Assembly (NCBI RefSeq): GCF_019900845.1
Contig: NZ_CP074570.1
Location: 558,001 to 622,000, forward strand
Length of the DNA stretch: 64,000 bases
DNA from: Paraneptunicella aestuarii
GTDB taxonomy: Bacteria; Pseudomonadota; Gammaproteobacteria; Enterobacterales; Alteromonadaceae
Direction of reading: 5' to 3'
Shown here: piece by piece, positions 1-64,000 of the stretch
Layout: each line of letters begins with the position of its first letter
Numbering within the stretch: the stretch's first letter is position 1
The notes under the pieces: model-generated
The model's database searches: none
What the model saw: the letters and a program-made list of their open reading frames with translations, nothing else
What the model was told of the DNA's origin: nothing
Position numbers and translations under genes: made by a program

Positions 1-196
1 GGATTCCACTTTGTTCAATAACTAATCAACGGATAATAATCTAAAGTTTCAGTCGTTAGTGCGTGTAGAACTTGTTCAACCGCACACTGTATTCAGCATT
101 ATTTTCCTTACTTTGATGTTACAGTAGCTCAATATTTAAACTTAATAACCTGATTAAATATGTGGGATCTCGCCCTGGAGAGAGTAATGTGAAAGG

Positions 197-236
197 TAAT
201 TTGGGAAGAAAGGCGTGTTGCTTTCCTTCCCAGATC
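197..236. terminator. Possible hairpin downstream of the AHSA1-like gene
   Basis: TGGGAAGAAAG (202-212) pairs with CTTTCCTTCCCA (221-232) with one bulge. It lies just after the stop of the minus-strand gene that ends at 247. There is no strong U-tract on the minus side, so this is only a possible terminator. The rest of 1-246 shows nothing recognisable. Confidence 0.3.
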
Positions 237-246
237 ACTGATTAAC

Positions 247-696
247 TTAGTTTTTTGATTCAACGTAAGCTTTTAATCCAGCAGAGATAATCATTAACCA
301 ACCTTGTCCCAGGAATTGGCGAGCACCTTCAGAGACCGGGCCATAGATATGGTCGTCAATGTGTACCAGCGTGCCATTTTTATATGGATGGAAGGTGAGT
401 TTCAGCATATCCGTTGCCGGGCCACCATATTGAGGCTTAAGGTTGCCGACGAACTCAATGAAATTGCCAGGGTAAAAACTGGTGATGGTGAACCACAAGT
501 TTTCTGCACCAGCCGGGTTGCTTTCATACAAGCGACCGCCAGTTCTTAATTCAAGATTAATTCGGGAATTGTCTAAGGCGTTGAATTGCGGCGCCCACCA
601 GTTTTGAATTTCTTGCGTAAATGCTTTCCACACTACGTCTGGTTTTGCGTTAATCGGCACTTGGTTTTCAATATGTAGTGCGTTCATTGTTGCCAT
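247..696 (-). CDS. SRPBCC / AHSA1-like domain protein
   Basis: 149 residues, a single START/SRPBCC-fold domain of the activator-of-Hsp90-ATPase-1-like (AHSA1, COG3832) type. The N-terminal half reads like the family pattern: a hydrophobic strand, then VWKAFTQEIQNWW, then the basic G-G-R-L-Y-E turn that lines the cavity. The C-terminal helix (GWLMIISAGLKAYVES) closes the barrel. Such proteins bind small hydrophobic ligands or act in stress responses; the ligand here is unknown. The start at 696 is supported by AGGAAA about 8 bases upstream. It stands alone, with no operon partner on its strand within 300 bp. Confidence 0.75.
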   Translation of the reverse strand: MATMNALHIENQVPINAKPDVVWKAFTQEIQNWWAPQFNALDNSRINLELRTGGRLYESNPAGAENLWFTITSFYPGNFIEFVGNLKPQYGGPATDMLKLTFHPYKNGTLVHIDDHIYGPVSEGARQFLGQGWLMIISAGLKAYVESKN

Positions 697-1031
697 AATG
701 GAAGTTTCCTGTAGTCAAAATATCAATATGTGAATGGGGTGAATGCTGCGCTTGCCCTGTTCGACTGCATTGGGAAATTTCCCTTGTTTTGTTGCAGTTA
801 GTCAGCAGTGAGTCACAGTGAGCGACATCAAAATGCGCAGCAATAAAGAGGAATGACTACCTTCAAGGCATCACTCATCTGGAATTCTTTTCATGCTTTC
901 TGGAAATTTAATATTCGCTTAAATGACTTTAAGCGATGCTTGCTTCCAACACCCATTCAAGCGGTAACAAAATGTCACATGGATGGTAAAAAATCAACCG
1001 TGTTGAGCTCGTGGGAGAGAATTAATTTGGG
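697..1031. other. Intergenic region without a convincing gene
   Basis: 335 bp between two minus-strand genes. A 60-codon plus-strand frame (853-1035) overlaps the end of the next gene, has a GAGG too close to its ATG, and resembles nothing. I see no RNA gene or clear repeat. Confidence 0.5.
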
Positions 1032-1802
1032 CTAAAGATCCATGTCGGGAGGCGTTTGAAGCCCTATCGTGGGCTGGTTTAATAACACTTCACGTTCTTT
1101 CCAGTCGGGTAAGAAGCGAGTCATAAGGTCTTTAAAGTGTTGATTGTGATAGCGTTCATGCAAATGAACCAACTCGTGAACTAACACATACTCCAGGCAA
1201 TCGGGATGCTTCTTGGCAAGTTCAAGGCTTAACCAAATGCGCTTTGCCTGAATATTACAGGTTCCCCAACGGGTGCGCATTTTCTTGATACCCCAATCAT
1301 CCACTGTTTTGCCAACAATAGGTTGCCATTTTTGCAATAATGCCGGAATGGCTTTTTTGAGCTGACGGCGATAAAGGTTGTCGAGCAACTTTTCTTTATC
1401 AGAAGCGGTATATTTTGAAGGCACCATCATCAATATGGACTGATCCGACGTGGTGCGAATCGATGAGCGTTCCAATGAGTGGCTAACTTGTAGCGTATAA
1501 GCCTGACCCCAAAGAGGATGCAGCTCACCGGTCTCAAAATGCAATTTGGGTTGGATATGTTGTGCAAGTTCGTTTTTGCGTTGCAATATCCATTGGTGGT
1601 TGTTGCGCATGAATTGCTGCACTGCGCTGTCGGGCAAATAGTGTGGCGCAGATATGCGGACTAAACCATCTTGCGCATTCACTTTTAATCGTAAGGTTTT
1701 CATTGCCTTGCGATGCACTTCCACTTCCATACCAAACCATTGGTGTTTGCTCACCTGAGTTTTGGGCTTGGTGCTTTTAGCGGAAGAGAAGAATCGGTTC
1801 AA
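1032..1802 (-). CDS. YgjP-like (DUF45 / SprT-type) zinc metallopeptidase
   Basis: 256 residues of the YgjP-like metallopeptidase family (DUF45, M48-like). The zinc site is visible as VHELVHLHERYHNQHF near residues 208-223: HExxH, plus a third histidine in the NQHF segment. The family hallmark RWGTCN, followed by an IWLSLELAKKHPDCLEYV strand-helix, precedes it. The N-terminal third has the typical RKAMKTLRLKV strand. The frame starts at a TTG with no clear ribosome-binding site, so the true start could be slightly downstream. Cellular role is unknown; family members are cytoplasmic. No operon partner. Confidence 0.8.
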   Translation of the reverse strand: MNRFFSSAKSTKPKTQVSKHQWFGMEVEVHRKAMKTLRLKVNAQDGLVRISAPHYLPDSAVQQFMRNNHQWILQRKNELAQHIQPKLHFETGELHPLWGQAYTLQVSHSLERSSIRTTSDQSILMMVPSKYTASDKEKLLDNLYRRQLKKAIPALLQKWQPIVGKTVDDWGIKKMRTRWGTCNIQAKRIWLSLELAKKHPDCLEYVLVHELVHLHERYHNQHFKDLMTRFLPDWKEREVLLNQPTIGLQTPPDMDL

Positions 1803-1919
1803 CGTCGCGGCTCTGTAGTTTTGTCGAGTTATGGTAACAGATAAATCCTGTATGTCTTTTCCTTATCTTTCAATTTTAGAGCGGTTATATCTTCATTGTT
1901 ATCAATATTAATACTATTT

Positions 1920-1960
1920 AATAGTTTTTATCTGTTGACCATCCATCAATAAAAACTATT
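1920..1960. promoter_or_regulatory. Inverted repeat, probable PadR operator
   Basis: AATAGTTTTTAT (1920-1931) and ATAAAAACTATT (1949-1960) are a perfect 12-bp inverted repeat. The left arm also overlaps a 13-bp palindrome ACTATTTAATAGT (1913-1925). The repeat straddles the predicted promoter of the PadR gene. Autoregulation through such sites is usual for PadR proteins; binding here is inferred. Confidence 0.55.
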
Positions 1961-1962
1961 AT
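1935..1962 (+). promoter_or_regulatory. Sigma70-type promoter of the padR gene
   Basis: TTGACC (1935-1940), a 16-bp spacer and TATTAT (1957-1962) give a good -35/-10 pair about 30 bp before the PadR start. It lies within the inverted repeat described for the operator. Confidence 0.6.
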
Positions 1963-1992
1963 GTAGATATATTTGATGTTCAGGAAAGGAAA

Positions 1993-2331
1993 ATGGCTAA
2001 TAGAGAATCGTATTTGGGAGAATTTGAGCACGTTGTTTTACTGGCAATTTTAAGCCTGAAAGACAACGCATATGGCGTGACCATTCGCGAAGCACTGAAG
2101 CACAGCATTGCAAGAGAAGTTGCGATTGGGGCGATATATGCCACGACGGAACGTTTAGAAAAAAAAGGATTACTCACCTCAAGAAAAGCGGGTGCAACTC
2201 AGGAACGGGGAGGCAAGGCCAAGCGCTATTTTAGTGTGACACCGGATGGAATGAGCATGTTGCAGGAAACGCGAAAACAGCTGGAAATACTATGGCAAAA
2301 CGCATCCATTAACCTTTTATCGCATATCTGA
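1993..2331 (+). CDS. PadR family transcriptional regulator
   Basis: 112 residues, a single PadR winged-helix domain. LGEFEHVVLLAILSL begins the first helix, the recognition helix region is AIYATTERLEKKGLL, and the wing carries the family-typical RGGKAKRYFSVTPDG. It is a short (subgroup s2-like) PadR with little C-terminal dimerisation extension. The start has a strong AGGAAAGGAAA site. It is followed after 19 bp by the membrane protein at 2351, the usual pairing for PadR proteins of this kind, which repress the membrane or ABC genes beside them. An inverted repeat over its own promoter suggests autoregulation. Confidence 0.9.
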   Translation: MANRESYLGEFEHVVLLAILSLKDNAYGVTIREALKHSIAREVAIGAIYATTERLEKKGLLTSRKAGATQERGGKAKRYFSVTPDGMSMLQETRKQLEILWQNASINLLSHI

Positions 2332-2350
2332 GTACAACAGGAGGCACGAT

Positions 2351-3040
2351 ATGAACAAGGAAATACAGAACCCACCTAAATTGGCTATGAAATTGTTGGA
2401 ATGGCTATTACCTGAAAAGGTTAAGGAAGAAATATCTGGGGATCTAATCGAAGAATTTAACGGCTCGGATGAACCATTGAAGAGTCGAAATTTTAAATTT
2501 TGGCACCAAACTCTCGCTACTTGCTGGCGATATTCTATAAACAAGCAAGCGATTTACACTGGCCTTGGCGTTTCACTCATTTTAAGCGTTTTCTTCGTTA
2601 TGCTAACAGCCATTACCTTTTTAGCATTTGGTAGTGACGAGGTTTTTGAGCATCCTTACTGGACTACTGGGGCGCTTCATCAGTTCTTTCTGGAATCGCT
2701 GTTCTGGGATTCTTTGGCTAATGGACTGATGTTCGATGCCAGTATTGGCCTGTTATTCAATATCCCTTCTTGTATTTGGACTGTTGGATGTTTTTTGGTA
2801 TTGCATTGGTTTGAGCGTCGGGAAAGGTTAAATCTGCGAAATTACCTGTTTTTTGCGTTCACTGCATTAGCACTTCCTTATGGGATTGGAATGCTTTACT
2901 TCAACGTTAATCAAGTTCCACTAAGAGAAGCCGGGCCCATAATTGCCTTTATGTGGTTGCCCATTGTGTACATGATTATTCCATTGGGTTTTGCGTTGTT
3001 GAAGAGATGGAAAGTGGAGAGAATGACGCTGAACGTTTGA
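2351..3040 (+). CDS. Membrane protein with permease-prefix-2-like N-terminus
   Basis: 229 residues. Residues 1-45 (PKLAMKLLEWLLPEKVKEEISGDLIEEF) match the cytoplasmic permease prefix domain 2 that normally precedes MacB/FtsX-type ABC permeases controlled by PadR regulators. Here there is no MacB core or FtsX domain. The rest is about four hydrophobic segments (around 68-92, 125-150, 165-182, 195-215). It sits 19 bp behind the PadR gene, so the two form an operon. The function is unknown; it may be a stand-alone membrane stress or regulatory component, or a relic of a permease operon. Confidence 0.6.
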   Translation: MNKEIQNPPKLAMKLLEWLLPEKVKEEISGDLIEEFNGSDEPLKSRNFKFWHQTLATCWRYSINKQAIYTGLGVSLILSVFFVMLTAITFLAFGSDEVFEHPYWTTGALHQFFLESLFWDSLANGLMFDASIGLLFNIPSCIWTVGCFLVLHWFERRERLNLRNYLFFAFTALALPYGIGMLYFNVNQVPLREAGPIIAFMWLPIVYMIIPLGFALLKRWKVERMTLNV

Positions 3041-3116
3041 TGTTCATCCTTTGTAAGGCCGCTAAGTTGAGGATATCTTCAAATACAAAAAGAGCAATTA
3101 TAAGAAAAATAGACAT

Positions 3117-3144
3117 AAAAAAAGCGCCTGAGGGCGCTTTTTTT
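3117..3144. terminator. Bidirectional Rho-independent terminator
   Basis: AAAAAAGCGCC, loop TGAG and GGCGCTTTTTTT form a strong GC stem with A/T tails on both sides. It lies between the convergent PadR operon and the 31-residue gene, so it can end transcripts from both strands. Confidence 0.85.
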
Positions 3145-3162
3145 GAAATTCGTAAATTCGGA

Positions 3163-3258
3163 TTAGCCGTTTTTAGGTTTCATACCTTCTTGGGCTTTCT
3201 TTTTGGCAGAATACATTGCTGCCATGCGAGCCACTAATTTCTTTGTCTCTTCAGACAT
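3163..3258 (-). CDS. 31-residue small basic protein
   Basis: A short frame with a good GAAGG ribosome-binding site 7 bases before its ATG (3258), ending 20 bp before a strong terminator. The peptide starts MSEETKKLVARMAAMYSAKK and ends GMKPKNG. It is lysine- and methionine-rich, and predicted largely as an amphipathic helix. It follows the membrane protein gene (3290-4879) on the same strand by 31 bp, so it could be its last cistron. No family recognised. Coding status rests on the RBS, sensible codons and terminator placement. Confidence 0.55.
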   Translation of the reverse strand: MSEETKKLVARMAAMYSAKKKAQEGMKPKNG

Positions 3259-3289
3259 TGATAAACCTTCATTTAAACCTAAAGGGCGT

Positions 3290-4879
3290 TCAGTATATTT
3301 CATCAGCTATCTGATTTCCATTGTTTTTCAGTGGCTTTGTTTGGGGGCTTACATCTTCGCTTTTTTGTAAAGCAGCATTTTGTTGCAAGTCAGCTTTATC
3401 TTCTAACACCGCAATATGCATACTGATAATTCTAGCCAAAGCTAATTGTAACGGTAAGGTGAAGTCGCAAAATAGGCTGAAGTTCTTTTCATTACCGGAG
3501 AATATATCTTTCTTATTACGGTAGATGTTCACCACCCCCACCATTTTTGCTGGCTTGAGTGAATGGTTCATAAAGCGCTGTGATGAAATGGGTAAGCTGA
3601 CAATAGAGCGGCCTTTTTCATCATTGGTGAAATATTCAACGGCTTGTTTGGCAAGTGGAGCCGAATAACCATTTTCGCCAAGCTCTTTTGCTCGACTTAT
3701 GGTGTCGGGAATAAACTGCGGCTGGCAGCTTGCCAGTGCATCGGGTGCTCCGATCATGTTGTAATAATTGTGAGTAGTGCTTTGTTCGTCCGACCAATAC
3801 ACCGGAAAAATGGCGTTTTTCACCTTATCGTCGTGAAGAAACTGGCAGGCTTTAAAGCTGGCTCTATTATTGTTTTGGGCATTGGACTGAGAGTTGGTAT
3901 GTGTATCTTCTTCCGAAATATCAATAATGCTGACGTCGTCAGAATCCACTAATACGCTGTAGCGTTTATCCAGAATCAGCTGATATTGAGGAGTGGCTGC
4001 AACGCCAATATTGAAGCGGTGTTCAAAGTCTTTTTCTTCTCCTAATGCCGCTAAACGTTGTGGGTTTTGCGCATGTGTAGTCAGCATCAGGTTAGCGCGA
4101 TACTGCAAGTTGGAACCATTGCCCAAAGGCGCGTTGTCGTAATGTCCGGCAAGGCGCGCCAAGGCCACAAGGCAAGCGCGAATTACCGAGCGCTGGCTTT
4201 CCAGCAAGTCTTCACATTGAGCTAAGCGCTCGTCTTCAGGTTTTTGTAAATAATCGCTCCATTCACTTGCCGTGACTTCTACCGCAAAATCTTCCATCAC
4301 ATCGGCGTATAACGCCAAACGATGGGGAAAGGTTCGAGGTGGAGCCAAGCGAATGGTTTCGTGCAGTTCATTAATGTATTCCGCTTGCTGCTTGTCTTGT
4401 TGCTTCGCTTTGTCAGCCACATGGCTACCGTGTTTAATAAAACCAAACAGAGTCAGGGCGATAAAGCCGAGCACTAAATCAATGCCATATTTTGCCTGGC
4501 CTACAGCATTTGCCGCGGGCGAAAACCATTGCAAAAACGCAGAGGACGTTACCGAGGAATAAATACCGATTGCCAATGCAATCCAGGTGAGAAACTGCCC
4601 TGTGATGTGGTTGCCCAGCACCTTATCTTCTAACTCGATATTGCGTATTTGCGCTTTGAATTTATGGCAGAAGAACCACGAGATGAGGCTGATAAGCGTC
4701 AGCACCAAATCCAGTTTATGCTCTTGCCACAGGGCGGATAAATCGGGATATTGACCGGCCGTAAAGGTGACATCACCAAAGGCATCAGCCAACATCAGGC
4801 AAGTTAAAAAAGTGAAGCTATAAAGCCAGACAGAAATGCCGGTTTTCAGATTTGATCCCACAGACCATGATTGCTGCAT
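3290..4879 (-). CDS. Four-helix membrane protein with GAF-like cytoplasmic part
   Basis: 529 residues. Four likely transmembrane helices lie at about 15-33, 55-73, 95-115 and 130-148, followed by a charged linker rich in K/Q (about 152-170). The soluble C-terminal two thirds contains a GAF-like pattern near residues 380-480: GRSIVSLPIS, then MVGVVNIYRNKKDIFSGNEKNFSLFCDF, as in GAF domains of sensors. There is no kinase, GGDEF or HTH output domain. It is therefore a sensor-like membrane protein of unknown function. It is divergent from the large helicase gene at 5269, 389 bp away, and upstream of the 31-residue gene. Confidence 0.55.
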   Translation of the reverse strand: MQQSWSVGSNLKTGISVWLYSFTFLTCLMLADAFGDVTFTAGQYPDLSALWQEHKLDLVLTLISLISWFFCHKFKAQIRNIELEDKVLGNHITGQFLTWIALAIGIYSSVTSSAFLQWFSPAANAVGQAKYGIDLVLGFIALTLFGFIKHGSHVADKAKQQDKQQAEYINELHETIRLAPPRTFPHRLALYADVMEDFAVEVTASEWSDYLQKPEDERLAQCEDLLESQRSVIRACLVALARLAGHYDNAPLGNGSNLQYRANLMLTTHAQNPQRLAALGEEKDFEHRFNIGVAATPQYQLILDKRYSVLVDSDDVSIIDISEEDTHTNSQSNAQNNNRASFKACQFLHDDKVKNAIFPVYWSDEQSTTHNYYNMIGAPDALASCQPQFIPDTISRAKELGENGYSAPLAKQAVEYFTNDEKGRSIVSLPISSQRFMNHSLKPAKMVGVVNIYRNKKDIFSGNEKNFSLFCDFTLPLQLALARIISMHIAVLEDKADLQQNAALQKSEDVSPQTKPLKNNGNQIADEIY

Positions 4880-5268
4880 TACATCATCTTCCTGAACATA
4901 GCGCTTGGGCTGTTGAGCTCTCTGTTTTGATTACTAACAGGCTGCTAATAGGCTATTAAGAGCAAGCTGGCGCTTTTAATTATTGGTATTGGCTTAAGGT
5001 GAATTAAGCGGGTCTTACAATAAGCGGGATAATTCTTACCGAATTGGCCAGGAAAGTAAAACGTTGAATGCAAGTGATGGATATTGTACATAGGTTGAAC
5101 GGCTCCTGTTTCGCTATTCAATTATTTTTAGCGCGGGAGCTTCCCCTACGTCGCCAATTTTTAGGGATGTATGGTACGATTCTGTTACTTATGAAATAGC
5201 AGTCACTCATTAAGTCGTTTATATATTGGGCGGTGACAAACATTGGTTGAAATAGGGTTCAATTAAAA
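4880..5268. promoter_or_regulatory. Divergent intergenic region
   Basis: 389 bp between the divergent membrane protein and helicase genes, so it must hold promoters for both. An imperfect hairpin lies near 5101-5145 (GGCTCCTG region against GCGGGAGC). I could not assign -35/-10 boxes with confidence, and see no coding frame or RNA gene. Confidence 0.35.
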
Positions 5269-8200
5269 GTGAAGGGTATATTTAAAAAGGTGTTAAATGC
5301 TTTGCTGGGAAGGCAAAAGAAATTAACTGTACCGAATAAGGTGTATATTGCTGAAAAGAGCACATTACATAAACTCCCAATATCATCGAAAAAGATTTCC
5401 ACCTTTAATTCGCAATCTGTCGGCACGTCAAGTTTTGAAAAGACCACTCCGATTTCTCGCTCTGGTTTGAATAAAGAGCACGATTTAGAGGTTATCGACA
5501 AAGAGAAACGCGATTCTGAAAAATGTCAGCGCATACTGAATTATTGGCTGGATGCAGAGTTATTCGATTTACCTGAATGCCCCATATATAACGAGAAGGA
5601 TTTGTTGAGTGTTCCTGCCGATGATTTCCTGGAAATATGGAATGGTAACGCAGTTTCGAGTTATCAGCGCGGCAAGCTGGAGCTGAATAAAGATAGCCGT
5701 ATGCTGGTGATGTTTCAGTGTCATCGTGCTGGATATATTGCGAAAGACTCAGAGCAACACCCTAATTCAGAAATACCCCGAACCTATTTGGTTGGTCAGG
5801 CACTGATTCCGAACTGGAATGAAGAATTAAGCTGTTTTACTTGGCGAAGGTCTGAGGAAGACCAAGACTTGACGGTCAATTTAGCGACGATGCGCACACT
5901 ATATCGACGTTGTCCTCCATCCGCAGCATCAAATATGAGCTTATCTGACTGGATTGAAAGCCGAGTAGATATTATTGAAAATATAATGCATCGAGAATTG
6001 GCTTGGGAGGATGATAACACGCCATTGATAACGGAGGTGCTGTTACAACGGTTAACGACCATCAACCGGAAACTGGCAGGTGAATTTTGGCCAGAAGATA
6101 ATTCTCGTGAGTTCATGTTGGGGCAATGCCAACCTATAGATAGTCGTTTTCAAAATGCCGAGAAACGCGAAGATGAGCTGAAATACAAGGGAAGGAGACT
6201 GAAAGATGGTGCGGTGACTTTCAGGTGGCGTTTCTGTTATTACCCGGATGGTCTAGAGAAAAAGCAATTGGGGCCGTTTTTTGTTAATGATCTGGAGAGT
6301 TGCATTCAGCGCATCGTTAAAGACGGAAGTCGCGGGATGTCAGAACCATTAAAACGTTATTTGTTGGGGGCGGAAAAACAATTTGAGATCCCCTCGGCAT
6401 TAAATAATGCAGCGTTTTTTAAACCGCTAACAACGAAAGTTATCAGGGGACGATGGCCAGAGAATCCTGAGTATGGTTTATCTCTATTACAGACAGTTGC
6501 TGTAAATGCTGGTGTGAATTATTCGAAGCATCCACTTTTGGCTGTCAACGGTCCACCAGGAACCGGAAAAACAACCTTATTAAAAGATATTATTGCTCAT
6601 CGGTTTGTCCAGAGAACCTACGATTTGATGAGCTTTATGGATGATAAAAACTGGTTGGACAACATTGATGCAGTAAGAGTCATTATGACAAATAGCATGG
6701 TTGTAGCGTCGAGCAATAATAAAGCGGTTGAAAATATATCCAAAGAACTTCCGGCTGCAGCTCAAATTCATGCAACTTACCTGCAATCAATGACCCATTT
6801 TAGTGCCGTTGCTGGTGCCGGATCATGGGGAGTATTTTGCGCGGTACTTGGAAATTCCACCAATCGCTCAGCGTTCAAAGAGCAATTTAAAAAGCTTAAG
6901 ATGTACTTAAAAGGAGCTCATGATTATTTTCACTTAAATGCCTTGTGGAGAGAGCTACAAAAGTCGGATAGAAATCATTCAGGAGAGATTGTAGAAGGCT
7001 TTCTAAAGCGCTGGTTGGAAGAGAACAAACTGAATTCTTTGGCAATGGACATAACGCGTTCCCATGCCTACAAGAATAAGCATGGCAATTTTTTGGTCGC
7101 GTTTGTCGATGCTTTACAGCGAATTGCGAGTTCCGAACTTAACATTTCTCAGTTTACAGAAATCTGGAATGGCTTTGATGACGGACAGTGGAATGAGGCT
7201 CGTGACGCCTTAAAAGCTTTTAAATCACAATGGTTTGCTTCTGGCGAACATGAGAAGTACCAAGCTCAAAAGCTACAAGATGCCAAAAAACGATTTGCAA
7301 CTCTCTATCACTTAATCGAAACCTTGCAACCGTCTTCGAGTGATTGGGGTATGCAAGCTCTTCATTATTTGCTGCAAGAAGAACACTATTCAATTCAGCC
7401 CGATGAGAGTGGAGATGACGCTGAACGACGTTTACAATTGAGTATGCCGTTGGGGGGCGTGAAGCTTAATCATGCGCGTAGCGAGCTGTTTGTGGCTGCG
7501 CTTGCATTGAATGAAGCATTATTGGAAGTTTCCGCAAAGCAATTTATAGCATGTTTTGATGATGTGGAACGCCTGATCGATGGGCGCTTGGAAACTAAAG
7601 AAAAAATCCCCGAGCATGCCAAGCTCTGGGCTGTCTTGTTTGCTTTCTTCCCTATTATAAGCACCTCGCTTTCATCGGTAGAAAACCAATTTAGACTGAT
7701 GCAAAAACCCGGGGGATTCGGCTTGGCCATGTTTGATGAAGCTGGGCAAGCGGTGAATTACCACGTCGTTGGCTTACTGCAACGCAGTAAACAAGCCATT
7801 TTTGTTGGCGATCCTATTCAGTTAGAACCCGTGGTACAAACCCCGCAACAGATTGATTTGGCTATTGCGGAGGATTTTATGCCTATATCAACCAGTGATA
7901 CGGAACATTATTGGGGAGATGATTATTTGGTAACTGTGAGTTCGGCGCAATCTGTAGCGGATCGGGCTGGAAGTTTTGTTGCTCGAATTGGTGAGCGCAA
8001 AGTGGGATTACCGCTTTTGGTTCATCGACGCTGTGTCGAACCCATGTTTTCTATTGCCAATTTGATTGCTTACGATGGAAAAATGGTTAATGCAAGCCAT
8101 GCCTTTGATTGGAAGGCGATTCCGAGCGGATGGCTTCATGTTTCTGAAAATAGCAATGAAATAAATCGTCGTGGTTATTCAAATGAGAAAGAAGCGAATG

Positions 8201-8754
8201 CGGCAATTCAGCTTATTCAATACCTTGCTGAGTATCAGCCCGAGATGGTGAGAAAAGGCGTCTATGTAATTACACCATTCACATTAATGAGTTACGAGTT
8301 ACAAAGAGTTTGGCGCAGGTGGGCCAAAGATATTAGCAACCATACATGGATGAAGCAGGTCGTTGGCTTGAAAGGACAGAATATGGATATTGAAGGCTTT
8401 GCCACACATAACATAGGAACCGTGCATACTTTTCAAGGAAAAGAGGCTTCGACAGTTATTCTATGCTTGGCTGCATCAACTGTTCGTAATAAAAGTGGTG
8501 GTATATCCTGGGTAAATAGCAGACCCAATTTGCTCAATGTTGCTGTGACGCGCGCCAAGCACCACCTATTTGTAATTGGTAATATTGATGACTGGCGTGA
8601 AGGAAAGCTATCTTCGGAATTGCAGTTCAGTGGCATGCAATGTTACGACAATTTTGACGTGCTAAAAGCCGCAACAGCAAAGCTCTACAGTGAAATGCTC
8701 TTTGAATCTGAAACGAGAGCGATGTCGCACAATAAATCTGTTTTTAAATTTTAG
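5269..8754 (+). CDS. Large Upf1-like superfamily 1 helicase/ATPase
   Basis: 1161 residues with a complete SF1 (Upf1/AAA_11-AAA_12) motor split by a long insert. Walker A GPPGTGKTT is near residue 428 and Walker B DEAGQ near 822. GDPIQLEP follows as motif III, then GTVHTFQGKEAS (motif V, about 1050) and NVAVTRAKHHLFVIG (motif VI, about 1090). The N-terminal ~400 residues and the 450-820 insert are family-specific and unrecognised; no nuclease motif is seen. The start is a GTG with a weak upstream site, and no earlier ATG exists in frame. Large helicases of this type occur in antiphage loci, and an integrase fragment follows the stop codon, so a defence or island role is possible but unproven. 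Confidence 0.8.
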   Translation: MKGIFKKVLNALLGRQKKLTVPNKVYIAEKSTLHKLPISSKKISTFNSQSVGTSSFEKTTPISRSGLNKEHDLEVIDKEKRDSEKCQRILNYWLDAELFDLPECPIYNEKDLLSVPADDFLEIWNGNAVSSYQRGKLELNKDSRMLVMFQCHRAGYIAKDSEQHPNSEIPRTYLVGQALIPNWNEELSCFTWRRSEEDQDLTVNLATMRTLYRRCPPSAASNMSLSDWIESRVDIIENIMHRELAWEDDNTPLITEVLLQRLTTINRKLAGEFWPEDNSREFMLGQCQPIDSRFQNAEKREDELKYKGRRLKDGAVTFRWRFCYYPDGLEKKQLGPFFVNDLESCIQRIVKDGSRGMSEPLKRYLLGAEKQFEIPSALNNAAFFKPLTTKVIRGRWPENPEYGLSLLQTVAVNAGVNYSKHPLLAVNGPPGTGKTTLLKDIIAHRFVQRTYDLMSFMDDKNWLDNIDAVRVIMTNSMVVASSNNKAVENISKELPAAAQIHATYLQSMTHFSAVAGAGSWGVFCAVLGNSTNRSAFKEQFKKLKMYLKGAHDYFHLNALWRELQKSDRNHSGEIVEGFLKRWLEENKLNSLAMDITRSHAYKNKHGNFLVAFVDALQRIASSELNISQFTEIWNGFDDGQWNEARDALKAFKSQWFASGEHEKYQAQKLQDAKKRFATLYHLIETLQPSSSDWGMQALHYLLQEEHYSIQPDESGDDAERRLQLSMPLGGVKLNHARSELFVAALALNEALLEVSAKQFIACFDDVERLIDGRLETKEKIPEHAKLWAVLFAFFPIISTSLSSVENQFRLMQKPGGFGLAMFDEAGQAVNYHVVGLLQRSKQAIFVGDPIQLEPVVQTPQQIDLAIAEDFMPISTSDTEHYWGDDYLVTVSSAQSVADRAGSFVARIGERKVGLPLLVHRRCVEPMFSIANLIAYDGKMVNASHAFDWKAIPSGWLHVSENSNEINRRGYSNEKEANAAIQLIQYLAEYQPEMVRKGVYVITPFTLMSYELQRVWRRWAKDISNHTWMKQVVGLKGQNMDIEGFATHNIGTVHTFQGKEASTVILCLAASTVRNKSGGISWVNSRPNLLNVAVTRAKHHLFVIGNIDDWREGKLSSELQFSGMQCYDNFDVLKAATAKLYSEMLFESETRAMSHNKSVFKF

Positions 8755-8768
8755 GCAAGTGATAGTCA

Positions 8769-8999
8769 TCAAAGAAAAGGAATAAACATGGTAGTTTGCT
8801 TAGTTAGTCCAACTGGTTCTTCGCCGTACTTTTCAATAGAAGCTTCTTTCCGTATACCGTTAATTTTATAGCGAAATGTCCAAGAAGCGGTTTTGCTCGA
8901 TGAAATTCTTAGATAGAGCTTGTCATTTACTTGAAAACGTCCCGTATCGGCTTTTTTATCAAGGATTTGACTTGTTGAGCATTCATTGTGTGGTGGCAA
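8769..8999 (-). pseudogene. Truncated tyrosine integrase, arm-binding domain only
   Basis: 76 codons, of which roughly the first 65 resemble the N-terminal arm-type DNA-binding domain of phage/island tyrosine integrases (DUF4102-like): DKLYLRISSS, then SWTFRYKINGIRKEASIEKYG and GLTKQ. The similarity stops abruptly and the frame ends a few codons later. The core-binding and catalytic R-H-R-Y domains are absent. It lies tail to tail with the helicase gene and marks a deletion junction within the island. Confidence 0.65.
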
Positions 9000-9188
9000 A
9001 GTGGTTAAACCTGGAAGTTGTCATACCATCTTTGTCACCATTTAAATTGGTCTAAGCAAATTCCTTTTGTCCGTTAACAATTTGCTAGCATCTCTTTTGG
9101 GTGTAATCTCTCACAGATTGTCGGTATATAGCAGACTTGCAACAGAATCAAAGATGAAGCTGGATGGCGTTAGTTGGAGAGGCCGTAC
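9000..9188. other. Non-coding island debris with an arm-site-like TGTCACC
   Basis: No intact gene between the integrase fragment and the Fic fragment. TGTCACC at 9033-9039, just upstream of the integrase start, resembles the paired TCTGTCACC words at 12337-12357 near the right attachment site and could be an integrase arm-type site. Confidence 0.35.
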
Positions 9189-9340
9189 TCAATGCTGGTA
9201 GTTATTAGCTACACCAGCTTGAATTGACTTAAAGTAAAAATCCCCGTTCTGATCCCACAAGCTATAGTTCAGTGGTTGATATCCTGCTTTTACCGCCATG
9301 ACATCCATCAATAATCGAGAACGCAATCGCGTTTGAATCG
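9189..9340 (-). pseudogene. C-terminal fragment of a Fic (DOC) family protein
   Basis: On the minus strand an open stretch without a start codon reads RLLMDVMAVKAGYQPLNYSL, then WDQNGDFYFKSIQAGV and NNYQH, and stops. This matches the region just after the Fic catalytic HPFxxGNGR helix in family proteins; that helix is missing here and a stop lies upstream. It is thus a remnant of a Fic-type AMP-transferase, probably from a toxin-antitoxin or island gene. Assigned from memory of family sequence only. Confidence 0.5.
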
Positions 9341-9344
9341 TTTA

Positions 9345-9926
9345 TTATTTTTTATTTGTATCTTGGTAAGCGGCAAATTTTGTAAACTTGTTTTCTTTGC
9401 TAAATAAATAAGTTACAACGACGCCATTTGGTTTGTTATACAAATATACGTATCGTCCATCTGGATTTTGATCGATATAATCTGGGGTACCCAAACATTC
9501 TTTAATGAACACATTAGATTGCCCCATCTCAAAGCCGCCAAGAGATTGTGGACAATCTTTTTTAGACGTCTTTTCATTCATTTTTGTAATTTCAAAGTCT
9601 GCCGCGTCCAAGCCAGATTCTTTGAATGTGATAAGAAACTGAGTTGCCTCATTTTTTTTCTTTATAATCCACATTTCACGCCAAGATCGTGACCCAACAT
9701 TTCCGACGGGATGCTGAATAACAAACTTAAGAAGCTCCGAGTCATTGATACTGGCTCCTGTTATTTTTTCCAGACCTGCTGTTGCATCCGAAATGAGTTT
9801 GGTATTTGCCAGTGTCCCCTCTTTTGCCACTCCCGGTTTGATCTTTGAAACAGGTGTAAGTTCTTCGGTAGATTTGCACCCTGACAAAAGCACAAGACTC
9901 AATGATAACGCGATAATGTATTTCAA
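9345..9926 (-). CDS. Lipoprotein with a BamE/SmpA-like C-terminal part
   Basis: 193 residues. A signal-peptidase II signal is clear: MKYIIALSLSLVLLSGC, with lipobox LSGC at about residue 16. The C-terminal third (FEMGQSNVFIKECLGTPDYI, then a strand pair ending TKFAAYQ) follows the small BamE/SmpA/OmlA-type pattern in which G-x-S-x-x-x-V precedes LGxPD. The middle (40-120) is unrecognised. Function unknown; it should be membrane-anchored. It lies on the island between the Fic fragment and the left yicC-end repeat. Confidence 0.65.
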   Translation of the reverse strand: MKYIIALSLSLVLLSGCKSTEELTPVSKIKPGVAKEGTLANTKLISDATAGLEKITGASINDSELLKFVIQHPVGNVGSRSWREMWIIKKKNEATQFLITFKESGLDAADFEITKMNEKTSKKDCPQSLGGFEMGQSNVFIKECLGTPDYIDQNPDGRYVYLYNKPNGVVVTYLFSKENKFTKFAAYQDTNKK

Positions 9927-9989
9927 AATATTTCCTTATTTAACTGCTCTGTGTTGATAAAACATATGGCCTTAATTGCCAGTATAGCC

Positions 9990-10022
9990 ACTGGCAAAAA
10001 CATCATTCAATATTCTGGATCT
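9990..10022. repeat. Left attachment-site copy of the yicC 3' end
   Basis: 33 bp identical, except one base, to 12451-12483, which covers the last codons and stop of yicC. This is the signature left when an element integrates site-specifically into the 3' end of a gene and restores it. A hairpin GCCAGT-6-ACTGGC (9978-9995) overlaps its left edge. Together the two copies bound a 2.4-kb segment carrying hipBA. Confidence 0.75.
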
Positions 10023-10273
10023 AACTTGATGAATGTGGTGAAAAACATATAAATTTCAAGTAATTAAATCGAATTTTTGAAAGTTTATTCGCCTCGTGGG
10101 TAACCACCTTCTACGGTGTGATCACCTGTTTCCTCATTCACTCGACAGTCATTTTAGTACGAAAAATCAAAAAGCAAAGTGGTGTGCAACTATTCGCGTA
10201 AACACTTTGATTTGGCTCCCTTAGGGTACCTTCTATTGATAAATGTTGACAAACTAAAGCGCTTATCCCAGGT
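10023..10273. other. Gene-free left end of the hipBA segment
   Basis: About 250 bp between the left attachment copy and the hipA stop. CAAAGTG (10174-10180) can pair with CACTTTG (10202-10208) in a weak hairpin that may end the hipBA transcript. No gene seen. Confidence 0.4.
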
Positions 10274-11608
10274 TTATACCGTTATAGAGGGTATGTCTTC
10301 CGCCTGTGCTTTTAAATATTCTGTTCTCGCGAAAATGTTGTCACGTAATGCCTCAAAATACGGGATGTCCTCGACCGTGACATACGCTTGTTCTTTCAGG
10401 TCGTTGATAAAAACACGACCAGAAAGTCGGCTCAGTACTCTATCTGCGAGTCCAACCAATAGTCTCGACAATAGCCTTTTGTCGATATTACAGGTTTCAG
10501 CAAAGTCAGCCAGTTGATAGGCGTGAATGTCCTTTGGCTCAAATTCATCGCCCATTGCCATTGCTAAGACATGCTTAAATTGTGGGAGCAGGGCGATATT
10601 CACCAAATCATAAGCAGGCGTAAATCGCGCATTTTGTTTATCGAAATACAACGAGACATTTTTGCCATGACTGTCGTAATTGCTGATCATTAGATTGAAT
10701 AATTGCCACTGGATCAGCCATTGTGTGCTTTCAACGGGTGAAGACATGCGCTGACAAAATTCAAACAGTTTCTCTAAACTTGCGCCATCCCGAATGTGCT
10801 GAACATCTCGCCCATCACCAAGGTTGCGTTCGTATTTGTGATCTCTTGATAAGTTGAGGGCTTGGCAACCATCTATCACGTGACGCCTCAACACTTTGTT
10901 ATTGTCACTCATATATTTGCGGTCAAATCGTTTAACGATAAGCGCCGGATGAGAGCCAAAACGTCTAAACGTTACATCGGCGGTAGGTAGCCCAATCGCT
11001 TTTGATAGCTTCATACAGAAGAATTCGTTTAATACCAGATTGGGGCAGTTTTTCTTTTCAAACTTCAGGATATGGGTGGAACACAAAGAACCGTCGCCAA
11101 ACCCAATTTGCCCAGCTGCATCAATAAAGACATTGAGTTTGTCTTGCACACCCGCAACGCTGAGCCGTGGCTTGTCATCCCATGTCAGTAGGCCGAACTC
11201 TTCCTTATTATCGAGCCTTTCAATGAGTTCTCCGTCTTCAAGTGCTCTAAAGACGGGTTGTGGCCCATCTACCTGACTTTCTTGTGCCGGTTTAAAAGTC
11301 ACCGCTCCAGCTAAGTCTTTGCCTATAGCACGGACTTGCGAATACACGTTTTTTTCTGAAACACCCAGGTTTTCAGCCAGCAGTTTGCGTGCTTCACCCT
11401 CAGGTAAGGCGTTATCAAGGTAGTTGTAGGCAACCTCTGGCGTATGTCGGTTGTTGAGTGGCAAATGTGGCGAAATGGCAAAACCGTTTTGCTGCCATTG
11501 TGGCGAATAGCTTAGTTTTAACAGGTTTGTAGTGCTATCCAGAGTCAATGTACCGATGACATCATCACCATAACTTACATTCAGTTGGTATGCATGGGTG
11601 TTCGCCAT
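10274..11608 (-). CDS. hipA: HipA family Ser/Thr kinase toxin
   Basis: 444 residues, full length for HipA. The N-terminal subdomain 1 (YQLNVSYGDDVIGTLTLD) is followed by SVAGVQDKL, the HipA nucleotide-binding loop. The catalytic loop NYDSHGKN (Asp plus Lys-Asn) and the metal-binding YDLV lie near residues 290-320. HipA phosphorylates the glutamyl-tRNA synthetase of Escherichia coli and induces persistence; the target of this homologue is unknown. It follows the HTH antitoxin gene by 3 bp, the normal B-A order, on the segment between the two yicC-end repeats. Confidence 0.92.
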   Translation of the reverse strand: MANTHAYQLNVSYGDDVIGTLTLDSTTNLLKLSYSPQWQQNGFAISPHLPLNNRHTPEVAYNYLDNALPEGEARKLLAENLGVSEKNVYSQVRAIGKDLAGAVTFKPAQESQVDGPQPVFRALEDGELIERLDNKEEFGLLTWDDKPRLSVAGVQDKLNVFIDAAGQIGFGDGSLCSTHILKFEKKNCPNLVLNEFFCMKLSKAIGLPTADVTFRRFGSHPALIVKRFDRKYMSDNNKVLRRHVIDGCQALNLSRDHKYERNLGDGRDVQHIRDGASLEKLFEFCQRMSSPVESTQWLIQWQLFNLMISNYDSHGKNVSLYFDKQNARFTPAYDLVNIALLPQFKHVLAMAMGDEFEPKDIHAYQLADFAETCNIDKRLLSRLLVGLADRVLSRLSGRVFINDLKEQAYVTVEDIPYFEALRDNIFARTEYLKAQAEDIPSITV

Positions 11609-11611
11609 TGG

Positions 11612-11899
11612 TTAAACCCATTCCTCGTCTGATGAAGAGTTCGCTGTCGGCGTTAGCGCTTTCGATGTCAGCTTGATACCCAACCCATTCAGAACAGAGA
11701 AAACCGCAGCTAAGGTACAATTCGCATTACCGTTTTCAATACGTGACAAGGTGTTAATGCCGATCCTGCATAGCGCTGCGCAGTCGGCTAGTTTAATACC
11801 GAGTTCTGTGCGCTTGGCTTTGATCAGTTGCCCAAGTATCTCTGCGCTATCGATAAAGTCGGTACTTGGCATGTCTGAAGCAGTTACTTTCTTAGCCAT
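11612..11899 (-). CDS. hipB: HipB-like HTH antitoxin
   Basis: About 95 residues from the ATG at 11899 (MAKKVTASDM). The frame can be read from 11977, but that would place coding sequence over the operator-like repeats, so the later start is preferred. The XRE/Cro helix-turn-helix spans LGQLIKAKRTELGIKLADCA, then LCRIGINTLSRIENGNANCT. The C-terminal tail (TANSSSDEEWV) is short and acidic, and such tails are protease targets in HipB. It neutralises HipA and represses the operon through upstream sites. The stop lies 3 bp before hipA, so the genes are co-transcribed. Confidence 0.88.
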   Translation of the reverse strand: MAKKVTASDMPSTDFIDSAEILGQLIKAKRTELGIKLADCAALCRIGINTLSRIENGNANCTLAAVFSVLNGLGIKLTSKALTPTANSSSDEEWV

Positions 11900-11924
11900 G
11901 AGATTGTGATCACTTGAATATTGT

Positions 11925-11940
11925 TCACCATAACTGGTGA
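11925..11940. promoter_or_regulatory. hipBA operator 1
   Basis: TCACC-N6-GGTGA perfect half-site pair (spacer ATAACT) 25 bp upstream of the preferred hipB start. Related sites follow at 11974 and 12024. Confidence 0.6.
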
Positions 11941-11973
11941 TTATAGAGTGGTTATGTGAAATTTCAAATATAA

Positions 11974-11989
11974 TCACTGATAACGGTGA
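11974..11989. promoter_or_regulatory. hipBA operator 2
   Basis: TCACT-N6-GGTGA, one mismatch from operator 1, same 6-bp spacing; spacer GATAAC. Centres of sites 1 and 2 are 49 bp apart. Confidence 0.55.
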
Positions 11990-12023
11990 ATATTTCTATG
12001 GGGTTAGAGATTTACTAAATAAA

Positions 12024-12039
12024 TAGCCGATAATGGTGA
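12024..12039. promoter_or_regulatory. hipBA operator 3 (degenerate)
   Basis: TAGCC-N6-GGTGA, right half-site conserved and left half weak. Its centre is 50 bp from that of operator 2, so the three sites are evenly spaced, as expected for cooperative HipB binding. Confidence 0.4.
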
Positions 12040-12121
12040 TTAAATAGTTGCATCGTATGATAAATGTAGAAGTTAGCTGTTCCAATTATTTGTATCTACA
12101 TTCTAATTATAGCGCTTGGCT

Positions 12122-12256
12122 TATGCTGCTTGTTTCAGATCCGAACGTTTTGGCATCTCAATGGCTCTGTTGATCAATTCATTCCATAGATAAAGCACCA
12201 TGTAATCCCCCCGAAAAGTAGCAGCAGTTTTTAGTTCGATATTTGGGTTTAGGCAT
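12122..12256 (-). pseudogene. Possible transposase remnant(s)
   Basis: On the minus strand an ATG at 12256 begins MPKPKYRTKN, which resembles the start of IS5-type transposases, then loses similarity and stops after about 25 codons. In another frame a stretch ends YMVLYLWNELINRAIEMPKR and SDLKQAA then stops near 12122; I do not recognise it. Both look like debris at the right end of the hipBA segment. Weak evidence. Confidence 0.3.
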
Positions 12257-12336
12257 CAGGACGGAGCAGTAATGATTTGGTAATCTGATCATTAAGAGAA
12301 GGAAAAGTTCAAATCATTTGTTCAACAAAGCTGTTT

Positions 12337-12357
12337 TCTGTCACCGAATCTGTCACC
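12337..12357. repeat. Paired TCTGTCACC words, possible integrase arm sites
   Basis: TCTGTCACC occurs at 12337-12345 and 12349-12357, 12 bp apart, about 95 bp from the right attachment copy. A related TGTCACC lies by the integrase fragment (9033-9039). Confidence 0.4.
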
Positions 12358-12403
12358 ACTTTTTTGAAACATACTAGCCTAAAAAGATACCAGCTGAAAA
12401 ACA

Positions 12404-12427
12404 AAAACCGCTAGAAGTAGCGGTTTT
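12404..12427 (-). terminator. Rho-independent terminator after yicC
   Basis: AAAACCGCT, loop of 6, AGCGGTTTT. On the minus strand the stem is followed by a TTTTTGTTTTT tract, so it should end yicC transcription. It lies left of the right attachment copy, i.e. on the island side, so the island may have brought a terminator for its target gene. Confidence 0.7.
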
Positions 12428-12450
12428 GCTGGTGATAGATATTCCTTGAA

Positions 12451-12483
12451 ACTGGCAGAAACATCATTCAATATTCTGGATCT
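12451..12483. repeat. Right attachment site in the yicC 3' end
   Basis: Partner of 9990-10022 (32 of 33 bases identical). It includes the yicC stop codon and last codons plus 13 bp beyond, the usual structure of a gene-end attachment site. Confidence 0.75.
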
Positions 12484-13327
12484 GCTCTCTCATCTGCTCG
12501 ATTAACACCTTCAATTCTACCGCTGATTGTGTGATGTCGGCGTTGATGGATTTTGAACCGAGTGTGTTAGATTCGCGGTTGAATTCTTGCATCATGAAGT
12601 CGAGGCGTCTGCCGCAAGCGCCGCCTTTAGTGATGATGTTGCGAGTTTCTTTTACGTGTGCTTTTAAACGATCCAGTTCTTCTGCCACGTCGATCTTTTG
12701 CGCCAGCATGACCATTTCCTGTTCTAAACGGCCTTCATCCAGTTCAACTTTGGCTTCTTCAAAGCGAGTGAGCAGTTTTTCTCGTTGCCATTGCAGGATT
12801 TGAGGCATGTGTTCTTGTACTTTGGCACTTTCTACTTCGATTCCGTCCAAGCGTTGTTCGATCAGCTTTTTCAGCTCTTCGCCTTCGGTGGCGCGTGCGG
12901 CAATGAAATCATCAAGGGTTTCGTCTAGACCTGCTAATAATGCTGCTTGAATGGCGTCCATATCGGCTTCTTCGGAGGCGACAACTCCAGGCCAACGTAA
13001 GATATCTAAAGGATTTACACCCGTTGATTGACCATGTGACTGAACCCAGTCCGCTGCTTGTAAAACCTGTTTTGCCAGTGCTTCGTTTAGTGTGATTTTG
13101 CTTGCTTCGGCACCTTCGCTACTGAAACGTAGAGCGCATTCTACTTTCCCGCGTTGTAGTTTTTTACGGAAACGTTCTCTTAAAACAGGTTCCAAGCCTC
13201 TGAATTGCTCGGGCAAACGGAAGTAGGTTTCGAGAAATCGTTGGTTAACTGAACGAATTTCCCATACGGCTGTTCCCCAGGAGCTCTTGAGCTCTTTGCG
13301 GGCAAACGCTGTCATACTGTAGATCAT
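12464..13327 (-). CDS. yicC: YicC family endoribonuclease
   Basis: 287 residues, normal length for YicC. It begins MIYSMTAFARKELKSSWG and carries the family blocks WEIRSVNQRFLETYFRLPE, KGGACGRRLDFMMQEFNRES and NTLGSKS near the C-terminus. The E. coli protein is an endoribonuclease that acts with PNPase on the small RNA RyhB. Its 3' end doubles as the integration site of the hipBA segment and remains intact. It is divergent from the S9 peptidase gene. rph and pyrE lie about 2.6 kb beyond its start, the conserved gammaproteobacterial neighbourhood with a peptidase pair inserted. Confidence 0.93.
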   Translation of the reverse strand: MIYSMTAFARKELKSSWGTAVWEIRSVNQRFLETYFRLPEQFRGLEPVLRERFRKKLQRGKVECALRFSSEGAEASKITLNEALAKQVLQAADWVQSHGQSTGVNPLDILRWPGVVASEEADMDAIQAALLAGLDETLDDFIAARATEGEELKKLIEQRLDGIEVESAKVQEHMPQILQWQREKLLTRFEEAKVELDEGRLEQEMVMLAQKIDVAEELDRLKAHVKETRNIITKGGACGRRLDFMMQEFNRESNTLGSKSINADITQSAVELKVLIEQMREQIQNIE

Positions 13328-13504
13328 GTGGCATTTCCTTGGTGATTTGCGAGTATTCTATACCGATAACTCCTCATAGTTAAATGAAGAGCTTGGCTTC
13401 CTTGCTTAAATATTGTCTTCTGCCATAATAGCGACCATTGTGATGCATTCATTTCGGGTGAGTCCGAAGTGGTGTTGGAACTTTTTGTAACTAAGGAATA
13501 AGGA

Positions 13505-15454
13505 ATGATTAACTTCGCAAAGAGGCTTTTTCTAGTCTCGTTCTTTTTCTTCTCATTTTCAGCATTGGCACAATTAAGCCCTGCTGATTTTGCTCGTGCT
13601 CCTGAATATCACGACGTTAAGCTTTCTCCTGACGGTAAACACATCGCTGTTGTCTTGACTCAGGAAGGCAAACGTAAATTAGCCGTATTTGAAAGTGAGT
13701 CTTTTAAGATGGTTGGCGCTACGGCTTTTTCTGATACTGGTGAGGTGGGTGATATTCACTGGGTTAACAATGAACGTATTGTTATCGAAATTCTTCAAAA
13801 GCGAGGGTGGCGAGAGCAATTGGAGAACAATGGCGAATTATATGCCGTTGATTATGACGGAGGACGCGGCGAGCTAATTTATGGTTACCGCGCCGGTGGA
13901 ATGAGCACTGGAACCAATATTAAGCAACGTAAAGGCATTAAAGGTTGGGCTCAAATTATCGATTACCTGCCTGACGATGAAGAGAATATTTTGATTTCTT
14001 CTACCAAGTGGTCTGAAAGTGAAACCAAATTAGCGACGGTTCATAAGCTGAATGTTTATAACGGCAGGCTAAGTTCTACTATTGCTGGTTCTACTATCTC
14101 TGACCCGGTTTTCTTGGCTGACCAGCAAGGAAATCTTCGTCTTGTCTATGGGAAAAATGAAAAGTATCAGCGTGTTGCACAAAAATTCGATGCTGAGAAT
14201 GATAAGTGGATTGAGATCCCTCAAAGTGAGTTTGGAAATGATTTTCAACCTTTAGGTTTTAGTAAATCTGGTAAGTGGTTATATGTGTTTGACAATCTGA
14301 ATAACGATAAAACTGGATTGCACAAAATTTCCATGACAACAGGTGAACGAAAAGAGCTTTATACTGATCCTGATGTCAGTATTACCCAAGCGGTATTTAA
14401 TGGTGAAGGAAACGTCGTCTATGGATTACGCGTTGATCCTGATTATCCGACTTACATTATTTTTAGCAGCGCCACGGAAGAAGCGAAAACTTTTAAACAC
14501 CTGATTCAGAAATTTCCCGGCAATAGCGTTACCATTACTAGCCAAAGTAAGGATGGTGTATGGAGCGTTGTTTTTCTGGGCGCGGATGCCAATCCCGGTA
14601 CTTACTATCTGTATAACAAACAGAACGACAGCTTTAAAAAGCTGTTCGACCAAATCAAGCTGGACACCAGTCAATTGTCTTCGGCTGAGCCGGTTAAGTT
14701 CCAGTCGCGTGATGGTGTAACCATTAATGGCTATTTAAACCGTCCTGTTGGAGCCAAGCCAGAAGATAAACTGCCACTGGTGACCCTGGTTCATGGTGGT
14801 CCTCAAAGCCGAGATTATTGGGCGTTTGATCGTGAAGTGCAAATGCTGGCCAATCAGGGATATGCCGTATTACGTATCAATTTTAGAGGATCGAGTGGAT
14901 ATGGAAATAAATTCTGGTCGGCAGGGCACAAGCATTGGGGCGATACCATCATGCATGATGTGATTGACGGGACTAAATGGGCGCTTGCCAATAAAAACCT
15001 GGATGCCGGAAAAGTGTGTGTAATGGGGACGAGCTTTGGTGGTTATGCGGCTGTGCAAAGCGCAACAATGGAACCTGATTTGTTCAAGTGTGTGGTGGCA
15101 ACCGCCGGGGTATACGATCTGGAGTACATGAACAAGGAATCTATTGTTTTAGATACTTCATGGGGTGAAAGCTTTCTGAAAATGGCTTTAGGTGAAGATA
15201 TCGAAAAAATGCGTGCATTTTCACCCGTTAATAACGTGAATAAGCTAAAAGCTGCTATTTTGATTGCTCACGGTGGTAAAGATGAAATTGTACCTATTGA
15301 GCATGCAGAGAAGCTTGCAGATAAACTGAAAGAGCTAAACAAACCTTACAAATGGTTTACTAAAGACTTGGAAGGGCATGGTTTCTTTAAAGAAGAAAAC
15401 CGTGCTGAATACTACGAAGAAGTCGCCAGGTTTATGAAGCCTTATTTGCAATAA
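13505..15454 (+). CDS. Secreted S9 family prolyl oligopeptidase / acylaminoacyl peptidase
   Basis: 649 residues. A signal peptide (to about ALAQ, residue 22) is followed by a seven-bladed propeller-like region (about 30-390) and an alpha/beta hydrolase domain (about 400-649). The catalytic triad is visible: Ser in GTSFGGY, Asp in GGKDEIVP and His in EGHGFF. The oxyanion strand reads LVHGGPQSRDYW. Such enzymes cleave short peptides in the periplasm. A decayed tandem copy lies immediately downstream, so the locus once held two. A terminator follows its stop. Confidence 0.9.
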   Translation: MINFAKRLFLVSFFFFSFSALAQLSPADFARAPEYHDVKLSPDGKHIAVVLTQEGKRKLAVFESESFKMVGATAFSDTGEVGDIHWVNNERIVIEILQKRGWREQLENNGELYAVDYDGGRGELIYGYRAGGMSTGTNIKQRKGIKGWAQIIDYLPDDEENILISSTKWSESETKLATVHKLNVYNGRLSSTIAGSTISDPVFLADQQGNLRLVYGKNEKYQRVAQKFDAENDKWIEIPQSEFGNDFQPLGFSKSGKWLYVFDNLNNDKTGLHKISMTTGERKELYTDPDVSITQAVFNGEGNVVYGLRVDPDYPTYIIFSSATEEAKTFKHLIQKFPGNSVTITSQSKDGVWSVVFLGADANPGTYYLYNKQNDSFKKLFDQIKLDTSQLSSAEPVKFQSRDGVTINGYLNRPVGAKPEDKLPLVTLVHGGPQSRDYWAFDREVQMLANQGYAVLRINFRGSSGYGNKFWSAGHKHWGDTIMHDVIDGTKWALANKNLDAGKVCVMGTSFGGYAAVQSATMEPDLFKCVVATAGVYDLEYMNKESIVLDTSWGESFLKMALGEDIEKMRAFSPVNNVNKLKAAILIAHGGKDEIVPIEHAEKLADKLKELNKPYKWFTKDLEGHGFFKEENRAEYYEEVARFMKPYLQ

Positions 15455-15474
15455 ATATCGCAATAAACAACGCC

Positions 15475-15498
15475 AGGGCGCCGAGTGCGCCCTTTCTT
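15475..15498 (+). terminator. Terminator after the S9 peptidase
   Basis: AGGGCGC, loop CGAGT, GCGCCCT, then TTCTTACTTTT on the plus strand, 20 bp after the stop codon. Confidence 0.75.
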
Positions 15499-15566
15499 AC
15501 TTTTCATTGTTTGCTACACCAATACCAAGCTAAGAAAGCTTTGGGATATAACATCAGGGAGAGATT

Positions 15567-15837
15567 ATGTACCGTCAAATTTTATCTCGCACAATATCCA
15601 CTTTAATTATTCTCATTTTATTTTCTCTCGCGATGTCTGCGAGCGCTAATCTGGCTCCTTAGGTATTTGCTAAAACGGGCGATTATGCGGATCCCAAACG
15701 GTCAACCAAGTGGAAACACAAGCAAGCCTTACAAGTGGTTTATCAAGGGAAAAGAGGGGCATGGATTCTTTAATGAACAAAATCGTGAAGAATACTATGA
15801 AGAAGTCGCAAGGTTTCTGGGAGAATCCTTGAAATAA
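15567..15837 (+). pseudogene. Collapsed second S9 peptidase gene
   Basis: An AGGGAGAG ribosome site precedes an ATG (15567) and an intact signal peptide (ILILFSLAMSASA). A TAG follows at about codon 32. The frame then continues VFAKTGDYADPK, which aligns with the start of the mature S9 domain, jumps over about 1.6 kb of missing sequence, and ends with [20 protein letters not shown]. That tail matches the C-terminus of the intact upstream enzyme ([15 protein letters not shown]). It is clearly a tandem paralogue disabled by a stop and a large internal deletion. Confidence 0.88.
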
Positions 15838-15902
15838 CGATTATAATAAGCCCGTTTTTCACATATCACATTCAAACTGAATTTATGACTCGGGAGATCA
15901 CG

Positions 15903-16616
15903 ATGCGACCAAGCGGTAGAACAGCAGGGCAAATTAGACCAATTACTATTACTCGTAACTTTACCTGCCATGCTGAAGGCTCGGTGTTAGTTGAGTTTGG
16001 GAATACAAAAGTGCTGTGTAATGCGACGGTTGAAGAAGGTGTTCCCCGTTTTATGAAAGGTGAAGGTCGTGGTTGGGTCACTGCCGAATACAGCATGTTA
16101 CCGCGTGCAACTCATACTCGCTCACAACGTGAAGCCGCTCGTGGCAAACAAGGTGGTCGTACGTTGGAAATTCAACGCTTAATCGCTCGTTCTTTGCGTG
16201 CAGCCGTTGATTTAAAACTGCTGGGCGAAAACACTATTACTATCGATTGCGATGTGATTCAGGCCGATGGTGGTACACGAACTGCTTCTATTACTGGTGC
16301 CTGTGTTGCTTTGGCCGACGCGCTGACATGGATGCGCAGTAAGGGAATTCTTAAAAATAATCCGATGAAGTGTTTGATTGGTGCGGTTTCTGTTGGGGTA
16401 TACAAAGGTGTACCTGTGGTGGATTTGGAATATGAAGAGGACTCCGCTGCTGAAACAGACATGAATGTGGTTATGACAGATACAGGCAAACTGATCGAAG
16501 TGCAGGGCACAGCCGAAGAAGAGCCATTCAGTTTTGAAGAAATGTACGAAATGATGGATTTGGCCAAACAAGGCTTACGTGAAATTTTTGATATGCAAAA
16601 AGCTGCATTGAACTAA
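15903..16616 (+). CDS. rph: Ribonuclease PH
   Basis: 237 residues from the ATG at 15903, which has GGGAG 6 bases upstream; an earlier in-frame ATG at 15885 lacks a site and extends beyond the usual MRPSGR start. RNase PH is a phosphorolytic 3'-5' exonuclease that trims tRNA 3' ends. Family blocks include [23 protein letters not shown], the phosphate-binding [34 protein letters not shown] and the C-terminal [11 protein letters not shown]. pyrE follows after 29 bp, the classic gammaproteobacterial rph-pyrE operon. Confidence 0.96.
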
Positions 16617-16645
16617 GCTAAAAGTTGTTTGAGAGGTTGAGCCAG

Positions 16646-17287
16646 ATGCAGCAATATAAACAAGACTTTCTTGAATTCGCCTTACAGCGTGAAGTGCTGA
16701 AATTCGGTGAATTCACATTGAAATCAGGGCGTACCAGCCCTTACTTTTTTAATGCCGGATTATTTAATACGGGCAATGATTTAGCTCGTTTGGGGCAATT
16801 CTATGCAGCGGCATTAGTGGATTCTGGTATTGAGTTTGACGTTTTATTTGGCCCTGCCTATAAAGGTATTCCTATTGCCACAACGACCGCTGTTGCATTG
16901 GCCGATAAGCATAATATCGATAAACCCTATTGCTTTAACCGCAAAGAAAAGAAAGACCATGGTGAAGGTGGTAGTTTGGTTGGTAGCCCGCTGCAAGGTC
17001 GCATTATGCTGGTGGATGATGTGATCACTGCCGGTACGGCGATTCGTGAATCAATGCAGTTAATTCAAGCGCATAATGCGTCTTTGGCTGGTGTATTGAT
17101 TGCCCTTGATCGTCAGGAAAAAGGCCAGGGTGAGCTGTCTGCTATTCAAGAAGTAGAGCGTGATTTTAATACTCAGGTTGTGGCAATCGTAACGCTCGCT
17201 GACGTGATCCAGTTTATTCAGGAACGTGAAGAGTTTAAGGCTCACTTGCCAAATATTGTTGCGTACCGGGAACAATATGGCATCTGA
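16646..17287 (+). CDS. pyrE: Orotate phosphoribosyltransferase
   Basis: 213 residues from ATG 16646, preceded by GAGAGG; an upstream TTG in frame is less likely. It transfers phosphoribose from PRPP to orotate in UMP synthesis. The PRPP loop [13 protein letters not shown] lies near residue 120, and the flexible catalytic loop [13 protein letters not shown] just before it. The N-terminal [14 protein letters not shown] and FGPAYKGIP blocks are also typical. It is co-transcribed with rph. Its last codons overlap the start of the TusA-like gene, suggesting translational coupling. Confidence 0.96.
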
Positions 17288-17537
17288 GTACGCGACCGGA
17301 GAATTTGCCAGCGCACAGCATGAATTGGATGCCTTGGGGTTACGTTGTCCTGAGCCTGTTATGATGGTGCGCTTGCAGATTAGAAAGATGCAAGAGGGTG
17401 AAACTCTGCTGGTGGTGGCTGATGATCCAGCGACGACCAGAGATATTCCCAGTTTTTGTCGATTTATGGATCATCAACTCATTGCGAGTGATACCGAAAC
17501 GAATCCCTTTAGATATCTGATCAAAAAGGGGTTATAA
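17277..17537 (+). CDS. tusA: TusA-like sulfurtransferase (SirA/YeeD family)
   Basis: 86 residues from the ATG at 17277, 11 bp inside the end of pyrE; a longer in-frame start at 17226 would lie within pyrE. The CPxP motif appears as [13 protein letters not shown], the cysteine being the persulfide carrier. The [15 protein letters not shown] block is also typical of true TusA. TusA relays sulfur to tRNA 2-thiouridine synthesis and to molybdenum cofactor. The overlap with pyrE indicates the same transcript. Confidence 0.88.
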
Positions 17538-17562
17538 CTTTAGCAGCCATCGGGAGAACAGT

Positions 17563-18162
17563 ATGTCTCGTCCTTCTCTGGAATTCTGGTACGAATTCGC
17601 TAGTCCTTATTCTTATTTATCTGCTTTGCGCATTGGCGAACTCGCTGATAAACATGGATTCGATATTAAGTGGAAGCCCTTTCTGCTAGGAGCCATTTTC
17701 AAGTCTCAAGGCATGGCCGATACACCCGCCAAGCTATTTCCTGCCAAGGGAAACTACATGTGGATGGATGTTGCACGTACGGCGAAAAAATACGGTTGGC
17801 GTTTTCAAAAACCAACTGTGTTTCCTGCTTTTGCGTTACAGGCAGCTAGAATTGCCATTCTGAGTGAAGGGCAAGAGTGGGAAAAAAGCTTTTGTGAGCA
17901 GGTGTTCCAGGCTTACTTTGAGAAAGATCTCGATATTGGTCAGGATAATGTAATTCAGGATATTTTGACTTCGTTGGGGCTCGACGCTCAAGACGTTTGG
18001 CAGCAAGCTAACTCAGACGACAACAAAAACAAGCTTAAAGCTCAAACTCAGTCAGCAATTGACTTGGGGTTGTTTGGTGCTCCTACTTTTATGGTAGGGG
18101 AAGAGATGTTTTGGGGTGATGATCGTCTTGAACAAGCGATAGAGTATCTTCTCGGTCAGTAA
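17563..18162 (+). CDS. 2-hydroxychromene-2-carboxylate isomerase-like DsbA-fold protein
   Basis: 199 residues. It starts LEFWYEFASPYSYLSALRI, the kappa-GST/DsbA-like opening with Ser as the glutathione-contacting residue, and continues VKPFLL-type WKPFLLGAIFKSQG. The C-terminus GLFGAPTFMVGEEMFWGDDR holds the cis-proline loop. The family includes naphthalene-pathway isomerases and many glutathione-dependent enzymes of unknown substrate; no aromatic degradation genes lie nearby, so the substrate is open. It lies 25 bp behind the tusA-like gene and probably shares the rph-pyrE transcript. Confidence 0.85.
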   Translation: MSRPSLEFWYEFASPYSYLSALRIGELADKHGFDIKWKPFLLGAIFKSQGMADTPAKLFPAKGNYMWMDVARTAKKYGWRFQKPTVFPAFALQAARIAILSEGQEWEKSFCEQVFQAYFEKDLDIGQDNVIQDILTSLGLDAQDVWQQANSDDNKNKLKAQTQSAIDLGLFGAPTFMVGEEMFWGDDRLEQAIEYLLGQ

Positions 18163-18174
18163 TTTATTTAACCT

Positions 18175-18211
18175 CAGCACTTTTTCATCAGGGACTTAGG
18201 GGAAAGTGCTG
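18175..18211 (+). terminator. Possible terminator hairpin
   Basis: CAGCACTTT (18175-18183) pairs with AAAGTGCTG (18203-18211) 12 bp after the isomerase stop. The loop is long and the T-tract is weak. Confidence 0.45.
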
Positions 18212-18320
18212 GTTTGCCATTCGCTTCGCTTTGTTGCACTTTACTGGTGAGAATGTTAGCGTAATGAGCCTGTGAACAATGAGTGTTCACCAATGGAATA
18301 TTTTTGATAAGGAAATCATT

Positions 18321-18794
18321 ATGAAACAACAAGTATCTTCTCTTTTTTCCATTCTCAAACTGAGCTCACCACGAGCAAACAGCTTATCTATTTTCAATCG
18401 TCTTTCTTCTTTAGGTATTCCGTTTCTTCGTCATACTAATGGTGCTTCAGCAATATGGCGAAAATGTTTTTTGTCGGTGGTGGTGTGTTTGTTGTTAATT
18501 CAGGTGGGTATCACTCTGGAAACGCCTGGTGTGGCATTACCTGCTTGTGATAATGCTCAGGTGCATGATGTGGCCTTTAAGCTATTGCAGCAAGATATGC
18601 ATTCTCGAGGAGTGAATACCAATGGCCTGAAATTGCAGTCGTTTCGCCAGATGAATGTTCATCGTTTAAGCGTAACGTGCCAGTTTACTGTGCAACTGGC
18701 AGGTCAGGAAGCGACAATGTATGCGACTATTGAGGGTATACAACGGGATGCAACATTTGAATTATCCATCTTTCCTGCTGCACAAATTCAATAG
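18321..18794 (+). CDS. Hypothetical protein with one membrane segment
   Basis: 157 residues from ATG 18321 (AAGGA 7 bases upstream); an earlier in-frame ATG at 18279 has no site. A single hydrophobic helix (CFLSVVVCLLLIQVGITL, about residues 48-65) follows a basic, serine-rich N-terminus, so the C-terminal ~90 residues probably face the periplasm. That part has two cysteines (PACDNAQ and SVTCQF) that could pair. No family recognised. It stands alone, convergent with the MscS gene. Confidence 0.6.
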   Translation: MKQQVSSLFSILKLSSPRANSLSIFNRLSSLGIPFLRHTNGASAIWRKCFLSVVVCLLLIQVGITLETPGVALPACDNAQVHDVAFKLLQQDMHSRGVNTNGLKLQSFRQMNVHRLSVTCQFTVQLAGQEATMYATIEGIQRDATFELSIFPAAQIQ

Positions 18795-18822
18795 CGGTAA
18801 ATATCGAAGATTGAGTCAGATT

Positions 18823-20079
18823 TTAGTCCCCGGATTTCAGGGGCAAATCACTGAACATCTGGTAAATACGCAAGTCAAATACAGGTAACATTGTGATGAA
18901 ATGCTCCATGAGTTGCGCTTGTATTTTTTCATAGTTCACCCAAGCCTTATCAAGGCTAAAGCAGTACATTTCTATGGGCAAACCATGCTCCGTGGGAGGT
19001 AACTGGCGAACCATTAAGGTCATGTTCTTATTGATAAGCGGATGACGTGATAAATAGGCTTCCATATAGGCGCGAAATGCTTCCAGATTGGTAATCTGTT
19101 GAGCATTAAGCGGATCATAATTCTCAGCCTGAATGCCTTTGTTGAAGTCAGTAATTTCCTGCTCTCGTGAGTGTAGAAAATCCTTAAGCAGGTGAATTTG
19201 TGCCAGTCTGGACAGCATATCTGAATCGCAAGCCTTAATGGTTTGAATATCCATATTAAAGCCGCGTTTAATGCGACGACCGCCGGATTCCTGCATACCT
19301 CGCCAGTTTTTCACCGACTCTGTCATTAATGCATAGGTTGGGATAGTGGATATGGTGTTATCCCAGTTCTGAACTTTTACTGTGGTTAAGCCAATTTCCA
19401 GAACATTACCATCGGCGGAGTATTTCGGCATTTCAATCCAGTCACCGGTATTGACGGTGCGATTGGCAATAATATTGATGCCAGCGACAAAGCCGAGAAT
19501 AGTGTCTTTGAAGACTAATAATAAAACCGCGGTTAAAGCGCCAAGTCCAGATAATAACAGCGCGGGAGACTTGTCCATGATTTGCGCTACCACCAACAGA
19601 ACGGCGATGACTGTCACTGCTAATTTGGCTACCTGAATAAAACCTTCAATAGGCACTCGTTTGGCGTAGTCCGAACCATTGTAGCCGTCCTGAATGGTAT
19701 TGATGAGCGCGTTAATCGCGCCTGTTATCGTTAAAATCAGGTAGATGTTGGCGGTTGTCTCCAACATAAATTGCAGGCTGCTATCTTCTTTGAACAGATA
19801 GTGGCTGGAAACGTTGATAAAAATAGCGGGAATAGCATGGTTAAGGCGCAGGAAGAAACCATGTTCAATCAGGGAGTCATCCCATTTGTTTTTGGTTTTA
19901 AGAATAAGGTTTCTGAGCTTGCCATCCAGTAGCAGGGTACTGAGATGGAAAGTCAACATGGCGGCAATCAATAAGCAAAATAGTGCAGTTATTTGATAGA
20001 TTTCTTCATAGTAGGCTTCGGCAATTTGCCAGTCTTTCAACCATAAAACCAGATATTCACTAAGGTAGTTATCTTGCAT
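18823..20079 (-). CDS. MscS-family mechanosensitive channel, YbdG-like
   Basis: 418 residues. Five N-terminal membrane segments (about 28-50, 75-92, 105-122, 150-170, 175-195) lead into the MscS pore helix and beta domain. RTVNTGDWIEMPKYSADGNV, then VQNWDNTISTIPTYALM, is the signature of the YbdG/MscM subgroup rather than small MscS. These channels open under osmotic downshock. The gene lies 12 bp behind two acyltransferase genes on the same strand, so the three form an operon concerned with the envelope. Confidence 0.9.
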   Translation of the reverse strand: MQDNYLSEYLVLWLKDWQIAEAYYEEIYQITALFCLLIAAMLTFHLSTLLLDGKLRNLILKTKNKWDDSLIEHGFFLRLNHAIPAIFINVSSHYLFKEDSSLQFMLETTANIYLILTITGAINALINTIQDGYNGSDYAKRVPIEGFIQVAKLAVTVIAVLLVVAQIMDKSPALLLSGLGALTAVLLLVFKDTILGFVAGINIIANRTVNTGDWIEMPKYSADGNVLEIGLTTVKVQNWDNTISTIPTYALMTESVKNWRGMQESGGRRIKRGFNMDIQTIKACDSDMLSRLAQIHLLKDFLHSREQEITDFNKGIQAENYDPLNAQQITNLEAFRAYMEAYLSRHPLINKNMTLMVRQLPPTEHGLPIEMYCFSLDKAWVNYEKIQAQLMEHFITMLPVFDLRIYQMFSDLPLKSGD

Positions 20080-20091
20080 AAAACCTCTTTG

Positions 20092-20979
20092 TTATTTGCC
20101 CCGTTTCTCCAGAATTTCTGCAATATATTGGTCTTTTTGCTCCCAGTTTTGGTTCAGTGTTTCCTGAAAGCGTTGCCTAAATTCCGGGTCATTGAAGTAA
20201 TCACCGATTAACCCTTTATCAACGGGAACCAGTTTTACATGCATAATGATGTGTTTCAGTTTCCCTTTAAGCATATCCAGCATGACATGTCCTGTGTTTT
20301 CGGGATACTGCAAAGTGACTTCAATCGTATAACTAAATAGCTCTCCCATGCTTGCTATGGCAAAGGATATGCCGCCAGCTCTGGGTGGCAGAAGATGCTG
20401 ATAGGGACTATTTCTCAGGATCTTTTTCCCTTCGGTGAATCGAGTCCCTTCTACAAAGTTAATGACGGTTGTCGGTGTGTCTTTGTAGCGTTCACAATAC
20501 TTGCGTGTCGTTTCAATATCTTTGCCCTTGAGCTCGGGTTTCTTGGCGATCTGGGCTTTGGAGTAACGGCGCATAAATGGCATCTCTAATGCCCAGGCTG
20601 CTTGCCCAACAAAGGGAGTCCAGAACAGTTCTTGTTTAAGGAAGAATTTCGGGGCGGGGATATGCTTGTGAGCCCAATTCAAAATAAGAATGATGTCCAG
20701 ATAACTAATATGATTGGATGTCAGTAAATACCAATGATGCTTATCTGGATTGCCTTCCAGCTTGTAATCCCAGGTTGGTCGGTTAAATAGCTTAATGAAA
20801 AATACACTGGTGACACCGTACCCACCCTCACAAAAAGCAGCAAAATGATTGAGTGCTCGACGAATTGGGGTAAAAGGAAGCAACAGCTTAAAGGGCACTA
20901 AACTGATAATCAGCCCAGCCCAAAAGATGAGAGTGAAAAGTTGTGCCAGAAAATGTAATGGAAAAATGATAAAAACCAT
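20092..20979 (-). CDS. PlsC-type acyltransferase, YihG-like (copy 2)
   Basis: 295 residues. A hydrophobic N-terminus (about 1-40) is followed by the acyltransferase motif I NHISYLD (HX4D), motif II near WALEMPFMRRY, and motif III NFVEGTRFTEGKK. This is the 1-acylglycerol-3-phosphate acyltransferase fold, closest to E. coli YihG, an inner-membrane acyltransferase. It is a tandem paralogue of the gene 14 bp upstream, sharing KFFLKxELxWxPxxG and GKDxETTRKxCE blocks. Which acyl acceptor each uses cannot be told from sequence. Confidence 0.88.
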   Translation of the reverse strand: MVFIIFPLHFLAQLFTLIFWAGLIISLVPFKLLLPFTPIRRALNHFAAFCEGGYGVTSVFFIKLFNRPTWDYKLEGNPDKHHWYLLTSNHISYLDIILILNWAHKHIPAPKFFLKQELFWTPFVGQAAWALEMPFMRRYSKAQIAKKPELKGKDIETTRKYCERYKDTPTTVINFVEGTRFTEGKKILRNSPYQHLLPPRAGGISFAIASMGELFSYTIEVTLQYPENTGHVMLDMLKGKLKHIIMHVKLVPVDKGLIGDYFNDPEFRQRFQETLNQNWEQKDQYIAEILEKRGK

Positions 20980-20993
20980 GAGGAGTTACGATA

Positions 20994-21884
20994 CTAATGT
21001 ACATCCGCTAATGAGTTAATAGTATTGTCTTTTTGCTGCCAAACTTCGTTTAACCAACGCTGAAATACGACTCTTTCATCTTTATTATTAAAATAATCCT
21101 GACCAATAACGCCTGATTCGCGTAATTCATTGAGTGGCATTACCTTCACTTTAACCTGAATACGTTTCACGCTGCCGCTAACGAATTCCCAGAAGGTGGG
21201 TGTGCCATCGGGATAAAAGATGGTGACATCAACCAGCTTGTGCAAATTGCTCTGCATGGCTTCCAGTACAAAAGCAATGCCGCCAGCTTTGGGCTTGAGC
21301 AAGTGCTTGAATGGTGATTTTTGGCGTTGATGCTTGGCTTCGGTAAATCGAGTGCCTTCAACAAAGTTCATCACGCTGACAGGCTTAAAGCGAAACTTCT
21401 CACAGGCTTTACGCGTTGTTTCCAGATCTTTGCCTTTCAAATGCGGGTTCTTTGCCAGGAAGGATTTTTTATAGCGCTGCATAAATGGGAAGTCGAGCGC
21501 CCACCAAGCTAAACCAAGAACCGGAACCCAAATGAGTTCTTTCTTGAGAAAGAATTTCAAGAATGGGATCTTGCGATTTAATACGCGCTGCAATACCAGA
21601 ATATCTACCCATGAACGGTGATTGGCGATCACCAGATACCAATCTTTGGGAGTGAGAGATTCCAGTCCTTCTACTTCCCATTTTGTATTGCTTGTTAGCG
21701 CTTGATTCCAGCTATTCACTGTTACCCAAGAGGTGGCACAGCTGTCCAGAAGATAGGAAAGTAATTTTTGCCAGGGAGGGATCGGCAATAATTTCATCAG
21801 TGAAAAAATAAAAATGGGAACAAACCAGATTAGGGTGTTAATGACATATCCCAAAAAGGATATCGAGCCAATGATATTTCTCAT
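20994..21884 (-). CDS. PlsC-type acyltransferase, YihG-like (copy 1)
   Basis: 296 residues, first gene of the acyltransferase / acyltransferase / MscS operon. Motif I is NHRSWVD, motif II FPFMQRYKK and motif III NFVEGTRFTEAKH. The N-terminal hydrophobic stretch (about 8-32) anchors it in the inner membrane. It is paralogous to the following gene across its whole length. Lysophospholipid remodelling is the likely role, inferred from the family. Confidence 0.88.
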   Translation of the reverse strand: MRNIIGSISFLGYVINTLIWFVPIFIFSLMKLLPIPPWQKLLSYLLDSCATSWVTVNSWNQALTSNTKWEVEGLESLTPKDWYLVIANHRSWVDILVLQRVLNRKIPFLKFFLKKELIWVPVLGLAWWALDFPFMQRYKKSFLAKNPHLKGKDLETTRKACEKFRFKPVSVMNFVEGTRFTEAKHQRQKSPFKHLLKPKAGGIAFVLEAMQSNLHKLVDVTIFYPDGTPTFWEFVSGSVKRIQVKVKVMPLNELRESGVIGQDYFNNKDERVVFQRWLNEVWQQKDNTINSLADVH

Positions 21885-21983
21885 GTATTTATAATGATCA
21901 GAGGTTAATTAGGTTCAACGATGAAAGAGTCGCGGATTATATACAGTTTTCACCATAACCTCTACGCGAAACCCATCGTTTAC

Positions 21984-23201
21984 TTAAAAGATACTGACTA
22001 ATTTGTAAATACCCAGTGCGGAAACCAAAACCACGATTGCGCCACCAAAGGTGTTGCTGATAGGGCCATTGGTATAGTCCCCCAGAATGTCTCGTCTATT
22101 CATTACCCAAAGCAAAAATCCTGCAATGATAGGAAGCAGCAAGCCATTGCTGGCTTGAGCAAACAAAATGGCATTTAATGGCTTGATGCCAGTAAAACAA
22201 ACAGCTGCGCCAATGGCGAGCACTAAAAACCAGACAATTCTGAAAGCGATGGCTTTGGGCGATACCGACCAGCCAAAAACACCGCAGATGGTATAGGCCG
22301 CGGCCAATGGAGCCGTAACTGCACTGGTTACGCCAGCACTGAGTAAACCTGCTGCAAAGAACAATTTGGCATGTTCACCAAGTAAAGGTTCAAGTTGCAA
22401 AGCCAGATTTTCCGAGGTTGCAGTAACTCCATGAGCGAAAAAGCTGGCTGCGGAAGTGCATACAATTGCCAGTGTAATAAGCCCGCCAAGCCCAATGGCG
22501 ATACCGCTGTCGGTGCGAGCACTGGTCATGTCGTTGTTAAACACATACATGGTCTGGTTGTTTTCGGTACGGTTGGCGATGTTGTGCTTGGCAAGACTTG
22601 CATGCAGGAAAAGGTTATAGGGCACAATTGTCGTGCCAATCAGAGCAATGGTTGTAAGCAAGCCACCTTCGGGAATAGAGGGCGATAGTACACCTTCAAA
22701 GATGGCACTGAAATCGGGATTGGATATCCACATGGTAACAATAAATACGGCACTCATAATGAATACCAACAGGGTTAACACCATGCGGATAACGGCATAG
22801 ATCCCGGTTGCTAACAAGGCCGCTGAAAATGCGGCAATAACCAGAACCCATTGGGTGATTTCACCGCCCAGAATGCTCTGTAAACCAAGCGCCGCGCCTG
22901 TGAAGTTACCAGCCTGATACGCTGTATTTCCAACACCAATAGCACAAATGACCAGTAGCAGAGCCAAGCTGCGCAAGACGATATTATCAATGCTCAGTCT
23001 CATGGCTTCAGCTAGACCTTTTTGGGTCACAATGCCTAATCGAGCGGCCATTTCCTGCAAAATCATAGTCGCAATGACTGAGAAGCAGACCACCCAAACC
23101 AGAGTGTAACCGAATTGGGCTCCTGCCATTGTTGCTGTGGTGACTGTACCGGGGCCAATGAAAGCGGCCGTTATAAGAAATCCAGGACCAAGTTTGCGCA
23201 T
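21984..23201 (-). CDS. Nramp-family transporter with altered metal-site motifs
   Basis: 405 residues with about 11 transmembrane helices, the LeuT-fold Nramp architecture. Classical Mn/Fe transporters have DPGN in helix 1 and MPHN in helix 6. Here the matching segments read GPGT (AAFIGPGTVTTATMAGAQFGY) and VPYN (GTTIVPYNLFLHA). The aspartate and methionine that bind transition metals are therefore missing. It belongs to a divergent Nramp-like branch whose substrate is uncertain, so mntH should not be assumed. The gene is monocistronic and divergent from the MiaE gene. Confidence 0.85.
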   Translation of the reverse strand: MRKLGPGFLITAAFIGPGTVTTATMAGAQFGYTLVWVVCFSVIATMILQEMAARLGIVTQKGLAEAMRLSIDNIVLRSLALLLVICAIGVGNTAYQAGNFTGAALGLQSILGGEITQWVLVIAAFSAALLATGIYAVIRMVLTLLVFIMSAVFIVTMWISNPDFSAIFEGVLSPSIPEGGLLTTIALIGTTIVPYNLFLHASLAKHNIANRTENNQTMYVFNNDMTSARTDSGIAIGLGGLITLAIVCTSAASFFAHGVTATSENLALQLEPLLGEHAKLFFAAGLLSAGVTSAVTAPLAAAYTICGVFGWSVSPKAIAFRIVWFLVLAIGAAVCFTGIKPLNAILFAQASNGLLLPIIAGFLLWVMNRRDILGDYTNGPISNTFGGAIVVLVSALGIYKLVSIF

Positions 23202-23378
23202 CAGGTTATTGTTATTATTCAGCCTGTTTTCGCCACCCTAGCACAGATTTTAGTCCCTTGTTAAGTCCAGATTACACCGAAAGGTATGCTTTCTTATAAA
23301 TCGTTTAATCCTGATTTTATTAAGGTTAATTATTGAATTGTCATCACACTCACTCCCAGAGGAAATGAAGGTTTGAAC

Positions 23379-24017
23379 ATGCGTTGGCTGCTGGTAGCTT
23401 CCATGGGTATAATGCGCGGCATTCACTCAGCAATTAAAGACATTGTTTTGGAATTACGATTTAAAACACCTGCACAATGGACAGAGGCGGTTATGGATGA
23501 TTTCGATACATTCCTGATCGACCATGCGGCAGCAGAGAAAAAAGCCTCGGGCATGGCGATGTCCATGTTGTCTCATTACCCGGACAAAGAGCGTTTGGTA
23601 AAAGCCATGATTGACCTGTCAATTGAGGAAATGACACATTTTAGAAAAGTAGTGAAGTTGCTATATCAACGTGGGCTAACGCCGGGAGCCGATACCAAAG
23701 ACCCTTATGTAAACGAGTTTCGTAAGTCCTTTCGTAAGGGGAGCGATGTCTACCTGCTGGATCGGTTATTGGTCGGTGGCATCGTCGAAGCACGAGGTTG
23801 TGAACGTTTTGGTTTGGTCGCGGAAGCGCTGCCGGTTGGAAAAATGAAAGACTTCTATCAGGAAATTACCCAATCAGAAGCCAAGCATCATACGTTGTTT
23901 GTGGATTTGGCGGGCGACTATTTTGCTGAGGATGTGATTCAGGCTCGGTTGTCAGAGCTGCTTGATATTGAGGCAGAAATTGTTGCTGCTTTGCCTATTA
24001 GCGCTGCGCTTCACTAG
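23379..24017 (+). CDS. miaE: MiaE-like tRNA hydroxylase
   Basis: About 213 residues of the MiaE family, non-haem di-iron enzymes that hydroxylate the ms2i6A base at position 37 of tRNA. Ferritin-like metal ligands are visible: DHAAAEKKAS, SIEEMTHF (E..H), VEARGCERF and QSEAKHHTLF. ATG 23379 has GAAGG 8 bases upstream; a TTG two codons earlier is unlikely. The glycosyltransferase gene starts 21 bp after its stop. Confidence 0.9.
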   Translation: MRWLLVASMGIMRGIHSAIKDIVLELRFKTPAQWTEAVMDDFDTFLIDHAAAEKKASGMAMSMLSHYPDKERLVKAMIDLSIEEMTHFRKVVKLLYQRGLTPGADTKDPYVNEFRKSFRKGSDVYLLDRLLVGGIVEARGCERFGLVAEALPVGKMKDFYQEITQSEAKHHTLFVDLAGDYFAEDVIQARLSELLDIEAEIVAALPISAALH

Positions 24018-24038
24018 TTTTACCCGGCTGAATCTGGT

Positions 24039-25256
24039 TTGTCTGAACGCGCTGTTACTCAATATCTGACTCAATATGCCGAAGTGGAATGTATGCTGTT
24101 ACATTCTGCTCCTGCGTTTCATTATCAGGCTTCGGTTGTCATACCTGCTTATAAAGAAAGCACCACATTTTTACAGCGGTTTCTACAGCAGTATGGTGAG
24201 CAATCTGTGTTATTGATTGCCGTCGTAAACCAGCCCGATACCGATGACAACATCACCCCTCAATCCGATTTATGTGAGTTTATAGCCTCTTCTTTCGAGC
24301 TGCGTTGGCAGCATGAAAATATTGCCTTGTACCATCAATTTTCAGGAAATATTGGTATTTTGTTAGTCGACAGATTTTCCACAGAGCGACGAATTCCTGC
24401 TAAACAAGGTGTGGGCTTAGCCCGAAAGATTGGTGCCGATATCGCGAGTTATTTAATTGCACAGAAGCAGATAGATTGCCCCTGGGTTGGTTCAACCGAT
24501 GCCGATGCGATTTTGCCCCAGGACTATTTTGCTCAACTTAACAGTAAACACCTGGCAGGAGCGAAAGCGGCAACATTTGCTTTTTCTCATATAGTGAATG
24601 GTGATCCGAGCATTTTTTCTGCCACACGTTTGTACGAACAATGGCTACATTACTACAAGAAGGGCTTGGCTTGGGCGGGCTCACCTTATGCCTTTTATAC
24701 AATAGGTAGCTGTTTGGCCTTTGATTATCAGGGCTATTGCCAGGTGCGAGGTTTTCCTAAACGAGCGGGTGGAGAAGACTTTTATCTGCTGAATAAAATG
24801 GCCAAGTTAGCACCTGTTGTTGAGTTGGATGCCTGTATTCATTTGCAATCTCGCGTGTCGGATCGTGTTCCTTTTGGTACAGGGCCTGCGGTGCAAAAAA
24901 TAATAGAACAGCAAAGCGACGAAACGCAATATCTGGTTTATAACCCGCAGGTATTCGTGCAGTTAAAGTCATTGTTGCAGTTGTTTAATACTCTATTTGA
25001 ATCTTGCTCTAACGAGAGCTTGCCGGATTGGATGAATGCATTGTCGCAGGCTTCCAGAAATGCACTAATGCAATCCAGTTTTGAACAGGCCGTGTTAAAA
25101 ATTAAAGGTAATTGCAAAAACCAACATCAATTCTTGCAGCAAGTGCATGGTTGGTTCGATGGGTTTCGAACATTGAAATACATCCATGCACTAGAAAATG
25201 ATTTTTCCCCTGTTTGTTTGCAACAGGCCCGTGAAATCGCTCCTTTTGAGTTTTAA
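24039..25256 (+). CDS. Family 2-like glycosyltransferase
   Basis: 405 residues if the TTG at 24039 is used; ATG 24093 is an alternative just before the fold. GT-A signatures: SVVIPAYKES opens the Rossmann part, STDADAILP is the metal/nucleotide-sugar DxD region, and GGEDFYLLNKMAKL is the acceptor-side ED motif. The C-terminal ~120 residues are helical and unrecognised. No transmembrane helix is evident. No neighbouring glycan genes exist, so donor and acceptor are unknown. It is probably co-transcribed with miaE. Confidence 0.75.
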   Translation: MSERAVTQYLTQYAEVECMLLHSAPAFHYQASVVIPAYKESTTFLQRFLQQYGEQSVLLIAVVNQPDTDDNITPQSDLCEFIASSFELRWQHENIALYHQFSGNIGILLVDRFSTERRIPAKQGVGLARKIGADIASYLIAQKQIDCPWVGSTDADAILPQDYFAQLNSKHLAGAKAATFAFSHIVNGDPSIFSATRLYEQWLHYYKKGLAWAGSPYAFYTIGSCLAFDYQGYCQVRGFPKRAGGEDFYLLNKMAKLAPVVELDACIHLQSRVSDRVPFGTGPAVQKIIEQQSDETQYLVYNPQVFVQLKSLLQLFNTLFESCSNESLPDWMNALSQASRNALMQSSFEQAVLKIKGNCKNQHQFLQQVHGWFDGFRTLKYIHALENDFSPVCLQQAREIAPFEF

Positions 25257-25334
25257 GACGAATTTATTAGTTAATGTAAATATTTGAGTTACAAATTACG
25301 CTTGGGTTTGTGTATAAAAACTACACAATGTGAG

Positions 25335-25566
25335 TAACCTGAACCCGGGATAAGAAGTACCTTCCAGCACTGCTAAATCCGTGCCTCTCAGCGTTATATT
25401 TGTGGTAAATAGAATGGCTATTCACTCACAAAAAAGCCTTGATAGGCACGGATTTATCAGCACTGTACCTATAAAAGCTATTTCATATGGTTAACATAAT
25501 GATTTTATTAAATAAATCTTATGGAATTCTAGGAATGACGATATTTCTTATCCCGAGTTCAGGTTA
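25335..25566. mobile_element. MITE-like element, 232 bp
   Basis: Terminal inverted repeats 25335-25356 and 25545-25566: 22 bp, one mismatch, outer end TAACCTGAAC and inner end GGGATAAGAA. Inside is a second pair: CTAAATCCGTGCCT (25373-25386) against AGGCACGGATTTAT (25444-25457). No coding capacity, so it should be moved in trans by a transposase not present here. No clear target-site duplication found. Confidence 0.7.
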
Positions 25567-25693
25567 AGTGATTTTTCAGCCATATCATCCAGTTATGTGA
25601 TAGGTAAAAATATTACAGTAAAATGTTGGACTCACTGAATTACCTGTCCTTAGACTGTCCCCTCCTTCAAACACACAACTGAAGTAAACACAC

Positions 25694-28102
25694 ATGAAAA
25701 CAAAAATCGCAACTATGGTTATAGCTGCGCTAGGCACAGGTTTGTCTACCGCTTATGCCCAAACTGAAGAGTCGCAACAGGCTGGAATGGAAAAGATTTC
25801 AGTTGTTGGTATGCGCACGCCGCTTCGTTCTTTAGGTGACTCTCCTGTTCCAGTGGATATGCTTTCTGCTGACGAGCTGACTCAAACAGGATTTACCGAA
25901 TTGAACCAAATGGTTGCAGCGTTAATTCCGTCTTATAACTTCCCTAAACCTTCAGTAACGGATGGCACAGACCACGTTCGCCCTGCGACCTTGAGAGGCA
26001 TGAGCCCGGATCAGGTGTTGGTGTTGGTGAATGGTAAGCGTCGTCATACTTCCGCGTTGGTAAACGTTAATGGTTCGATTGGTCGTGGTTCCAGTGCGGT
26101 TGATTTGAATACGATTCCACCCAATATGATTAAGCGTATTGAAGTGTTGCGTGATGGTGCGGCAGCTCAGTATGGTTCAGATGCGATTGCTGGTGTGATT
26201 AACATTGTATTGCGTGATGATGATAAAGCCGAAGCCGGCTGGAATTACGGTGCTTACAGTGAAGGCGATGGTATCTCCAGCACGATTCAAGGCAATGTGG
26301 GATTGTCTGATGATGATGGTTTTATTCACATTGCTGCGCAACACCGCAACAAGCAGGCCACTAACCGTGCCGGTTTAGACCCTCGTCAACAGTATCTGGA
26401 AATTGATGGTCAGCCTGATCCTCGCGAAGCCGATTTTGATCGTTTGAACCATCGCTTTGGTGATGCCGATGTGGAATCAACCAGTTTCTTTATTAACGCC
26501 GGTCATAACGATGGGTCAGACGGTTTGTTCTATTTCAATACCAGTTATGAAAGCCGTGACGGTGAAGCGGGTGGTTTCTATCGTCGAGCATTGGACAGCC
26601 GTAACGTCCCGGAAATTTATCCTGATGGCTTCCTGCCTCTTATTGTGTCGGACGTGACTGACTATGCTACAACTGTGGGTTACAAGTATGAGCCGGGTGA
26701 AACAACTTTCGACTTTAGTGTGACTTATGGTGGCAACGAGTTTGACTTCGGCGTTGAGAACAGTCTGAACACTTCTTTGGGCGCGCAAAGCCCAACGTCC
26801 TTTGATGCCGGTGGTTTGGAGTTTAACCAGCTTACCGTTAACTTTGATATGGCTTCCAGCATTGATGTTGGATTGATGAGCCCGTTAAGCGTGGCCTTTG
26901 GTATCGAATACCGCGATGAAACCTATAAGGTTAAAGCCGGTGAGGAAGCGTCTTACATTAATGGTGGAGTTGCTGATCAGTTTGGTGGTATTGCGTCAGT
27001 AGGTTCTCAGGTTTTCCCAGGCTTCCGCCCAGGTGATGCCAGCAAAAACTCCCGCGACAGCTATTCCCTCTATGGTCAGGTTGATCATTACGTTACGGAT
27101 GACTTATTGTTATCTGCGGCATTGCGTTTTGAAGACTACAGTGACTTTGGCAGCACCACTAATGGGAAACTTGCTTTGCATTACCATGTGAATGATATGG
27201 TGTCGATTCGTTCTGCGGTAAGCACTGGATTCAGAGCGCCCTCTTTAGCGCAGGCTTATTATTCTACAACTGCGACCATTTTCATTGATAGCATTCCTAA
27301 TGAAGTGAAAACCTTCCGCGTTGATGATCCTGCGGCTATCGCCTTGGGCGCAGAGCCACTTGATGCTGAAGAGTCGATGAACTACAGCGCCGGTATTGTG
27401 ATCACGCCTGTGCCGCAGTTGGAAATCTCCCTGGATTACTACCGCATTGATATTGATGATCGTATTGTGTTGTCAGATAACATTCGTGGCGCAGCGGTTC
27501 AGGAAATTTTGGAGAACAACGGTTACTTTGGTATCAACGGTGGCCGCTACTTCACTAACGCAATCGACACTGAAACCTCAGGATTGGATTTCGTTGCCAG
27601 TTATTTGTGGGACATTAATAACGACTGGAATGCCAATATCACCTTTGGCTGGAATATCAACGATGTCGATATTACCCGCATTGCTGCTAATCCTTCCGAG
27701 CTAGATCCTCTAGGCCCTAATGCCAAACGTTTTGGACGTAGCGAGTTGGCTTTGATCGAAGAAGCGCAACCTAAGAGCAAAGGCAATTTAGCCATTAGCT
27801 TACAAGGCGGACAATGGGGTGGGTCTTTGGTGGTAAGACACCATGGTGAATACACAACTCGTCATTCATCGAATGAAGAGCGTGACCAGACTTTTGGTTC
27901 TGAAACTGAAGTGGACTTGGAAGCTCGCTATCAGTTGGATGAAAACTGGCAGTTTGCGTTAGGGGTTAACAACCTGTTTGATGCGACGCCTGACCGCACT
28001 ATTGATGCGAACAACTTCAATGGTATTTTCCCATATAGCTCCATGTCGCCATTCGGTTACAACGGCAGCTATTATTATGGAAAAGTGAAGGTAAGTTTCT
28101 AA
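25694..28102 (+). CDS. TonB-dependent outer membrane receptor
   Basis: 802 residues. Signal peptide ends at about residue 22 (STAYAQ). The plug domain spans about 40-160, with LRGMSPDQVLVLVNGKRRH and the family-typical IEVLRDGAAAQYGSDAIAGVINIVL. The remainder is a 22-stranded barrel that ends in YYGKVKVSF, with the C-terminal aromatic required for outer-membrane insertion. A TonB box-like stretch (EKISVVGMR) follows the signal. Substrate is not predictable; no SusD or hydrolase partner lies adjacent. A 153-bp repeat begins at its stop codon. Confidence 0.92.
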   Translation: MKTKIATMVIAALGTGLSTAYAQTEESQQAGMEKISVVGMRTPLRSLGDSPVPVDMLSADELTQTGFTELNQMVAALIPSYNFPKPSVTDGTDHVRPATLRGMSPDQVLVLVNGKRRHTSALVNVNGSIGRGSSAVDLNTIPPNMIKRIEVLRDGAAAQYGSDAIAGVINIVLRDDDKAEAGWNYGAYSEGDGISSTIQGNVGLSDDDGFIHIAAQHRNKQATNRAGLDPRQQYLEIDGQPDPREADFDRLNHRFGDADVESTSFFINAGHNDGSDGLFYFNTSYESRDGEAGGFYRRALDSRNVPEIYPDGFLPLIVSDVTDYATTVGYKYEPGETTFDFSVTYGGNEFDFGVENSLNTSLGAQSPTSFDAGGLEFNQLTVNFDMASSIDVGLMSPLSVAFGIEYRDETYKVKAGEEASYINGGVADQFGGIASVGSQVFPGFRPGDASKNSRDSYSLYGQVDHYVTDDLLLSAALRFEDYSDFGSTTNGKLALHYHVNDMVSIRSAVSTGFRAPSLAQAYYSTTATIFIDSIPNEVKTFRVDDPAAIALGAEPLDAEESMNYSAGIVITPVPQLEISLDYYRIDIDDRIVLSDNIRGAAVQEILENNGYFGINGGRYFTNAIDTETSGLDFVASYLWDINNDWNANITFGWNINDVDITRIAANPSELDPLGPNAKRFGRSELALIEEAQPKSKGNLAISLQGGQWGGSLVVRHHGEYTTRHSSNEERDQTFGSETEVDLEARYQLDENWQFALGVNNLFDATPDRTIDANNFNGIFPYSSMSPFGYNGSYYYGKVKVSF

Positions 28103-28251
28103 ATACCTGTTCCAAACTATCAGTCACCTGTAGAGAATTAGGAGCAAACCCTCAGCCGCAGGGAAGCGGCTGTGGAGCCTACATGGAAGTATCCACGGCG
28201 AGTTTGCGATAAATCTCTATGGGTGACTGACAATTAAACACTGCTATTTAG
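28099..28251. repeat. 153-bp direct repeat, copy A
   Basis: Identical, except one base, to 29014-29166. Internally palindromic: ends CAGTCACC and GGTGACTG, with a CAGCCGC-AGGGAA-GCGGCTG hairpin in the middle. It starts at the TonB receptor stop codon. The two copies flank the DUF1697 gene. Confidence 0.85.
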
Positions 28252-28262
28252 TAGAGATAAAG

Positions 28263-28350
28263 CAGCGCCTGTATACGATTTTTACTTTGTTAGAGACTTT
28301 TATTGACGCGAAACAGTCTCTATTTTGTGTCGGTCGTATACGGGTTGCTG
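28263..28350. repeat. Structured inverted-repeat element
   Basis: Outer arms 28263-28278 and 28334-28350 share TGTATACGA / TCGTATACG and CAGC / GCTG ends. Inner arms AGAGAC (28292-28297) and GTCTCT (28316-28321). Possibly a small palindromic repeat or transcript terminator next to copy A. Confidence 0.45.
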
Positions 28351-28368
28351 TGTTACTGTTTTTTGAAT

Positions 28369-28896
28369 TTACTTATCTTGTAGTAGGACTTGAAGTAAGC
28401 CTTGAAGTTTTAACATCGTATTTAGATTTCGGCCTGTACTTTTCACACCCAAACATCTTTCAATATTCGCCACCAGTTTTGAGCGGCCTATACCACTTGG
28501 AGCATGAAGATAGAAGACCTTGTCAATGACCTGATATTCCTCATCATTGGCAATGTAGGATGCAAGCTTATCTTGATTCAATCGTGGCGTTTCAGCACAA
28601 ATATAAAAATGGATGCTTTTACCGTCGTCAGACGAAAATGGACATAGACTGACTATTTTTTCAAACTCTTCACGCTTGAGTAGCATCAGCTCAGGCTCAA
28701 ACCCGAAAGCATCACCAATACTTCTTTTGAGATCTTTGGGAGCTGAATTTGAGCTAAAAACGACATTGCCGCTTTGAATATAAGTGGTGACGTTTTGAAA
28801 CCCTTGCTTGAGCAGCAAACTTTTCAATTCCTTCATTGGGATCAGGTTTTTACCACCGACATTGATGCCTCTGAGGAGTAAAATATAAGTGTCCAT
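28369..28896 (-). CDS. DUF1697 family protein
   Basis: About 175 residues from the ATG at 28896; in-frame starts at 28905 and 28944 add non-conserved residues. The opening YILLLRGINVGGKNLIPMKEL and TTYIQSGNVVFSS are hallmarks of DUF1697. The C-terminus GIGRSKLVANIERCLGV fits too. Function unknown. It is bracketed by two 153-bp direct repeats and points against the flanking genes, so it may have been inserted or duplicated as a unit. Confidence 0.85.
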   Translation of the reverse strand: MDTYILLLRGINVGGKNLIPMKELKSLLLKQGFQNVTTYIQSGNVVFSSNSAPKDLKRSIGDAFGFEPELMLLKREEFEKIVSLCPFSSDDGKSIHFYICAETPRLNQDKLASYIANDEEYQVIDKVFYLHAPSGIGRSKLVANIERCLGVKSTGRNLNTMLKLQGLLQVLLQDK

Positions 28897-29013
28897 TATG
28901 TTCATTTCATCGCAGCTACTTAGGTTAATTGGAGCATTATACATATTGATTGGATGAGTGTGGTCTATGACACCAGCACCAAGGAAGCATTGGTTATTTT
29001 TGTTAAGTTAATG

Positions 29014-29166
29014 CTAAATACCTGTTCCAAACTATCAGTCACCTGTAGAGAATTAGGAGCAAACCCACAGCCGCAGGGAAGCGGCTGTGGAGCCTACATG
29101 GAAGTATCCACGGCGAGTTTGCGATAAATCTCTATGGGTGACTGACAATTAAACACTGCTATTTAG
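29014..29166. repeat. 153-bp direct repeat, copy B
   Basis: Second copy, offset 915 bp from copy A with one substitution. Here the central stem is a perfect 10-bp pair (CCACAGCCGC / GCGGCTGTGG). It lies 110 bp before the kinase gene, within its upstream region. Confidence 0.85.
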
Positions 29167-29208
29167 AAGGTTCGTTGTGTAATGTGTATGTGACTGTATA
29201 ATCTACTC

Positions 29209-29258
29209 GTTATGGTTTATATTTTGTCCATTCGAATGCCTTTATAAATAACCATAAC
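29209..29258. promoter_or_regulatory. Inverted repeat upstream of the kinase gene
   Basis: GTTATGGTT (29209-29217) and AACCATAAC (29250-29258), perfect 9-bp arms 32 bp apart, directly before the start codon. A TATAAT at 29197-29202 could be the -10 element; no good -35 was found. The arms could bind a regulator such as the FHA/winged-helix protein of this locus. Confidence 0.4.
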
Positions 29259-29275
29259 AGAATAGGCTTGGACTT

Positions 29276-32200
29276 ATGGAAGCGGTAAACGCTCATGTTG
29301 ATATCCTGACTTTCTTCAAATCAAATTATTACCAGCTACTTGAGAAAATAGGCGAAGGTGGATTTGGCCAAGTGTATAAAGCGATACAGCTTAGTACGCA
29401 ACAGTTAGTGGCCATCAAATTTTTGTGTCTGCCTGAAAACGTTTCTGAAGAAAAAAAGTATCGTTACATAGAACGTTTTCATCGTGAAGTTGATCTGATA
29501 AGGCGTTTAAATCACCCCAATATCGTGCGGTTAATGGATAAAGGGCAGCAGGATGAGTTGCTGTATGCCGTTTATGAGTATATTGACGGACAATCCTTAC
29601 GTGAGCATTTAGCTGATTCTGGCTCATTGGAGCCGTCACTTGCTGCCGAAGTAATGGCAAATGTTCTGGATGCGCTCGCCCACGCCCATGAGATGGGCGT
29701 GATTCATCGAGACATTAAACCTGCCAACATCATGCTGTATCAAGTCGGCGCTAAGATTCATGTGAAGGTGTTGGATTTTGGTATCGGAACCTTAAGGTAT
29801 GAAGCTCGTCAGCTCGACTACAAAAGCATAACCCTAACCCAGGAAACGTTGGGTACACCTTCTTATAGCGCTCCGGAGCAACTGAGGGGGGAGCCGCCTG
29901 TTCCTCAAACCGATATTTACGTTTGGGGATTAGTGTTTCTTGAGTGTCTTACGGGTAAACCTGCTGTTTCAGGTAGCAGTCTAGCGGCCGTTTTTCACCA
30001 GCAACTCAGTCAGTCAAACGTTCCTCTTGGGGTGTTGGCGGGTCATGAATCTGCGGGCTTGTTACGCCGAGTTTTAAATAAAAGAGCTTCGGAACGACCT
30101 GGCGATACTCTCAGGCTTTATCAGGAGTTTAAGAGGTTAAACTTTTCGAACTTGGTTGGAGAGTTGAATTCTGGGGCTAAATCTCAGTCGGATGAGATAT
30201 ACGACTATGATGACTCTACTCAGATTGTTGATGCGCGATTGTCTTATACACGCCTGACCGAGCGTAGGCAGATATCGGTACTTAGTGTCATCATCAGTAT
30301 TGAACAAGACGACGGGGTTAACCATGAGGAACAAGATGTTCTGGATGCGTTATTGATCGACAAAATGCAGCAGTGTATTGATATAGCGATACGCTATGGT
30401 GCTTATCATGTGGGTAATCTGGGAGACACCCTGTTATTTTACTTTGGTTATCCGCAAGTCACTGAAAACGACAGTCGCCTATGTGCTCGCACGGCTTTGG
30501 AAGTCATGAGCAATATTCGTCAGAAGAATGCATTGTTGAAGCAAAAGCAAGGGTTAATCTGTTATGCCCAAATGGGGATTCAAGTTGGTCTGATGCTAAG
30601 TTTTGCTAACAATCAGCCCCAGGGTAAAACCGCAAACGATGCCATGAAACTCAGCCGTAAGGCATTACCCAGCCAAATACTCTGCACTGAAAATGTAAAG
30701 CATTTGCTTGATGGCTATTTGCATTTTGAGTCAGGAAATTCAGAGACAGACGATACACATTCAAGTGAGCCTGCTTTTGTGTTGCGAGGGGAGCGTCAAC
30801 TTGAGGCGTTCGGGTTTATTCGAGGTACTCGCAAAAACCCGATCTTTATTGGACGTGAAGCGCAACTCAAAATGCTGACATCTTTGTTATCTACGTCAAG
30901 ACAGAACTCTGTGGCTCCGTTGGCACATATTTATGGTGAAGCTGGAATAGGTAAATCCAGGTTGGTTTTTGAATTACGTAACCAATGCAGGGAATTCAGG
31001 CATCTGGTTGCTCAATGTTTGCCAGAACACAAGAACAATGCTCTTTATCCAATATTAACCTTGCTCAAGTTTAAATTTTCATTAGACGCAGTTTCGGCGG
31101 AAAAAGCGTTGTTTTTACTCAAGGAAGCAACGAAGAGAACAGGACTGTCTGAAAAGCAAAAGGAATACGGGCTGGTGGTATTGTCGGCATGGTTAAATTT
31201 GCCGTTGCATGAAACCAATCCTGCTGTGAATCTCACGCCTGAGATACAGAAGCAAAGTTTGTTCGATTTGATTGCACATTTGCTATGTCAGTCCTTCGAA
31301 TGGCGCCCGCTGGGAAAAGCGACAACGCAACATCTTTTTGTTTTTGAAGACATGCATTGGGCTGATCCAACCAGTCTCGATTTTATTAATCATCTGTTGC
31401 ATTCAAATGTCTTTATAAAGAATGGACATTGCTGGTTGGCGACTTCACGGGAAACTATTCCTGTGCAATTGGAGACTATTTCCTTTACTCAGGTTTTAGT
31501 GCCCAAATTAGCCAAAGAAGAAACCCTGGCATTTATTCAGTTCTTGTTTGATCAACAACCTGTCGCAACTCAATTACAAGAAACATTGCTTGATCGAACC
31601 GACGGCATCCCACTATTTATCGAAGAGCTCGCCTCATTCATGCGCAATCGTAATTTGGTGCATAAGGTAAATGGTGAATTTGATTTTGTCGATGGTTCAA
31701 AGCTCGCGTTATTACCGCTTACTTTGCGAGACTCGTTACAACAAAAACTCGATCAACTTCCCTATGGAAAAGATACAGCGCAACTCGCTGCGGCGATTGG
31801 AAGAGAGTTTGATTATCAATTATTAACTGACGCTTCTGAGAAGGACGAAGCCTCGATACAAAGGGATCTTAATGCGCTGTTAAGCGCTGAACTAGTGTAT
31901 CAGCAACGTAAAGTTGACGGAGATACTTATATCTTCAAACACGCATTGGTGAGGGATGCGGCTTACGATTCAATACCTGAGTTACAAAAAGCAATAGTAC
32001 ATGGCCAAATTGTTCAGTCTTTAAAGCGCTTATTTTCTCTTAACGACCCAGTTGAATTTGTTCCTGACAGCTTTAAAAAAACAGTCCAGGAATCAAGTGG
32101 TGTTGTCATACCATACGGTACGTTAGCTAAACATTGTTGGAAAGCTGACAACTACAAGTTAGCTGTAAACTTTTCGCTTTTCCATATCTCTAGAAACTTA

Positions 32201-33358
32201 TTGCTAAGTCAGTATACGGTTGCGCAGGAAAGCTGTTTATACATAAAAAACATGCTGCCAAATGATGACTCTACTAAGGCATTGTTACTTAATACTGAGA
32301 TCATGTTAAGTCAGACCCTGGTTGCTCAATTGGGGTATTCCAATGTCGTAGTAAAAGACTCTTATGAACAAGCGATGCGCTTATCTTCTGATTCCACTCA
32401 TTACAAAATATTAACTCAAATTAGCTATGGACTATTTTCTTTTTATGCATCGCAGGGAGACTTTTCGTCTGCGCTAAGTTATGCGAAAGCGTTAAAAGAA
32501 ATCTCAATACGTTATGGTGACAAGCAAGTTGAATTGATAGCTCAGATGTCTTTTGGGCTGACTTTGTTGTTAAAAGGGGAGCTTGATAAAGCTGAAGAAA
32601 ACCTACATCGGGCAATTGAATTGTCTGACAAGCTTGGCACCGATTCTTTCTTGTTGGAATACGGAGGTAATTTTGGTGGGTACAGTCGAGCATGGTATGC
32701 CTTGCTTCAAATGTTAAAAGGGAATAACGCATTGGCGTTAAGTTCCAAATCGGTCGCGATTAATAAGAGCCAAAATCACAAGCAAACATTGGCTTTTGTG
32801 AAAGGTTTTCCATTTGTAGAGCAGTTTGTTTCATCATTGCAACAAGCCAGCGAACAAGCTCAACAACTCATAGAGTTATCGGTTAGTTATCAATTGCATT
32901 TCTTCAAATTATTAGGAGACTTTTACTTATTGTGGGTAAAAGGTGTTGCGGATCTGTCCTCGTGGGATGAGCAACAATCTGAACAGTTTTTGGAGCAATT
33001 TGAAGCCGCCGGACTTTATTCATTCCTTCCTCGGTATTACGCCATGTCGGCAGAAATAAGTATTAGAAGAAGTGAGGTTAAGCAAGCACTGCAAAAGATT
33101 GATAAAGCGTTGTCTATATGCAAAGTGCAAGGGCACTTTTACTACGCTGAATTATACAGACTCAAAGCTGTCGCTTTTCATTTTCAGGGAGCAAGTTTCA
33201 CAAAGGTCAGACGTTGTCTGTTAGCTGCAAAAATAATTAGCGAGCAGCAAGGGGCAGTATTGTGGCGTGAAAAAGTGGCTGAAACAGGTAAACAACTCGA
33301 AATCGAATTGTTTGCAAACCAGAGACCATATACAGGCTCTAATTACAGCAAAGGATAG
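29276..33358 (+). CDS. Ser/Thr kinase - cyclase-like - AAA ATPase - helical repeat fusion protein
   Basis: 1360 residues. Hanks kinase at about 15-285: glycine loop IGEGGFGQVYKA, VAIKF lysine, VIHRDIKPANIML catalytic loop, DFG and GTPSYSAPEQ, all intact, so likely active. A class III cyclase-like region follows at about 325-480, with GAYHVGNLGDTLLFYFGYP; the first metal-binding Asp position reads SVIISI, so it is probably inactive. Next is a STAND-like ATPase (Walker A GEAGIGKSRL near 555, Walker B FVFEDMHWAD near 688). The last ~450 residues are TPR-like helices. The architecture resembles the TOMM-system kinase/cyclase fusions, but no TOMM genes are here. The next gene starts 9 bp after the stop, so it heads an operon. 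Confidence 0.88.
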   Translation: MEAVNAHVDILTFFKSNYYQLLEKIGEGGFGQVYKAIQLSTQQLVAIKFLCLPENVSEEKKYRYIERFHREVDLIRRLNHPNIVRLMDKGQQDELLYAVYEYIDGQSLREHLADSGSLEPSLAAEVMANVLDALAHAHEMGVIHRDIKPANIMLYQVGAKIHVKVLDFGIGTLRYEARQLDYKSITLTQETLGTPSYSAPEQLRGEPPVPQTDIYVWGLVFLECLTGKPAVSGSSLAAVFHQQLSQSNVPLGVLAGHESAGLLRRVLNKRASERPGDTLRLYQEFKRLNFSNLVGELNSGAKSQSDEIYDYDDSTQIVDARLSYTRLTERRQISVLSVIISIEQDDGVNHEEQDVLDALLIDKMQQCIDIAIRYGAYHVGNLGDTLLFYFGYPQVTENDSRLCARTALEVMSNIRQKNALLKQKQGLICYAQMGIQVGLMLSFANNQPQGKTANDAMKLSRKALPSQILCTENVKHLLDGYLHFESGNSETDDTHSSEPAFVLRGERQLEAFGFIRGTRKNPIFIGREAQLKMLTSLLSTSRQNSVAPLAHIYGEAGIGKSRLVFELRNQCREFRHLVAQCLPEHKNNALYPILTLLKFKFSLDAVSAEKALFLLKEATKRTGLSEKQKEYGLVVLSAWLNLPLHETNPAVNLTPEIQKQSLFDLIAHLLCQSFEWRPLGKATTQHLFVFEDMHWADPTSLDFINHLLHSNVFIKNGHCWLATSRETIPVQLETISFTQVLVPKLAKEETLAFIQFLFDQQPVATQLQETLLDRTDGIPLFIEELASFMRNRNLVHKVNGEFDFVDGSKLALLPLTLRDSLQQKLDQLPYGKDTAQLAAAIGREFDYQLLTDASEKDEASIQRDLNALLSAELVYQQRKVDGDTYIFKHALVRDAAYDSIPELQKAIVHGQIVQSLKRLFSLNDPVEFVPDSFKKTVQESSGVVIPYGTLAKHCWKADNYKLAVNFSLFHISRNLLLSQYTVAQESCLYIKNMLPNDDSTKALLLNTEIMLSQTLVAQLGYSNVVVKDSYEQAMRLSSDSTHYKILTQISYGLFSFYASQGDFSSALSYAKALKEISIRYGDKQVELIAQMSFGLTLLLKGELDKAEENLHRAIELSDKLGTDSFLLEYGGNFGGYSRAWYALLQMLKGNNALALSSKSVAINKSQNHKQTLAFVKGFPFVEQFVSSLQQASEQAQQLIELSVSYQLHFFKLLGDFYLLWVKGVADLSSWDEQQSEQFLEQFEAAGLYSFLPRYYAMSAEISIRRSEVKQALQKIDKALSICKVQGHFYYAELYRLKAVAFHFQGASFTKVRRCLLAAKIISEQQGAVLWREKVAETGKQLEIELFANQRPYTGSNYSKG

Positions 33359-33367
33359 ATAAAATCT

Positions 33368-34834
33368 ATGTTGCCAAAAATATTTAGTTTGTTCGTATTA
33401 TTAACGTTCGCTTTCTTGGGATTAATAGGGGAAGCCCTTGGAGCGAGTGAAAATTCCACTTCCTGTGTCAAACCATTTACTCATTGTCACTCTCAAGGCG
33501 CTACGGCACTTCCTGATAAATGGCGCTCTTCAGTATTGTTAGCGCCTTTCTCTCAAAATGGCTCAGACGAAGTTGTCAATAAGTTAGTAAGGGCTGATGT
33601 TATCGCTGATTACAGTGCAAATGCTCAATTGAGTCGAACTTATGAGGTAAATACTGGAAAAACAATTGAAACGCTATTTGTCACCAGTGGTAGTAACAAA
33701 AACAGAGCAGAAGTATTTCGTCTAACTGAACTTGATGACAATAAATATCAGTGTGAAAAGATTGCCGAAACTGATAAACGTTTTTCCCGATGGTTGCCAC
33801 CTTCTGCGAAGTGGGTGCGAAGTAAAAGTGATAATCAGTTTTTTGGACAGTTTAATTTAAGACAGATAGGTGCAACAAATAGTCAATCTGAAGATGGCTT
33901 GTTACCTTATTTAACCGGATTGTGGTGGAAGGTGCCGATAGAATTAATAAAATCGGAGGAAGGACACAAGGATGTTGCGAATTGGATCGTTTTTAGTAAA
34001 GAGACGAGATTGCCTTTTCGTATTATGAATGCTTCAAGGAAAGTTCAGTATATGCTGCCTTTATTTGGGGAATACTCTATCAGCTATTTTTTAGATGCAA
34101 GAGCAGTGAGTGGCACCAATTTATCTTCGATTAAATCCAATTGCATGTCAGGTGAGCGTGTCTCAGGCTCGTCACTTGATTTTTCTGATGCCATTCCCGG
34201 ATTAAACTTCTTACCCCAATTAGAAACATCGGATGTTTTACCCTCTTTCCAACATTCGTTTAAATCGAACGCATTAATGACACCAATCAGTGTGGATGAA
34301 ATGCCTTTTCCGACATTGATTAAATATGACTATGACAATGTTCGCATGTATACCACTCTTTTTACCGATAACGGCAATCCTGGTAGTGCGGCTTTTTTGC
34401 TCAAAGATAAAGGACGCCTCTCTAATTGCCAAGGCATTGATATAGGAATACATCCCACGACATTAGGCGCTCCTCAAAGAGGGTGGATGGAGAAAGGAGG
34501 GTGTGAAATATCAAGTGTAATGACGGCTAAAGGACTGCAAAATACGCTTGTCATTGGGTGTCCTGTAAAAGGGGATTATCCCGGTGGTGTTAGAACTTTT
34601 TGGATGTGGTATAGCGCAAAAGGCACACCTTATAGCTTTATGGAAAGCGAGGCTGAACTAGGTATCGGAACAAGTTTGGCGTTGGCTGACTATTATGATT
34701 GGTCTCAAGGGAATACCAAACTAGTCGAAAGTGATGATGAAAACTTTTGTGAGAAAAAAATCCCCATCCATCAGACTAACAACATGCCTGCGGGTTGCTA
34801 TGGCTGTCATGGTGGTCAACCGTCAAACTTGTAA
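33368..34834 (+). CDS. Secreted protein ending in a CxxCH motif
   Basis: 488 residues. A signal peptide (LLTFAFLGLIGEALGA, cleaved about residue 25) precedes a large soluble domain of unknown fold with several cysteines. The last dozen residues, AGCYGCHGGQPSNL, contain CxxCH, the c-type haem attachment motif, at an unusual position for a cytochrome. Export fits haem attachment in the periplasm. Axial ligand and electron partner are not evident. It sits 9 bp behind the kinase gene and 16 bp before the nitrobindin-like gene, so it belongs to the same operon. Not recognised as a known family. Confidence 0.65.
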   Translation: MLPKIFSLFVLLTFAFLGLIGEALGASENSTSCVKPFTHCHSQGATALPDKWRSSVLLAPFSQNGSDEVVNKLVRADVIADYSANAQLSRTYEVNTGKTIETLFVTSGSNKNRAEVFRLTELDDNKYQCEKIAETDKRFSRWLPPSAKWVRSKSDNQFFGQFNLRQIGATNSQSEDGLLPYLTGLWWKVPIELIKSEEGHKDVANWIVFSKETRLPFRIMNASRKVQYMLPLFGEYSISYFLDARAVSGTNLSSIKSNCMSGERVSGSSLDFSDAIPGLNFLPQLETSDVLPSFQHSFKSNALMTPISVDEMPFPTLIKYDYDNVRMYTTLFTDNGNPGSAAFLLKDKGRLSNCQGIDIGIHPTTLGAPQRGWMEKGGCEISSVMTAKGLQNTLVIGCPVKGDYPGGVRTFWMWYSAKGTPYSFMESEAELGIGTSLALADYYDWSQGNTKLVESDDENFCEKKIPIHQTNNMPAGCYGCHGGQPSNL

Positions 34835-34850
34835 AAAAGGAAATAGCGCA

Positions 34851-35432
34851 ATGAGTAATATTAAACAACTAGGGCCGTTAAGTTATTTGGTTGGTACTTG
34901 GTCAGGTTTTGGGGTCGATAGAGCAAGCTCCGGTGAAGAATCGTCTTATTCGCATGAATTGATATTCGAACCCATTCCACAGTTACGTTTTTCTTCTGAA
35001 AATCAGGTGCTAAATGTACTCAGGTTCTCCAGTAAAATGTGGGGATCTGAAGACGATTCAGAATTCAATAATCTTATCCCTGTGTATGAAGAAAACGGTT
35101 ACCTGAGTTGGGTAGCTAACGATAATGACCCAACTATTGGCACTATTGTTAAACAAGTCTCAAACCCCAGAGGCTTAAGCTTTATGGCGGTTTCAGATGT
35201 CGTTTCCATTGCTGAAACAAGTGTGCAGATGAAATGCGATAGAGAGCAATTACCTTATGGTGGGATTATGCAGTCACCCCAGCTATCGGAAGTTTACCCT
35301 CCTGTTGTTGGTTATATCAGCAAATGGCAAGTGGATGGAAATCAGTTGATTGTAGAGGATACAACTGTCCTTAAAACTGATACAGGAGAGCCTTTTTATC
35401 AGACTGATAACTCAAAGTTGAAAAGGTATTAA
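34851..35432 (+). CDS. Nitrobindin-like / FABP-type beta-barrel protein
   Basis: 193 residues from ATG 34851, with AAGGAAA 8 bases upstream; the longer in-frame start lies inside the preceding gene. It opens LGPLSYLVGTWSGFG, the GxWxGxG strand of the nitrobindin/THAP4 haem-binding barrel (DUF1794), and has alternating strand patterns to the end. No signal peptide, so cytoplasmic. Some canonical residues after the first strand differ, and a C-terminal haem-ligand histidine is not obvious, so ligand binding is uncertain. It may sense or carry haem, NO or a lipid for this locus. Confidence 0.6.
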   Translation: MSNIKQLGPLSYLVGTWSGFGVDRASSGEESSYSHELIFEPIPQLRFSSENQVLNVLRFSSKMWGSEDDSEFNNLIPVYEENGYLSWVANDNDPTIGTIVKQVSNPRGLSFMAVSDVVSIAETSVQMKCDREQLPYGGIMQSPQLSEVYPPVVGYISKWQVDGNQLIVEDTTVLKTDTGEPFYQTDNSKLKRY

Positions 35433-35624
35433 CCAACGTCTTCTTGGGATAAGGTAATGTTTTAACTAATGTAATGTCGGTGTAATTTAATAATGTATTG
35501 ATTTTCCTTAAATTGATGGCGGTCTCAATTAGGTCGCATTGGAAGAGTGAAATACTGATCTGATGTGTTCGAGGTTTATTCAAAAAAACCATTAATGTTA
35601 TTGCTATCAAAAAGGTAAATTTAT

Positions 35625-36677
35625 ATGAATCATGCTGAAAGTTTACATTCAAGAATTTCCAAAAGAATTAGTAAAATTAAAACTGAAGAAGATATGTTGG
35701 CTGTTATCGCTGAAAATCACCAAGATATCGCCGATACCTTTCAGTTAACGCAATCTGAAGCTGAAGATATGAAATCCGTGCCATTTGGTTTAGATACGGG
35801 GTTACTTCAAGAAGCTGAGGCTGCAAGCGATCAAAAACAAATTGTAAGGGCGTTTGAAAATATTCAAAATGCGATGACGGCGGCATCAGCTTCTAATAAA
35901 GCGATGCAAGGCCCGATTCATAGAATGTTAGTCAATGATTCCCCCTTTGATCAGGCTGACCTCATTTACGCAACGTTTGTCGCAAATCAGGCTACCTCTC
36001 AATCAAATAAGGATGTTGAAGTTTTTATGGCTGATATCAACCGTACGGAAGGCCCTAAGAGCGAAATGATGAAAGAATCACGCGAGAAGAGTTCTTTTGC
36101 GGATAATATGATGAATGCTATCTATGCGGGAATTGACGCTGCAACTCCTAAGTTGATTGTAGTCGCTTCTACGGCAGCTTCCGCAGCAATGAGTGCCGTG
36201 GTCGATATGTTTAAACAAACTTGCGAAGTGGCTGTTATTAACAAAAGTAGCAAAACGTTGGTATTGTCTTTAAAGGATAAAGGACAATATGACGTTCATG
36301 GCAAGGCTATCTCTACAGCAAACCGATTAAGTAAAGCTGTAAAAACAAGACATGGGTATTTGCCCATTACAACTATACTTACTGCTTCTTCTCGAAAGGC
36401 TGCGGCTTTTGGCCCTCAGATCGCCTTTTCATTTCATGTAGAAGATAACGAAGATGAAAGGCTGACAATTGCTATTCAAGCTCCGGTTTCAGGGAATAAT
36501 GTAATATCTGTTACAGACAAAAGTGCAAAATACTCAGCGGAGAATGTAGAAAAGGATGGAAACAGTAAACTTGAATGCAGTTATGAGTTTGGTAGTTTCA
36601 AGGTGGTGTCAAAGGTTAGCTCTTCAAGTGGTACTACCCCCAAAATGCTAGTGATTATTTCAGATAAGGATAGCTAG
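35625..36677 (+). CDS. Unrecognised 350-residue protein of the kinase locus
   Basis: Residues 1-170 are mainly helical and charged, without a signal peptide. A small-residue hydrophobic helix (PKLIVVASTAASAAMSAVV, about 174-193) could insert in a membrane. Residues 200-350 look all-beta: VAVINKSSKTLVLSLKDKG, then AAAFGPQIAFSFHVED and SYEFGSFKVVSKV. This recalls beta-sandwich pore-forming proteins (aegerolysin/actinoporin-like), but that is only a pattern-level impression. GGTAAA is the likely weak ribosome site at 35612. The gap to the previous gene is 192 bp. It may be the effector of the locus. Confidence 0.5.
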   Translation: MNHAESLHSRISKRISKIKTEEDMLAVIAENHQDIADTFQLTQSEAEDMKSVPFGLDTGLLQEAEAASDQKQIVRAFENIQNAMTAASASNKAMQGPIHRMLVNDSPFDQADLIYATFVANQATSQSNKDVEVFMADINRTEGPKSEMMKESREKSSFADNMMNAIYAGIDAATPKLIVVASTAASAAMSAVVDMFKQTCEVAVINKSSKTLVLSLKDKGQYDVHGKAISTANRLSKAVKTRHGYLPITTILTASSRKAAAFGPQIAFSFHVEDNEDERLTIAIQAPVSGNNVISVTDKSAKYSAENVEKDGNSKLECSYEFGSFKVVSKVSSSSGTTPKMLVIISDKDS

Positions 36678-36695
36678 ACTATATTTGCGAACAAT

Positions 36696-36718
36696 GGCTC
36701 CTGACAATTGCAGGAGCC
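36696..36718 (+). terminator. Hairpin after the 350-residue gene
   Basis: GGCTCCTG, loop of 7, CAGGAGCC: a perfect 8-bp stem 18 bp after the stop. No T-tract follows, so termination is uncertain. Confidence 0.45.
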
Positions 36719-36895
36719 GTCTACTAGCAATCTCAAGTGAAATCTCAAGTGAAAACAATGTGCTTCGTTCAGTGCCACTAAAGAGAGCCTGGTTTTACCC
36801 ATAAAACAACTACGCTGTAATGTCTGCGTAATGGATTTACCCCAGTTTTTTGGTAGATTTGCGGCTACGTAATATTAATCTGCTAAGAGAGCACT

Positions 36896-37870
36896 ATGGC
36901 GCAGCTATTGGTTAACGCTTCTCAAGAAAGCATTTATTTGACTAAATACCATTTATTTGGGCGCAAGCATCAGGTAGTGAATACTTACCTGGAACATCCA
37001 AATGTGTCTCGTATTCATATGTTGATTGAATGGAAGAATGGTGCTTGGGTTTTAAAAGACAAAAGCACAAATGGGGTGTGGCTTAACGATTCAAGAGTGC
37101 AAATGGAACAGGAATATCCACTGACGGTAGGGGATACTATTGTTCTACCCGAGAGCACCGATATTGCCTTTACAGTTGTTGATCTTGACCAACCTAAAGA
37201 TGTGCTTATTTCAAGTACTGAGAGCGGTGAATCTCAGGAAAATATTCCGAGAGTGATTTTTCTTGACCAATTAAACCTTCTTCCCGACGAACTTTCCCCT
37301 GAAATTGTTTTGTCTTATGACTCAGAAAACAGTACCTGGATGTGTGAAAATACTGAAAGTATGGTTGCTCACCCAATTGTTGAAGGCGATACGATACATT
37401 TTGGCAATAATATTTGGAAGTTTATTACTGGTGCAGACCAAAGTGATGTCCCTACGGCTGAATTGGAAGGTAATGAAGCGTTGGATTTGAAATATATATT
37501 TCGTATCAGCCAGGATGAAGAGTTGGCTGAACTGAAGATTAGAAATAAGGATTCTGTTATAGATTTGGATGTGCGTTCCCATCACTACCTTACCGCTCTT
37601 TTGGCGCGATATAAAAAGCAAGAACCTGAGCAAGATAATGGGCTTGATGAGTGTCTGAAAGGCTGGGTTTCGATTAAACAATTGTCTAAAGATTTGGGGC
37701 TTAATGAGAGCCATATCAATATTCAAATTCATCGAGCCAGAAAACAACTGATGGAACATTGTCAGCGTATTGGTTTAAATGTCCCAGATATCATTGAACG
37801 CAGAAGAGGCTATGTGCGTTTTGCGGCTGAGCAATTTAGCATTTTTAAGGGAGATGTGTTGGAAGCTTAG
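36896..37870 (+). CDS. FHA-domain protein with winged-helix-like C-terminus
   Basis: 324 residues. The N-terminal FHA domain (about 20-95) has the phosphothreonine-binding residues: FGRKH, SRIHM and STNGVWLND. The middle (about 100-230) may be a second, degenerate FHA-like region (PIVEGDTIHFGNNIW). The C-terminal ~80 residues (WVSIKQLSKDLGLNESHI, then IQIHRARKQLMEH and RRGYVRF) resemble a winged-helix DNA-binding domain of response-regulator type. It is therefore a likely phospho-dependent transcription regulator, and the natural reader of the Ser/Thr kinase at 29276. It starts 218 bp after the 350-residue gene. Confidence 0.75.
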   Translation: MAQLLVNASQESIYLTKYHLFGRKHQVVNTYLEHPNVSRIHMLIEWKNGAWVLKDKSTNGVWLNDSRVQMEQEYPLTVGDTIVLPESTDIAFTVVDLDQPKDVLISSTESGESQENIPRVIFLDQLNLLPDELSPEIVLSYDSENSTWMCENTESMVAHPIVEGDTIHFGNNIWKFITGADQSDVPTAELEGNEALDLKYIFRISQDEELAELKIRNKDSVIDLDVRSHHYLTALLARYKKQEPEQDNGLDECLKGWVSIKQLSKDLGLNESHINIQIHRARKQLMEHCQRIGLNVPDIIERRRGYVRFAAEQFSIFKGDVLEA

Positions 37871-37879
37871 GGGGGATGA

Positions 37880-37908
37880 CTGGTTTCCATATTGAGTATG
37901 GAAACCAG
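37880..37908. terminator. Hairpin between convergent genes
   Basis: CTGGTTTCCATA, loop TTGAG, TATGGAAACCAG: a perfect 12-bp stem just after the FHA gene and before the convergent methyltransferase gene. U-tracts are lacking on both sides. Confidence 0.55.
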
Positions 37909-37935
37909 ATAAAGTGCTGATAAAAGAGATGAAGC

Positions 37936-38691
37936 CTACTCAGGTTTTCTAAACCTGAACGTCCAGCGGTCGGTTCTGCCGGTGACTGAGCGGTCACCCA
38001 CTTCTTTGTCCAGTTTATCTACTGGGCGGTAGTGCAGGTCGCTGTAATCTTCAAAAACAAACCCTGCTTTGGTGATTTCCAGAATGGCTTTTACCGGGTC
38101 GATTCTGCGTGAGTTCTCATGCTTATTCGGTTCCATATGACGCGCAGTGTGCGTGATAACCCCATAAACACCACCGGGCTTAAGCGCTTTAAATATGGCG
38201 TGATTAAGCTCCATACGCGCTTCCGGAGTAAAGCTGTGATAGTTGCGGAAGGTGAGCACCATATCCACATTATCGACACCCAATGAATCAAGCTTGGCTG
38301 ATAATACGGGGGAACCTTCTTCACGCCAGATTTTAGCGTCTTTTCCGGCGACTTTGGTGTGCTGGAAGTCAGGATGAGGCAGCAAATGTTGTTCAACCTG
38401 TGTGGTGTTTAATGCCACATAAAAGTCGCCTTTTTCCTTTAGCGTGGGGGCGAGTATTTTGGTATACCAGCCTCCACCGGGGAGAAGTTCTACGACACGC
38501 ATATCTTCGCGTAACCCGAAGAATTTCAGGGTTTCGACGGGTTTGCGGTTTGAGTCTCGGTACACTTCCTTGAGAGTACGTAAATTAGACTTCATGGCGT
38601 TTTCTATTTTCAACTGCGTGCTGTCAAAGTCTCCCGATAGCACTGAAAAGCTGGCAGCGCCCGCCAGCATAAGAGTTAACAACTTTTTCAT
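37936..38691 (-). CDS. Exported class I methyltransferase-like protein (copy 2)
   Basis: 251 residues (COG4798-like). A signal peptide (LTLMLAGAASFSVLSG, to about residue 19) precedes a Rossmann methyltransferase domain; motif I reads VVELLPGGGWYTKILAP and a later strand VDMVLTFRNYHS. The TARHMEPNKHENSRRI segment is family-specific. Methyltransferases with export signals are odd because SAM is cytoplasmic, so the substrate and even activity are unclear. It is paralogous to the gene 17 bp upstream and last of the amidohydrolase operon. Confidence 0.75.
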   Translation of the reverse strand: MKKLLTLMLAGAASFSVLSGDFDSTQLKIENAMKSNLRTLKEVYRDSNRKPVETLKFFGLREDMRVVELLPGGGWYTKILAPTLKEKGDFYVALNTTQVEQHLLPHPDFQHTKVAGKDAKIWREEGSPVLSAKLDSLGVDNVDMVLTFRNYHSFTPEARMELNHAIFKALKPGGVYGVITHTARHMEPNKHENSRRIDPVKAILEITKAGFVFEDYSDLHYRPVDKLDKEVGDRSVTGRTDRWTFRFRKPE

Positions 38692-38708
38692 GGGTTGAGT
38701 CCCGTTCT

Positions 38709-39563
38709 CTATTCAGGTTTAACAAACTTCAATAGGAATCGATCGCTCTCGCCAATAGAGGCGTACTTCTTCTTGCTTTCTTCTCCTTCGGCAAAGGCAG
38801 GAGCCAGGCTCCAAACTCCCCAGCCATGATCTTTGGTATCTTTCGGGTTGTTAAGGAGCTCTGATGATGCTGCCAACTTAAATCCGACCGATTCGGCAAA
38901 CTTGATGGTACGCTCTTTAGACACATAGCCATTACGAGCTAATGGATCTTCCGTTGCCGGATCATCCCATTCATGATCAACAACACCCAAAGTACCGCCC
39001 GGTTTAAGTGCGTCGTACCAAGCCTTAAAAGCCAATTGAGCATAGGCGCCGCTGTCATAAAGCTCGCCTACCAGATTGTGAACGCTGCGGAATGTCAGCA
39101 CCATGTCAGCAGTGCCTTTAGGTGCGATCTTCAGGTCATAGGGCAAATAGAATTGGGTGATCTCAACGTCTTTGTACAATTCGTTGTGCTTGCCCATTTT
39201 AACCAGAAATTCGCCTAATCCTTTGCGCTGAAAGCCATACTTGTCTTGAGCATTGGCATTGTATTGGGCTGCATAGAACTTGCCGTTTTGTTTCAGTGCT
39301 GGAGCCAGAATTTCGGTATACCAGCCGCCACCTGGCCAAATTTCAACGACAGTCATATCGGAACGAAAGCCAAGGAAGTCGAGCACTTCAGCTGGCTTAC
39401 GGTATTGGTCTCGGGCTTTATTCTTTTCGCTACGATGCTCACCATGAATGGCGGAATCAATTGCTGCTTTGGTTGCTGCATCAAAATCAGCGTGTGCGGA
39501 AAAACTCATTAAACCGATGATACTGCTGGCAATCAGAGTTTTAATTTTCGGAGTAATTCGCAT
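38709..39563 (-). CDS. Exported class I methyltransferase-like protein (copy 1)
   Basis: 284 residues from ATG 39563, which has AAGGAAAC 5 bases upstream; a start at 39590 would overlap the previous stop. Signal peptide SSIIGLMSFSAHA is cleaved near residue 23. Motif I is VVEIWPGGGWYTEILAPAL and motif IV DMVLTFRSVHN, parallel to copy 2. It also has GTLGVVDHEWDDP. The role is unknown, as for copy 2. It lies 26 bp after the amidohydrolase gene. Confidence 0.78.
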   Translation of the reverse strand: MRITPKIKTLIASSIIGLMSFSAHADFDAATKAAIDSAIHGEHRSEKNKARDQYRKPAEVLDFLGFRSDMTVVEIWPGGGWYTEILAPALKQNGKFYAAQYNANAQDKYGFQRKGLGEFLVKMGKHNELYKDVEITQFYLPYDLKIAPKGTADMVLTFRSVHNLVGELYDSGAYAQLAFKAWYDALKPGGTLGVVDHEWDDPATEDPLARNGYVSKERTIKFAESVGFKLAASSELLNNPKDTKDHGWGVWSLAPAFAEGEESKKKYASIGESDRFLLKFVKPE

Positions 39564-39589
39564 TATGTTTCCTTTTGGGAAGTTTGACA

Positions 39590-40867
39590 TTATTGTTTGA
39601 ATACTTTTCCGTCTTTCATCACGAATACGACATCCATCATGCTTTTGATGTCGCGTAGTGGATCGCCATTTACCGCGACAATATCTGCCAGTTTTCCGGC
39701 TTCGATAGTGCCTAGTTGATCGTCAATTTTAAGCAATTGAGCGCCGTGATAAGTGGCACTGCGGATGGCGTCTAGTGGATCCATACCTGCTTGCACCATC
39801 AGAACGAATTCTTCGCCATTCTCGCCATGAGGGGAGACGCCGGAATCCGTACCAAACGCGATTTTCACGCCTGCATTGTACGCTCTGGCGAAGGTGCGTT
39901 GAATTAATGGGCCAATGGAAGCTGCTTTAGGGCGGACTATGTCAGGGAAAAAACCATCAATTTCGGATTTCTTGGCTACCCAGTTTCCAGCGGTAACGGT
40001 AGGAACATAGTAAGTGCCATGTTGCTTCATTAATTCGATAGTATCGTCGCCTATATAGGTGCCATGTTCGATGGAATCAACACCTGCGCGAATTGCGCGC
40101 TCCATGCCTTCTTTACCATGAGCGTGTACGGCGACAGTCATGCCGTAGTCTCTTGCTGTTGCAACAATCGCTTCCAGCTCATCAGTCATGAATTGTGGGT
40201 TTTGACCGCTTTTAGCCAGGCTTAGTACGCCGCCTGTAGCTGTGATTTTGATTAAATCTGCGCCGTCTTTGTAGCGCTGGCGAACCGCTTTTCTTGCTTC
40301 GTCTGTGCCGCTAATCACGCCATCTCTGGGGCCAGGATCTCCCATCAGATCGAATTTGCGTCCGTTGGTTGGGTCGGCGTGACCACCTGTAGTGGCAATG
40401 GATTTTGCTGCTGTGTATATACGAGGGCCAACAATATCGCCTCGGTTAATGGCATTACGCAATGCAATGGTTTCGTTACCTCTGTCACCCAGGTTACGTA
40501 CTGTGGTAAAACCAGCCATGAGTGTGCGGTTGGCGTACACCACACCTTTTAGAACATTGTCTGTGGGATTCATGGTGAACTGTTGCACATAGTTGTTTGG
40601 GTTATGTTCCGAGGTGATGTGAACATGCATATCCATGAGACCAGGCATAACGGTCGCATTTTTTAAATCAATGACCTGATCAGTGGACTCTGGTTGAGTA
40701 AAACCACTTTCTATGCCAACAATTTTATTGTCTTCGACAACAACGGTAGCGCGATAGAGGACTTCGCTGTTATTGGCCGGGATCAGCTTGCCTGCATGGA
40801 TCAGGGTTTTTGAGTATGTGAGAGTGCTGGTTAGAAGGAGTGTGCATAGGGTTGCGAATTTTATCAT
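39590..40867 (-). CDS. Secreted amidohydrolase (imidazolonepropionase-like)
   Basis: 425 residues, amidohydrolase superfamily. Signal peptide ends about residue 19 (LTYSK). Metal ligands: MDMHVHI (HxH), [10 protein letters not shown] (bridging lysine), VAVHAHG and SIEHGTY histidines, and [10 protein letters not shown] aspartate. The C-terminal [13 protein letters not shown] is typical of the periplasmic Xaa-Pro dipeptidase-like/imidazolonepropionase-like subgroup common in Alteromonadales. It is first in the operon with two exported methyltransferase-like proteins. Confidence 0.9.
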
Positions 40868-41070
40868 TGGATTTCACCACATTACTTATTGGCACTATCG
40901 AATACGGAATGTTCTATTACTTAAAATGAGTAATAGCGGCTGGTGATAGTGCTTAATTCGGTGAACAAACTAGCGCAGCGAGAATAGAATTACCAGCTCT
41001 TTTGGGTAATCTTCTGTGCCAAAATGTTTTTACATCAAGACAGATTGCAGGTAAGTGACGGGTTGAAACC

Positions 41071-41625
41071 TTAATCCAGTAGCCCTAATGAAAATGAGTA
41101 GTTTCCGCTATTTACCATGAGGTGATGCTCGCCATTGGCAAGCTCTCTTTCTTCGCCAAGTTCGACTAACTGGTAGTAAACATTCTGATGTAAGCGTGCA
41201 TAAAGATTGCTTCGCACCAATACATAAGGGAGTGGTTGATCGTTTTTGCCATCCATTCTCAGCTCAACAGGGTTCTGCTCACTGACAACAAACTCTTCAC
41301 CTTGTCCGGTGGTAAAAATGATCAGATTATCTTGTTGTTTCCAGGATGTGATAACAAAAGGCACGTCTTCGACGTGTATGCCGACTTTCTCGACCGGAGT
41401 TACCAGAAAATATTTGTCATCCTCTTTTTTCAGTACGGAGGCGAATAACCTGACTAATGCCGGTCGTCCGATGGGAGTTCCCATGTAGTGCCACGAGCCA
41501 TCATGCTTAATGCGTAAATCTATGTCGCCACAAAAGGGTGGATCCCACAGGTGAACAGGCGCTGCATTACCCGTTTGCGATTGCAGTTGTTTTTGTAGCT
41601 GTTTTTGCAGTGATGCGAGATCCAT
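41071..41625 (-). CDS. DUF1285 family protein
   Basis: 184 residues, cytoplasmic. The conserved opening of DUF1285, VHLWDPPFCGDIDLRIKHDG, then WHYMGTPIGRPALVRLF, is present; the remainder is mostly beta, with FLVTPVEKVGIHVEDVPFV. Function unknown; two DUF1285 barrels per protein are known in structures. It follows the DUF3014 gene by 30 bp, a frequent pairing. Confidence 0.88.
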   Translation of the reverse strand: MDLASLQKQLQKQLQSQTGNAAPVHLWDPPFCGDIDLRIKHDGSWHYMGTPIGRPALVRLFASVLKKEDDKYFLVTPVEKVGIHVEDVPFVITSWKQQDNLIIFTTGQGEEFVVSEQNPVELRMDGKNDQPLPYVLVRSNLYARLHQNVYYQLVELGEERELANGEHHLMVNSGNYSFSLGLLD

Positions 41626-41655
41626 AGCGTTGGCTGAATGGAAAAAAGCGCTGGG

Positions 41656-42501
41656 TTAGTTCCCCAACGCTTCTTTGATTTCTCTGAGTTTGGCTTTGAT
41701 TTGACGCATATTCTCTGGGCCTGTACGTAAAAGCTGCTTTTGAGCATCGCTGAGGCTTTCAATGCGTTCATTGCGATATTTATACATAACGCTGTCGCTA
41801 TACACTTCTACGGGAACTGGAATTTCCGGCGTGTCTAACAAATGGTTGATAGCGTCCAGTAAGCGTTCATCAAACCCGCTATCAGGATTACCTACCTGCA
41901 TGTAAATCTCATTCAATGCGGGCTTGTATTTCTGATATAGGCTAATCAGGCTGCTGGTTTGAATAGAATCCAATGCTTCTGCGTAAGTGCTGTAACGCTT
42001 ATAGCTTGCGGCATCGATCCATTCTTTTCCTGCCTGGTGATAAATTCTGAACTGCCCTTTGGGAGGACGTAGAAAATGATGATTGTCGGTGAGCTCTTGC
42101 TCGGCAAGGTTGTTAGTAAATACAACAAAGCGACGTAATAAATCATCATCAACCAGAACTTCCGCCAAGGCGGGCATTGCGCTTAGTGCAATAACGGCTG
42201 TTTTTACAGCTGCATCACTGATATCCAGAGGTTCTGGCTCTGGAACTTCTTCGATTTCCGGTTCTGGTTCAACATAGACTGTCTCGGGTTCTTCCTCGGG
42301 TTCCGGTTCTACAACGGGTTCAGGCTCTGGTTGGCTGGGAGCACTGGTTTGTACCGGCACGGGAACGGGAGCTTCGTCTTCTGATGAAAGCCAGAAAAAC
42401 ACTCCTAACAGCACAACTATAGCCACTGCCCCTAAAATCATATGGGGTGTTAATGAGCGTTGTTCGTCGGCGTTATTATCTGAAGTTTCTGGGTTATTCA
42501 T
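41656..42501 (-). CDS. DUF3014 family membrane-anchored protein
   Basis: 281 residues. One transmembrane helix (MILGAVAIVVLLGVFFWL, about 21-38) is followed by a Pro/Glu-rich, TonB-like linker (about 45-95, repeats of PEPEPE type) that can span the periplasm. The DUF3014 domain follows at about 100-275 (LSAMPALAEVLVDDDLLRRF, FLRPPKGQFRIY). Function unknown. First gene of the DUF3014-DUF1285 pair. Confidence 0.87.
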   Translation of the reverse strand: MNNPETSDNNADEQRSLTPHMILGAVAIVVLLGVFFWLSSEDEAPVPVPVQTSAPSQPEPEPVVEPEPEEEPETVYVEPEPEIEEVPEPEPLDISDAAVKTAVIALSAMPALAEVLVDDDLLRRFVVFTNNLAEQELTDNHHFLRPPKGQFRIYHQAGKEWIDAASYKRYSTYAEALDSIQTSSLISLYQKYKPALNEIYMQVGNPDSGFDERLLDAINHLLDTPEIPVPVEVYSDSVMYKYRNERIESLSDAQKQLLRTGPENMRQIKAKLREIKEALGN

Positions 42502-42755
42502 AGTTAAACTTATACGATCCTGTATTCGAGCATTATTAATACGTTACTGGAATGTGGTTTGTTTTGCATCAAAAAAAACCTTCTTTTCCAAGTTTCTGCT
42601 TCGCTTGATTTCGGTTAATGTAAAGCTCAACATGCCCATGGAAGTCACTTTAGAGTATTAAGATAGAGTGCTGAGACAGGGCGCTGAGATTTCATAGCTT
42701 AATCAAGCTAAACGTTTTAAACTGAAACCTTGCTGAACTTAAGGTTGTACATTTT

Positions 42756-43973
42756 ATGAATTTGATTTTGTTCGCAATCCCTTTTTTCTTTCTACTCATT
42801 GCACTTGAGCTGGTTTGGGATTGGCATAAGAAGACCAATTATTATCGAGTAAATGATGCTATTACCAGTCTTGGTTTGGGCATTGTTAGTCGGGTCATTG
42901 CCATTGCCAAAAAGTTTATTCCTTTCACTTTGTATTATTTGATGTTTGATCATCTTTCAGTGGTGAAATTATCGGAAGAACTTTGGGTGTGGGTATTAGG
43001 CTTTGTGCTTTACGATTTTTGCTATTACTGGCTGCATCGTTTATCTCATGAAGTGAATTTCCTGTGGGCTGCCCATGTTGTTCATCATTCCAGTGAAGAA
43101 TATAACCTGACCACTGCATTACGCCAGACTAGCGGCAGCATCTTTGGTTGGGTGTTCTATCTTCCCATGGCTGTTATCGGTATTCCGCCAGAGATTTTTA
43201 TTTCCGTTGGTGCCATGAATCTGATTTATCAGTTTTGGGTGCATACACGCCATGTACCCAAGTTAGGATGGTATGAACTGGTTTTCGTAACGCCGTCGAA
43301 TCATCGTGTACACCATGCTCAAAATCAGGTTTATATCGATCGTAACTATGGTGGTGTGTTTATTCTTTGGGATCGCATGTTCGGTACTTTTCAGGAAGAG
43401 TTGGACGATGAAGCGCCTATTTACGGTATTCGCAAAGCATTAAAAAGCTGGGATCCCATCTGGGCAAATTTCCACGTTTACTGGCAATTAGGAAAAGATG
43501 CCTGGAATACCAAGCATTGGAAAGACAAGCTGCTTATCTGGTTCAAGCCGACGGGCTGGAGACCTGATGATGTGCAAATCAGCGACCCTTTGCCTCGCAC
43601 AGACCTGACTAAATTCAAGAAATTTGATATTGAATTAACAGGCTGGCAGAAGGTGTATTCCTTACTACAGCATATTGGCATTATCGGTGCGGCTTTGGTG
43701 GTGATGATTCAATTGCCGCAATTTGACACTTGGCAGACAGTTCCTGCCTTGGCTTATGTGCTTTTTGCCAGCTACAGCCTAGGATTAGTGTTAAGCAACA
43801 ATAAGTTTGGTGCTGCTTTAGAAATTGCCAAGCACATTGCTTTACCTGCGCTGCTTTTGCACTTGCAAGCTGCTGATTGGATGTTGTTGGCATTTGGAGC
43901 CAATATTGCGGTGAGTCTGGTGATTTTGGCTTTGATGCTGAAAGAACAAAAAGAAGTGTTACAAGCTGGATAG
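42756..43973 (+). CDS. Sterol desaturase / fatty acid hydroxylase family protein
   Basis: 405 residues, integral membrane di-iron enzyme family. The three histidine clusters are visible: HRLSHE near residue 95, HVVHH near 110, and NHRVHH near 186. N-terminal helices at about 2-18 and 70-95 and C-terminal helices after 300 give a membrane-embedded site. It resembles the long bacterial relatives of alkylglycerol monooxygenase (TMEM195 type). The substrate is unknown. Monocistronic; a bidirectional terminator follows. Confidence 0.85.
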   Translation: MNLILFAIPFFFLLIALELVWDWHKKTNYYRVNDAITSLGLGIVSRVIAIAKKFIPFTLYYLMFDHLSVVKLSEELWVWVLGFVLYDFCYYWLHRLSHEVNFLWAAHVVHHSSEEYNLTTALRQTSGSIFGWVFYLPMAVIGIPPEIFISVGAMNLIYQFWVHTRHVPKLGWYELVFVTPSNHRVHHAQNQVYIDRNYGGVFILWDRMFGTFQEELDDEAPIYGIRKALKSWDPIWANFHVYWQLGKDAWNTKHWKDKLLIWFKPTGWRPDDVQISDPLPRTDLTKFKKFDIELTGWQKVYSLLQHIGIIGAALVVMIQLPQFDTWQTVPALAYVLFASYSLGLVLSNNKFGAALEIAKHIALPALLLHLQAADWMLLAFGANIAVSLVILALMLKEQKEVLQAG

Positions 43974-44026
43974 GATAGACGTTGGGGAAAAACGCTGTAA
44001 GTCTGTTCAGCTAACAGTTTCCAAAT

Positions 44027-44061
44027 AAAAAGGTCTTTGGTGTGAGCCAAAGACCTTTTTT
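44027..44061. terminator. Bidirectional terminator
   Basis: AAAAAGGTCTTTGG, loop TGTGAG, CCAAAGACCTTTTTT. A/T tails on both sides, between convergent genes. Confidence 0.88.
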
Positions 44062-44082
44062 CATGAGTCAACTTTAATGTCG

Positions 44083-44111
44083 TAAGCTTTCTACCAAAGA
44101 TAGAAAGCTTA
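44083..44111 (-). terminator. Second hairpin after the TonB receptor
   Basis: TAAGCTTTCTA, loop of 7, TAGAAAGCTTA: a perfect 11-bp stem 20 bp beyond the minus-strand receptor stop. Confidence 0.5.
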
Positions 44112-44130
44112 ATTAGACAGGTATTTAAGC

Positions 44131-47067
44131 TTAGAAACTCACTCTGACGTTACCGTAGATACGACGACCTACTACATCATAGATTGACTCGTTTCCGTCA
44201 CCACCAGAAGTGATGAATGCAGGAGGTAATCTGTCAAACAGGTTACGGATACCCAAGCCAACAACGATGTTGTCATTGAACATGTAGCTTGCTGACAGGT
44301 CATGAGTCACGATTGAACCGATGAAGGCTGGAGAAGTGTCTTCTGGTGTATCTGCACCAGGAGAAACATCAAATAATGCCTGACGGTCTGAAAAACGAGA
44401 CAACCACATAACAGACAAATCTTCTAACTGGTACTCAGCAGAAAATCTGAATTGGTATTCAGGGTCACCGATTTCACCTTTCTCAACGTTGATTTCATCT
44501 GGACGATCCTGGAATTCAAAACGCTCCAGTTCCAGCAGTTTGTTACCTACCAGGTTGAAGGTCATTTCGCCAGCCAGGTCGAACATTGACAAGTCAGTCT
44601 TATAACGGGCTTGTAGTTCTACACCTTTAGTGTTGTATGCAGCAGCATTCAGGTAGCCAGAACGAACCAATTCAATATCGTTGGTGACAGGATCACGATC
44701 GATTTGAGAACAATAGTTAAGGTCTGGGCCGCCAGTTGCGTCAACACAGTTGTCAAGGATGTCTTGAGAAGCAACCTGAATAATGGCGTCTTTGATCTCA
44801 ATGTCGTAATAGTCTAACGTCAATGAGAAACCTTCAAAGAACGTTGGTGTCCATACAACACCGGCAGTCAATGATTCTGATTCTTCAGGTGTCAGGTCTG
44901 GATTACCACCAGAAAGCGTGTCGATACTTACGTTATCGTTAGCCTGGAAGCCTGCTGGAATACCCAATGCCGCACAGTTTGATGCACGATCTGGGTCGTC
45001 ACCGATGTTGTCTGCATCACATGGGTCGTTGATGTTAGCAAAGCCAGGCGATTGAGGGCTGAATGCTTCCGAAATGTTTGGTGCACGTACCGCTTCACTG
45101 ATAGTACCGCGGATACGAACGTCTTTAATTGGTGCATACATCAAGCCCACTTTCCACGCATCAACAGTACCAGCGTGTGAGTAATCCGCAGTACGGAATG
45201 CCGCATCCATTGTTAATTCATGAGCAAAAGGCACTTCTGCCAGAATTGGCAAGCTAACTTCGATAAAGCTTTCTGTTACATCATATTCACCGTATTCGTC
45301 AGGTGTCGCAGCGCCTGTTAAGAAATCACGCTTGGTGAACTCGTCAGTAATAGTTTTTGATGTTTCTTCACGATACTCAAAACCCATCGCAAAACTAATT
45401 GCGCCACCAGGTAATGAGAAGAATGCACCAGTGTCGAATGTTAAGCTTCCACCGATCATTTCCTGAGTGATTTTATCTGAACGAGTGGTGTTCGCTGATA
45501 CCCAGTCTTTTGCTGCGTCAGAGGCTTGGTTAAAACCGAATGGGTTATAAGCAACACAGTTGTCACCATTCACCGTTGCTGGGTCTGTATAGCCTTCACC
45601 TTGAGCGCTGGCAACCTGGCTACGACACGCTGCTTCACCTGTTGTTGGGTCGATGACGGAGTCTAATGCTGCAACAAGGTTACCGACAATCAAATCGTTC
45701 TGAGTGACACGGGTATTTTTTGTTTCGCCGTAAACGTAGTAGGTGTCGTAGTTAAAATCGGTTTCACCAAGAGAGAAACCACCTTTAAAACCACCTACAT
45801 AGCGGAATGTCGATCTGTCGTTGGCGGCAGAACGGTTCCCCAATTCGGCGAAGAACTTGGCCATACGAATGGTCGAATGACCTTCATTCAACAATGTTTG
45901 TTTGAAATCGTTGCTCAGGAAAGCGTTGTCTTGGACATTGATGAAAACGTTACCGAAGCGGAAAGAAGGTTGGAACTGCTGTTTAATATCAGCTTGAACA
46001 TACTTCACATCGCTATAGAAGGTGATGTTTTCATTGATATCGTAGTTCAGTGTTGAACCAACGGTGAAACGCTCAACACCAGGCTGGAAGTTTTCGTAGT
46101 CGTTTAATTCAAAACAGTAGTCACAGCCATCAGGGAACTGACCAAATGCAAAGCTGTTTGTGCCAGCACGTTCTGTTTGTTGTAACGGGTTCCCGGCATT
46201 GTCGAATACCCACAATGTGCCAGTATTACCTTCGAATCCATACGGGTTCAAAACGCCGTTTTCATCAATGCGCTCAGACATAACACGGGGTACACGAATA
46301 CGGTCTGGAATACCGTCGTCTTCACCACCGTCTTCTGGGTTTACAATGGTTCCCCAATCATCAGACTGGCGAAGGTCATTGGCCATTGTCTCTTGCAAAT
46401 ATTCACGAGAAGCGAAGAAGGTAACGTTACCTTTACCATTGGACAGGTCTGCACCGCCTAAAATACTGAAAGTATTGTTACGAGCACCAACACCTTCAGT
46501 TGAAGATGCGCCCGACATACGGAATTCTAAACCTTCGAAATCTTTTTTCAGGATGACGTTGATTACACCGGATACCGCATCAGAACCATAAATAGCGGAT
46601 GCACCACCCGTAATAATTTCTACACGTTCAATCAAGCTGGATGGAATGGTTGATAGGTCAACCTGAGCACTACCTTGAGCACCCGCTACGTGACGCTTAC
46701 CGTTAACCAATACCAATGTTCTTGATGACTCAAGACGGCGTAAATCTGCGAAACTTTGGCCTGCAAAAGTGTTGCTGCCATTGTTGCCAATTAATGTATC
46801 AGTTGCACCGATTGCCGGTAATTCAGCAAGGATTTCCCCCAAATCTGGAGTACCGAATTGAGCAATGGCTTTGGCGTCAACAGTAAGCACTGGCGTAGGG
46901 TTGGAAAGTTCAGGACGAGCAATACGTGAACCTGTTACTTCAATGCGTTCCGATTTCTCGATTTTTTCGTTGTCTTCTTGGGCATTAGCGAAGGTTGCTG
47001 GTAGTACAACCGATCCGCCAATTAAGCTCAGTGCAATAGCACGGCTTAATTTGGTTTTTAACATCAT
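44131..47067 (-). CDS. TonB-dependent outer membrane receptor (Oar/omega-type)
   Basis: 978 residues. Signal peptide ends near residue 29 (TFANAQ). A TonB-box-like stretch (ERIEVTGSRI) leads into a plug with RLESSRTLVLVNGKRH and IERVEIITGGASAIYGSDAVSGVINVIL. The long barrel (to residue 978) ends in RRIYGNVRVSF. Extracellular loops carry cysteine pairs (DGCDYCFE, DPCDADNIG). The subgroup is abundant in Alteromonadales and takes up peptides or carbohydrates; the substrate is not predictable. GGGAA lies about 8 bases upstream of the first of two adjacent ATGs. Confidence 0.92.
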   Translation of the reverse strand: MMLKTKLSRAIALSLIGGSVVLPATFANAQEDNEKIEKSERIEVTGSRIARPELSNPTPVLTVDAKAIAQFGTPDLGEILAELPAIGATDTLIGNNGSNTFAGQSFADLRRLESSRTLVLVNGKRHVAGAQGSAQVDLSTIPSSLIERVEIITGGASAIYGSDAVSGVINVILKKDFEGLEFRMSGASSTEGVGARNNTFSILGGADLSNGKGNVTFFASREYLQETMANDLRQSDDWGTIVNPEDGGEDDGIPDRIRVPRVMSERIDENGVLNPYGFEGNTGTLWVFDNAGNPLQQTERAGTNSFAFGQFPDGCDYCFELNDYENFQPGVERFTVGSTLNYDINENITFYSDVKYVQADIKQQFQPSFRFGNVFINVQDNAFLSNDFKQTLLNEGHSTIRMAKFFAELGNRSAANDRSTFRYVGGFKGGFSLGETDFNYDTYYVYGETKNTRVTQNDLIVGNLVAALDSVIDPTTGEAACRSQVASAQGEGYTDPATVNGDNCVAYNPFGFNQASDAAKDWVSANTTRSDKITQEMIGGSLTFDTGAFFSLPGGAISFAMGFEYREETSKTITDEFTKRDFLTGAATPDEYGEYDVTESFIEVSLPILAEVPFAHELTMDAAFRTADYSHAGTVDAWKVGLMYAPIKDVRIRGTISEAVRAPNISEAFSPQSPGFANINDPCDADNIGDDPDRASNCAALGIPAGFQANDNVSIDTLSGGNPDLTPEESESLTAGVVWTPTFFEGFSLTLDYYDIEIKDAIIQVASQDILDNCVDATGGPDLNYCSQIDRDPVTNDIELVRSGYLNAAAYNTKGVELQARYKTDLSMFDLAGEMTFNLVGNKLLELERFEFQDRPDEINVEKGEIGDPEYQFRFSAEYQLEDLSVMWLSRFSDRQALFDVSPGADTPEDTSPAFIGSIVTHDLSASYMFNDNIVVGLGIRNLFDRLPPAFITSGGDGNESIYDVVGRRIYGNVRVSF

Positions 47068-47374
47068 AGTGTTTTCCCGAGTTTAGTTTTTATGCGTTAT
47101 TGTTTTTTTTTAACTAACCTGGGCTCAGATTGTTATTAAATTGCGGTTTTTGTGAGCACGAATGGACATAAAACCACAAAATCTAATCTGAATGTCCAAA
47201 TTAGTAACCGAGCATAGTAGCGATTGTTCTGTTCAGGTTCAATTTATTTAGTAAATATTTTGAGCTAAAAATTGATCTGGAGTGAAAAACGGTAAAGTTG
47301 AGATGATCGAAGCCTAATTAACGATAATTAAGGTAGATTGTTGGAAATTAGGCTTGTTTTAATATGCAATCAGA
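47068..47374. other. Intergenic region
   Basis: 307 bp upstream of the TonB receptor and downstream of the DUF6702 gene. AT-rich, presumably holding the receptor promoter; no box or operator could be assigned and no gene is seen. Confidence 0.4.
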
Positions 47375-47965
47375 CTAATCTTTCTTTGTTTCAATGGAGG
47401 GGGAAGGGGGATTGGATTCTGTTGCACCCAACGTTTCAAACGTCACGGTTTGGGATTGGCTATCATCTCTGAATATTAAAGATTTTACTGTCCCTTTCCC
47501 TTCAACATTGACTTGGTTAACCTGTTTCGTCCATACATCATGTAAGGCTTTGTGGCTAATTGACAGCGCAGTCACTTCTTGGGGAATAGCGGTTTCCTGA
47601 TAAACCCAAAAGAACTGCCCCTCTATTTCATGACCAACAAGCTTGAGTGGCAATTCACCTTGAGGGATCGCATTAATTGAGAAATGTTCAGTGACGTATT
47701 TGGCGAAAGTCTCCTGAGTGGCTTTGTCCGAGATTATGTCTGCATTTTTTCCGAAGATATGCCTAACAGCATGTTCAGCGTCATGAAGAATGAAACGGTG
47801 CATCACTTCCAGGTTTTTGGAATGCTGATTAAATAGCACTTTAGTAATAGCGGCTTTTTGTTGGTGGGCGTAGACGTTAGTAGAGAAGAAAGTGTGCAAG
47901 CAAACCATTAAAAGCAAAAAGCAAACCTGTTGGAACTTTGCGTCTTTCATATTGGTACGGAACAT
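47375..47965 (-). CDS. DUF6702 family secreted protein
   Basis: 196 residues from ATG 47965 (AGAGAA 6 bases upstream); the frame extends to a TTG at 47992 inside a hairpin. Signal peptide is hydrophobic (VCFLLLMVCLHTFFSTNVYA). The mature start HQQKAAITKVLFNQHSKNLEVMHRF is the DUF6702 pattern. Function unknown. It follows the M1 peptidase gene, with a terminator-like hairpin between, so its expression may be attenuated relative to the peptidase. Confidence 0.75.
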   Translation of the reverse strand: MFRTNMKDAKFQQVCFLLLMVCLHTFFSTNVYAHQQKAAITKVLFNQHSKNLEVMHRFILHDAEHAVRHIFGKNADIISDKATQETFAKYVTEHFSINAIPQGELPLKLVGHEIEGQFFWVYQETAIPQEVTALSISHKALHDVWTKQVNQVNVEGKGTVKSLIFRDDSQSQTVTFETLGATESNPPSPSIETKKD

Positions 47966-47987
47966 GGGATTTTCTCTAAAAAGTGCT

Positions 47988-48013
47988 CCCAATCCTGCGT
48001 GTGCAGGATTGGG
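47988..48013 (-). terminator. Terminator/attenuator between the M1 peptidase and DUF6702 genes
   Basis: CCCAATCCTGC, loop GTGT, GCAGGATTGGG: a perfect 11-bp stem. On the minus strand it is followed by CACTTTTTAG. It sits 10 bp after the peptidase stop and 22 bp before the DUF6702 start. Confidence 0.75.
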
Positions 48014-48022
48014 CGAAGTTCA

Positions 48023-50464
48023 TTAGTTATCTTCTTCTTTATCTTTTTTGAGCTCAGTGGTGCTATCAAACATAATGTCACGGAACTCAAGAGCATTCTT
48101 TTTCTTGCTCTTATAAGATTCAATGCGAGAAGGTAGAATCTTACGAGGGAAGTGGTTGTTGTTAATATCGACATCTGCAGTCTGCCAACGAGGATCCACT
48201 TCGACGCTTTGTAGTTCTTTACCTTTGTCAGTAATTATCAGTTTTTCTACCGCTTTGGGCGAACGACGCCATATTTCTGCGGGTAAAGTGAGTGATTCCG
48301 AGCTGCCATCGGTGTAATTCAATTGCATGATAATTGGCATTACCAAACCGCCCAGATTACTAAACGAGAGCACATAGTAGTTTTTATCTTCTTTCACCGC
48401 TCTAGTTAGTGCTTCACGTTCCCAATCTTCCAACTTTTCCATGAATGAGTTGTACTTGTTACGCTCTTTGTTTGTAACTGTATATTCATCATGTTTGTCG
48501 TAAAAGTCAGTGACATCCTGATTGCGCTCAACCCAGGCTTTTCCTTCTTGAGCGTTTCTTTCAACTGAAATAGACATTGGCTTGTCTTTGTTTTCCTGAC
48601 GACGACGCTCGAAGTCGATATCCGGATTTTCAGTATCAAGACGTAGTTTTTCCACTTTATCAATGGAGATATCTACATGGTCAGTGGTGTAAAACCAACC
48701 GCGCCAGAACCAATCCAAATCCACACCAGAGGCTTCTTCCATTGTGCGGAAAAAGTCAGAAGGTGTTGGGCGTTTGAATTTCCAGCGACGAGAGTATTCC
48801 TTGAATGCAAAGTCGAACAACTCTCTGCCCAGAATCGTTTCGCGCAAAATATTAAGTGCAGTTGCTGGCTTATGATAGGCGTTAGGGCCAAAGTTCAAAA
48901 TGCTATCAGATTGAGTCATAAGCGGAACTTGAACTGATGATTTCATGTAATCAACAACATCGGATGGCTCATTACCCCAAGGAATATTGGGATCCCATTC
49001 TCTACCTGCAATGGCATCTAAAAAGCTATTTAGACCTTCATCCATCCATGACCATTGACGTTCGTCTGAATTGACCGTCATTGGGAAGTAGATGTGGCCG
49101 ATTTCGTGGAAAATAACGCCTAACAGGTAACGTTTTTCTGACAGGGAATAGGTACGGCTCCCATCTTTTTGCAAATTAGTGCGAGGCCCATTAAAGGTGA
49201 TCATTGGATATTCCATTCCACCAACAGGGCCATTGACTGATTGAGCAACTGGATAAGGGTAGTCAAAGGAGAAGCGAGAGTAGACTTCCATTGTGTGGAT
49301 AACCGCTTCCGTAGAATACTTCTGCCATAGCTCACCCCCTTCTTTAGGGTAAAAAGACATTGCCATGACAACGGGGTTTTCTTCACTATCCTGTTTGTAG
49401 CCTTTTGCATCCCAGATAAATTTGCGTGAAGAAGCCCATGCAAAATCGCGAACATTCTTGGCACTGAACTGCCAGGTTTTCATCTTGTCGCTGCCTTTTT
49501 TCTCGTTTTCCAGTGCTTCTTCTGGAGTAACGATAAATACAGGACGTTTTGCTGTTTGCGCTTTACGCAAACGACGACGTTGTTCGTTGTCTAGCACTTT
49601 GCCGGAGTTCTGCAATGACCCTGTCGCTGAAACAATATGGTCAGAAGGAACGGTGATGGCGACATCATAGTCTCCAAATTCAAGCGTGAATTCTCCCCGT
49701 CCCAAAAAGTTTTTGTTGGTCCACGCTTCATAGTCAGTATAAGCCGCCAAACGTGGAAACCATTGAGCTAACAGGAATATGTCATTGCCGCCTTCTCTGT
49801 CATCTTTAGGAAAATGTTCAAAACCAGAACGAGCGGAAATGGCGTTTTCTTCCAGGATGTTGAAGGAAAAATCCATGGAAAAGGTAACCGACTCTCCTGA
49901 TTTCAGTGGCGTTTTTAAATCGACACGCATAACCGTGTCGACAATGGTGCTCTTTAAAGCATTGCCGTGAGAATCTTTTACATTTTCTATGGTGAAGCCT
50001 AATGGTCTATCTTCCATGGCTTGCTGCTGACGTAGAAAGTCAAACGACATAGCTGCTGGTTGATCACCATGCGATGATTTGGTCGCAGGCCCTCTTGAAG
50101 CTCCGTCACCGAATGTTTTGGAACGCTCTGCTACTGAGTCGGCACGGAAGCGATTTTGATCCAGATGCAGCCATAAATATCTTAACGTGTCTGGAGAATT
50201 ATTATGATAGTGAATAGTTTCGCTTGCCGTGATAGTACGAGCTTCTTCATTGAGTTTTACGTCAATTTGATAATCAACTTTTTGCTGCCAGTATTGATGT
50301 CCAGGCTCACCTGCGGCGTTACGGTATACGTTGGGAGTGGGTAGAACTTCATCCAATTGACGAAATTTGTCCTGAAAATCGCCTTTGGTCTGTTGAATCG
50401 CTGCCAAAGCTGGGGTGCTTGCGATAAGGAAGTATAAGACAAATCTGGATGCCCAATTGAGCAT
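48023..50464 (-). CDS. Secreted M1 family metallopeptidase
   Basis: 813 residues from ATG 50464, which has GGAGGA 6 bases upstream; an in-frame start at 50509 lacks a site. Signal peptide ends about residue 21 (STPALAA). The gluzincin site is clear: FHEIGHIYFP (HExxH) with the third ligand in WMDEGLNSFLD. GPVGGMEYPM, just before it, is the exopeptidase-type G-x-M-E-N variant (MEY here). An N-terminal beta domain and long C-terminal region complete the M1 layout. It probably digests peptides outside the inner membrane. Confidence 0.9.
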   Translation of the reverse strand: MLNWASRFVLYFLIASTPALAAIQQTKGDFQDKFRQLDEVLPTPNVYRNAAGEPGHQYWQQKVDYQIDVKLNEEARTITASETIHYHNNSPDTLRYLWLHLDQNRFRADSVAERSKTFGDGASRGPATKSSHGDQPAAMSFDFLRQQQAMEDRPLGFTIENVKDSHGNALKSTIVDTVMRVDLKTPLKSGESVTFSMDFSFNILEENAISARSGFEHFPKDDREGGNDIFLLAQWFPRLAAYTDYEAWTNKNFLGRGEFTLEFGDYDVAITVPSDHIVSATGSLQNSGKVLDNEQRRRLRKAQTAKRPVFIVTPEEALENEKKGSDKMKTWQFSAKNVRDFAWASSRKFIWDAKGYKQDSEENPVVMAMSFYPKEGGELWQKYSTEAVIHTMEVYSRFSFDYPYPVAQSVNGPVGGMEYPMITFNGPRTNLQKDGSRTYSLSEKRYLLGVIFHEIGHIYFPMTVNSDERQWSWMDEGLNSFLDAIAGREWDPNIPWGNEPSDVVDYMKSSVQVPLMTQSDSILNFGPNAYHKPATALNILRETILGRELFDFAFKEYSRRWKFKRPTPSDFFRTMEEASGVDLDWFWRGWFYTTDHVDISIDKVEKLRLDTENPDIDFERRRQENKDKPMSISVERNAQEGKAWVERNQDVTDFYDKHDEYTVTNKERNKYNSFMEKLEDWEREALTRAVKEDKNYYVLSFSNLGGLVMPIIMQLNYTDGSSESLTLPAEIWRRSPKAVEKLIITDKGKELQSVEVDPRWQTADVDINNNHFPRKILPSRIESYKSKKKNALEFRDIMFDSTTELKKDKEEDN

Positions 50465-50937
50465 GTGAATCCTCCGGTTAGTCAATGTGATGACACTAGA
50501 AGTGCGCACGTAGTATTTGGAAGCACAAATTACACTAATACGTTAAAGAGGGAAAACTCTGAGGAGAGGGTTATTTAATAAATGTGTAAGAAAGCGTTAA
50601 CACTGGGTAAAAACTTGAGGCAAGCGTTCCGTCAACAAATGTTCGCTGTCTATTATGGAGTTTTTTATGGAGTTTTCAGCACATATTTTTACATAAAAAT
50701 ACAACATGTTAACAGTCGTTGCATAAGTCATGAGCAGCCTTGCGTTTATGGTTTGTCTCATAACTTTTAGTAACTTTTGTTGATTCAGTGAGTTGCTATT
50801 CCAGCAGAACGATTTTGAAGCCTTCCTCTGTAAAGATTTAGAAAAGTACATAAAAACACATCTTTCATACAAACCTCTACATCATTGCTTTTATCTATTA
50901 AGTAGCATTCCCCAAAACGTCTGAAGGGGGATAGTTG
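50465..50937. other. Intergenic region before the ACP operon
   Basis: 473 bp between divergent genes. It contains TATGGAGTTTT duplicated (50656-50683) and AT-rich stretches. A 62-codon frame at 50582-50770 resembles nothing and its site spacing is long. Promoters for both sides must lie here, but were not assigned. Confidence 0.4.
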
Positions 50938-51183
50938 ATGTTTAAATTACAACAGTTGCAAGAAGTGCTAAGCCAGACTCTTGATATTGATACCACGCGT
51001 TATACGTCGGAAACGCCATTGTTAGGAGCCGTGCCAGAACTGGATTCTATGGCGATTGTGACGCTAGTAATGGCGATAGAACAAGAGGCTGGAATTAGCA
51101 TGATGGATGATGAACTGAACGCTGAAAAATTCGCTTCAGTGGGGGACTTGTTGTACTTCATTAATCAGTGTAAGCCAGCATGA
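50938..51183 (+). CDS. Acyl carrier protein
   Basis: 81 residues, one ACP domain. The phosphopantetheine serine is in PELDSMAIVTLVMAIEQE (D-S-M/L motif) near residue 36. A strong AAGGGGG site precedes ATG 50938. It is not the fatty-acid AcpP, whose genomic context is fab genes, but a dedicated carrier for this operon. Its stop overlaps the next start (ATGA). Confidence 0.9.
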   Translation: MFKLQQLQEVLSQTLDIDTTRYTSETPLLGAVPELDSMAIVTLVMAIEQEAGISMMDDELNAEKFASVGDLLYFINQCKPA

Positions 51184-52031
51184 CAGTGACCTCTAATCAG
51201 CCTCTAACAGCATTATGTTGGATGTCGGTGTCTATTTTCAAAAGCTTAATGGCAGTGATGCCACAATCATGGTCAAGGCGTGCAGCGATGGCACTGGGAA
51301 GGCTAATATTAAAGCACTCATCTAAAGCGCGAAATCGAGCCGTACAGAATATATTGCGTGCCTACCCAGAATTAAATAATGATGACGTTTTGGCGCTTGC
51401 TTATAAGTCTTATGCTCGTATTTGCTATGGTGCATTTCAGATATTGCGTTTGAATTCCCTGCGATTGGAAATTCATTGTGATGAGCAAGCAAAGAACATG
51501 TTGCAAAGTGAGCCGGGCGTTTGTGTGGCGACATTGCATTCAGCTTGCTATGAAGCTGTACCTCTTGCTGTTTCCCTGCTTAGCAATAAAGCATCGACGT
51601 TGTCGAAGATCCCTCCCTACCTGAATTTCGCAAAAAATATCTATATTGCGGCGGGGATCCAATGTTTTAACAAAAATAGTAATGGCTCATTTATTGAGCT
51701 GCTGAAAGCGGCAAAGCAAGGAAGGAATGTCGTGTTGCACAGTGACCATTTCGCTAACGATGTGCCAGTACGTTTTTTCGGTGAAGACACATCGGCACCA
51801 GCAGGTATCGCTATGTTATCTGCCATGGCGAAGAAGCCTGTGTTGATTGGCTATGCATGTTACGACGAGAATTTTGTCTGTCACGTGCATCTGGAGGTAT
51901 TTTCAGAGCAGCACTGTTCGCAAAACACTGATGCCATGCAACAGTTAACGCAAGGTATGTATGGTCGTTTTGAACAGTTGATACGCCAGCATAAGGAAGA
52001 CTGGTACTGGTCTTACAATCGGTGGCGTTAA
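51180..52031 (+). CDS. LpxL/HtrB-like acyltransferase
   Basis: 283 residues, lysophospholipid/lipid A acyltransferase superfamily. The HX4E active-site motif is ATLHSACYEA near residue 115. DHFANDVPVRFFGE, then APAGIAMLS, is the second conserved block, and the C-terminal DWYWSYNRWR is the usual family ending. N-terminal membrane helix at about 10-28. Beside an ACP and a ligase it probably transfers an ACP-bound group rather than a lipid A chain. Overlaps the ACP stop by 4 bp and the ABC gene by 1 bp. Confidence 0.82.
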   Translation: MTVTSNQPLTALCWMSVSIFKSLMAVMPQSWSRRAAMALGRLILKHSSKARNRAVQNILRAYPELNNDDVLALAYKSYARICYGAFQILRLNSLRLEIHCDEQAKNMLQSEPGVCVATLHSACYEAVPLAVSLLSNKASTLSKIPPYLNFAKNIYIAAGIQCFNKNSNGSFIELLKAAKQGRNVVLHSDHFANDVPVRFFGEDTSAPAGIAMLSAMAKKPVLIGYACYDENFVCHVHLEVFSEQHCSQNTDAMQQLTQGMYGRFEQLIRQHKEDWYWSYNRWR

Positions 52032-53773
52032 TGGTTGAATCTCAGGCTCAATGGGCTACTGCTAAACGCTTAGCTTCTTATTTCAGTTGTTATCGAGCCG
52101 GTTTAATTGCCTGCTTCTTTGCTGTTATCTGCTTTGCGGTGTTAGATGCAGGTATGGTGTATTTGGTGCAACCTCTAATTGATGACGGTCTTGCTGAGTC
52201 AAACTCACAGGTTCTGCAATACGGAGCTTTGTTGGTTATCGCAATTTTTCTGCTTCGAGGATTAGCCAGTTTTGTTGCCAGTTATTGTACTGCATGGGTG
52301 AGTAGTAAAGTGATTTTTACCCTGCGTCAGCAAAGCTTTGAGTATTTGCTGCGTTTGCCAATGAGCTTCTATGACCAGTCATCTCATGGCTCTCTAATTT
52401 CCAAATTAACTTATGACACAGAACAGATTGCTCATGCCAGTGCAGAAGCCGTTGTCACCTTGTTACGAGAGGGGCTGATCATTTTTGTATTGTTAGCCAT
52501 CATGGTGAATGCCAGTTGGAAATTGTCTCTGTTGTTTTTGGCGTTGATGCCTGTTATTGCCTGGATCCTCAATTATGTCGCCAAGCATTTTCGTCGCGTA
52601 AGCAAAGACATGCAAGATGCTATGGGCGACATTACTCAGCAGGTGGAAACCAGCCTGAGTAATCATACTGTGATACGCGCTTGCGGTACTCAAGGTATTG
52701 AAGGTCAGCAATTTAAAGTGTGCAATAGCGACAATCGGCGTCAAGTGATGCGTTTGGCTCGTTTATCCGCTATTAGTAACCCTGTTATTCAAATGATAGG
52801 TGCATCAGCCATTGCAGTAGTTTTGCTATTAGCCAGTAACGAAAGCTTATTGACCTCACTAACGCCCGGCAGTTTCACTACGATTTTGGTGGCAATGGGT
52901 TCTTTGTTAAAACCACTGAAACAGATTAGTAAAGTGAACGAGCAGTTTCAGCGAGGATTAACTGCGGCAAACAGTATTTTCACACTGCTGGATGCTGAGC
53001 CTGAATTGGATCATGGGACACGGGAATTTGAAAAACCTGTAAACAAAATTCAGTGTCGGAATTTGAGTTTTCAGTACCCCAATTCAGAAACTCAGGTTTT
53101 ACGAAATATTCAATTTGAGCTGTGCAAAGGTCAGACATTGGCGCTTGTGGGACGTTCTGGCAGTGGTAAATCAACGCTCGTTAATTTACTACTGGGCTTT
53201 TACCCCAGCCCAGTCCGCACAATTTACTTGAATGACCAGCCTCTGGAAGAGTATCGCCTTGCTGCGTTGCGCAGTCAGTTCGCTCTGGTCTCGCAAGATA
53301 TCGCCTTGTTTAACATTAGTATTGCCGACAACATCGCTTATGGCTGTAATCGACCAGTTTCTCGCGAGCAAATAGAAGCTGCCGCAGCACAAGCTTTTGT
53401 GAGCGAATTTAGTGACCTTATGCCGCAAGGGCTCGACAGCTTCGTGGGAGAGAATGGGGCGTTACTTTCTGGAGGGCAAAAGCAGCGAATAGCTATTGCC
53501 AGAGCCATATTACGCGATGCTCCGATATGTATTTTTGATGAAGCTACTTCTGCTTTGGATAGTGACTCCGAAGCAAAAGTGCAACTGGCAATGCAGTCGC
53601 TACAGAAAGACCGCTGTTGCATCTTAATTGCCCACCGACTTACAACCGTAAAATTTGCCAATAGTATTTTAGTGCTTGATAAAGGCCGCATTGTTGAATG
53701 TGGTGACCATGACAGTCTATTGGCTCAAAAGGGACTGTATTCCTCTTTTTATTTTCAAACAGCAGAGGTTTGA
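52031..53773 (+). CDS. MsbA-like ABC exporter, fused permease and ATPase
   Basis: 580 residues from ATG 52031, overlapping the previous stop (TAATG). Six transmembrane helices span about 22-300. The nucleotide-binding domain follows: GRSGSGKSTL (Walker A), LSGGQKQRIA (signature), CIFDEATSALD (Walker B) and a switch histidine in LIAHRLTT. Type IV exporter, homodimer, lipid or amphiphile class like MsbA. In this operon it likely exports the product made by the ACP, ligase and decarboxylase. Confidence 0.92.
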   Translation: MVESQAQWATAKRLASYFSCYRAGLIACFFAVICFAVLDAGMVYLVQPLIDDGLAESNSQVLQYGALLVIAIFLLRGLASFVASYCTAWVSSKVIFTLRQQSFEYLLRLPMSFYDQSSHGSLISKLTYDTEQIAHASAEAVVTLLREGLIIFVLLAIMVNASWKLSLLFLALMPVIAWILNYVAKHFRRVSKDMQDAMGDITQQVETSLSNHTVIRACGTQGIEGQQFKVCNSDNRRQVMRLARLSAISNPVIQMIGASAIAVVLLLASNESLLTSLTPGSFTTILVAMGSLLKPLKQISKVNEQFQRGLTAANSIFTLLDAEPELDHGTREFEKPVNKIQCRNLSFQYPNSETQVLRNIQFELCKGQTLALVGRSGSGKSTLVNLLLGFYPSPVRTIYLNDQPLEEYRLAALRSQFALVSQDIALFNISIADNIAYGCNRPVSREQIEAAAAQAFVSEFSDLMPQGLDSFVGENGALLSGGQKQRIAIARAILRDAPICIFDEATSALDSDSEAKVQLAMQSLQKDRCCILIAHRLTTVKFANSILVLDKGRIVECGDHDSLLAQKGLYSSFYFQTAEV

Positions 53774-53779
53774 TTTCCA

Positions 53780-55342
53780 ATGCAATTACTTCATGAATTA
53801 CCACTTTCGAAAGTGACAAAAACGCCCAACGCATTGGCTTTGCAATGCCAATCTCAACATATTGATTATGCTGAGTTAGGACATGCGATCGAGTCTATTG
53901 GCAGCGCCCTGAAGAAACTTAATTTCTCATATGGCAGTCGCGTTGCCGTGTATTTACCCAAGGTGCCTGAAGCTGTTATTAGCTTTTTCGCAATTAGCTA
54001 TGCTGGTTTGGTGTTGGTGCCAATTAACCCGATTTTGAAATCGGAGCAAGTGATGCATATTCTCAATGATTCTGGCGCTAAACTGTTAATTTCGCACGAA
54101 TCTCGTATATCAAGACTTTCTGGTTTATTAGAAGGCTCTGCTGTAGAGCATATCATTTTAACTGATGTAAAAAGTGAGCAAGTGCACACTTCGCCTTATT
54201 TGTCTTTTTATTGGCAAGACTTGTTGAAAACGCCTGTCAAACCAAACCTAAAGCAGACACCAACCCCAGATGATTTGGTGGCTTTGCTTTATACTTCAGG
54301 CAGTACAGGTAAACCCAAGGGAGTAATGTTAAGTCATCGTAATATGGTTTTGGGAGCCTTGAGTGTCAGTGAATATTTGGAGAATACGCCCAGCGATAAA
54401 CTGTTGTGTGTTTTACCTTTTAGTTTCGACTATGGTTTTAGCCAGCTTACCACGGCATTTGCTGTGGGGGCTTCCGTGGTGTTGTTAGAGTATTTGTTGC
54501 CTATCGACATAGTGAGGGCTATTGAGCGTTATCAAGTTACAGGGCTTGCGTTAGTACCACCAGTTTGGATGCAGTTAGCGAGTTTGAATTGGACAGAGAA
54601 ACAAACTTGCTCTCTAAGGTATTTCACTAACTCAGGTGGTGCCATGCCAGAAGAGGTGTTGCACAAAATTCGTGAAAAGATTCCTCATGCTTCGCCCATT
54701 CTTATGTACGGACTAACCGAAGCATTTCGTTCGAGTTATCTGCCTGTTGAGTTTATTGATTCTCATACTCAATCCATAGGTAAGGCAATTCCTAAAGCCG
54801 AATTGCTGGTAATGGACGAATTAGGTAATGAGTGTGAAATAGGCGTGATTGGGGAACTGGTACATTGTGGTGAGCTGGTAGCACAAGGTTACTGGCAGGA
54901 TGAAGAGCGTACCCATACCAAGTTTTTTCATATTGAAGGTAAGGGGCGAGCTGTGCGTTCTGGAGATCTGGTAAAACGTGACGAACAGGGTTTTTTGTAT
55001 TTTGTGTCTCGTAATGACCACATGATTAAAAGTTCAGGCTATCGCATTAGCCCTACTGAAATTGAAGAGGAAGTGTTTAAACATCCTGGTGTGTTGTCGG
55101 CGATGGTTTGCTCTGCGCCTCATCCGAAGTTAGGTCAGGGTATTGTATTACATGTGTCAGGACAGGTTTCCGAACCATCTTTGAAAGCTTTTCTGATGAA
55201 AAGGCTGCCGATTTTTATGTTACCTCAGGCGATCTTTATCCATGAGAATCTACCGCTCAATGCGAACGGCAAGTTAGACCGAAATGCCTTGCTTGAAAAG
55301 TCGTGTGGGGTATTTGAGGAAGCTGATCATGTCTCAATTTGA
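53780..55342 (+). CDS. AMP-forming acyl/aminoacyl ligase
   Basis: 520 residues, ANL superfamily. P-loop LYTSGSTGKPKGVMLS is near residue 171; motif YGLTEAFRSSYLP; hinge RSGDLVKRDEQGF; C-terminal catalytic lysine in NANGKLDRN. It resembles the acyl-CoA/ACP ligase associated with exosortase A loci (TIGR03098-like), though no exosortase is visible here. It should activate a carboxylic or amino acid as AMP ester and load the neighbouring ACP. It starts 6 bp after the ABC gene and overlaps the decarboxylase by 14 bp. Confidence 0.85.
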   Translation: MQLLHELPLSKVTKTPNALALQCQSQHIDYAELGHAIESIGSALKKLNFSYGSRVAVYLPKVPEAVISFFAISYAGLVLVPINPILKSEQVMHILNDSGAKLLISHESRISRLSGLLEGSAVEHIILTDVKSEQVHTSPYLSFYWQDLLKTPVKPNLKQTPTPDDLVALLYTSGSTGKPKGVMLSHRNMVLGALSVSEYLENTPSDKLLCVLPFSFDYGFSQLTTAFAVGASVVLLEYLLPIDIVRAIERYQVTGLALVPPVWMQLASLNWTEKQTCSLRYFTNSGGAMPEEVLHKIREKIPHASPILMYGLTEAFRSSYLPVEFIDSHTQSIGKAIPKAELLVMDELGNECEIGVIGELVHCGELVAQGYWQDEERTHTKFFHIEGKGRAVRSGDLVKRDEQGFLYFVSRNDHMIKSSGYRISPTEIEEEVFKHPGVLSAMVCSAPHPKLGQGIVLHVSGQVSEPSLKAFLMKRLPIFMLPQAIFIHENLPLNANGKLDRNALLEKSCGVFEEADHVSI

Positions 55343-56567
55343 TGTTTTGCAAAGAATTAATGCTCAAAATAATCAACTGTTGATGGCTGGGAAAACTGCT
55401 GAGCAACTCATTGCTATTGCTGGTGGGGCACCATTGTTTGTTTATGATACTAAGGTGATGACTCGTCAGTTTGAGAAGCTCCAACAGGCTTTGCCTCAAT
55501 CTGTTCGTATTCATTATGCGATAAAAGCCAATCCTCATATGGGCGTGTTAAACCATATGGCAAAGTTAGTGCACGGTTTCGATCTCGCTTCTCATGGTGA
55601 GCTAGTGAAAGCCTTGGCGACAGGCATGTTGCCGGAGCGTATTAGTTTTGCAGGGCCAGCTAAATCTGAGTTGGAATTAAGAGCCGCTATTACGGCGGGG
55701 GTAAAGATTAATGTGGAAAGCGAATTAGAGCTGCAACGTATTGGTGACTTAGGTGAACAGTTGAATATTCGGCCCAAGATAGCTTTTAGAGTTAACCCTG
55801 ATTTTGAGCTAAAAGCGGCCGGAATGAAAATGGCGGGGGGGAGTAAACCTTTTGGGATCGACGCAGAGCAAATTCCTTATTTATTATCTTTGCTTCATTC
55901 GCAAGATTTTGATTTTCAGGGTTTTCATATATTTACTGGTTCCCAAAATCTAAGACCTGATTCCATCATTCAAAATCATCAACGCACCTTCCTTCTGGCA
56001 GAAGAATTGGCTTGCGAAGCAGAGCGTTTTAGCCTGGATGTAAAATATTTGAATATTGGTGGTGGTTTGGGAGTGCCTTATTTTCAGGGAGAGCTGGCAA
56101 TTGAATTAGATGATATTGGTGCCAACTTGCAAACCTTATTAGATGGTCGAAGTTTAAGATTACAAGACACTGAAGTTGTCATGGAGCTAGGGCGTTATTT
56201 GGTGGCGGAGTCTGGTGTTTATTTATGCCAAGTGACTGATGTTAAGGGATCCAGAGGGAAAAATTTCGTGATAACAAACGGTGGTATGCATCATCATTTA
56301 GCAAATTCAGGTAACCTTGGGCAGATGATTCGGCGTAATTATCCCGTGGTAATGGCCAATCAATTGGAGTCTGGTGAAGATAATAAGATCAGGGTTGATG
56401 TGGTTGGCCCCTTATGCACGCCTTTGGATATTTTGGCTGCGAATATAGAATTACCAGACCCGAAAGTGGGCGATGTGATTGCAGTATTGCAATCGGGAGC
56501 ATACGGCGCGAGTGCCAGTCCTCAAGATTTTTTGAGTCATCCTCACGCCAGAGAGCTGGTGCTTTAG
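55329..56567 (+). CDS. Fold-type III PLP-dependent decarboxylase
   Basis: 412 residues from ATG 55329 (GAGGA 8 bases upstream, inside the end of the ligase gene). Alanine-racemase/ODC-fold decarboxylase: PLP lysine in HYAIKANPHMGV (about residue 59), GFHIFTGSQNL, the phosphate-binding NIGGGLGVPY, LGRYLVAESG and QSGAYGASASPQDF. It resembles the exosortase-A-associated pyridoxal decarboxylases (TIGR03099-like) and LysA. It may decarboxylate an amino acid that is carrier-bound or free. Its 3' end overlaps the convergent GGDEF gene by 4 bp. Confidence 0.87.
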   Translation: MSQFDVLQRINAQNNQLLMAGKTAEQLIAIAGGAPLFVYDTKVMTRQFEKLQQALPQSVRIHYAIKANPHMGVLNHMAKLVHGFDLASHGELVKALATGMLPERISFAGPAKSELELRAAITAGVKINVESELELQRIGDLGEQLNIRPKIAFRVNPDFELKAAGMKMAGGSKPFGIDAEQIPYLLSLLHSQDFDFQGFHIFTGSQNLRPDSIIQNHQRTFLLAEELACEAERFSLDVKYLNIGGGLGVPYFQGELAIELDDIGANLQTLLDGRSLRLQDTEVVMELGRYLVAESGVYLCQVTDVKGSRGKNFVITNGGMHHHLANSGNLGQMIRRNYPVVMANQLESGEDNKIRVDVVGPLCTPLDILAANIELPDPKVGDVIAVLQSGAYGASASPQDFLSHPHARELVL

Positions 56568-57580
56568 TGCATAGGCATAACGCGGTTTCTACCGAGATTT
56601 TTAGCCTCATACAGATGTTTGTCTGCGGTTTCGATAAAATCAGAAATTTGCATTTTTTCATCTGCTTGAGATACACCAAAAGATGCGGTGATGCCGCCAA
56701 TGGTTTGGCCTGTTCGCTTGTCTTTTAGCTGGATTTTTTCAATGGATCGGCGCATTACTTCGGCAACATGTAATGCCCTGGTAATGTTGTCTGTTGGAAT
56801 GAGTATGGCAAACTCTTCGCCGCCAAAACGATAGGCTTGTGCTCCATCTCGGCAGCTTTGTTGCAGTTTTTTGGCAACGGCTTTTAGAACCTTATCGCCC
56901 ATGACATGACCATGAGTATCATTGAATTTTTTGAAGTGATCGACATCCACAATAATCAAACACAATGGGGTGTGATGCATCATGGATTGCAATTCATCAT
57001 CAAAGAAACGGCGATTGCATAGCCCGGTGAGGGAGTCATACAAGGCATGTTTTTGAGTTTGTTGTAGTTCGGCTCTGAGCTGTGCGATTTCTTTTTCTGC
57101 ACTGGTTAGAGCGGCACTGAAATTCAATGTACTGCGGCGGATTTCCTGTGCGTCATTGACCAGGTTGCGCACCAACCCCATCACTTCTTCCACCGACCAG
57201 CCTTCCTTCTCAACTTTTTCCAAATCATCAAGGCAACCATCCATTGCGCTACGAAAAACATGGGTGTCACTTTTGGTGTCTTGGACGGTTTGAGATATTT
57301 CTAACAGCATGGCTTCAATATTTTGGCGTAATTGCCACGGGCTGACTTCCTGCTTATCTGCTACATAATTACGATACATTTCCTCCGCTCTGGCATTCGA
57401 CAAGGTACTAATCTGCGCCAGAATGCCATCCATTGATTCGTTCAGGGATGGGGTTTCGTTCGCTGCATAGGTATACCAAAGAGCATAGTTGGTAGGAATC
57501 GCCGGCATCTTATGTTTGAGCATCAATGGCACGGTTTTCTTTAAAATATTGAATGATTTTTCCAAATCATTTTTAGACAT
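56564..57580 (-). CDS. Diguanylate cyclase
   Basis: 338 residues, cytoplasmic. An N-terminal helical region (1-160) contains a likely coiled coil just before the catalytic part (SAEKEIAQLRAELQQTQKHAL). The GGDEF domain at about 170-335 has DSLTGLCNRRFF, VDHFKKFNDTHGH and the active site RFGGEEFAIL. Hence c-di-GMP synthesis is likely. The inhibitory I-site RxxD reads RDGA, so product inhibition may be lost. The stop overlaps that of the decarboxylase gene. Confidence 0.9.
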   Translation of the reverse strand: MSKNDLEKSFNILKKTVPLMLKHKMPAIPTNYALWYTYAANETPSLNESMDGILAQISTLSNARAEEMYRNYVADKQEVSPWQLRQNIEAMLLEISQTVQDTKSDTHVFRSAMDGCLDDLEKVEKEGWSVEEVMGLVRNLVNDAQEIRRSTLNFSAALTSAEKEIAQLRAELQQTQKHALYDSLTGLCNRRFFDDELQSMMHHTPLCLIIVDVDHFKKFNDTHGHVMGDKVLKAVAKKLQQSCRDGAQAYRFGGEEFAILIPTDNITRALHVAEVMRRSIEKIQLKDKRTGQTIGGITASFGVSQADEKMQISDFIETADKHLYEAKNLGRNRVMPMH

Positions 57581-57708
57581 GAATGAAGCCTGATTTAATT
57601 CGCCTTAGTGTTCTAATGTTAGCAAAATATCAATGCTAAGTTTTAGCTAGAATTAGGATTTTCTGACGAAAAATTTATTCAACAGTTGTCAATTTTAGAG
57701 AAATCCAC

Positions 57709-59121
57709 CTATGGTTGGATTAACTTGTTCCGATTTAACTGGTTATAGGGGGCAAAGGATTCATGGAGTGATACCACGCTGCCCACGATAATAAGAGTGG
57801 GCGGAGCAATAGTGGATTGCTTGGCTCGTTCAACAATATTCTCCAACGTGCCAGTGAGAATTTGTTGTTCATGAGTGGTGGCAGATTGCACCAGAGCGAT
57901 AGGGGTTGAAGGCGCCAAACCATGTTGAATCAGTTGTTCACAGATAATGTGTAATCCGGTTAAGCCCATATAGAACACGAGTGTTTGGTTTTTCTGTACC
58001 AATGCTGGCCAGTCCAAATCAATGGTGTCGTCTTTTAAGTGACCGGTTGCAAAGACAACAGACTGAGCATGAGCACGGTGAGTCAGCGGTATTCCCGAAT
58101 AGCTGGCTGCACCTGTCGCGGCAGTAATACCTGGAATTACCTGAAAATTGATTTCGTGCTCAATAAGGGTTTCGATTTCTTCACCGCCACGACCAAAAAC
58201 AAACGGGTCTCCGCCTTTTAAGCGAACCACTCGCTGGCCCGCTTTTGCTCGTTCTACAAGTAGATGATTAATGTCATCTTGTGGAAGTGTGTGCTTACTT
58301 TTCGCTTTTCCAACGTAGACTTTCTCGGCATCTCTGCGCACCATTTCCAAAATGTCGCTGGAGACCAGACGGTCATATACGACAACATCGGCTTTTTGCA
58401 TAATACGCAGTGCTTTAAAGGTGAGTAATTCTGGATCCCCGGGACCCGCGCCAATTAAATAAACCGTGCCAGCCAGTGGTTGCTGAGCCGATGAATTAGC
58501 CAGCTTGCTTTCAATGGCTTTTACGGCCTCTTCATGATTGCCATTCAACGCTTGCTCTGCGATGTCACCTTCCATGACTTCTTCCCAGAAAGCGCGGCGA
58601 GAATCTAGGTCGTTAAAATGCTGCTTAACCTTATCTCTAAATTGTTCAAATAAGCGACCCAATTGAGATATGCGTTGTGGGATCAGTGTTTCCAGTTTTT
58701 GCCGTAGATATCGGAGTAGAACGGGTGCTACGCCAGCACTGCTTAAAGCGATAACAATAGGTGAGCGGTCTACGATGGCGGGTGTGATAAAACGACATAG
58801 TGGAGGATTATCGACCACATTCACCATTAAACCCGCTTTACTGGCGATTTCGTGGATGTGTTGGTTCAATTGGGAATTATTGGTTGCGACGAAAATCAGA
58901 GTTTGATCTTGAATATCTGTGTCGCGAAAACGTCGCTCAAGTAGTGAGATTTTACCCTGTTCAGCATAAGTTTTAACTGTGGGAGTGACTTCTGGTGCGA
59001 CAACCGTAATCTGCGCTTCGGTTTTTAATAGCAATTCAATCTTGCGAGCTGCCACTTCCCCAGCGCCAACGACCAGACAATGCTGGTTTTGAGTATCAAC
59101 AAATATAGGGAAATAACGCAT
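57709..59121 (-). CDS. cysG: Siroheme synthase CysG
   Basis: 470 residues from ATG 59121 (preceded by GGTGG); an in-frame start at 59172 is not conserved. Bifunctional: N-terminal Met8-like dehydrogenase/ferrochelatase (CLVVGAGEVAARKIELLL, VATNNSQLN, VVDNPPLCRFITPA), then the uroporphyrinogen-III C-methyltransferase (VYLIGAGPGDPELLT, RLKGGDPFVFGRGGEE, ITAATGAASYSGIPLTHR). It makes siroheme for sulfite and nitrite reductases. No cys or nir genes lie beside it. Confidence 0.95.
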   Translation of the reverse strand: MRYFPIFVDTQNQHCLVVGAGEVAARKIELLLKTEAQITVVAPEVTPTVKTYAEQGKISLLERRFRDTDIQDQTLIFVATNNSQLNQHIHEIASKAGLMVNVVDNPPLCRFITPAIVDRSPIVIALSSAGVAPVLLRYLRQKLETLIPQRISQLGRLFEQFRDKVKQHFNDLDSRRAFWEEVMEGDIAEQALNGNHEEAVKAIESKLANSSAQQPLAGTVYLIGAGPGDPELLTFKALRIMQKADVVVYDRLVSSDILEMVRRDAEKVYVGKAKSKHTLPQDDINHLLVERAKAGQRVVRLKGGDPFVFGRGGEEIETLIEHEINFQVIPGITAATGAASYSGIPLTHRAHAQSVVFATGHLKDDTIDLDWPALVQKNQTLVFYMGLTGLHIICEQLIQHGLAPSTPIALVQSATTHEQQILTGTLENIVERAKQSTIAPPTLIIVGSVVSLHESFAPYNQLNRNKLIQP

Positions 59122-59348
59122 GATCCTGCCACCACAAACTTGAATGTATGTTTGGTGTAATTCTGTGAGCAATCAGGAATTACCGGAAACAATTTACATT
59201 CAATTTAGCTTGAGCACTATAGCTCAGCCTGAATGAATTCTAGAAGGGGAATTATGCATTCATCGGTTATAACAAATAAATAAAATAATTTGATTTGTTA
59301 TAACCAAGATGAATTAAGTAGGGAAAGCCTGATTTAAATCAGAACCTC

Positions 59349-61127
59349 TTAGTCGCGACTCTTCTTTTCAACCCACTCACGGATATCAAGTTTTTGACCT
59401 GCGACACGAGTTTTCTTCAATAAATCTTGTACTTCTGTAGGCATACCTTCTGGTAAATCTACCGTGCTGTACGAATCATAAATTTCAATGGCACCGATAA
59501 ATTTACTGTCGATGTTGGCTTCGTTAGCGATAGCGCCAACAATGTTACCTGGTTTTGCGCCATGGCTGCGACCAACCGCAATGCGGTAGCGTTGCATGCC
59601 TTCATCCGGCGTACTGGTGCGGCGTTTTTCGCCTCTGCCACGACCTCTGTCTCCGCGGTCGCCTCTATCACCACGATCGCCTCTATCTCCGCGCTCACCT
59701 CTATCTCCGCGCTCACCTCTATCTCCGCGCTCACGGCCTCTGCCACGATCATCGCGTCCTTCGCGCTTTTCTCTTGGTGGGCGTGTAGAAATATCGGGTA
59801 CATCAGACTCTTTCAGTACCAAAGGCTCGTCACCTTGTGCCAACTTGGCTAAAGCCGCAAGCAGTTTTTCTGGTGATGCTTCGGTTTCTTGTTGAATTGC
59901 TTCGATAACCGGTAGCAATGTATCTGCCTGATCCTCTTCCAACGCTGCCATAACGCGTTCTTTAAAGCGTTGTACGCGAGATTCGTTCATTTCAGTCAGG
60001 CTTGGAATCGGCATCGGCTCCATGTTTTGCTTGGTCGCTTTTTCGATAGTGCGCAATAAACGCATTTCACGATGAGAGATAAACAGGATGGCATCGCCAG
60101 ATCGTCCAGCACGGCCTGTACGACCGATACGGTGTACATAAGATTCTGTGTCGTAAGGAACATCGTAGTTAATAACGTGGCTTACACGGTCAACGTCTAG
60201 TCCACGAGCCACAACGTCGGTAGCGATAAGAATATCAATACCGCCTTGTTTCAGTCTTTCAACGGTACGCTCACGGGATTTTTGCGGGATGTCACCATTT
60301 AAAGGTTCAACATCGTAACCACGGGCACTTAGCTTTTCAGCCAATTCGATGGTGGCAGTTTTTGTTCTGACGAACACGATAACGCCATCATAGTTTTCGA
60401 CTTCCAAAATACGCGTTAGCGCTGATAATTTGTGATGCCCGGAAACCTGTACATAACGTTGGCGAATGCTTTTCGCTGTACTGGTTTTGGACGCAATTTT
60501 AATTGTCTTTGGATCATTCAGATAGCTGGTGGCGATCTTCTTGATAGGCGCAGGCATGGTGGCTGAAAACAGCGCTGTTTGTCTTTCTTCTGGCGCTTGA
60601 GACAAGATCCACTCAACGTCATCAATGAAACCCATACGTAACATTTCGTCGGCCTCATCAAGTACCAACATTTTCAAACTGTCGAGCTTTAATGTATTGC
60701 GCTTGATGTGGTCGATAACACGGCCTGGCGTACCTACGATAACGTGGGTTCCGCGCTTCAATTGACGAATCTGGTTATCGTAAGATTGGCCGCCGTAAAT
60801 AGGCAGCACGCGTAATGCTTTGTTGAAGCTGGCATAGGCTTGAAATGCTTCGGCAACCTGAATTGCTAATTCACGTGTTGGTGCCAGAACTAATAGTTGT
60901 GGCTCTTTCAGTGAACTATCGATTTTGGCTAACATCGGCAAAGCGAAGGCGGCTGTTTTACCAGTACCTGTCTGAGCCTGTCCAATCAGGTCTCGTCCTT
61001 CAAGTAGCAAAGGGATACTTTCTGCCTGGATAGGGGAAGGTTTTTCGTAGCCTATTTTATCCAACGCGTCCAGAATTTCTTGAGGAAGGGCTAAATCTTT
61101 AAAGCTAATGGAAACGTCGGTTGTCAT
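59349..61127 (-). CDS. deaD: DEAD-box RNA helicase, CsdA/DeaD type
   Basis: 592 residues. Q-motif, AQTGTGKTAAF, PTRELA, DEADEML, SATMP, ARGLDVDRVSHVINYDVP and HRIGRTGR are all present in the first 360. A dimerisation region follows. A repetitive RGD/RGE-rich low-complexity linker (about 440-490) leads to the RNA-binding DbpA-like domain (YRIAVGRSHGAKPGNIVGAI). CsdA helps ribosome assembly and mRNA decay, notably in the cold. The repeat coding is near-perfect at DNA level (59650-59740), so its length may vary. Confidence 0.94.
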   Translation of the reverse strand: MTTDVSISFKDLALPQEILDALDKIGYEKPSPIQAESIPLLLEGRDLIGQAQTGTGKTAAFALPMLAKIDSSLKEPQLLVLAPTRELAIQVAEAFQAYASFNKALRVLPIYGGQSYDNQIRQLKRGTHVIVGTPGRVIDHIKRNTLKLDSLKMLVLDEADEMLRMGFIDDVEWILSQAPEERQTALFSATMPAPIKKIATSYLNDPKTIKIASKTSTAKSIRQRYVQVSGHHKLSALTRILEVENYDGVIVFVRTKTATIELAEKLSARGYDVEPLNGDIPQKSRERTVERLKQGGIDILIATDVVARGLDVDRVSHVINYDVPYDTESYVHRIGRTGRAGRSGDAILFISHREMRLLRTIEKATKQNMEPMPIPSLTEMNESRVQRFKERVMAALEEDQADTLLPVIEAIQQETEASPEKLLAALAKLAQGDEPLVLKESDVPDISTRPPREKREGRDDRGRGRERGDRGERGDRGERGDRGDRGDRGDRGDRGRGRGEKRRTSTPDEGMQRYRIAVGRSHGAKPGNIVGAIANEANIDSKFIGAIEIYDSYSTVDLPEGMPTEVQDLLKKTRVAGQKLDIREWVEKKSRD

Positions 61128-61689
61128 AGATATGTACTCACTTATATGCTGAACCGTTTCTCAATGACCACATGCTTAAGAATAGCTCAGTACTGGGGAA
61201 AATGTGGCGCATTGTAGAGTAAAACTTGTCCGCTGGCTACTTGATAATGTGCTTTTTTATGTGGCTTGAGTGGTGATTTTATATATTTGAGGGGAAATAG
61301 CGGAAAAAGCTTCTGTTTTTTTAAGTTTATGGCGTCGGAGTAAAACGATTAAGGTGTTTTTATGCACTTGTAAGCTTTGTAAAATAAGTGTTTTTATGAT
61401 TAACGATAATTTTACAAATGTTGTGATATTTAACATTAAAACTCGTTAATTCCTGAAGAATTCTCATCTTTAAATGTTGGTTAACTGTGATTTCATTGGG
61501 CTAGGAGGGGTTTATCCAGGTTTTGAAGTTATATCTGAATCAGAGCTGGTGAGATTGAGGAGTGCGTTCCTGCATATATCACTACCTCTGGGCTGAATAT
61601 TTGAGCAATATCTTTTCTCCGCCTTTGCTCTTTAAAACTTAAAAAATTCCCCCAAATACGCGAAAGTTTAATTTGGAGGCATTGTCGCC
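61128..61689. other. Long intergenic region upstream of deaD
   Basis: 562 bp without a gene, between divergent deaD and the ion channel gene. It is AT-rich with T-tracts. A long leader would be usual for cold-regulated deaD. GGAGG (61674-61678) is the channel's ribosome site. No riboswitch or repeat recognised. Confidence 0.4.
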
Positions 61690-62481
61690 ATGTTTAGTGG
61701 AATTCAAGAAAAGTTATTAAAACTCAGGGATAACAGGGCATTTGAAATGTTAGTGATTGCCGTCATTATCATTTCAGCACTGGAAATAGGTGCTAAAACC
61801 TATGAATTACCTGCTTTTGCCATTGATGTTACTTTGGTTCTGGACTGGTTTATCACTCTCTTTTTTCTGTTTGAAATAACAGTTCGGTTCTGGGCTGAAC
61901 CCGATAAAAAACGCTTTTTTCATTCCGGTTGGAATATCTTTGATACCCTGGTTGTGTTGGTCAGTTTGATACCTATCCAGGATACCGAAATGGCACTGTT
62001 AGCTCGTTTGGTCAGGGTGTTCAGGGTGCTGCGTATGGTGTCTATTATTCCTGAGCTCAGGATCCTTATTAATTCGCTTATAAAAGCCTTGCCACAGCTG
62101 GGCTATGTGATGTTGCTTCTGTTTATTATCTTCTATATTTATGCCGCAGTAGGTAGCTTCTTATTTAGTCCTATCAATTCAGAACTTTGGGGCAATATTG
62201 CGATTTCCATGCTGACTCTTTTCAGGATAATGACATTCGAGGATTGGACTGATATTCAGTACGAGACCATGGATGTTTACCCGATGAGCTGGATGTATTA
62301 CATGAGCTTTATCTTTTTTACTGCATTCGCTTTTTTAAATATGGTGATTGGTATTGTGGTCAATGTTATGGAAGAAGAGCACGCTAAAGTTCGAGCAGAA
62401 GAGAATGGAAAAGAACCGACCATGAAAGAGCTGCAAGATGAAATACGTGAGTTAAAGGCGTTGTTGCTGGAAAGGAAATAG
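61690..62481 (+). CDS. Voltage-gated cation channel, NaChBac-like
   Basis: 263 residues. Six transmembrane helices: S1-S3 (about 15-110), an S4 voltage sensor with arginines every third residue (RLVRVFRVLRMVSIIPELR), S5, a pore loop and S6 (ending FLNMVIGIVVNVM). The selectivity filter reads TFEDW where classic bacterial sodium channels have TLESW. The extra acid may alter Na/Ca preference. The C-terminus is a coiled coil (TMKELQDEIRELKALLLE) that tetramerises the channel. Monocistronic with a terminator behind. Confidence 0.88.
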   Translation: MFSGIQEKLLKLRDNRAFEMLVIAVIIISALEIGAKTYELPAFAIDVTLVLDWFITLFFLFEITVRFWAEPDKKRFFHSGWNIFDTLVVLVSLIPIQDTEMALLARLVRVFRVLRMVSIIPELRILINSLIKALPQLGYVMLLLFIIFYIYAAVGSFLFSPINSELWGNIAISMLTLFRIMTFEDWTDIQYETMDVYPMSWMYYMSFIFFTAFAFLNMVIGIVVNVMEEEHAKVRAEENGKEPTMKELQDEIRELKALLLERK

Positions 62482-62528
62482 CCTTCTCAAGCGGTTATTT
62501 CCTTTGGTCTTCGAATTGATTTTGGGGT

Positions 62529-62566
62529 AAAAGCTACAGGCGAGGGAGGGACGCGCCTGTAGCTTT
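62529..62566. terminator. Terminator between channel and DUF5666 genes
   Basis: AAAAGCTACAGGCG, loop of 11, CGCCTGTAGCTTT. A 13-bp stem between convergent genes. Confidence 0.75.
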
Positions 62567-62604
62567 GAGATTAATCATTTAATTTTTATTACGAGTGAGT
62601 AGAG

Positions 62605-64000
62605 TTAGCCGTTACCGCCGTCTTCATCATCATCATCCTCGTCATCGCCTTCTCCATCACCGTCGTCGTCGCCGTTTCCATCGTCATCTTCACTGTCTTC
62701 AAACTCAATTTCTTCGGCTTTGATAGCGTTGTCTGATGTGAAGAAGCCTTTCACTTTTACAGAGACTCCGACAGCAAGATCTTCGGCTGTGCCATTGTCG
62801 AACTCTGTGTATTCATCAAAGGTGATTTCATGGTTTGCCAAGGTAAAACTATTACTGGATTGCAGAGACTGAATTTCGCCTTCCAGTGTGGTTCTCTCTG
62901 TAGCGGAGAATTCAATTTCTTTGGCAACAAGAACATTCTCTGCGTTTAATGTGCCTTCAATTTCCACAACAACACCATTTCCTAAACGACGATGGTTACC
63001 TTTGCCATATTTCGTCTGTTGTGTCGTTGTTACTTGTTGGTCGGCGACCATGAAGTTGGTTTCGGAAATGAAATTGCTGATAGTGCCAGAAATGCTGATT
63101 TCCTCATCTTGAGAAGCAAACTCTATGCGGTGAGCGATCAGGGTGGAATCGCTATCCAGAATGCCTTTTACTTCAACAGCAACGCCTTGCGCTAATGAAG
63201 ACGCATCGCCGTTAACATAGATGGTATCTTCAATGGTGGTGACTGCATGCCCGTTTACGGTGAAGTCGGTTGCGCTGTCAAAGGTATCAATCGTGCCTTC
63301 AATTTCTACGGCTTCGTTATTGTCTTCGCGTTCAAACTCAATTCGAGTTGCCAGAATATCACCAGTGTCCAGCTCTCTGCCTTTAACTTCTACAAGTGCA
63401 CCATTTTGCAAGTCGGCTTCAGCGCCGTCTTTAAAGCGGGTGTATTCGTCAGTAATGACGTTTCTGCCGTTAAGTACAAAGTTGCTGTCATCATCCAACT
63501 CGCTGATCGTCCCCTGAATTTTGACTTGTCTTACCGCAGAGCCTTGTTCACTGTTACCGTTATCGTCTAATAATTCGACCTCTAACCCTAGCAGAGTGTC
63601 GTCGTCTTGACGTTGCCCTTCAACAGAAACTCGGGAGCCGCTAGTCAACAGAGCGAAGAATTCATCTGCTGTTAAATCGTCTTCCTGATACTCAAACTCG
63701 GTGAATTCGTTGGTGACAACCATCACGCCTTGAACTTGGAAATCTGGCTGAGTGATTTGCCCCACTTGGCCTTCCAATTCAACATTTCCTGAGGGTTCTT
63801 CACCTGATAATTCGGTTCTTGCCAACAGGCGAATAACCAGTGCGTTATCGTTGCTAAAGGCTTTTACTTCAACGATATCACCAATGGCTAAGTCACCCAG
63901 CGTCAGTCGGCGAACTTTGGCGTCGGAGCGATCAATGAAATTGCTGTGTTGATCCAGAGTAAAAGTGGTATCCAGTAACGTCAGGGTTTGAGCGTCGGTG
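62605..64000 (-). CDS. DUF5666 repeat protein (partial, runs off the right edge)
   Basis: At least 465 residues; the frame stays open to the window end, so the N-terminus and signal are not seen. It carries about six tandem DUF5666 units of 65-75 residues, each with the pattern V-x-x-x-G-x-I, F-x-L/V-N-G, a T-x-F/Y strand, L-x-x-G-V-x-V-E-V-K-G and A-x-x-I-E-F. The last ~35 residues are almost all Asp, Glu and Gly (DDDGNGDDDG type), a feature of calcium-binding or surface tails. Function unknown; family members are exported. Confidence 0.8.
   Translation of the reverse strand, partial: TDAQTLTLLDTTFTLDQHSNFIDRSDAKVRRLTLGDLAIGDIVEVKAFSNDNALVIRLLARTELSGEEPSGNVELEGQVGQITQPDFQVQGVMVVTNEFTEFEYQEDDLTADEFFALLTSGSRVSVEGQRQDDDTLLGLEVELLDDNGNSEQGSAVRQVKIQGTISELDDDSNFVLNGRNVITDEYTRFKDGAEADLQNGALVEVKGRELDTGDILATRIEFEREDNNEAVEIEGTIDTFDSATDFTVNGHAVTTIEDTIYVNGDASSLAQGVAVEVKGILDSDSTLIAHRIEFASQDEEISISGTISNFISETNFMVADQQVTTTQQTKYGKGNHRRLGNGVVVEIEGTLNAENVLVAKEIEFSATERTTLEGEIQSLQSSNSFTLANHEITFDEYTEFDNGTAEDLAVGVSVKVKGFFTSDNAIKAEEIEFEDSEDDDGNGDDDGDGEGDDEDDDDEDGGNG

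Follow-up and report, generated by a model that had tools for sequence, protein, structure and literature searches.

A TOMM-type kinase and its conserved FHA partner beside differing cargo genes in an accessory block

The comparison of related loci reported here reveals that an FHA protein of the P0005 type is a conserved partner of the TOMM-type kinase, and that the link between these two genes is real and wider than the original prediction, made from a single stretch of DNA, had known. An ORF check of the window, as we call the whole 64,000-nt stretch that was analysed (from a marine bacterium with a genome of 4.9 Mb on one contig), confirmed all five predicted open reading frames in their places on one strand, encoding the kinase P0001, the cargo proteins P0002, P0003 and P0004, and the FHA protein P0005. 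At roughly even confidence we read this region as an accessory locus run by a reused kinase–FHA control unit, in which P0005 would read phosphorylation, bind upstream repeats and switch a cargo cassette. In the mechanism that we propose, the ATPase/TPR part of P0001 would sense a cue, with the degenerate cyclase part serving a structural or ligand-binding role, and the activated kinase would phosphorylate threonine in its own chain, in P0005 or in both. P0005 would read the resulting phosphothreonine mark through its FHA domain, as EmbR does with PknH, and would then bind TGTAAT direct repeats of 11-bp period that precede the kinase gene, the P0004 gene and its own gene; repeat-bound P0005 would switch the locus. 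The cargo, comprising P0002 (exported and perhaps haem-bearing), P0003 (nitrobindin-type) and P0004, would be one of several interchangeable cassettes placed under such control. A conserved FHA partner together with a candidate operator in two loci makes the role of the large TOMM kinase testable, and the same control unit accompanies at least two unrelated types of cargo.

The kinase and its FHA partner

The kinase P0001 (29276..33358, + strand; 1360 aa) joins a Ser/Thr kinase to a degenerate cyclase, an AAA/STAND-like ATPase and TPR-like repeats, and by the curated cut-off of TIGR03903 ('TOMM system kinase/cyclase fusion') it is a member of the TOMM kinase/cyclase fusion family, with 790.1 bits against 705.75 over residues 41-1330. 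The TOMM-type assignment made from the letters is thereby borne out, and such kinases recur in other genomes. Pfam agrees with most of the domain calls that had accompanied it, giving 173.2 bits for Pkinase, 63.8 for AAA_16 and 31.0 for TPR_12, the last against a cut-off of 30.1. In the 28-member family alignment the glycine loop, catalytic lysine, HRD and DFG motifs are kept in all 26 rows that cover them, consistent with the active-looking Ser/Thr kinase that had been described, and the Walker motifs of the STAND-like ATPase are present in 28/28 rows. The cyclase-like domain that had also been called is recognisable (Guanylate_cyc, 17.7 bits) but scores under the cut-off of 21.9. The Asp of its FxDI motif, which we take to be the metal-binding/catalytic residue of class III nucleotide cyclases, is missing in 27 of the 28 rows, window included, the remaining row (L050) being cut there, which argues that the cyclase part of P0001 is very probably not catalytic.

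P0005 (36896..37870, + strand; 324 aa) carries an FHA domain (PF00498, 62.5 bits in Pfam) in which G22, R23, S38, H41, N59 and G60, the phosphothreonine-binding positions, are invariant in all 13 aligned sequences. Two structure comparisons of its model (mean pLDDT 75.5, built from eight sequences) recovered the FHA fold and placed EmbR among the best FHA matches, at rank four in one and rank two in the other. The modelled C-terminus runs through three strands, three helices and a hairpin, an order that is presumably that of the OmpR-type winged helix. Pfam returned no match over cut-off for the predicted DNA-binding part and no match anywhere in P0005 for a BTA (TPR-like activation) domain, and the matches listed in the two structure comparisons are FHA chains only, with none of OmpR type. 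The original description of an FHA/winged-helix protein therefore stands firmly for its first half, and for its second half it is backed by predicted secondary structure and not by a family or fold match. We take P0005 to be an FHA protein that probably binds DNA.

The pairing of the two genes was assessed over 28 kinase loci, namely the window, 14 loci from one search, 12 from another and L079. The eight weakest of 22 loci (L032-L039, 21-26% identity) were excluded beforehand, the fragments L016 (the same gene as L012/L050) and L017 were dropped from the counts, and G097:C453 was left out and taken to be represented by L029. A P0005 homologue lies near the kinase in 17 of these 28 loci, window included, made up of 15 of the first 27 within the stretch taken, L079, and L041, where the FHA gene sits 7.6 kb from the kinase and just beyond that stretch; because at most about 10 kb was covered on each side, 17/28 is a lower bound. 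The 11 loci in which no FHA gene was found within this distance include nearly all of one kinase clade. Across 196 genomes of the family, which the kinase and FHA searches are both taken to cover, the kinase (E 1e-100) occurs in 12 and the FHA protein (E 1e-25) in 32, and the FHA protein is present in 11/12 kinase genomes against 21/184 of the others (Fisher p 4.5e-9). The two genes lie on different contigs in at least four of these 11 genomes (G019, G030, G088, G170). At the stricter threshold of E 1e-150, the kinase was found only in the source genome and G587 among 369 genomes across the class. The source genome holds three FHA homologues in all, and each of the two outside the window shares bases with a shorter kinase gene, 1 in one case and 17 in the other. 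Elsewhere, FHA-kinase relatives adjoin T6SS genes (L049) and an FHA homologue adjoins RebB genes (L110).

Accessory block and candidate operator

The five genes lie within a block (23202..37935, 14.7 kb) that also includes genes for MiaE, a TonB receptor and a DUF1697 protein and one unnamed gene. In the one sister species compared, the block is missing at this place, and the homologues of the genes up to 23201 and from 37936 adjoin there, about 78 bp apart (L136); the block was either gained here or lost in the sister, whose genome carries a homologue of the TonB receptor elsewhere. Within the block the P0002 gene begins 9 bp past the kinase stop, and gaps of 192 bp and 218 bp precede P0004 and P0005, so that a single operon cannot be assumed despite the shared strand.

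The 64 kb of the window contain two exact copies of the direct repeat TGTAAT-N5-YGTAAT, against 0.05 expected under a first-order Markov model. One copy, TGTAATGTCGGTGTAAT (35470..35486, + strand), stands 155 bp before P0004, and the other, TGTAATGTCTGCGTAAT (36816..36832, + strand), 80 bp before P0005; a further copy with two mismatches, TGTAATGTGTATGTGAC (29178..29194, + strand), precedes the kinase gene by 98 bp. The 11-bp period fits PhoB/OmpR-type sites. In the Vibrio locus L018, where the expectation is 0.013, there are also two exact copies, and one stands 101 bp ahead of the FHA gene of that locus; since the motif was read off the window itself, L018 alone provides independent support. 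The repeat before P0004 overlaps a mechanically called 93-codon ORF on the opposite strand.

A wider role, as a general operator, was considered and finds no support, since a spacer of 5 is not outstanding and sites with one mismatch show no enrichment in this genome. When 37 upstream regions from beyond the window were scanned, spacer 5 gave five matches against six at each of spacers 4, 9 and 11, a count that 30 of 500 shuffles reached, and one-mismatch sites numbered 33 genome-wide against 36 in the reversed control. Two-mismatch sites in the window number 19, with 13.7 expected and 10 of 100 shuffles reaching that count. Across 514 kb from the other 25 loci the exact repeat appears twice, within the L020 kinase gene and in L043, and the promoters of FHA homologues in L107, L108 and L110 hold no copy at 0-1 mismatch. 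We regard the TGTAAT direct repeat as a candidate operator, supported on sequence grounds in the window and L018.

Cargo genes of the window and of related loci

The original prediction offered the joint recurrence of the five genes as a check and staked itself on the neighbours being conserved with the kinase in some other genome. The FHA gene satisfies this expectation, as described above, but tblastn and clustering over the 27 other loci placed no counterpart of P0002, P0003 or P0004 next to a kinase. YcaO genes (cluster c1, three members checked by Pfam) occupy 17 of the 28 loci, in many cases alongside precursor-like proteins with Cys at or near the C-terminus, two of which match TIGR03795 under its cut-off. 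In seven loci (L018, L020, L021, L022, L023, L047 and L079; hosts include Vibrio, Pseudoalteromonas and Moritella) a CxxCH protein (c9) lies directly behind the kinase and is followed by a small protein whose last residue is Trp; with the near-identical L022 and L023 counted once, the pair is present in six of six distinct loci. The small Trp-ended proteins of L018, L021 and L022 are homologous to one another. A terminal Trp was seen in 15 of 625 scanned ORFs, nine of which are these small proteins and their re-fetched copies, leaving 6/616. Four loci, namely L046, L049, L051 (at a contig end) and the window, have neither YcaO nor c9.

These cassette types interleave on the kinase tree within three supported clades, read from a tree whose bootstrap is not fully settled. 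The window pairs with the YcaO locus L019 (97/90), and these two form a four-row clade with the c9 locus L018 and the YcaO locus L040 (100/100); c9 and YcaO loci are likewise mixed in L020/L043/L022-L023 (98/97) and in L047/L048 (99/95). A kinase and regulator of this type are often found beside peptide-modifying genes, but in the window they flank different and mostly unfamiliar genes, which suggests that one control unit is reused with interchangeable cargo. The c9 protein itself is not tied to the TOMM-type kinase: its homologues occur in 16 of 394 genomes of the order, two of them at the Moritella kinase loci, and in the six inspected (L073-L078) of the 14 non-Moritella genomes no kinase homologue lies beside c9. 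In L077 the c9 gene adjoins a LodA gene. The c9 profile gave no match among solved structures.

The same counts bear on the view that only the kinase and the FHA protein belong together and that P0002–P0004 are unrelated insertions in a mosaic island. This view, which we hold unlikely, would account for the lack of P0002–P0004 beside the kinase in all 27 other loci and for the roughly 200 bp that separate P0004 and P0005 from the genes ahead of them; the 9-bp distance from the kinase stop to P0002, the protein of the same build in the corresponding slot of seven relatives, and the repeat before P0004 argue against it.

P0004 (35625..36677, + strand; 350 aa) stands as it had been described, an unrecognised protein with a hydrophobic segment. 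The hydrophobic stretch, at residues 177-195, belongs to a predicted helical N-terminal half, and the beta-rich C-terminal half is likewise suggested by secondary structure from a poor model, unusable as a fold at a mean pLDDT of 41. A search requiring shared five-residue words returned only P0004 itself, and a separate search of 59 genomes gave no relative. The beta-rich c25 proteins that precede YcaO in L029, L030 and L048 have C-termini that look alike, but kinship was rejected after hhalign proved negative, their scores being reached by 180, 471 and 186 of 1000 shuffles, respectively. An orphan with a hydrophobic stretch followed by a beta-rich half invites the interpretation that the region is a conflict or competition locus in which P0004 would act as a toxin-like effector that is set free or produced once the kinase is activated, with phage or rivals as examples of its targets. 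Its setting in an accessory block and the T6SS and RebB neighbours of related proteins would agree with this, but no PADLOC model matches any of P0002–P0005, and P0004 offers neither a homologue nor a usable model on which to base the function, leaving this interpretation a minor one in our estimation. A defence system was rejected as well, since in the best 25 of 37 PADLOC matches of P0001 it is the kinase domain that aligns, and the proteins matched are kinases.

P0002 (33368..34834, + strand; 488 aa, no family) has a strongly hydrophobic N-terminus (hydropathy 2.19 over 19 residues) and a single CxxCH at residues 477-481 of 488 (codons 34796..34810, + strand), in keeping with the secreted CxxCH protein that had been predicted. 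When the sequence after residue 26 was shuffled (n=20,000), any CxxCH arose in 0.3% of cases and one near the C-terminus in 0.05%. By its CxxCH together with an export signal, the latter predicted from hydropathy, P0002 would count as a c-type cytochrome. A database search that scored the 7995 candidates with the most words in common gave a single relative, 99% identical, and by these searches P0002, like P0004, is an orphan. In its place behind the kinase, its size, its export-type start and its C-terminal CxxCH, P0002 is like c9; membership in c9 nonetheless found no support, as hhalign aligned the haem motif only and 16 to 60 of 200 shuffles reached the pairwise score, in a comparison of weak power with a single-sequence query.

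P0003 (34851..35432, + strand) is 193 aa long, instead of 233, from the likelier start, an ATG at 34851 that lies behind AAAAAAGGAAATAGCGCA. Its match to the THAP4/nitrobindin-like family PF08768 (45.5 bits, cut-off 25) upholds the nitrobindin-like barrel. Near its C-terminus, P0003 has Gln (CAG, 35400..35402, + strand) where 5/5 aligned relatives have His, presumably the haem-holding His of nitrobindins. As haem is held by a proximal His in nitrobindin (PMC7915275), the alignment suggests that P0003 has probably lost the usual haem ligand. Searched alone against solved structures, P0003 gave chance-like matches; searched with its relatives, it matched At1g79260 at E 0.027 over the N-terminal part only, so that the haem His is not placeable on the solved structure. 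P0003 ends in Tyr, and a comparison of P0003 and P0004 with the Trp-ended proteins was negative.

These features inform the earlier proposal that the locus senses haem, redox or NO, with P0002 as a c-type haem protein and P0003 as a nitrobindin supplying the signal that the kinase reads. The CxxCH and export-type N-terminus of P0002, which keep a possible place for haem in the locus, the PF08768 match of P0003 and the CxxCH protein right behind the kinase in seven relatives would all suit such a role. The proposal is weakened by the Gln that replaces His in P0003 and by the cyclase part without its Asp, and neither P0002 nor P0003 is conserved beside the kinase; we consider it improbable. The pairing of a CxxCH protein with a small Trp-ended protein in the c9 loci may point to an undescribed modification system. 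In a speculative extension of our preferred reading, to which we give little credence, the kinase–FHA unit would govern a whole family of protein- or peptide-modifying cassettes: in one type YcaO would modify precursors with Cys at or near the end, in another the C-terminal Trp of a small partner would be oxidised by an exported c-type haem protein, and the window would be the extreme case, with new proteins (P0002 with P0003 or P0004) in place of both enzyme and substrate.

Comparison with known systems

Haft et al. (2010, PMC2887384) reported a large Ser/Thr kinase beside NHLP-Burk TOMM precursors, in a main text in which FHA has no occurrence; the passages concerned do not explain the role of this kinase. 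Our search, over a collection with few subscription journals, found no publication joining YcaO with an FHA domain and a threonine kinase, none joining TOMM, threonine kinase, cyclase and YcaO, and no relevant one under 'TOMM system kinase'; kinase, FHA and cytochrome are all absent from the main text of PMC4603692. P0001 is like the known TOMM kinases in passing the curated TIGR03903 cut-off, and YcaO genes lie near 17 of the 28 relatives. The window differs from a TOMM cluster in that none of P0002–P0005 could be recognised as a YcaO, precursor or transporter gene: YcaO has no match there or in the ten nearest other genes, and no TOMM precursor model (e.g. TIGR03795) matches P0002–P0005 at E up to 1. 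We hold it very unlikely that the kinase, as a TOMM regulator left over or acting in trans, serves a YcaO cluster elsewhere in the genome. P0001 does belong to TIGR03903, and the genome's one YcaO gene is accompanied by genes of lanthipeptide-dehydratase-like and nitroreductase-like type, but they lie 1 Mb away, and the 20 kb examined there contain no copy of the repeat at 0-1 mismatch.

The locus invites comparison also with PknH–EmbR of mycobacteria, a kinase with an FHA transcription factor (PMC4601284), in that a Ser/Thr kinase here stands beside an FHA protein with a probable, model-based DNA-binding part. P0005 differs from EmbR in its reversed domain order, with FHA first, and in that no BTA domain was found; P0001 differs from PknH in being soluble-looking and in carrying ATPase and TPR parts, and phosphorylation would here be the expected rather than the observed link. 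P0003 is like the nitrobindin/THAP4-like proteins in exceeding their family cut-off and unlike them in the Gln near its C-terminus. The closest parallel for the cargo comes from the c9 loci, which share with the window an export-type protein of similar size behind the kinase, with a single C-terminal CxxCH. P0002 and c9 differ in that no sequence relation between them was detected beyond the haem motif, and the Tyr-ended P0003 is unrelated to the Trp-ended proteins that follow c9.

Trp-ended small proteins behind the CxxCH protein

In the loci surrounding the large kinase (fetched stretches with L-numbers, each in its own coordinates), every small protein encoded directly after the CxxCH protein carries a C-terminal Trp (seven of the seven listed loci), and several of these proteins are without sequence likeness to one another. 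They lie at L018:15469-16182, L020:13868-14227, L021:15371-16090, L022:15614-16315, L023:15615-16316, L047:18527-18790 and L079:958-1230.

Surroundings of CxxCH proteins

Past the FHA gene, L018:17581-22618 encodes two further proteins: another one with a CxxCH motif, whose N-terminus is of export type, and one of laminin-G/FAD-oxidase type. The TGTAAT repeat, a candidate operator (TGTAAT-N5-YGTAAT), precedes the gene of the second CxxCH protein with two mismatches and recurs exactly directly after the laminin-G/FAD-oxidase gene. At L077:9483-14142, a homologue of the CxxCH proteins found behind the large kinase (cluster c9) precedes genes for LodA, a quinone-cofactor oxidase, and a flavoprotein.

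Other FHA and kinase arrangements

The window's genome holds two additional FHA-kinase pairs with overlapping genes (L107:7320-10939 and L108:9009-12648), whose kinases, of 874 and 886 aa, have a TPR-like C-terminal part. At L049:7664-17238, the gene of a shorter relative of the large kinase overlaps an FHA gene, which type VI secretion sheath genes adjoin. The large kinase gene at L050:7955-12236 is made up of two frames, being split in that genome. In the sister species, a homologue of the window's FHA protein P0005 has no adjoining large kinase; a row of RebB (R-body) genes lies close to it (L110:4424-9050).

A YcaO cluster in the same genome

Elsewhere in the window's genome, L070:2615-11978 combines split lanthipeptide-dehydratase-like genes with a YcaO gene, a nitroreductase-like gene and ABC-transporter-like genes, and is probably a separate peptide natural-product cluster.
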